From NCBI GenBank assembly GCA_020445165.1, contig JAGRHE010000078.1:1-11989 (forward strand): a DNA stretch of 11,989 nucleotides, given 5' to 3'. The notes under the pieces are model-generated. The model ran no database searches, had not been told where the DNA came from, and worked only from the letters and a program-made list of their open reading frames with translations. Positions 1-11,989 of this stretch are shown here, one piece after another. This stretch comes from Gammaproteobacteria bacterium. GTDB taxonomy: Bacteria > Pseudomonadota > Gammaproteobacteria > Chromatiales > Sedimenticolaceae. Position numbers and translations under genes: made by a program. Each line of letters starts with the position of its first letter. Position 1 is the stretch's first letter.

Positions 1-276
1 ATACATGATCTTGGACAGAAAGTAGCCCTTGATGCAGTTCAAGCCGCGGTTGACCGGCGCATCCGGATCGCCCTGCGTGGCAACCACGCGGTCGTCCTTG
101 GTGCCGACCAATACCGAACAGCCGGTACCGCAGAAACGGCAGGGCGCCTTGTCCCAGCGCACGCCGCTGTCGTCCGGCCCGGCAATCGCCTGGATACCCG
201 GGATCGTGATACCGGCTGCCGCTGCTGTGGCGGCAATCGCATTGGTCTTGATGAACTCGCGGCGTGACTGTTTCAT
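1..276 (-). CDS. napA: Periplasmic nitrate reductase catalytic subunit NapA, N-terminal 92 residues (cut by window edge)
   Basis: NapA reduces nitrate to nitrite in the periplasm using a bis-MGD molybdenum cofactor and one [4Fe-4S] cluster. The visible part starts with a twin-arginine signal (SRREFIK at residues 4-10, then an Ala-rich hydrophobic stretch, with cleavage probable near residue 32). The cluster-binding Cys set follows, CxxCxxxC at 46/49/53 and a fourth Cys at 81 in the [11 protein letters not shown] context typical of NapA. The gene runs off the left edge in frame, so about 90% of the protein is missing. Its ATG overlaps the napD stop (ATGA), and GGAGGAG lies 8 nt upstream as a strong ribosome binding site. 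As the third gene of napFDA it should be transcribed from the napF promoter. The Cys spacing and Tat signal make other molybdoenzymes, such as assimilatory NasA, unlikely. Confidence 0.96.
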
Positions 277-536
277 TGTAATGACTCCTCCGGCGGGGAT
301 GCCTTGTCTATCTCGTGATACACCAGCGAGGACGAAGCGACCCCGCGCATGGTGGCAAGCTGGTTCATGATGTCGGCACACACGTCATACGCGGCGCCCT
401 CGACGGTGACGACCATGCGGCCGCCATCATTGGCATGCAGCTCGACACCGTCGAGCTCGTGCAATGCCTTCTCAATGCCCGGCACGTGTTCGGGACGTGC
501 CATCAACAGTAAACCGCAAACGTGGTATTCGCTCAC
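273..536 (-). CDS. napD: NapD, Tat-signal-binding chaperone for NapA
   Basis: NapD is a small cytoplasmic chaperone that binds the twin-arginine signal of NapA and delays its export until the cofactor is inserted. I chose the GTG at 536 ([17 protein letters not shown]...), not the upstream in-frame start. It gives 87 residues, the usual NapD length, overlaps the napF stop as GTGA, and has AAAGGAGG 4 nt upstream. The sequence shows the NapD pattern: a short N-terminal beta strand with HVCGLL, a P-x-x-V-x-x-I-E segment (residues 15-22), then an alternating ferredoxin-like beta-alpha fold. The charged tail is [13 protein letters not shown]. It sits between napF and napA with overlapping ends, which implies translational coupling. 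Confidence 0.93.
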
Positions 537-1012
537 GCAGCCTCCTTTATCTGGATTACCTGAACGGGACACAAGCTGATACAGCTGCCGCAGCCATTAC
601 AGCGTGCAGCGTCGAGCGTCGGCGTCGCACGTCCACCCGTTTGCAGTTGAAATCGGATCGCCGCCTCGTCGCAGCTATCGCCGCAGGCACGGCAGGTGAT
701 GCCGTTCGCGCTCAGACAGCCACTACCGATTTCGATCGTCAGCTGCCACGGCGGCGACAGGCTGCGATCGAGCGCGGCGTAGTCGCATGCGTCGACGCAC
801 GCCGCGCAAAACGTGCAGGCACCACGACGAAAATCGACCGTGGGGAAGCCGCCGTCGCCGGCAGTCAGAATGGACTCTTCGCAGGCACGGATACACGCAT
901 CGCAACGGCGGCACGCATCCTCGAATGCGCCGACCGCCCACGGCATGTGGTGCTCGACTGATACAGCTCTGCCTCTGAAAAAAGCCCTTCGCGCGGTGTT
1001 GATAGTTGTCAT
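533..1012 (-). CDS. napF: NapF, polyferredoxin-type accessory protein of periplasmic nitrate reductase
   Basis: NapF is a cytoplasmic iron-sulfur protein thought to help load the [4Fe-4S] cluster or otherwise mature NapA before Tat export. The 159-residue product carries sixteen Cys in four groups: CxxCxxCxxxC at 34-44, the same at 66-76, an irregular set at 99/107/110/114 (Cx7CxxCxxxC), and CNGCGSCISLCP at 138-149. The N-terminus (RRAFFRGR) is the short basic lead-in common in NapF. It is the first gene of napFDA. Its ribosome binding site is weak (TTAAG region only). A class II FNR/Dnr-type promoter can be read upstream: box at 1084-1097 and a TATTCT -10 at 1056-1061, giving a predicted transcript start near 1049. 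Length and Cys pattern match the family well. Confidence 0.93.
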   Translation of the reverse strand: MTTINTARRAFFRGRAVSVEHHMPWAVGAFEDACRRCDACIRACEESILTAGDGGFPTVDFRRGACTFCAACVDACDYAALDRSLSPPWQLTIEIGSGCLSANGITCRACGDSCDEAAIRFQLQTGGRATPTLDAARCNGCGSCISLCPVQVIQIKEAA

Positions 1013-1055
1013 TGCTTAAGCCAGACTCGCGTCTGCCCGCATTCAGGGAAGACCT

Positions 1056-1061
1056 AGAATA
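1056..1061 (-). promoter_or_regulatory. Predicted -10 element of the napF promoter
   Basis: On the minus strand this reads TATTCT, keeping the T1, A2 and T6 positions of TATAAT. It lies exactly where a -10 is expected if the 1084-1097 box is centred at -41.5. The predicted transcript start is near 1049, giving napF a leader of about 37 nt. Confidence 0.5.
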
Positions 1062-1083
1062 GAGACTGAATGCGCGAGAAAAC

Positions 1084-1097
1084 TTGAGATACATCAA
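1084..1097. promoter_or_regulatory. FNR/Dnr box, proximal site for napF
   Basis: The sequence is TTGAGATACATCAA, one mismatch from the FNR/Dnr consensus TTGAT-N4-ATCAA; the palindrome extends to CTTGAG...ATCAAG. Its centre (1090.5) lies 29-35 bp upstream of TATTCT read on the minus strand, the class II activator geometry toward napF. A 42-bp offset in the other direction would put a moaA start near 1132. Binding by the Dnr encoded in this window is an inference. Confidence 0.75.
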
Positions 1098-1114
1098 GAA
1101 AGCCAATCCCGTTA

Positions 1115-1128
1115 TTGACAATCGTCAA
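1115..1128. promoter_or_regulatory. Second FNR/Dnr-like palindrome between napF and moaA
   Basis: The sequence TTGACAATCGTCAA is a perfect 5-bp inverted repeat with a 4-bp spacer. The GTCAA half matches the Dnr form TTGAT-N4-GTCAA, with T to C in the other half. Its centre is 31 bp, about three helical turns, from the centre of the 1084-1097 site, so both would face the same side of DNA. It covers the predicted -10/start area of a moaA promoter. The first six bases also equal a -35 hexamer (TTGACA), but no good -10 follows at the right spacing. Confidence 0.55.
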
Positions 1129-1146
1129 CTGGACACGCTTTTTGTC

Positions 1147-1154
1147 GGAAGGAG
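1147..1154 (+). promoter_or_regulatory. Ribosome binding site that fixes the moaA start
   Basis: GGAAGGAG is followed by an 8-nt spacer and GTG at 1163. This is much better placed than anything upstream of the TTG at 1115, and it supports the shorter MoaA. Confidence 0.7.
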
Positions 1155-1162
1155 TCAGGCAA

Positions 1163-2134
1163 GTGGAAGATCGATTCGGCAGGCGGATTCATTATTTACG
1201 TGTCTCGGTGACCGACCGCTGCGACTTCCGCTGTAGCTACTGCCTGCCACGTGACCATCGCGACTTCGCCACGCCGCATGATTGGCTGACGGCCGCTGAA
1301 CTGACCCGAGTCGTTGGCCTGTTCGGCGAGCTCGGCGTACGCCACGTGCGCCTGACCGGTGGTGAACCGCTGGTGCGTCGCGAGCTGCCCGAGATCGCCG
1401 CCGGTATCGCCGCCCTGCCTGGCATGCAGGATCTCTCCCTGAGCACCAATGGCTCGCGCCTAGCAACGTTCGCGCCACAACTCAAGGCGGCCGGGGTCAG
1501 TCGTCTCAATATCAGCCTCGACTCGCTCGATGCCATCCGGTTCAAACGCATCACTGGCGGCGAGCTGAACAAGGTACTCGTCGGCATCGATGCGGCCCGC
1601 GATGCGGGTTTCGAGCCGATCAAGATCAACATGGTGGCGATGCGCGGTGTCAACGACGACGAGGTCGACGCGATGGTCGATTTCTGCCTTCAAAACAACC
1701 TGACGCTGCGTTTCATCGAGGCCATGCCGATTGGTGCCGGTGGCCAGCAGACGCAGAACCACTACATGCCGCTGGCCGAGGTCGAGGAGCGGTTGCGCCA
1801 GCGCTTCAAGCTGACGCCGGCAGCGATGCACGGCAGTGGTCCCGCACGCTATCTGCAGGTCGACGACAGTGCCCTGCGCATCGGCTTCATCACCCCGCAG
1901 TCACAGCATTTCTGCGAAACCTGCAACCGCGTCCGCCTGAGCGTGACCGGTGATCTCTACCTGTGCCTGGGCCAGGAAAACAAGGTGGCGCTGGGCGACA
2001 TGCTGCGCACCGGCGCCGGCAACGAACAGCTCGTCGATGCCATCCTGCAGGGAATCGCCAACAAACCGGAGCGTCACCACTTCGTCGATGCGCCGACCGC
2101 GATCCTGCGGCCGATGTCTGCGCTCGGCGGTTGA
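1163..2134 (+). CDS. moaA: GTP 3',8-cyclase MoaA (molybdenum cofactor biosynthesis)
   Basis: MoaA is the radical-SAM enzyme that, with MoaC, turns GTP into cyclic pyranopterin monophosphate, the first step to molybdopterin. The 323-residue product shows the SAM cluster CxxxCxxC at 20/24/27 (TDRCDFRCSYC), TGGEP at 65-69, and the second, substrate-binding cluster Cys at 251/254/268 (CETCNRVRLSVTGDLYLC). It ends in the functionally important GG. I placed the start at GTG 1163: GGAAGGAG lies 8 nt upstream, the protein then begins EDRFGRRIHYLRVSVTDRC as in the family, and length fits. A longer reading from TTG 1115 would start inside a regulatory palindrome. It is the only plus-strand gene here, divergent from napFDA, and probably supplies cofactor for NapA. 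No other moa or moe gene is in the window. Confidence 0.95.
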   Translation: MEDRFGRRIHYLRVSVTDRCDFRCSYCLPRDHRDFATPHDWLTAAELTRVVGLFGELGVRHVRLTGGEPLVRRELPEIAAGIAALPGMQDLSLSTNGSRLATFAPQLKAAGVSRLNISLDSLDAIRFKRITGGELNKVLVGIDAARDAGFEPIKINMVAMRGVNDDEVDAMVDFCLQNNLTLRFIEAMPIGAGGQQTQNHYMPLAEVEERLRQRFKLTPAAMHGSGPARYLQVDDSALRIGFITPQSQHFCETCNRVRLSVTGDLYLCLGQENKVALGDMLRTGAGNEQLVDAILQGIANKPERHHFVDAPTAILRPMSALGG

Positions 2135-2161
2135 TTCAATAGCCGACGACTGCCGCAGATT

Positions 2162-2848
2162 TCAATCGACGTCACTTGCCGAGGCACAGGTCTCGGCAGC
2201 TTCGTTCAGCGCCTTGCGATCAAGGATCGTCACCCTGCTGCCGGCGATACGGATCAGTCCGTTGTCACCGAGTTGCTTGATGATGCGCGAGAATGTTTCC
2301 GGCTTGACCGACAGACGCGACGCGACCGTCTGCTTGGCCACCGGCAGGTCGTAACTGTCGGCGTCGACCGGTGCATGCTTGACCAGGTAGGCGGCCACAC
2401 GGCAACTGGCACTGTGCAGACTGAGGTCATCGATCTCACGCAGCAAACCGCGCATGCGCTGACTCATCGCCGCCATCATGACAAAGCAGGTATCGATCGA
2501 CTCACGCAGCATGCCAACGAAGTCAGCCGCATCGATACTGATGACACGACAAGCCTGCAACGCGACCGCGCCAACGGGATAGTGTGGTCGGTCGAGAAAC
2601 ATCAGCGCCTCGGCAAAGGTGCCGCCCGGCACGACGATATCGACCACCTTTTCGTTGCCCGCGGGCGACAGGCGGAACAGCTTGATCTGGCCACTGAGCA
2701 ACAGGTAGAAGCGTCTTGCCGGGTCGCCCTGCTCGAACAAGGCCTCACCCTCATCCAGGTGGACGGTTGCGGCATGCCGCGCCACGCGCTGCAGTTGCGA
2801 CTCGGCGAGGTCGCTGAACAGGTAATTCTGCCGCAGGTCGTCGATCAT
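2162..2848 (-). CDS. dnr: Dnr-type CRP/FNR family regulator, probable NO-responsive activator of denitrification
   Basis: This is a cytoplasmic transcription factor of the CRP/FNR superfamily. Residues 10-120 form the cyclic-nucleotide-binding-like sensor barrel (LDEGEALFEQGDPARRFYLL, then FAEALMFLDRPHYP), followed by the dimer helix and a winged helix-turn-helix at about 168-208. The recognition helix KPETFSRII has the E-x-x-S-R set (E184, S187, R188) that reads TTGAT half-sites. There is no N-terminal Cys cluster, so it is not an oxygen-sensing FNR. Overall pattern and length match Pseudomonas Dnr, which needs haem and NO. I used ATG 2848 (228 residues); a TTG at 2911 would add 21 residues without family support. 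No strong ribosome binding site is visible. It is probably last in the hemerythrin-DUF2249-membrane protein operon, so the regulator would be in its own regulon. It converges with moaA. Confidence 0.9.
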   Translation of the reverse strand: MIDDLRQNYLFSDLAESQLQRVARHAATVHLDEGEALFEQGDPARRFYLLLSGQIKLFRLSPAGNEKVVDIVVPGGTFAEALMFLDRPHYPVGAVALQACRVISIDAADFVGMLRESIDTCFVMMAAMSQRMRGLLREIDDLSLHSASCRVAAYLVKHAPVDADSYDLPVAKQTVASRLSVKPETFSRIIKQLGDNGLIRIAGSRVTILDRKALNEAAETCASASDVD

Positions 2849-2931
2849 CTTCGAAAATGCACTCGGTTGGCGTAGTGCGAACAATACCACCTTGGACCAC
2901 AAGCGGACCAAGTCGGCGATGCCGTCATGCG

Positions 2932-4218
2932 TCAGCGCCCGCCATCCTGGCGCAGCTGTTGCAACACCCCCTGACGAATATAAACCGAGCGCGCCAGCGC
3001 AGCCCCGAGCATGAGCGCGAACGCAATGAACAGCACACCACCTGCATGAACCATGGCTGGCAGCAATACGGCGAGCGACAGCGCAAGGAGCGCCACCAGC
3101 AGCATCAATGCGACGGCATTCGCGTACCTGTCAGGCAGCAGCGTATTCAGGCGCGGCAGGCGGATAGCATGATGACGACCTGCGACCAGGCGCTGCTGCA
3201 GATCGAGCCAGCTGAGAAACGGCACGATCTTGAGCAGCGCGCCGACGATGAAGCTGACGGCCGCAGCCAGTAGCAGGATGCCGAGCAGAATCGTTGGACC
3301 GCCACCCAGCCAAACCGCAATAGCAGCCAGCACACCGGCATGACTCGCCTGCCACAACCAGAGGTTGGCGTCGCGCCGCGGCCGCTTGCGCTGTCGCTCG
3401 ATCCATAGCGCTGCAGCCGTGTACACCAGGTAGGTGCCGAACAGCAGGCCGATGACCCAGTGCTGCAACCCGCCTGCCGCAGCGGGCGCGAGTCCCCGCA
3501 GAGGAACAAGTGCCAGCAGACAGAGGATCACCGCGGGAAACGCACCCAGCAACCAGCGCGGAAATCGTGGTGTCACGTAGAACAGCGGTATCAACTGCAT
3601 CGCGATACCGTACAGCAGCAGGCCAACCCAGCCTGCCAGGCCCCAAGCCACATGCGTATCCACCCAGTAGGGATACTGCAACAGCTGAACCCAGCCCAAA
3701 CGCGCGGACGCCAGCGACAGGCCGAGCGCGAGCACACCGGCCAATGCCGCTATCGCCAGGCGTACCGTCCACAAGGTCTCGCGACGTGCGACGGCAGCGC
3801 TTCGCAGAGCGACGAACGAGCTGATAAGAAAGGCTGACAGGCCACTACCGGCCAGGACGCCGCCGGCGAGCAGCAGCGGCGGCAGGTCGAGCAGAAAACC
3901 CGCGCCGACACACAAGCTGCCCAACGCCAGACCCGAGCCGGTCAGGAGCGCGACCAGGCGCACGCGCGGATACGGCGCGCCCAGCAGTACCGGGGCGATC
4001 TGCAGAATCGCGCCACACATGACCGGGGCGAGCGCTCCGAGGAGAATGAAGTGCGTGACTGCCAGCGCCGCCGGCGTCCAGCGTGACGCCAGCACCTGGT
4101 CGCCGTGCACCGCCAGCACCGTCCCGGCCAGGCCGAGAAACACCGGCATCAGGTAGAACAGACCGAAGGGCACCTCCAGCGGTGGGGCATTGTCGGCCGC
4201 GAGGCCGGCGAGGTTCAC
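2932..4218 (-). CDS. 12-TM membrane protein with conserved histidines, NnrS/haem-copper-oxidase-subunit-I-like
   Basis: The 428-residue product has about twelve hydrophobic segments (roughly 17-37, 49-77, 87-110, 112-138, 150-174, 189-214, 222-242, 251-273, 287-304, 308-336, 366-390, 391-414). Histidines sit in or next to them: H56 in THFILLG, H189 in DTHVAWGLAG, and H253, H293 and H391. H-x-x-x-G-type helices and the count of twelve recall NnrS and haem-copper oxidase subunit I, but it lacks the oxidase metal-site motifs I would expect. I do not know an established name. The start is GTG 4218, overlapping the DUF2249 stop as GTGA with GGAAG 6 nt upstream. A longer open frame to 4458 is Arg/Pro-rich shadow of the neighbour. 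It lies between DUF2249 and dnr, so a role in NO response or haem/copper handling is inference. Confidence 0.85.
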   Translation of the reverse strand: MNLAGLAADNAPPLEVPFGLFYLMPVFLGLAGTVLAVHGDQVLASRWTPAALAVTHFILLGALAPVMCGAILQIAPVLLGAPYPRVRLVALLTGSGLALGSLCVGAGFLLDLPPLLLAGGVLAGSGLSAFLISSFVALRSAAVARRETLWTVRLAIAALAGVLALGLSLASARLGWVQLLQYPYWVDTHVAWGLAGWVGLLLYGIAMQLIPLFYVTPRFPRWLLGAFPAVILCLLALVPLRGLAPAAAGGLQHWVIGLLFGTYLVYTAAALWIERQRKRPRRDANLWLWQASHAGVLAAIAVWLGGGPTILLGILLLAAAVSFIVGALLKIVPFLSWLDLQQRLVAGRHHAIRLPRLNTLLPDRYANAVALMLLVALLALSLAVLLPAMVHAGGVLFIAFALMLGAALARSVYIRQGVLQQLRQDGGR

Positions 4219-4478
4219 GCCGAACTTCCGCCCGCCGCGTCGGTCCCGGCCGGCGCCGGCATATCCTGCGGCCAGATCACGATCTCGAAGTGTTCGACCG
4301 CCACCCGGGTCGTCTGCCAGGCGTACCCCATGTCGCGCAACATGCGGTACAGCGGCACCGGATCGCGGCGATGGCGTACCCGCAACCAGTCGCCGGGCGC
4401 GAGGTCGGCCAGCCCGTCGAGGATCCGCTCGAGCGGTTCGGGCGGTTCCAGGCCGCAAACATCGATCTTCTGTTCCAT
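4215..4478 (-). CDS. DUF2249 (TusA-like fold) small protein
   Basis: The 87-residue acidic protein MEQKIDVCGLEPPEPLERILDGLADL... has the DUF2249 hallmark: a short strand ending in D-V-x-G-L-x-P-P-E-P, a helix with LERIL, then GDWLRVRHRRDPVPLY and a helix ending RDMGYAWQ, finishing with HFEIVIW. These proteins have a TusA-like two-layer fold and often sit with hemerythrins and nitric-oxide genes; the biochemical role is not established. The usual TusA Cys-Pro motif is replaced by a Cys at position 8 (DVCGL). Its ATG shares one base with the hemerythrin stop (TGATG) and its stop overlaps the next GTG, so translation is coupled on both sides. The last dozen residues (PAPAGTDAAGGSSA) look disordered. 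Confidence 0.82.
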   Translation of the reverse strand: MEQKIDVCGLEPPEPLERILDGLADLAPGDWLRVRHRRDPVPLYRMLRDMGYAWQTTRVAVEHFEIVIWPQDMPAPAGTDAAGGSSA

Positions 4479-4912
4479 CAGTCTTTCAAAGTTTCACGTT
4501 TCGTCGGCCCCACCAGGCCAGCTGCGAGACATCGGTCGGCGATCGGGTACAGCACATTCTCCTCCTTGGTATTGTGTTGGCGCATCAACAGCGACAGGGT
4601 TTCGATGCAGTCGGACAATGTAGAGATATCAGTCTGCCGGGTTGCCGTGATCAACTCACTGAACAACTCGCGCATTTGCGCATGCTCGAGGCGCATTACG
4701 CTGATCGGATCCGCTGCCGCCGGGCTTGCCGCCGCAAGGGCCGGAAACAGCGTCTGCTCCTCGTAGGCAAGATGGGCCTCGGCCCGTTCGACGAAATGGC
4801 GGGCTGCCGCACTGGCGGTCCGCCAGTCGCGGTCGTGCACGGCCTGCTCGGTCGTGACGATCAATGCATCGCAGTCGCGATGCTGTGACGATAGCGTTTC
4901 CCGGTACCACAT
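4478..4912 (-). CDS. Hemerythrin-like di-iron protein
   Basis: A four-helix-bundle hemerythrin-domain protein of 144 residues, probably cytoplasmic, with no signal peptide. The candidate di-iron ligands are in the expected order: H11 (SSQHRDCD), H47 and E51 (AHLAYEEQTLFP), H77 (LEHAQM), H113 and E117/E118 (RQHNTKEENVLYP). Such proteins bind O2 or NO, or help repair iron centres after nitrosative stress (the RIC/YtfE/ScdA group). This one is the single-domain type without the ScdA N-terminal domain. I started at ATG 4912, with GGGGTG just upstream; longer frames to 4996 begin in the intergenic hairpin. It is first of a coupled set with DUF2249, the 12-TM protein and dnr, and has a possible Dnr box 56 nt upstream. 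Confidence 0.88.
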   Translation of the reverse strand: MWYRETLSSQHRDCDALIVTTEQAVHDRDWRTASAAARHFVERAEAHLAYEEQTLFPALAAASPAAADPISVMRLEHAQMRELFSELITATRQTDISTLSDCIETLSLLMRQHNTKEENVLYPIADRCLAAGLVGPTKRETLKD

Positions 4913-4967
4913 ACGCACCCCGCATGTTCGTGTAACGCGCATCCTGCCGCGCATACCACACGCCGCC

Positions 4968-4981
4968 TTGATATTGGTCAG
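4968..4981. promoter_or_regulatory. Possible Dnr box upstream of the hemerythrin operon
   Basis: The plus strand reads TTGATATTGGTCAG, one mismatch from the Dnr form TTGAT-N4-GTCAA and two from the symmetric FNR site. It is centred 62 nt before the hemerythrin ATG. Class II spacing would put the transcript start near 4933, leaving a leader of about 21 nt. The -10 region is not convincing (AGGATG, or GTTACA a little further). Confidence 0.42.
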
Positions 4982-5008
4982 GTGTCCGCGCTGCATGGCA
5001 GCGCCACC
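4981..5008 (-). terminator. Hairpin after the cytochrome c gene, possible attenuator or Rho-dependent end
   Basis: Immediately after the stop at 5009-5011 lies a 7-bp perfect GC-rich stem, GCGCTGC/GCAGCGC, with a 3-nt loop (4988-5004). It is flanked by a 4-bp GGTG/CACC extension with a GGA bulge. No T-tract follows on the minus strand, so it is not a canonical intrinsic terminator; it may mark a transcript end or processing point. Confidence 0.35.
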
Positions 5009-5440
5009 CTACAACTGCTCCAGGTGCATGATCAGCGCCCGCATCTCGGCAGCATCGAGCTGCCAGCGCGGCATGTAATAACCGAGCATTCTCCCTTCGA
5101 CAGATATTCCTTCTTGGATCGCACGTCTCAGCGCCGTCGCATCATAGCCGCGCGCCACAAGTGCCTGGGCCGTGATCGGCGGAACCCGGCCTGCCACCTT
5201 TCCTGCCTGCACCAGGCGGCCGTTGCCGTCGGCCGCATGACAGCTCGCGCAACCAAAATGTCCGAGCGCAAACCAGCTCGGACCCTGGCTGTAGCCGACG
5301 CGACCCTGCCGCCCCTCTCCACTCAGGTAGATGCGTTCACCGAGGCTTGTTTCCGGGTTACCGCAGGCCCCGATCAGCATGGCCAGGATGACCGTTGTCA
5401 GCATCCGACACAGCAATGCAGGGAAAATGCGTGACTGCAT
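5009..5440 (-). CDS. Lipoprotein monohaem cytochrome c
   Basis: The 143-residue product has a hydrophobic N-terminus ending in a lipobox-like LIGAC (Cys26), so it is probably a membrane-anchored periplasmic lipoprotein. One haem c motif, CASCH, is at 64-68, followed by ADGNGR as in class I cytochromes. The candidate distal ligand is M123 (YYMPRW), with M118 an alternative. A conserved-looking FALGHFGC segment lies just before the haem site. It would carry electrons in the periplasm; the partner is not identifiable, though neighbours suggest nitrite or NO metabolism. It starts 15 nt after the nnrS stop and is probably co-transcribed with it. The ribosome binding site is weak (ACGGG). ATG 5404 (MLTTVILAMLIGAC) is an alternative start that would still give a lipoprotein signal. 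Confidence 0.82.
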   Translation of the reverse strand: MQSRIFPALLCRMLTTVILAMLIGACGNPETSLGERIYLSGEGRQGRVGYSQGPSWFALGHFGCASCHAADGNGRLVQAGKVAGRVPPITAQALVARGYDATALRRAIQEGISVEGRMLGYYMPRWQLDAAEMRALIMHLEQL

Positions 5441-5455
5441 GCCCGTCTGCCCGGA

Positions 5456-6661
5456 TCACCCGGGACGACCATCGATCCGCGGACGCAGCAGAATCGGCAC
5501 GTAATGCCAGGCGAACAGCGCGAAGCAGAGCACCCACAGGCCGGCCGAGAGGTCGATCCACAGGCGGTAACTGTCGCCGGGCCAGGTGCTGCCGAAAACC
5601 CGGATCACTGCCGCAAGGTTCATGATCACGAAAGCGGCCGCGACCGGTCGCGAGACATCGATCGGCCGCCCGCTGTGGCCATGTGCAACCCGCGACATCA
5701 TGCCCAGCGTGAACACGCCGATGGCACCGACGGTCAGCGCGTGCAGCGCTGAGGCCGCGGGGAACACGCCAAACAACGTCAGTGCTGTCAGCAGGGACCC
5801 GAGCACCAGCCACGCGTAGCCGGCATGCAATACCCACAGCACCGGGATGCCCACGACACGCGGACTGAACCAGCCGGCCAGGCGGATCGCCTGCGCACCG
5901 GCGAACACCAGCCAAAACAGGCCCAGCCATACGTCGGGCACCACACCGATCGTCTGCGAAAACACCAGCAGCGCCAGGCTCGCGACGGTTATTCGCTCGA
6001 CCCACGGCCGCTGCGTGGCCGTGAAACCGGGCAGCACGTTCTGGGTGAAGAAGGGCATCACCCGTCCGCCGACCAGCATGATGGTCGCGAGTATCAGTTG
6101 CAGCATGACGCGGCGCATGTCGCCCAACCCCTCGACGACACCGAGCATCTGTAATTGCGACAACAGGCCGGCCAGACCCATCAACAGCAGCAGTGGCACG
6201 AACACCCGGTTGCTGCGGTTCTGGCCGCGCCACAGCGGTCGCACCAGGCTCACAGCCAACAGCGGCAGGAACGCGGCGTCGACGGTGATCAACAGCCACA
6301 GCGGGATCCCGGGAAACCACGGCATTATCCGCCCGAGCAGCCAGACCGCCGCCAGCAAGGCCAGCCGCTGACCGGTCCAGGTCGCCTCGCCGGTCCAGTT
6401 GCGCACCGCGGTGAGCAGGAACCCGGCGATCACGGCGACGCTGTAACCGAACAGCATCTCGTGCGCGTGCCAGTTGATCGGATCATAGTGTGCAGGCAGT
6501 GTCAGCACGCCCTGCCAGACGAACGGCCATAGCGCGATCAATAGCAGCGCGCTGAGCGCGGCAAGCAGGAAAAACGGCCGGAAGCCGAGCGCGAACGGTA
6601 CCCAACGCGGCGGCGCCGGCCCGGTCGCAGGTTTTGGTGCAGACGGTTTTAATATGTCCAT
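5456..6661 (-). CDS. nnrS: NnrS family membrane protein
   Basis: NnrS proteins are 12-TM haem- and copper-containing membrane proteins that protect cells from NO and iron-dinitrosyl damage during denitrification. The 401-residue product has the family marks: PFALGFRPFFLLAAL at 22-36, the signature WHAHEMLFGYS at 64-74 followed by AGFLLTAVRNWTG, GGRVMPFFTQNVLPG at about 198-212, HALTVGAIGVFTLGMMSRVAHGHSGRP at 307-333, and a final helix with WHYVP at 385-389. Length matches the family. The gene starts at ATG 6661, 65 nt after norD. A good Dnr box at 6698-6711 lies only 36 nt before the ATG, which would give a nearly leaderless message under class II spacing. The downstream lipoprotein cytochrome c is probably in the same transcript. 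Confidence 0.95.
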   Translation of the reverse strand: MDILKPSAPKPATGPAPPRWVPFALGFRPFFLLAALSALLLIALWPFVWQGVLTLPAHYDPINWHAHEMLFGYSVAVIAGFLLTAVRNWTGEATWTGQRLALLAAVWLLGRIMPWFPGIPLWLLITVDAAFLPLLAVSLVRPLWRGQNRSNRVFVPLLLLMGLAGLLSQLQMLGVVEGLGDMRRVMLQLILATIMLVGGRVMPFFTQNVLPGFTATQRPWVERITVASLALLVFSQTIGVVPDVWLGLFWLVFAGAQAIRLAGWFSPRVVGIPVLWVLHAGYAWLVLGSLLTALTLFGVFPAASALHALTVGAIGVFTLGMMSRVAHGHSGRPIDVSRPVAAAFVIMNLAAVIRVFGSTWPGDSYRLWIDLSAGLWVLCFALFAWHYVPILLRPRIDGRPG

Positions 6662-6697
6662 GCCGTGCAGGATGCGCGACAGGCAAGACGTGTGACC

Positions 6698-6711
6698 TTG
6701 ACTGCGATCAA
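6698..6711. promoter_or_regulatory. Dnr/FNR box upstream of nnrS
   Basis: On the minus strand this reads TTGATCGCAGTCAA, an exact TTGAT-N4-GTCAA Dnr-type site extended to CTTGAT...GTCAAG. It sits in the 65-nt gap between norD and nnrS, centred 43 nt before the nnrS ATG. A weak -10 (CATCCT, 6669-6674) fits class II spacing. Confidence 0.72.
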
Positions 6712-6726
6712 GCCAGGAGTGGTGAT

Positions 6727-8559
6727 TCAGCCGGTCAGCTGGGCATACAGCATCGGCAGACGCTTGGGCAGCTCCGACGGTTTGCGGATCACGACGTAGC
6801 CCTTGTTGCCGAACAGGTGCGGCAGGTAATCGTTGCCCCTGGCGTCGATGGTCACGCAGAACGGCTGCAGTCCCTGGCGGCGCGCCTCGAGCACAGCCTG
6901 GCGCGTATCCTCGATGCCGTAACGGCCCTCGTACTGATCCAGATCGTTCGGCTTGCCGTCGGTCAACAGCAACAATAACCGCCGGCCCGCGGGCTGGGCG
7001 CTCAACATGCGGCTGCCGTGCCGCAGCGCCGCTCCCATACGCGTGTAATAGCCGGGCTTGATCGCGGCGATGCGGCCGCGCACGCCACCGCCGTATCGTT
7101 CGTCGAATGCCTTAAGCGTATGCACGCGTACCGGATCACGTCGCCGCGACGAAAAACCGTGCATGGCGACACGATCACCGGTCGCATCCAGCGCCTCGGC
7201 GAACAACCACAGGCTGTCGCGGATCACGTCGATCACTCGCTGATGATCGTCGATCCAGGTATCGGTAGACAGCGACAGATCCGCCATCAGCTGGCAGGCC
7301 AGGTCGCGCGCACCGCTGCGCATGTCGCGGTACAGCGCATCGCCGGCTACCGCGGTACCCGCTGCCTGTTCGGCGGCGAAACGCAGGTAAGCGTCGATAT
7401 CGATCTCCTGGCCGTCGCATTGACCACGATGCCAGACACGCGCCGGCGCCAGTGATTGGAACTGGTTGCGCAGACGCCGCGCGGTGCGTGCCAGGCGAGA
7501 TGGCAGCGCCAGCGGCGGCGCATCCGCGCTGAGCATCGGCACAATGCGGCAGTGGTCCGGTTGCAGACACCGTTTCTTCCAATCCCATTCGGGCAAGCAG
7601 ATGCCCTCGCCGATCACCAGGTCGTCCTCGGCCTCGGCCGGCAGATCAAGATCGAACTTCAAGGTCGCTGCCGCACGCCGGGCATTGCGGCTGACCGCCA
7701 GCTGGTCAAGATCACGCGCGATCGCTTCGGCACGTTCGAGGTCGTCTTCGTCCTCGGCGCCGCGATCGACATTCACGAACTCGCCCCAGGTGAAGATGTT
7801 TTCCATGCGCACCGTGACCAGGCCGCGGTCGCTGTCCGGCGTGTTCACGCGCTTTGCTTCTCGTCGCAGGCGCTCCAGTTCGCGCTGCTGATGGTCGCCA
7901 TCGCGCACCCCGTCGTCCGGATCCGGCGCCGGCACAGCACCGGGCTGCACGGGCGGTCGTGGGTGCAGCCACAGCGGTACCGGCGCTGGCGGCCGACGCG
8001 CCTGCGGCAGGTGCCCGACGCTGCCCGGTTCCAGCAGCGCGTCGCGAATCGCCTGTTCGGCCTCGGCCTCGTCGGCACGCAACGACGACGGTTTCGGACG
8101 AATGGCCAGATGGGCAGTGACCAGTCGCCGGTAGCGGGCGACGAGGCCCGGCCATTGCTGCAACGTGGCCTGAGCGCGTTGCTGATTGAGCTGGAACCAG
8201 TCATCGCGGTGCGAGACCGGCGATACCGCCAGGGCTGCCAGCCACAGGTACAGGTCACGGTTCAGTCCAGCCTCGGGCAGGCAGTCGATGCGCGCCGGCA
8301 GGCGCAGAAAGTTCTCGTCGCGCCAGGCCAGCGCGGTCTTTTCCTGGCTGCCGGCCACGCGCTGCAGCCAGGACCGACGGGCGCGGTTCTCGACCTGTTC
8401 CGCGTTGCTGATCTGCAGGCCACCATCCCCGCCAAGGGCGCGGAAGAAAACGCCGACCGTCTTCTCGACCTCGGCCAGCTCCACCGCGGCCTGTGGGTAG
8501 TTCCTGTCTGCCAGGCGCGTGATCAGGCGGTGCCAGAGTGCGCCGACCTGCTCTTCCAT
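6727..8559 (-). CDS. norD: NorD, von Willebrand A-domain accessory protein of nitric oxide reductase
   Basis: NorD works with the AAA+ protein NorQ to activate NO reductase, probably in non-haem iron insertion into NorB. The 610-residue product has the usual length. It has a helical N-terminal half, a Pro-rich, charged linker at about 188-240, a conserved block (RMENIFTWGEFVNVDR at 251-266, LPEWDWKKRCLQPDHCRI at 322-339), and a C-terminal VWA domain from about 420. The MIDAS is complete: D427, S429 and S431 (DLSLS), T506 (GYYTRMG) and D534 (LLTDGKPND). Cytoplasmic, with no signal peptide. It begins 1 nt after the stop of the polyferredoxin gene, with GGAGGG upstream. It is the last gene of the norE-F-Q-orf-orf-D run. 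Confidence 0.94.
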   Translation of the reverse strand: MEEQVGALWHRLITRLADRNYPQAAVELAEVEKTVGVFFRALGGDGGLQISNAEQVENRARRSWLQRVAGSQEKTALAWRDENFLRLPARIDCLPEAGLNRDLYLWLAALAVSPVSHRDDWFQLNQQRAQATLQQWPGLVARYRRLVTAHLAIRPKPSSLRADEAEAEQAIRDALLEPGSVGHLPQARRPPAPVPLWLHPRPPVQPGAVPAPDPDDGVRDGDHQQRELERLRREAKRVNTPDSDRGLVTVRMENIFTWGEFVNVDRGAEDEDDLERAEAIARDLDQLAVSRNARRAAATLKFDLDLPAEAEDDLVIGEGICLPEWDWKKRCLQPDHCRIVPMLSADAPPLALPSRLARTARRLRNQFQSLAPARVWHRGQCDGQEIDIDAYLRFAAEQAAGTAVAGDALYRDMRSGARDLACQLMADLSLSTDTWIDDHQRVIDVIRDSLWLFAEALDATGDRVAMHGFSSRRRDPVRVHTLKAFDERYGGGVRGRIAAIKPGYYTRMGAALRHGSRMLSAQPAGRRLLLLLTDGKPNDLDQYEGRYGIEDTRQAVLEARRQGLQPFCVTIDARGNDYLPHLFGNKGYVVIRKPSELPKRLPMLYAQLTG

Positions 8560-8560
8560 A

Positions 8561-9550
8561 TCAGCCGCCCTCCGCGAGGGTCGACTCGTTCATCGGCCGC
8601 TGCTGCGCCTTGCTGCCCGGACAGCTAGGCCGTGACCGGGCACTGACGGTCGACAATGCATCCGCACCATCGACCCAACGCAGCAGGCTGCGTGAAGGAT
8701 CGCCACCCTGCACCGTGGTACAGGCCGAGATGCACTGGGCACACTCGGTGCAGGTGAACATCTTGCGCTTGATCGTGCGTGGCTTGAGCCGCATCGGGCA
8801 GACATTGTCGCAGGCGTTGTTGCAGCTGTGGCAGCGGTCCGCCCGGTCACGGTCGAAGCCGACGACCATGGCGCGGTCGTTGCTCATCCAGCTCAGGCTC
8901 TGGAACAGGCCGACGGCACAGCCGAAGCGGCAGAACAGGTGGCGTGCAAACAGGAATTCGACGCTGAATGCCAGGGTCGCCACGCCGATGAACAGACCCT
9001 GGCGCAAGGTCAGCTGACCGCTGACCAGGTTGCCGTAGACCTCCGCTGGCGGCAGCAGGTAGGTGAGCAATGCGACCGCCCACAGAAAGGCGAAAACGCC
9101 GACCGCGAGCAAAGTCGGCAACCAGTACCAGGCGTTGGGTACCCGGCGCGAACCATCGGCCTGGCGCTGAGGCAGCGGCGTGCGCTCCCAGATGCTCGGA
9201 CGACCGCTGGCGCGCCGCATCAGGCCATTGATGGTCTCGACTACTGAAAAGTGCGGACACAACCAGCCGCAGTACAGCCGCCCATAGCGCCACGCGACCC
9301 ACAACAGCAACGCGACCGTACCGAACAGCGGCAGGAAGCCACGCCAGAACAGGTTGAACACGGCAGCCGCGGCACTGCCCTCGCCGGTGCTCAGGGCGTC
9401 AATCCCGAGCGTCCAGTCCATACCCAGCAACACGGCGTGGCCACGGGTCAGGTCCAAGCGCAGCAGGTCCAGCGGAGGCGCGAGCAGAAACAGCAGGAAA
9501 AAACCGACCTGGAACATCCGCCGCCGTCGTTGCAGGACGTCGCCTTTCAT
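8561..9550 (-). CDS. CcoG/FixG-like membrane polyferredoxin in the nor operon
   Basis: The 329-residue membrane protein has about four to five TM segments (roughly 12-32, 67-86, 140-166, 183-203). CGWLCP at 94-99 and FCRFGC (Cys 207, 211) lie near membrane ends, as in CcoG/FixG/RdxA and NapH/NosR. A C-terminal ferredoxin domain has Cys 240/243/247/251 (CxxCxxxCxxxCP) and 267/270/273/277 (CxxCxxCxxxC). The first set has one extra residue between Cys 2 and 3, unlike the usual CxxCxxCxxxCP. FixG proteins are longer and end in an Ig-like domain, which is absent here; the last 45 residues look disordered. Role: probably electron transfer or copper/metal handling linked to NO reductase, by inference. 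The start is ATG 9550, overlapping the upstream stop as ATGA; upstream in-frame sequence is an Arg-rich shadow. Confidence 0.85.
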   Translation of the reverse strand: MKGDVLQRRRRMFQVGFFLLFLLAPPLDLLRLDLTRGHAVLLGMDWTLGIDALSTGEGSAAAAVFNLFWRGFLPLFGTVALLLWVAWRYGRLYCGWLCPHFSVVETINGLMRRASGRPSIWERTPLPQRQADGSRRVPNAWYWLPTLLAVGVFAFLWAVALLTYLLPPAEVYGNLVSGQLTLRQGLFIGVATLAFSVEFLFARHLFCRFGCAVGLFQSLSWMSNDRAMVVGFDRDRADRCHSCNNACDNVCPMRLKPRTIKRKMFTCTECAQCISACTTVQGGDPSRSLLRWVDGADALSTVSARSRPSCPGSKAQQRPMNESTLAEGG

Positions 9551-9963
9551 TGTCTGGCGACCGGCGTGCAACCATCCGGCAACGGCCTTCCGACCAACGG
9601 GAAGCGCCAGCACTGGCCGGCCATGGCCCGCGCCAGGCCGAGTGCACCGAGCACCACCAACAGCGAATGGGCGAAGGTGAAATAGGTGATCACGACGACC
9701 CACACGTTGGGGCCATCATAGCCACCGAAAAACAGGATCAGGGCGTTGGCGATCACCAGCAGCACGCCTGCCCAGAGACTGGCCGACACGGTCTGCGCCA
9801 GGTGGGCCGCGGCCAGCGGCGGCGCATGGCCCCTGCCGCGCCACCACAGAATCAAAAGCAGCACGAAACCGACCCCTGGCAGCAACAGCAGATTGACCAG
9901 GTACAGGCTTTCGGCCGCCACCGCGACCGCGTAACCTTCCGCGAATTCATCCGAGGCTGGCAT
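9547..9963 (-). CDS. Small 3-TM membrane protein between norQ and the polyferredoxin gene
   Basis: I do not recognise a named family with confidence; it loosely resembles DUF4870-like small membrane proteins. The 138 residues contain three hydrophobic segments (about 18-41, 55-80, 88-113). Polar motifs include AAAHLAQTVSASLWAG (51-66) and YFTFAHSLL (94-102), with His in both. The start at ATG 9963 overlaps the norQ stop by 17 nt, and the stop overlaps the next ATG. An ATGA directly at the norQ stop is out of frame. Coding reality is supported by operon packing and coherent helices. A role in NO reductase assembly is possible from position only. Confidence 0.8.
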   Translation of the reverse strand: MPASDEFAEGYAVAVAAESLYLVNLLLLPGVGFVLLLILWWRGRGHAPPLAAAHLAQTVSASLWAGVLLVIANALILFFGGYDGPNVWVVVITYFTFAHSLLVVLGALGLARAMAGQCWRFPLVGRPLPDGCTPVARQ

Positions 9964-10759
9964 CGATCACTTCCGACAGTGCGGCCAGGGTCTCGGGATC
10001 GTCACTCAATGGTTCGACCAGCGCCGCGCGGCAGGCATCGCGCAGGTCGAAACCGTCCTTGATCAGGGTCGCGGCATATACCAGCAGGCGGGTCGATGCG
10101 GCCTCCTCCAGATCATGGTCCTTGAGGGCGCGCAGAGCGTTGGCCAGACCGACCAGGCGCTCGCCCATCTCGCGGTCGATACCGGTCTCGCCCTGCAGCA
10201 CCTCCAGTTCGAGCTCGGGCGACGGGAAATCGAAACTCATTGCCAGGAACCGTTGCCGGGTCGACGGCTTCATCCCTTTGAGCAGGTTCTGGTACCCCGG
10301 GTTGTAGGACACCACGAGCATGAACCCGGGCGGTGCCTGCAACGTCTCGCCGGTACGTTCCAGCGGCAGGATGCGGCGGTCGTCAGTCAAAGGGTGCAGC
10401 ACGACCGTCGTGTCCTTGCGCGCCTCGACGATCTCGTCCAGGTAGCAGATCGCCCCTTCACGCACGGCACGGGTCAGCGGCCCGTCGCTCCAGAAGGTCC
10501 CCTTGTCGCCAATCAGGTGACGCCCGACCAGGTCGGCCGCGGTCAGGTCGTCATGACAGGCGACCGTGTACAAAGGCCTGCCGAGCCTGGCCGCCATGTA
10601 CTGCACGAACCGCGTCTTGCCACAGCCGGTCGGCCCCTTGATCAACACCGGCAGGCGATTGCGCCAAGCGTTCTCGAACAGCGCGATCTCGTTGCCCTGC
10701 GGGCGATAGAACGGCAGTTCCGTGTCAACGTCATTGGGGGTTTCGTAGGGCATATCCAT
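9947..10759 (-). CDS. norQ: NorQ, MoxR-type AAA+ ATPase for nitric oxide reductase activation
   Basis: NorQ is a cytoplasmic AAA+ ATPase that partners the VWA protein NorD to activate NO reductase. In 270 residues it shows Walker A GPTGCGKT at 42-49, Walker B ICYLDE at 104-109, sensor-1 SYNP with N153, and candidate arginine fingers at R168/R170 (STRQRFLAMSFDFP). This is the MoxR-type order. The N-terminal YRPQGNEIALFENAW matches NorQ/CbbQ proteins; the nor context separates it from CbbQ. The start at ATG 10759 has GAGG 8 nt upstream; a second ATG at 10753 is possible. It begins 4 nt after norF. Confidence 0.95.
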   Translation of the reverse strand: MDMPYETPNDVDTELPFYRPQGNEIALFENAWRNRLPVLIKGPTGCGKTRFVQYMAARLGRPLYTVACHDDLTAADLVGRHLIGDKGTFWSDGPLTRAVREGAICYLDEIVEARKDTTVVLHPLTDDRRILPLERTGETLQAPPGFMLVVSYNPGYQNLLKGMKPSTRQRFLAMSFDFPSPELELEVLQGETGIDREMGERLVGLANALRALKDHDLEEAASTRLLVYAATLIKDGFDLRDACRAALVEPLSDDPETLAALSEVIDASLG

Positions 10760-10763
10760 CAGC

Positions 10764-11051
10764 TTAGCCTCGATAGCTCAACAAGAACGCGGCCGCAATC
10801 AGCGCGCCCGGCAACAGCAACCAGACCACTACCACCCAGCGCCACAGACCGCGCACCTGGCGCAGCCCCATGAACCAGTCACCGATCAGGCCGCCCTTGA
10901 TAAGCGCCAGCAACAGCACGAACAGCGACAGCCACAGACCGCCCATGCCCAGCCTGCCGATCGCCCAGGTGAGCAGCGTGAGCAACATCAGGGCGAGGTA
11001 GACCCAGGTACAGGGCCGGATCAGGCGACGCGATGACATTGCCTCGCTCAT
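10764..11051 (-). CDS. norF: NorF, small membrane subunit (prokaryotic cytochrome oxidase subunit IV-like)
   Basis: The 95-residue protein has three TM helices (about 15-33, 37-55, 70-92) and the conserved middle KGGLIGDWFMGLRQVRGLWR (52-71), typical of the COX4_pro/NorF family. NorF and NorE are needed for full NO reductase activity in some denitrifiers, though their mechanism is not settled. The start at ATG 11051 overlaps the norE stop as ATGA. ATG 11039 (MSSRRLIRP) is a second option, and an in-frame extension to 11087 lacks support. It is the second gene of norEFQ..D. Confidence 0.88.
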   Translation of the reverse strand: MSEAMSSRRLIRPCTWVYLALMLLTLLTWAIGRLGMGGLWLSLFVLLLALIKGGLIGDWFMGLRQVRGLWRWVVVVWLLLPGALIAAAFLLSYRG

Positions 11052-11683
11052 CGCATCACGTACACGAGTGGGAACAGGATCAGCCACACCAGGTCCACCA
11101 TGTGCCAGTAGCTGGCACCGCTCTCGACACCCACGTGATCGGCCCGACTGTAGCCGCCACGGCGCGCCTTCAGCGCCACCGCGGCCAGGATCACCATGCC
11201 GAGGATCACGTGCAGAAAATGAAAGAAGGTCAATGACAGGTAGAACATGTAGAAGGTGTTGCTGCTCAACGAAACACCGGCCCCCAGGTGATGGGCATAC
11301 TCAGCGGACTTGACCACCAGGAACACCCCGCCCATGCCGATCGCCAGCCAAAGCCAGCGCGCACAGACAAGGTTGTCGCCTTCACGTGCTGCGACCACGC
11401 CGCGCATCACGAAGTAGCTCGACGTGAGCAGCGCGAGCGTATTCACCAGGGCCGAGTCCCGATCGAGTGTGGCCTGGTACTGGTTGAACAACTCGACATT
11501 GCCCATCCGCGTGAAGGCATACGAAGCGAAAAAGATCGCGAACACCAGCAATTCGGCCAGGATAAAGATCCACAATGCGAGATCACCCGGCGGATAATCC
11601 GCGCGCGCCACCCCGACGCCGCCGTCGATGTCGACCGAAGAAGCCGGATCGCATTGATTCTCTTCGATTGAAGCCATATGCAT
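11048..11683 (-). CDS. norE: NorE, cytochrome c oxidase subunit III-like protein
   Basis: NorE belongs to the haem-copper oxidase subunit III family and accompanies NO reductase. The product is about 211 residues with five TM helices (near 34-54, 79-97, 108-126, 146-170, 191-210), the five-helix short form of subunit III. Family marks include GDLALWIFILAELLVFAIFF, KSAEYAHHL, FYLSLTFFHFLHVILGM and ASYWHMVDLVWLILFPLVY. ATG 11683 or ATG 11677 may be the start: both follow only a weak ACGGG element, and the frame before them runs through the T-tract of the terminator. There is no room for a promoter between that terminator and the gene, so expression probably depends on read-through from norCB. 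Confidence 0.92.
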   Translation of the reverse strand: MHMASIEENQCDPASSVDIDGGVGVARADYPPGDLALWIFILAELLVFAIFFASYAFTRMGNVELFNQYQATLDRDSALVNTLALLTSSYFVMRGVVAAREGDNLVCARWLWLAIGMGGVFLVVKSAEYAHHLGAGVSLSSNTFYMFYLSLTFFHFLHVILGMVILAAVALKARRGGYSRADHVGVESGASYWHMVDLVWLILFPLVYVMR

Positions 11684-11693
11684 CGCAGCCCGT

Positions 11694-11729
11694 AAAAAAA
11701 ACCAGCCTTGCAATTGCTCGCGCGGCTGG
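11694..11729 (-). terminator. Intrinsic terminator between norB and norE
   Basis: On the minus strand CCAGCC (11729-11724), a 16-nt loop and GGCTGG (11707-11702) form a perfect 6-bp GC-rich stem, followed at once by eight T (11701-11694). It would end or attenuate the norB transcript 11-17 nt before norE starts. The loop is longer than usual but contains GCAATTGC, which could fold further. Confidence 0.68.
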
Positions 11730-11739
11730 CATCACCAGT

Positions 11740-11761
11740 GAACGGAGAGGAATGCCCGTTC
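11740..11761. repeat. Short inverted repeat in the norB-norE gap
   Basis: GAACGG (11740-11745) and CCGTTC (11756-11761) form a 6-bp stem with a 10-nt loop. It lies between the larger palindrome and the terminator, so the gap can fold into three hairpins in series. Confidence 0.4.
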
Positions 11762-11771
11762 CAAGTTCTGA

Positions 11772-11803
11772 ATGCGCGCATACCGAGCAGCGTATGCGCG
11801 CAT
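11772..11803. repeat. Perfect 12-bp inverted repeat just after norB
   Basis: ATGCGCGCATAC (11772-11783), an 8-nt loop and GTATGCGCGCAT (11792-11803) form a 12-bp perfect stem, 8 nt downstream of the norB stop. It has no T-tract. In RNA it would be a stable 3' hairpin that could protect norCB mRNA; as DNA it could be a protein site. Confidence 0.65.
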
Positions 11804-11811
11804 CACTCAGG

Positions 11812-11989
<178 letters not shown>

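Follow-up and report, generated by a model that had tools for sequence, protein, structure and literature searches.

A conserved hemerythrin–DUF2249–12-TM protein operon in a denitrification region and a candidate haem site in its membrane protein of predicted oxidase fold

The window, by which we mean the whole 11,989-nucleotide stretch of DNA analysed, is a denitrification region, and its minus strand carries three genes that overlap end to start (Table 1). The genes for a hemerythrin (HHE) protein and a DUF2249 protein have one base in common (TGATG). The GTG start of the third gene, which encodes a protein with 12 transmembrane helices (12-TM protein), overlaps the DUF2249 stop codon (GTGA). 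This arrangement was described in an earlier sequence-only reading of the same DNA, and it was borne out. The GTG start is supported by close homologues of the 12-TM protein, which begin at the same residue. Read 5′ to 3′, the minus-strand order is the norB end, an oxidase-III-like gene, COX4_pro, an AAA protein of the CbbQ/NirQ/NorQ type, a small membrane protein, an iron-sulphur membrane protein, a VWA protein, nnrS, cytochrome c, the three-gene cassette, and a DNR-like regulator. The iron-sulphur membrane protein is related to NapH and CcoG and scores below both cut-offs, and the VWA protein was assigned by context as NorD. Beyond the DNR-like gene lie a plus-strand gene, moaA by eye, and then minus-strand nap-type genes (napF, napD, and the start of napA), also assigned by eye. 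As the 3′ end of norB was found at the window edge, the cassette sits between nor and nap genes. RNA and tRNA searches found none, and, regarding an anti-phage reading, PADLOC gave a match for none of the three cassette proteins.

Table 1. Positions of the genes, codons, and candidate regulatory sites considered in the window.
Feature	Positions	Strand	Remarks
norB 3′ end (last codons)	about 11812-11988	minus	shares 29 of 46 residues with a NorB; at window edge
Cytochrome-oxidase-III-like gene	11048 onward	minus	assigned by eye
FNR/DNR-type palindrome upstream of nnrS	6698..6711		1 mismatch to TTGATNNNNATCAA
nnrS	5456..6661	minus	neighbouring membrane protein; same predicted fold as 12-TM protein
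Cytochrome c	5009..5440	minus	between nnrS and cassette; PF00034, E 3.6e-05
FNR/DNR-type palindrome TTGATATTGGTCAG	4968..4981		about 55-70 bp upstream of hemerythrin gene; 2 mismatches to TTGATNNNNATCAA
Hemerythrin (HHE) protein, 144 aa	4478..4912	minus	first operon gene; PF01814, E 3.6e-22
DUF2249 protein, 87 aa	4215..4478	minus	PF10006, E 7.8e-16, 58.1 bits against cut-off 29.5
12-TM protein, 428 aa, GTG start	2932..4218	minus	predicted haem-copper oxidase subunit I fold
H56 codon	4051..4053	minus	near TM2 start; proposed haem ligand
H189 codon	3652..3654	minus	near TM6 start; proposed haem ligand
DNR-like CRP/FNR regulator	2162..2848	minus	PF00027 and PF13545; ATG at about 2848, stop at 2162

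Gene neighbourhoods were surveyed in 80 fetched loci, the best-scoring of at least 504 relatives of the 12-TM protein, some of which are near-duplicates (e.g., L002/L003, L009/L011, and L014/L019). Six-frame profile counts supersede our earlier position-based ones (hemerythrin 69/79 and DUF2249 48/79, window included). Both partners were located just upstream of the 12-TM gene, on the same strand, in 67 of the 80 loci, so that the survey proposed with the sequence-only reading revealed a three-gene co-occurrence far beyond chance. Hemerythrin was found no more than 1 kb upstream, in the same orientation, in 78 loci and DUF2249 within 700 bp upstream in 67; the six-frame profile search did not detect DUF2249 upstream in the other 13 or hemerythrin in two, L057 and L065. 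These counts include L004 and L017, where no 12-TM gene was called (the opposite-strand frame was chosen) and which are outside the 78 locus proteins aligned below. In L057 and L065, whose records are labelled Alcaligenaceae and Allopusillimonas, the 12-TM gene has neither partner detectable upstream, and a convergent CRP/FNR-type gene adjoins it.

Because the 12-TM gene was used to fetch these loci, which also served to build the profiles, we also ran a test with Pfam profiles on 274 whole genomes of one class, that of Thiocystis minor (by inference Gammaproteobacteria), which were not chosen by neighbourhood; at most 5-20 candidates were scored per genome. The profile search found the 12-TM protein in 29 genomes and DUF2249 in 45, including all 29 carriers of the 12-TM protein. 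DUF2249 was located just upstream of a 12-TM match in 29/29 carriers, and 30 of the 61 DUF2249 matches in the sample occupy this position. Hemerythrin was just upstream in 28/29 carriers, the exception being G032. At three 12-TM places in the sample, DUF2249 was not found upstream: the contig pieces G087:C142 and G107:C218, and a second copy on G122:C33. By their gene order and its conservation, the hemerythrin, DUF2249, and 12-TM genes are a conserved operon, of which we found no description in the open-licence literature.

Two places in the sample differ from this arrangement. The second copy on G122 (C33:12057-13286) is directly preceded by a cd1-type match on the same strand. G252 (C240:17406-18076) has a hemerythrin-DUF2249 pair in a genome with no 12-TM match at E up to 1e-10; on this evidence, the pair may exist without the 12-TM gene.

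Next, we analyzed the fold of the 12-TM protein. Its predicted model contains 12 long helices. Foldseek gave eight matches at E up to 0.001, all of them haem-copper oxidases, while its list below about rank 24 holds unrelated low-probability folds; the 50 chains listed by VIA-align were haem-copper oxidases and NO reductases. On the predicted model, the protein thus adopts the fold of haem-copper oxidases and keeps the threefold barrel known from subunit I. An oxidase-like fold was also observed in the predicted NnrS model, and the suspected likeness to NnrS or to oxidase subunit I was confirmed at the level of the two predicted folds. A Pfam search with the 12-TM protein gave 0 families at E up to 10, and neither the PF00115 profile nor the NnrS profile PF05940 (cut-off 28 bits) matched it. 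Profile-profile comparisons of the 12-TM family with CcoN, NorB, and NnrS were weak (probability 14% or less), as were the NnrS-CcoN score and the sequence-only score with A5, a further oxidase-like family. Since these scores are weak, kinship by sequence to CcoN, NorB, NnrS, and A5 was dropped as proof. The positive-inside loops of the 12-TM protein fit an N-in/C-in topology. One relative, P0053 (579 aa, Thiohalocapsa marina), combines a 12-TM part with a C-terminal extension seen by eye; a PF11756 domain is precomputed for it, and it is recorded under the name nitrous oxide-stimulated promoter family protein.

Conserved residues were counted in 253 aligned sequences, namely 175 protein-search matches (window protein once) and 78 locus proteins, with redundant rows kept; the protein searches listed 120 of 286 and 120 of 1038 matches, each from about 8000 scored candidates. 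H56 is a His in 253/253 and H189 in 252/253, the window included, and P0048, with Arg in place of H189, is the sole exception. The earlier description of histidines in several helices holds for the window sequence, whereas only these two are conserved throughout the family. In alignment A1 (the window protein and 47 sequences chosen from the first protein-search list), partial His columns were observed at positions 339 (33/48), 373 (27/48), and 94 (26/48), none of which is His in the window protein; position 339, at the inner end of TM10, is Asp there. Other conserved polar residues are Q73 (253/253), K330 (251/253), R46 (251/253), and Q208 (181/253, with Glu in 51). In TM2, TM6, and TM10, the resulting Q/Q(E)/K set is placed towards the inner end of the helix.

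The histidines were then placed on a register scale for the second helix of each four-helix unit, on which marks are counted from the ligand position: G is usually at index 15 and P often at index 22, and CcoN has mostly aromatics at 18-19. The comparison alignments were small (NnrS 9, CcoN 10, NorB 3, and A5 4 sequences). In oxidases, TM2 index 0 and TM10 index 2 hold the low-spin haem, and the ligands of the high-spin haem/metal site come from TM10 (index 0) and TM6 (index 2). CcoN has His at TM2 index 0, TM6 index 2, and TM10 indices 0 and 2 (10/10 each). In NnrS, TM2 index 0 and TM10 index 2 are both His (9/9 aligned), so that by register and known oxidase structures the low-spin pair is kept. 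In the 12-TM family, the G and P marks put H56 at TM2 index 2 and H189 at TM6 index 0; the spacing from H56 to P76 is constant in 253/253 sequences and that from H189 to P211 in 252/253.

Alignments bearing on this register were of two kinds. Unit 1 of the 12-TM family aligned with unit 1 of NnrS (profile alignment, E 0.0012) with H56 on position H67, not on the invariant H65, and with G69 on G80. Likewise, the whole 12-TM and CcoN profiles (E 0.0019, probability 14%) aligned with H189 on H342, at index 0. As a counter-sign, when 12-TM unit 1 was aligned with its own unit 2, each of the two alignments introduced a gap and put H56 on H189, and many unit-to-unit comparisons left the H56/H189 positions unaligned. 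Against these gap-opening self-alignments, we set the spacing of H56 and H189 to the G and P marks, which appears direct and nearly exceptionless.

Instead of the six His ligands of the low-spin haem, the high-spin haem, and CuB/FeB, the 12-TM family has two conserved His at other register positions. No conserved His was found anywhere in TM7 or at TM10 indices 0-2 among the 253 aligned sequences, so the family has lost the oxidase metal site along with the ligand of the high-spin haem. TM10 varies in length by one residue (22 in 206 rows and 21 in 47), and our claim for this helix is therefore limited to the absence of a conserved His at its ligand positions; an exact replacement of the oxidase ligand by the invariant Gly G313 was dropped for the same reason. 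CcoN and NorB (PF00115) thus share with the 12-TM protein the 12-TM threefold fold, but none of their catalytic His positions in TM2, TM6, TM7, and TM10 is kept. Copper, which had been suggested for the 12-TM protein, finds no support; no oxidase metal-ligand His remains. As part of our best explanation, and with about even confidence, we regard the protein as belonging to the haem-copper oxidase superfamily in a degenerate form that has lost the CuB/FeB and high-spin haem ligands.

By the threefold pseudo-symmetry of the barrel, TM2 index 2 and TM6 index 0 are the remaining pair, located where units one and two meet. H56 and H189 mark the outer ends of TM2 and TM6, and judging from the helix register they point towards one another between the first two four-helix units; a single b-type haem is most likely bound by this pair. 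This haem would occupy the third pseudo-symmetric slot, as placed by register and known oxidase structures; the slot is not known to be filled in oxidases, NO reductases, or NnrS. A TM2/TM6 haem site was not described in the open-licence literature searched. Pei et al. 2014 (doi 10.1002/pro.2503) reportedly defined oxidase-homology (HCOH) proteins with three four-helix units and two conserved His and placed NnrS among them. By this definition, three-unit HCOH proteins resemble the 12-TM family in the 12-TM oxidase fold, the two conserved His, a presumed single haem, and the denitrification context. The family or its His placement may already be among the HCOH families of that work; the kind of protein is reportedly known from it, and newness rests on a His pair unlike those of oxidases and NnrS.

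The two partner proteins were also analyzed. Residues H11, H47, E51, H77, H113, and E117 of the hemerythrin were each found in 69/69 cluster members, window included; we take these positions to be equivalent to the di-iron ligands of YtfE, and they make up a complete HHE set of four His and two Glu. The protein shares this set and the HHE domain with RIC/YtfE/DnrN, and it matched YtfE structures weakly (E 3.9e-4). However, it has only 144 residues, is far below the NCBIfam cut-offs (YtfE 41.6 of 254, RIC 36.2 of 204.7, and DnrN 18.9 of 300 bits), and showed no second domain in Pfam. Three residues past the first iron ligand, Cys14 is present in 68/69 hemerythrins and is followed by an Asp (D15) in 69/69 (window 4868-4873). 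With the DUF2249 protein, TusA scored weakly and under its own family cut-off, and the Cys of the TusA motif is missing. By eye, neither partner shows a sign of export, and the hemerythrin, with no signal peptide seen, is taken as cytosolic.

We take COG4309 to be DUF2249. In PMC1274295, COG4309 is reported as co-transcribed with nor genes and linked to norB. For Thermus and Haloferax, passages of PMC6282519 and PMC11218638 tie DUF2249 to the respiration of nitrate and NO, and PMC11218638 cites Pei et al. 2014 as linking DUF2249 to the haem-copper oxidase superfamily. Thermus DrpA and the haloarchaeal DUF2249 proteins thus resemble the cassette protein in belonging to nitrate-respiration clusters, although these passages do not mention such a 12-TM partner.

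The genomic context was compared between the 29 carriers of the 12-TM protein and the 245 non-carriers, with statistics that ignore kinship. NnrS was found in 28/29 carriers and 105/245 non-carriers, a norB match in 19 and 47, and a cd1 match in 17 and 36, respectively. At least one of the latter two was present in 23/29 carriers compared with 60/245 non-carriers; the other six carriers had neither in this search for norB and cd1. A norB match means profile A3 at E up to 1e-30 and includes long frames of about 750-815 aa, which look like quinol-type NO reductases. Among 79 loci, a cd1-type gene cluster was observed in 14, HemN-like proteins in 13, NrdD in 10, SCP2 in 10, and U32 proteins in 9; the NrdD, HemN, and U32 neighbours point to general anaerobic control.

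The best PDB match of the DNR-like protein was DNR of Pseudomonas aeruginosa (3dkw, E 1.3e-46). Its gene follows the 12-TM gene in the same orientation after about 80 bp and encodes CRP/FNR domains, in agreement with the Dnr-type regulator recognized earlier. Among the 80 loci, a DNR-like (CRP/FNR) gene was within 600 bp of the 12-TM 3′ end in 22, on the same strand in 11 and convergent in 11. The idea of dnr as a fourth cassette member therefore stands for its presence in the window and its nearness in these loci, but not as a fixed arrangement; similarly, the regulator-effector feedback loop is possible in the window and is not a fixed feature across loci. A promoter and terminator scan of 2800-5100 gave no promoter-like site and one weak terminator-like site, compared with 1.5 expected in shuffles; this site, between the 12-TM gene and dnr (2887-2906, minus), was given no weight.

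FNR/DNR-type boxes were then counted upstream of hemerythrin in 79 regions (78 loci and the window) and upstream of 624 control gene starts; the controls include genes inside operons, so the contrast is inflated. With no mismatch to TTGATNNNNATCAA, a box was found in 19/79 regions compared with 11/624 controls; with up to one mismatch, in 36/79 compared with 35/624; and with up to two, in 51/79 compared with 103/624. Thirty-five of these 51 boxes start 61-89 bp before the called hemerythrin start. The window itself contains 11 boxes with up to two mismatches compared with 1.66 expected (about 6.6-fold), a number reached in 0/200 shuffles. The pattern cannot separate FNR from DNR sites. The three-gene operon is probably induced anaerobically, and the proposed nitrosative setting of the cassette was recovered as a nitrate/NO-respiration context under FNR/DNR-type boxes.

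We give a roughly even chance to the explanation that the operon encodes a membrane cytochrome, a RIC-like hemerythrin, and DUF2249, which together handle NO under FNR/DNR control. The computed part of this explanation consists of gene order and its conservation, the predicted fold, His conservation and register, and box enrichment; haem binding, haem position, protein partnership, and NO function are what we infer. FNR or DNR would turn the three-gene set on. The 12-TM protein would be a single-haem membrane cytochrome, accessory to a cytosolic RIC-like di-iron hemerythrin and to DUF2249, which may act as an adaptor. The haem would be closer to the periplasmic face of the membrane, the side on which periplasmic nitrite reductases produce NO. 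The task may be to trap or reduce NO, or to keep iron centres reduced, during nitrite and NO respiration. With the His near the periplasmic side in an oxidase-like topology and the partners without export sign, direct electron transfer between the 12-TM protein and hemerythrin is not obvious, and any direction of electron or NO transfer would be a guess. A fuller proposal is tentative, with the chances somewhat against it: that the haem sits in the third slot (TM6 index 0 and TM2 index 2) and that this protein, with its dedicated hemerythrin and DUF2249, forms a system of its own for handling NO, distinct from NO reductase and NnrS and widespread among anaerobic proteobacteria.

Alternatively, the 12-TM protein might be a divergent NnrS with the same TM2/TM10 haem site and the same NO-protective job. 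NnrS does share its predicted fold, NO-linked gene context, and two conserved ligand-type His. However, NnrS carries its His at TM2 index 0 and TM10 index 2, whereas the 12-TM family has TM2 index 2 and TM6 index 0: its TM2 His is two residues off by the G mark, and no conserved His stands at the TM10 ligand positions. Together with the missing PF05940 match, this makes a divergent NnrS quite improbable and leaves the earlier proposal of a second NnrS unsupported. Furthermore, carriers keep a separate NnrS, so the 12-TM protein is no replacement for it; a link to NnrS is upheld as co-occurrence. We also consider it unlikely that the protein is a cofactor-free permease or scaffold, in which the conserved His, the Q/Q(E)/K set, and R46 would line a path for an ion, a metal, or a small nitrogen compound. 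The strong conservation of Q73, K330, and R46, the Gln or Glu at position 208, and the loss of the oxidase metal-site ligands are in line with such a path. Nevertheless, the kept His occupy haem-ligand places of the oxidase fold, and VIA-align listed chains of haem-copper oxidases and NO reductases, findings with which transport is still compatible.

The module could also belong to general FNR-driven anaerobic metabolism, such as haem, quinone, or iron supply, with no special link to NO. The HemN-like, NrdD, SCP2, and U32 neighbour clusters, the inseparable FNR and DNR boxes, and the six carriers with neither norB nor cd1 match would suit this explanation. However, the strong co-occurrence with nnrS, norB, and cd1 (possibly inflated by kinship), the cd1-type cluster in the loci, the one PF11756 fusion (P0053), the RIC-like di-iron ligands of the hemerythrin, and the co-transcription with nor genes reported in the passage of PMC1274295 all argue against it, and we judge it rather improbable. 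If the membrane-cytochrome explanation is true, the oxidase barrel would be re-usable with a haem shifted one step along its symmetry, a point of relevance to the origin of the superfamily from repeated four-helix units. It would also provide a testable function for DUF2249, which has been tied repeatedly to denitrification with no known job, and would point to a further component that lets denitrifiers withstand the NO they produce.

The further oxidase-like family mentioned above, A5, is uncharacterised, about 380 aa long, and located near the cassette in six loci (L010:9231-10373, L033:3456-4601, L035:11521-12615, and L042:13576-14703, as well as L013 and L024). One member was searched in Pfam and gave no match above cut-off. 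From its six members, one short and one near-identical sequence were left out of the alignment. In the four aligned sequences (4/4), His was found at TM2 index 2 and TM6 index 0, and additionally at TM6 index 2.
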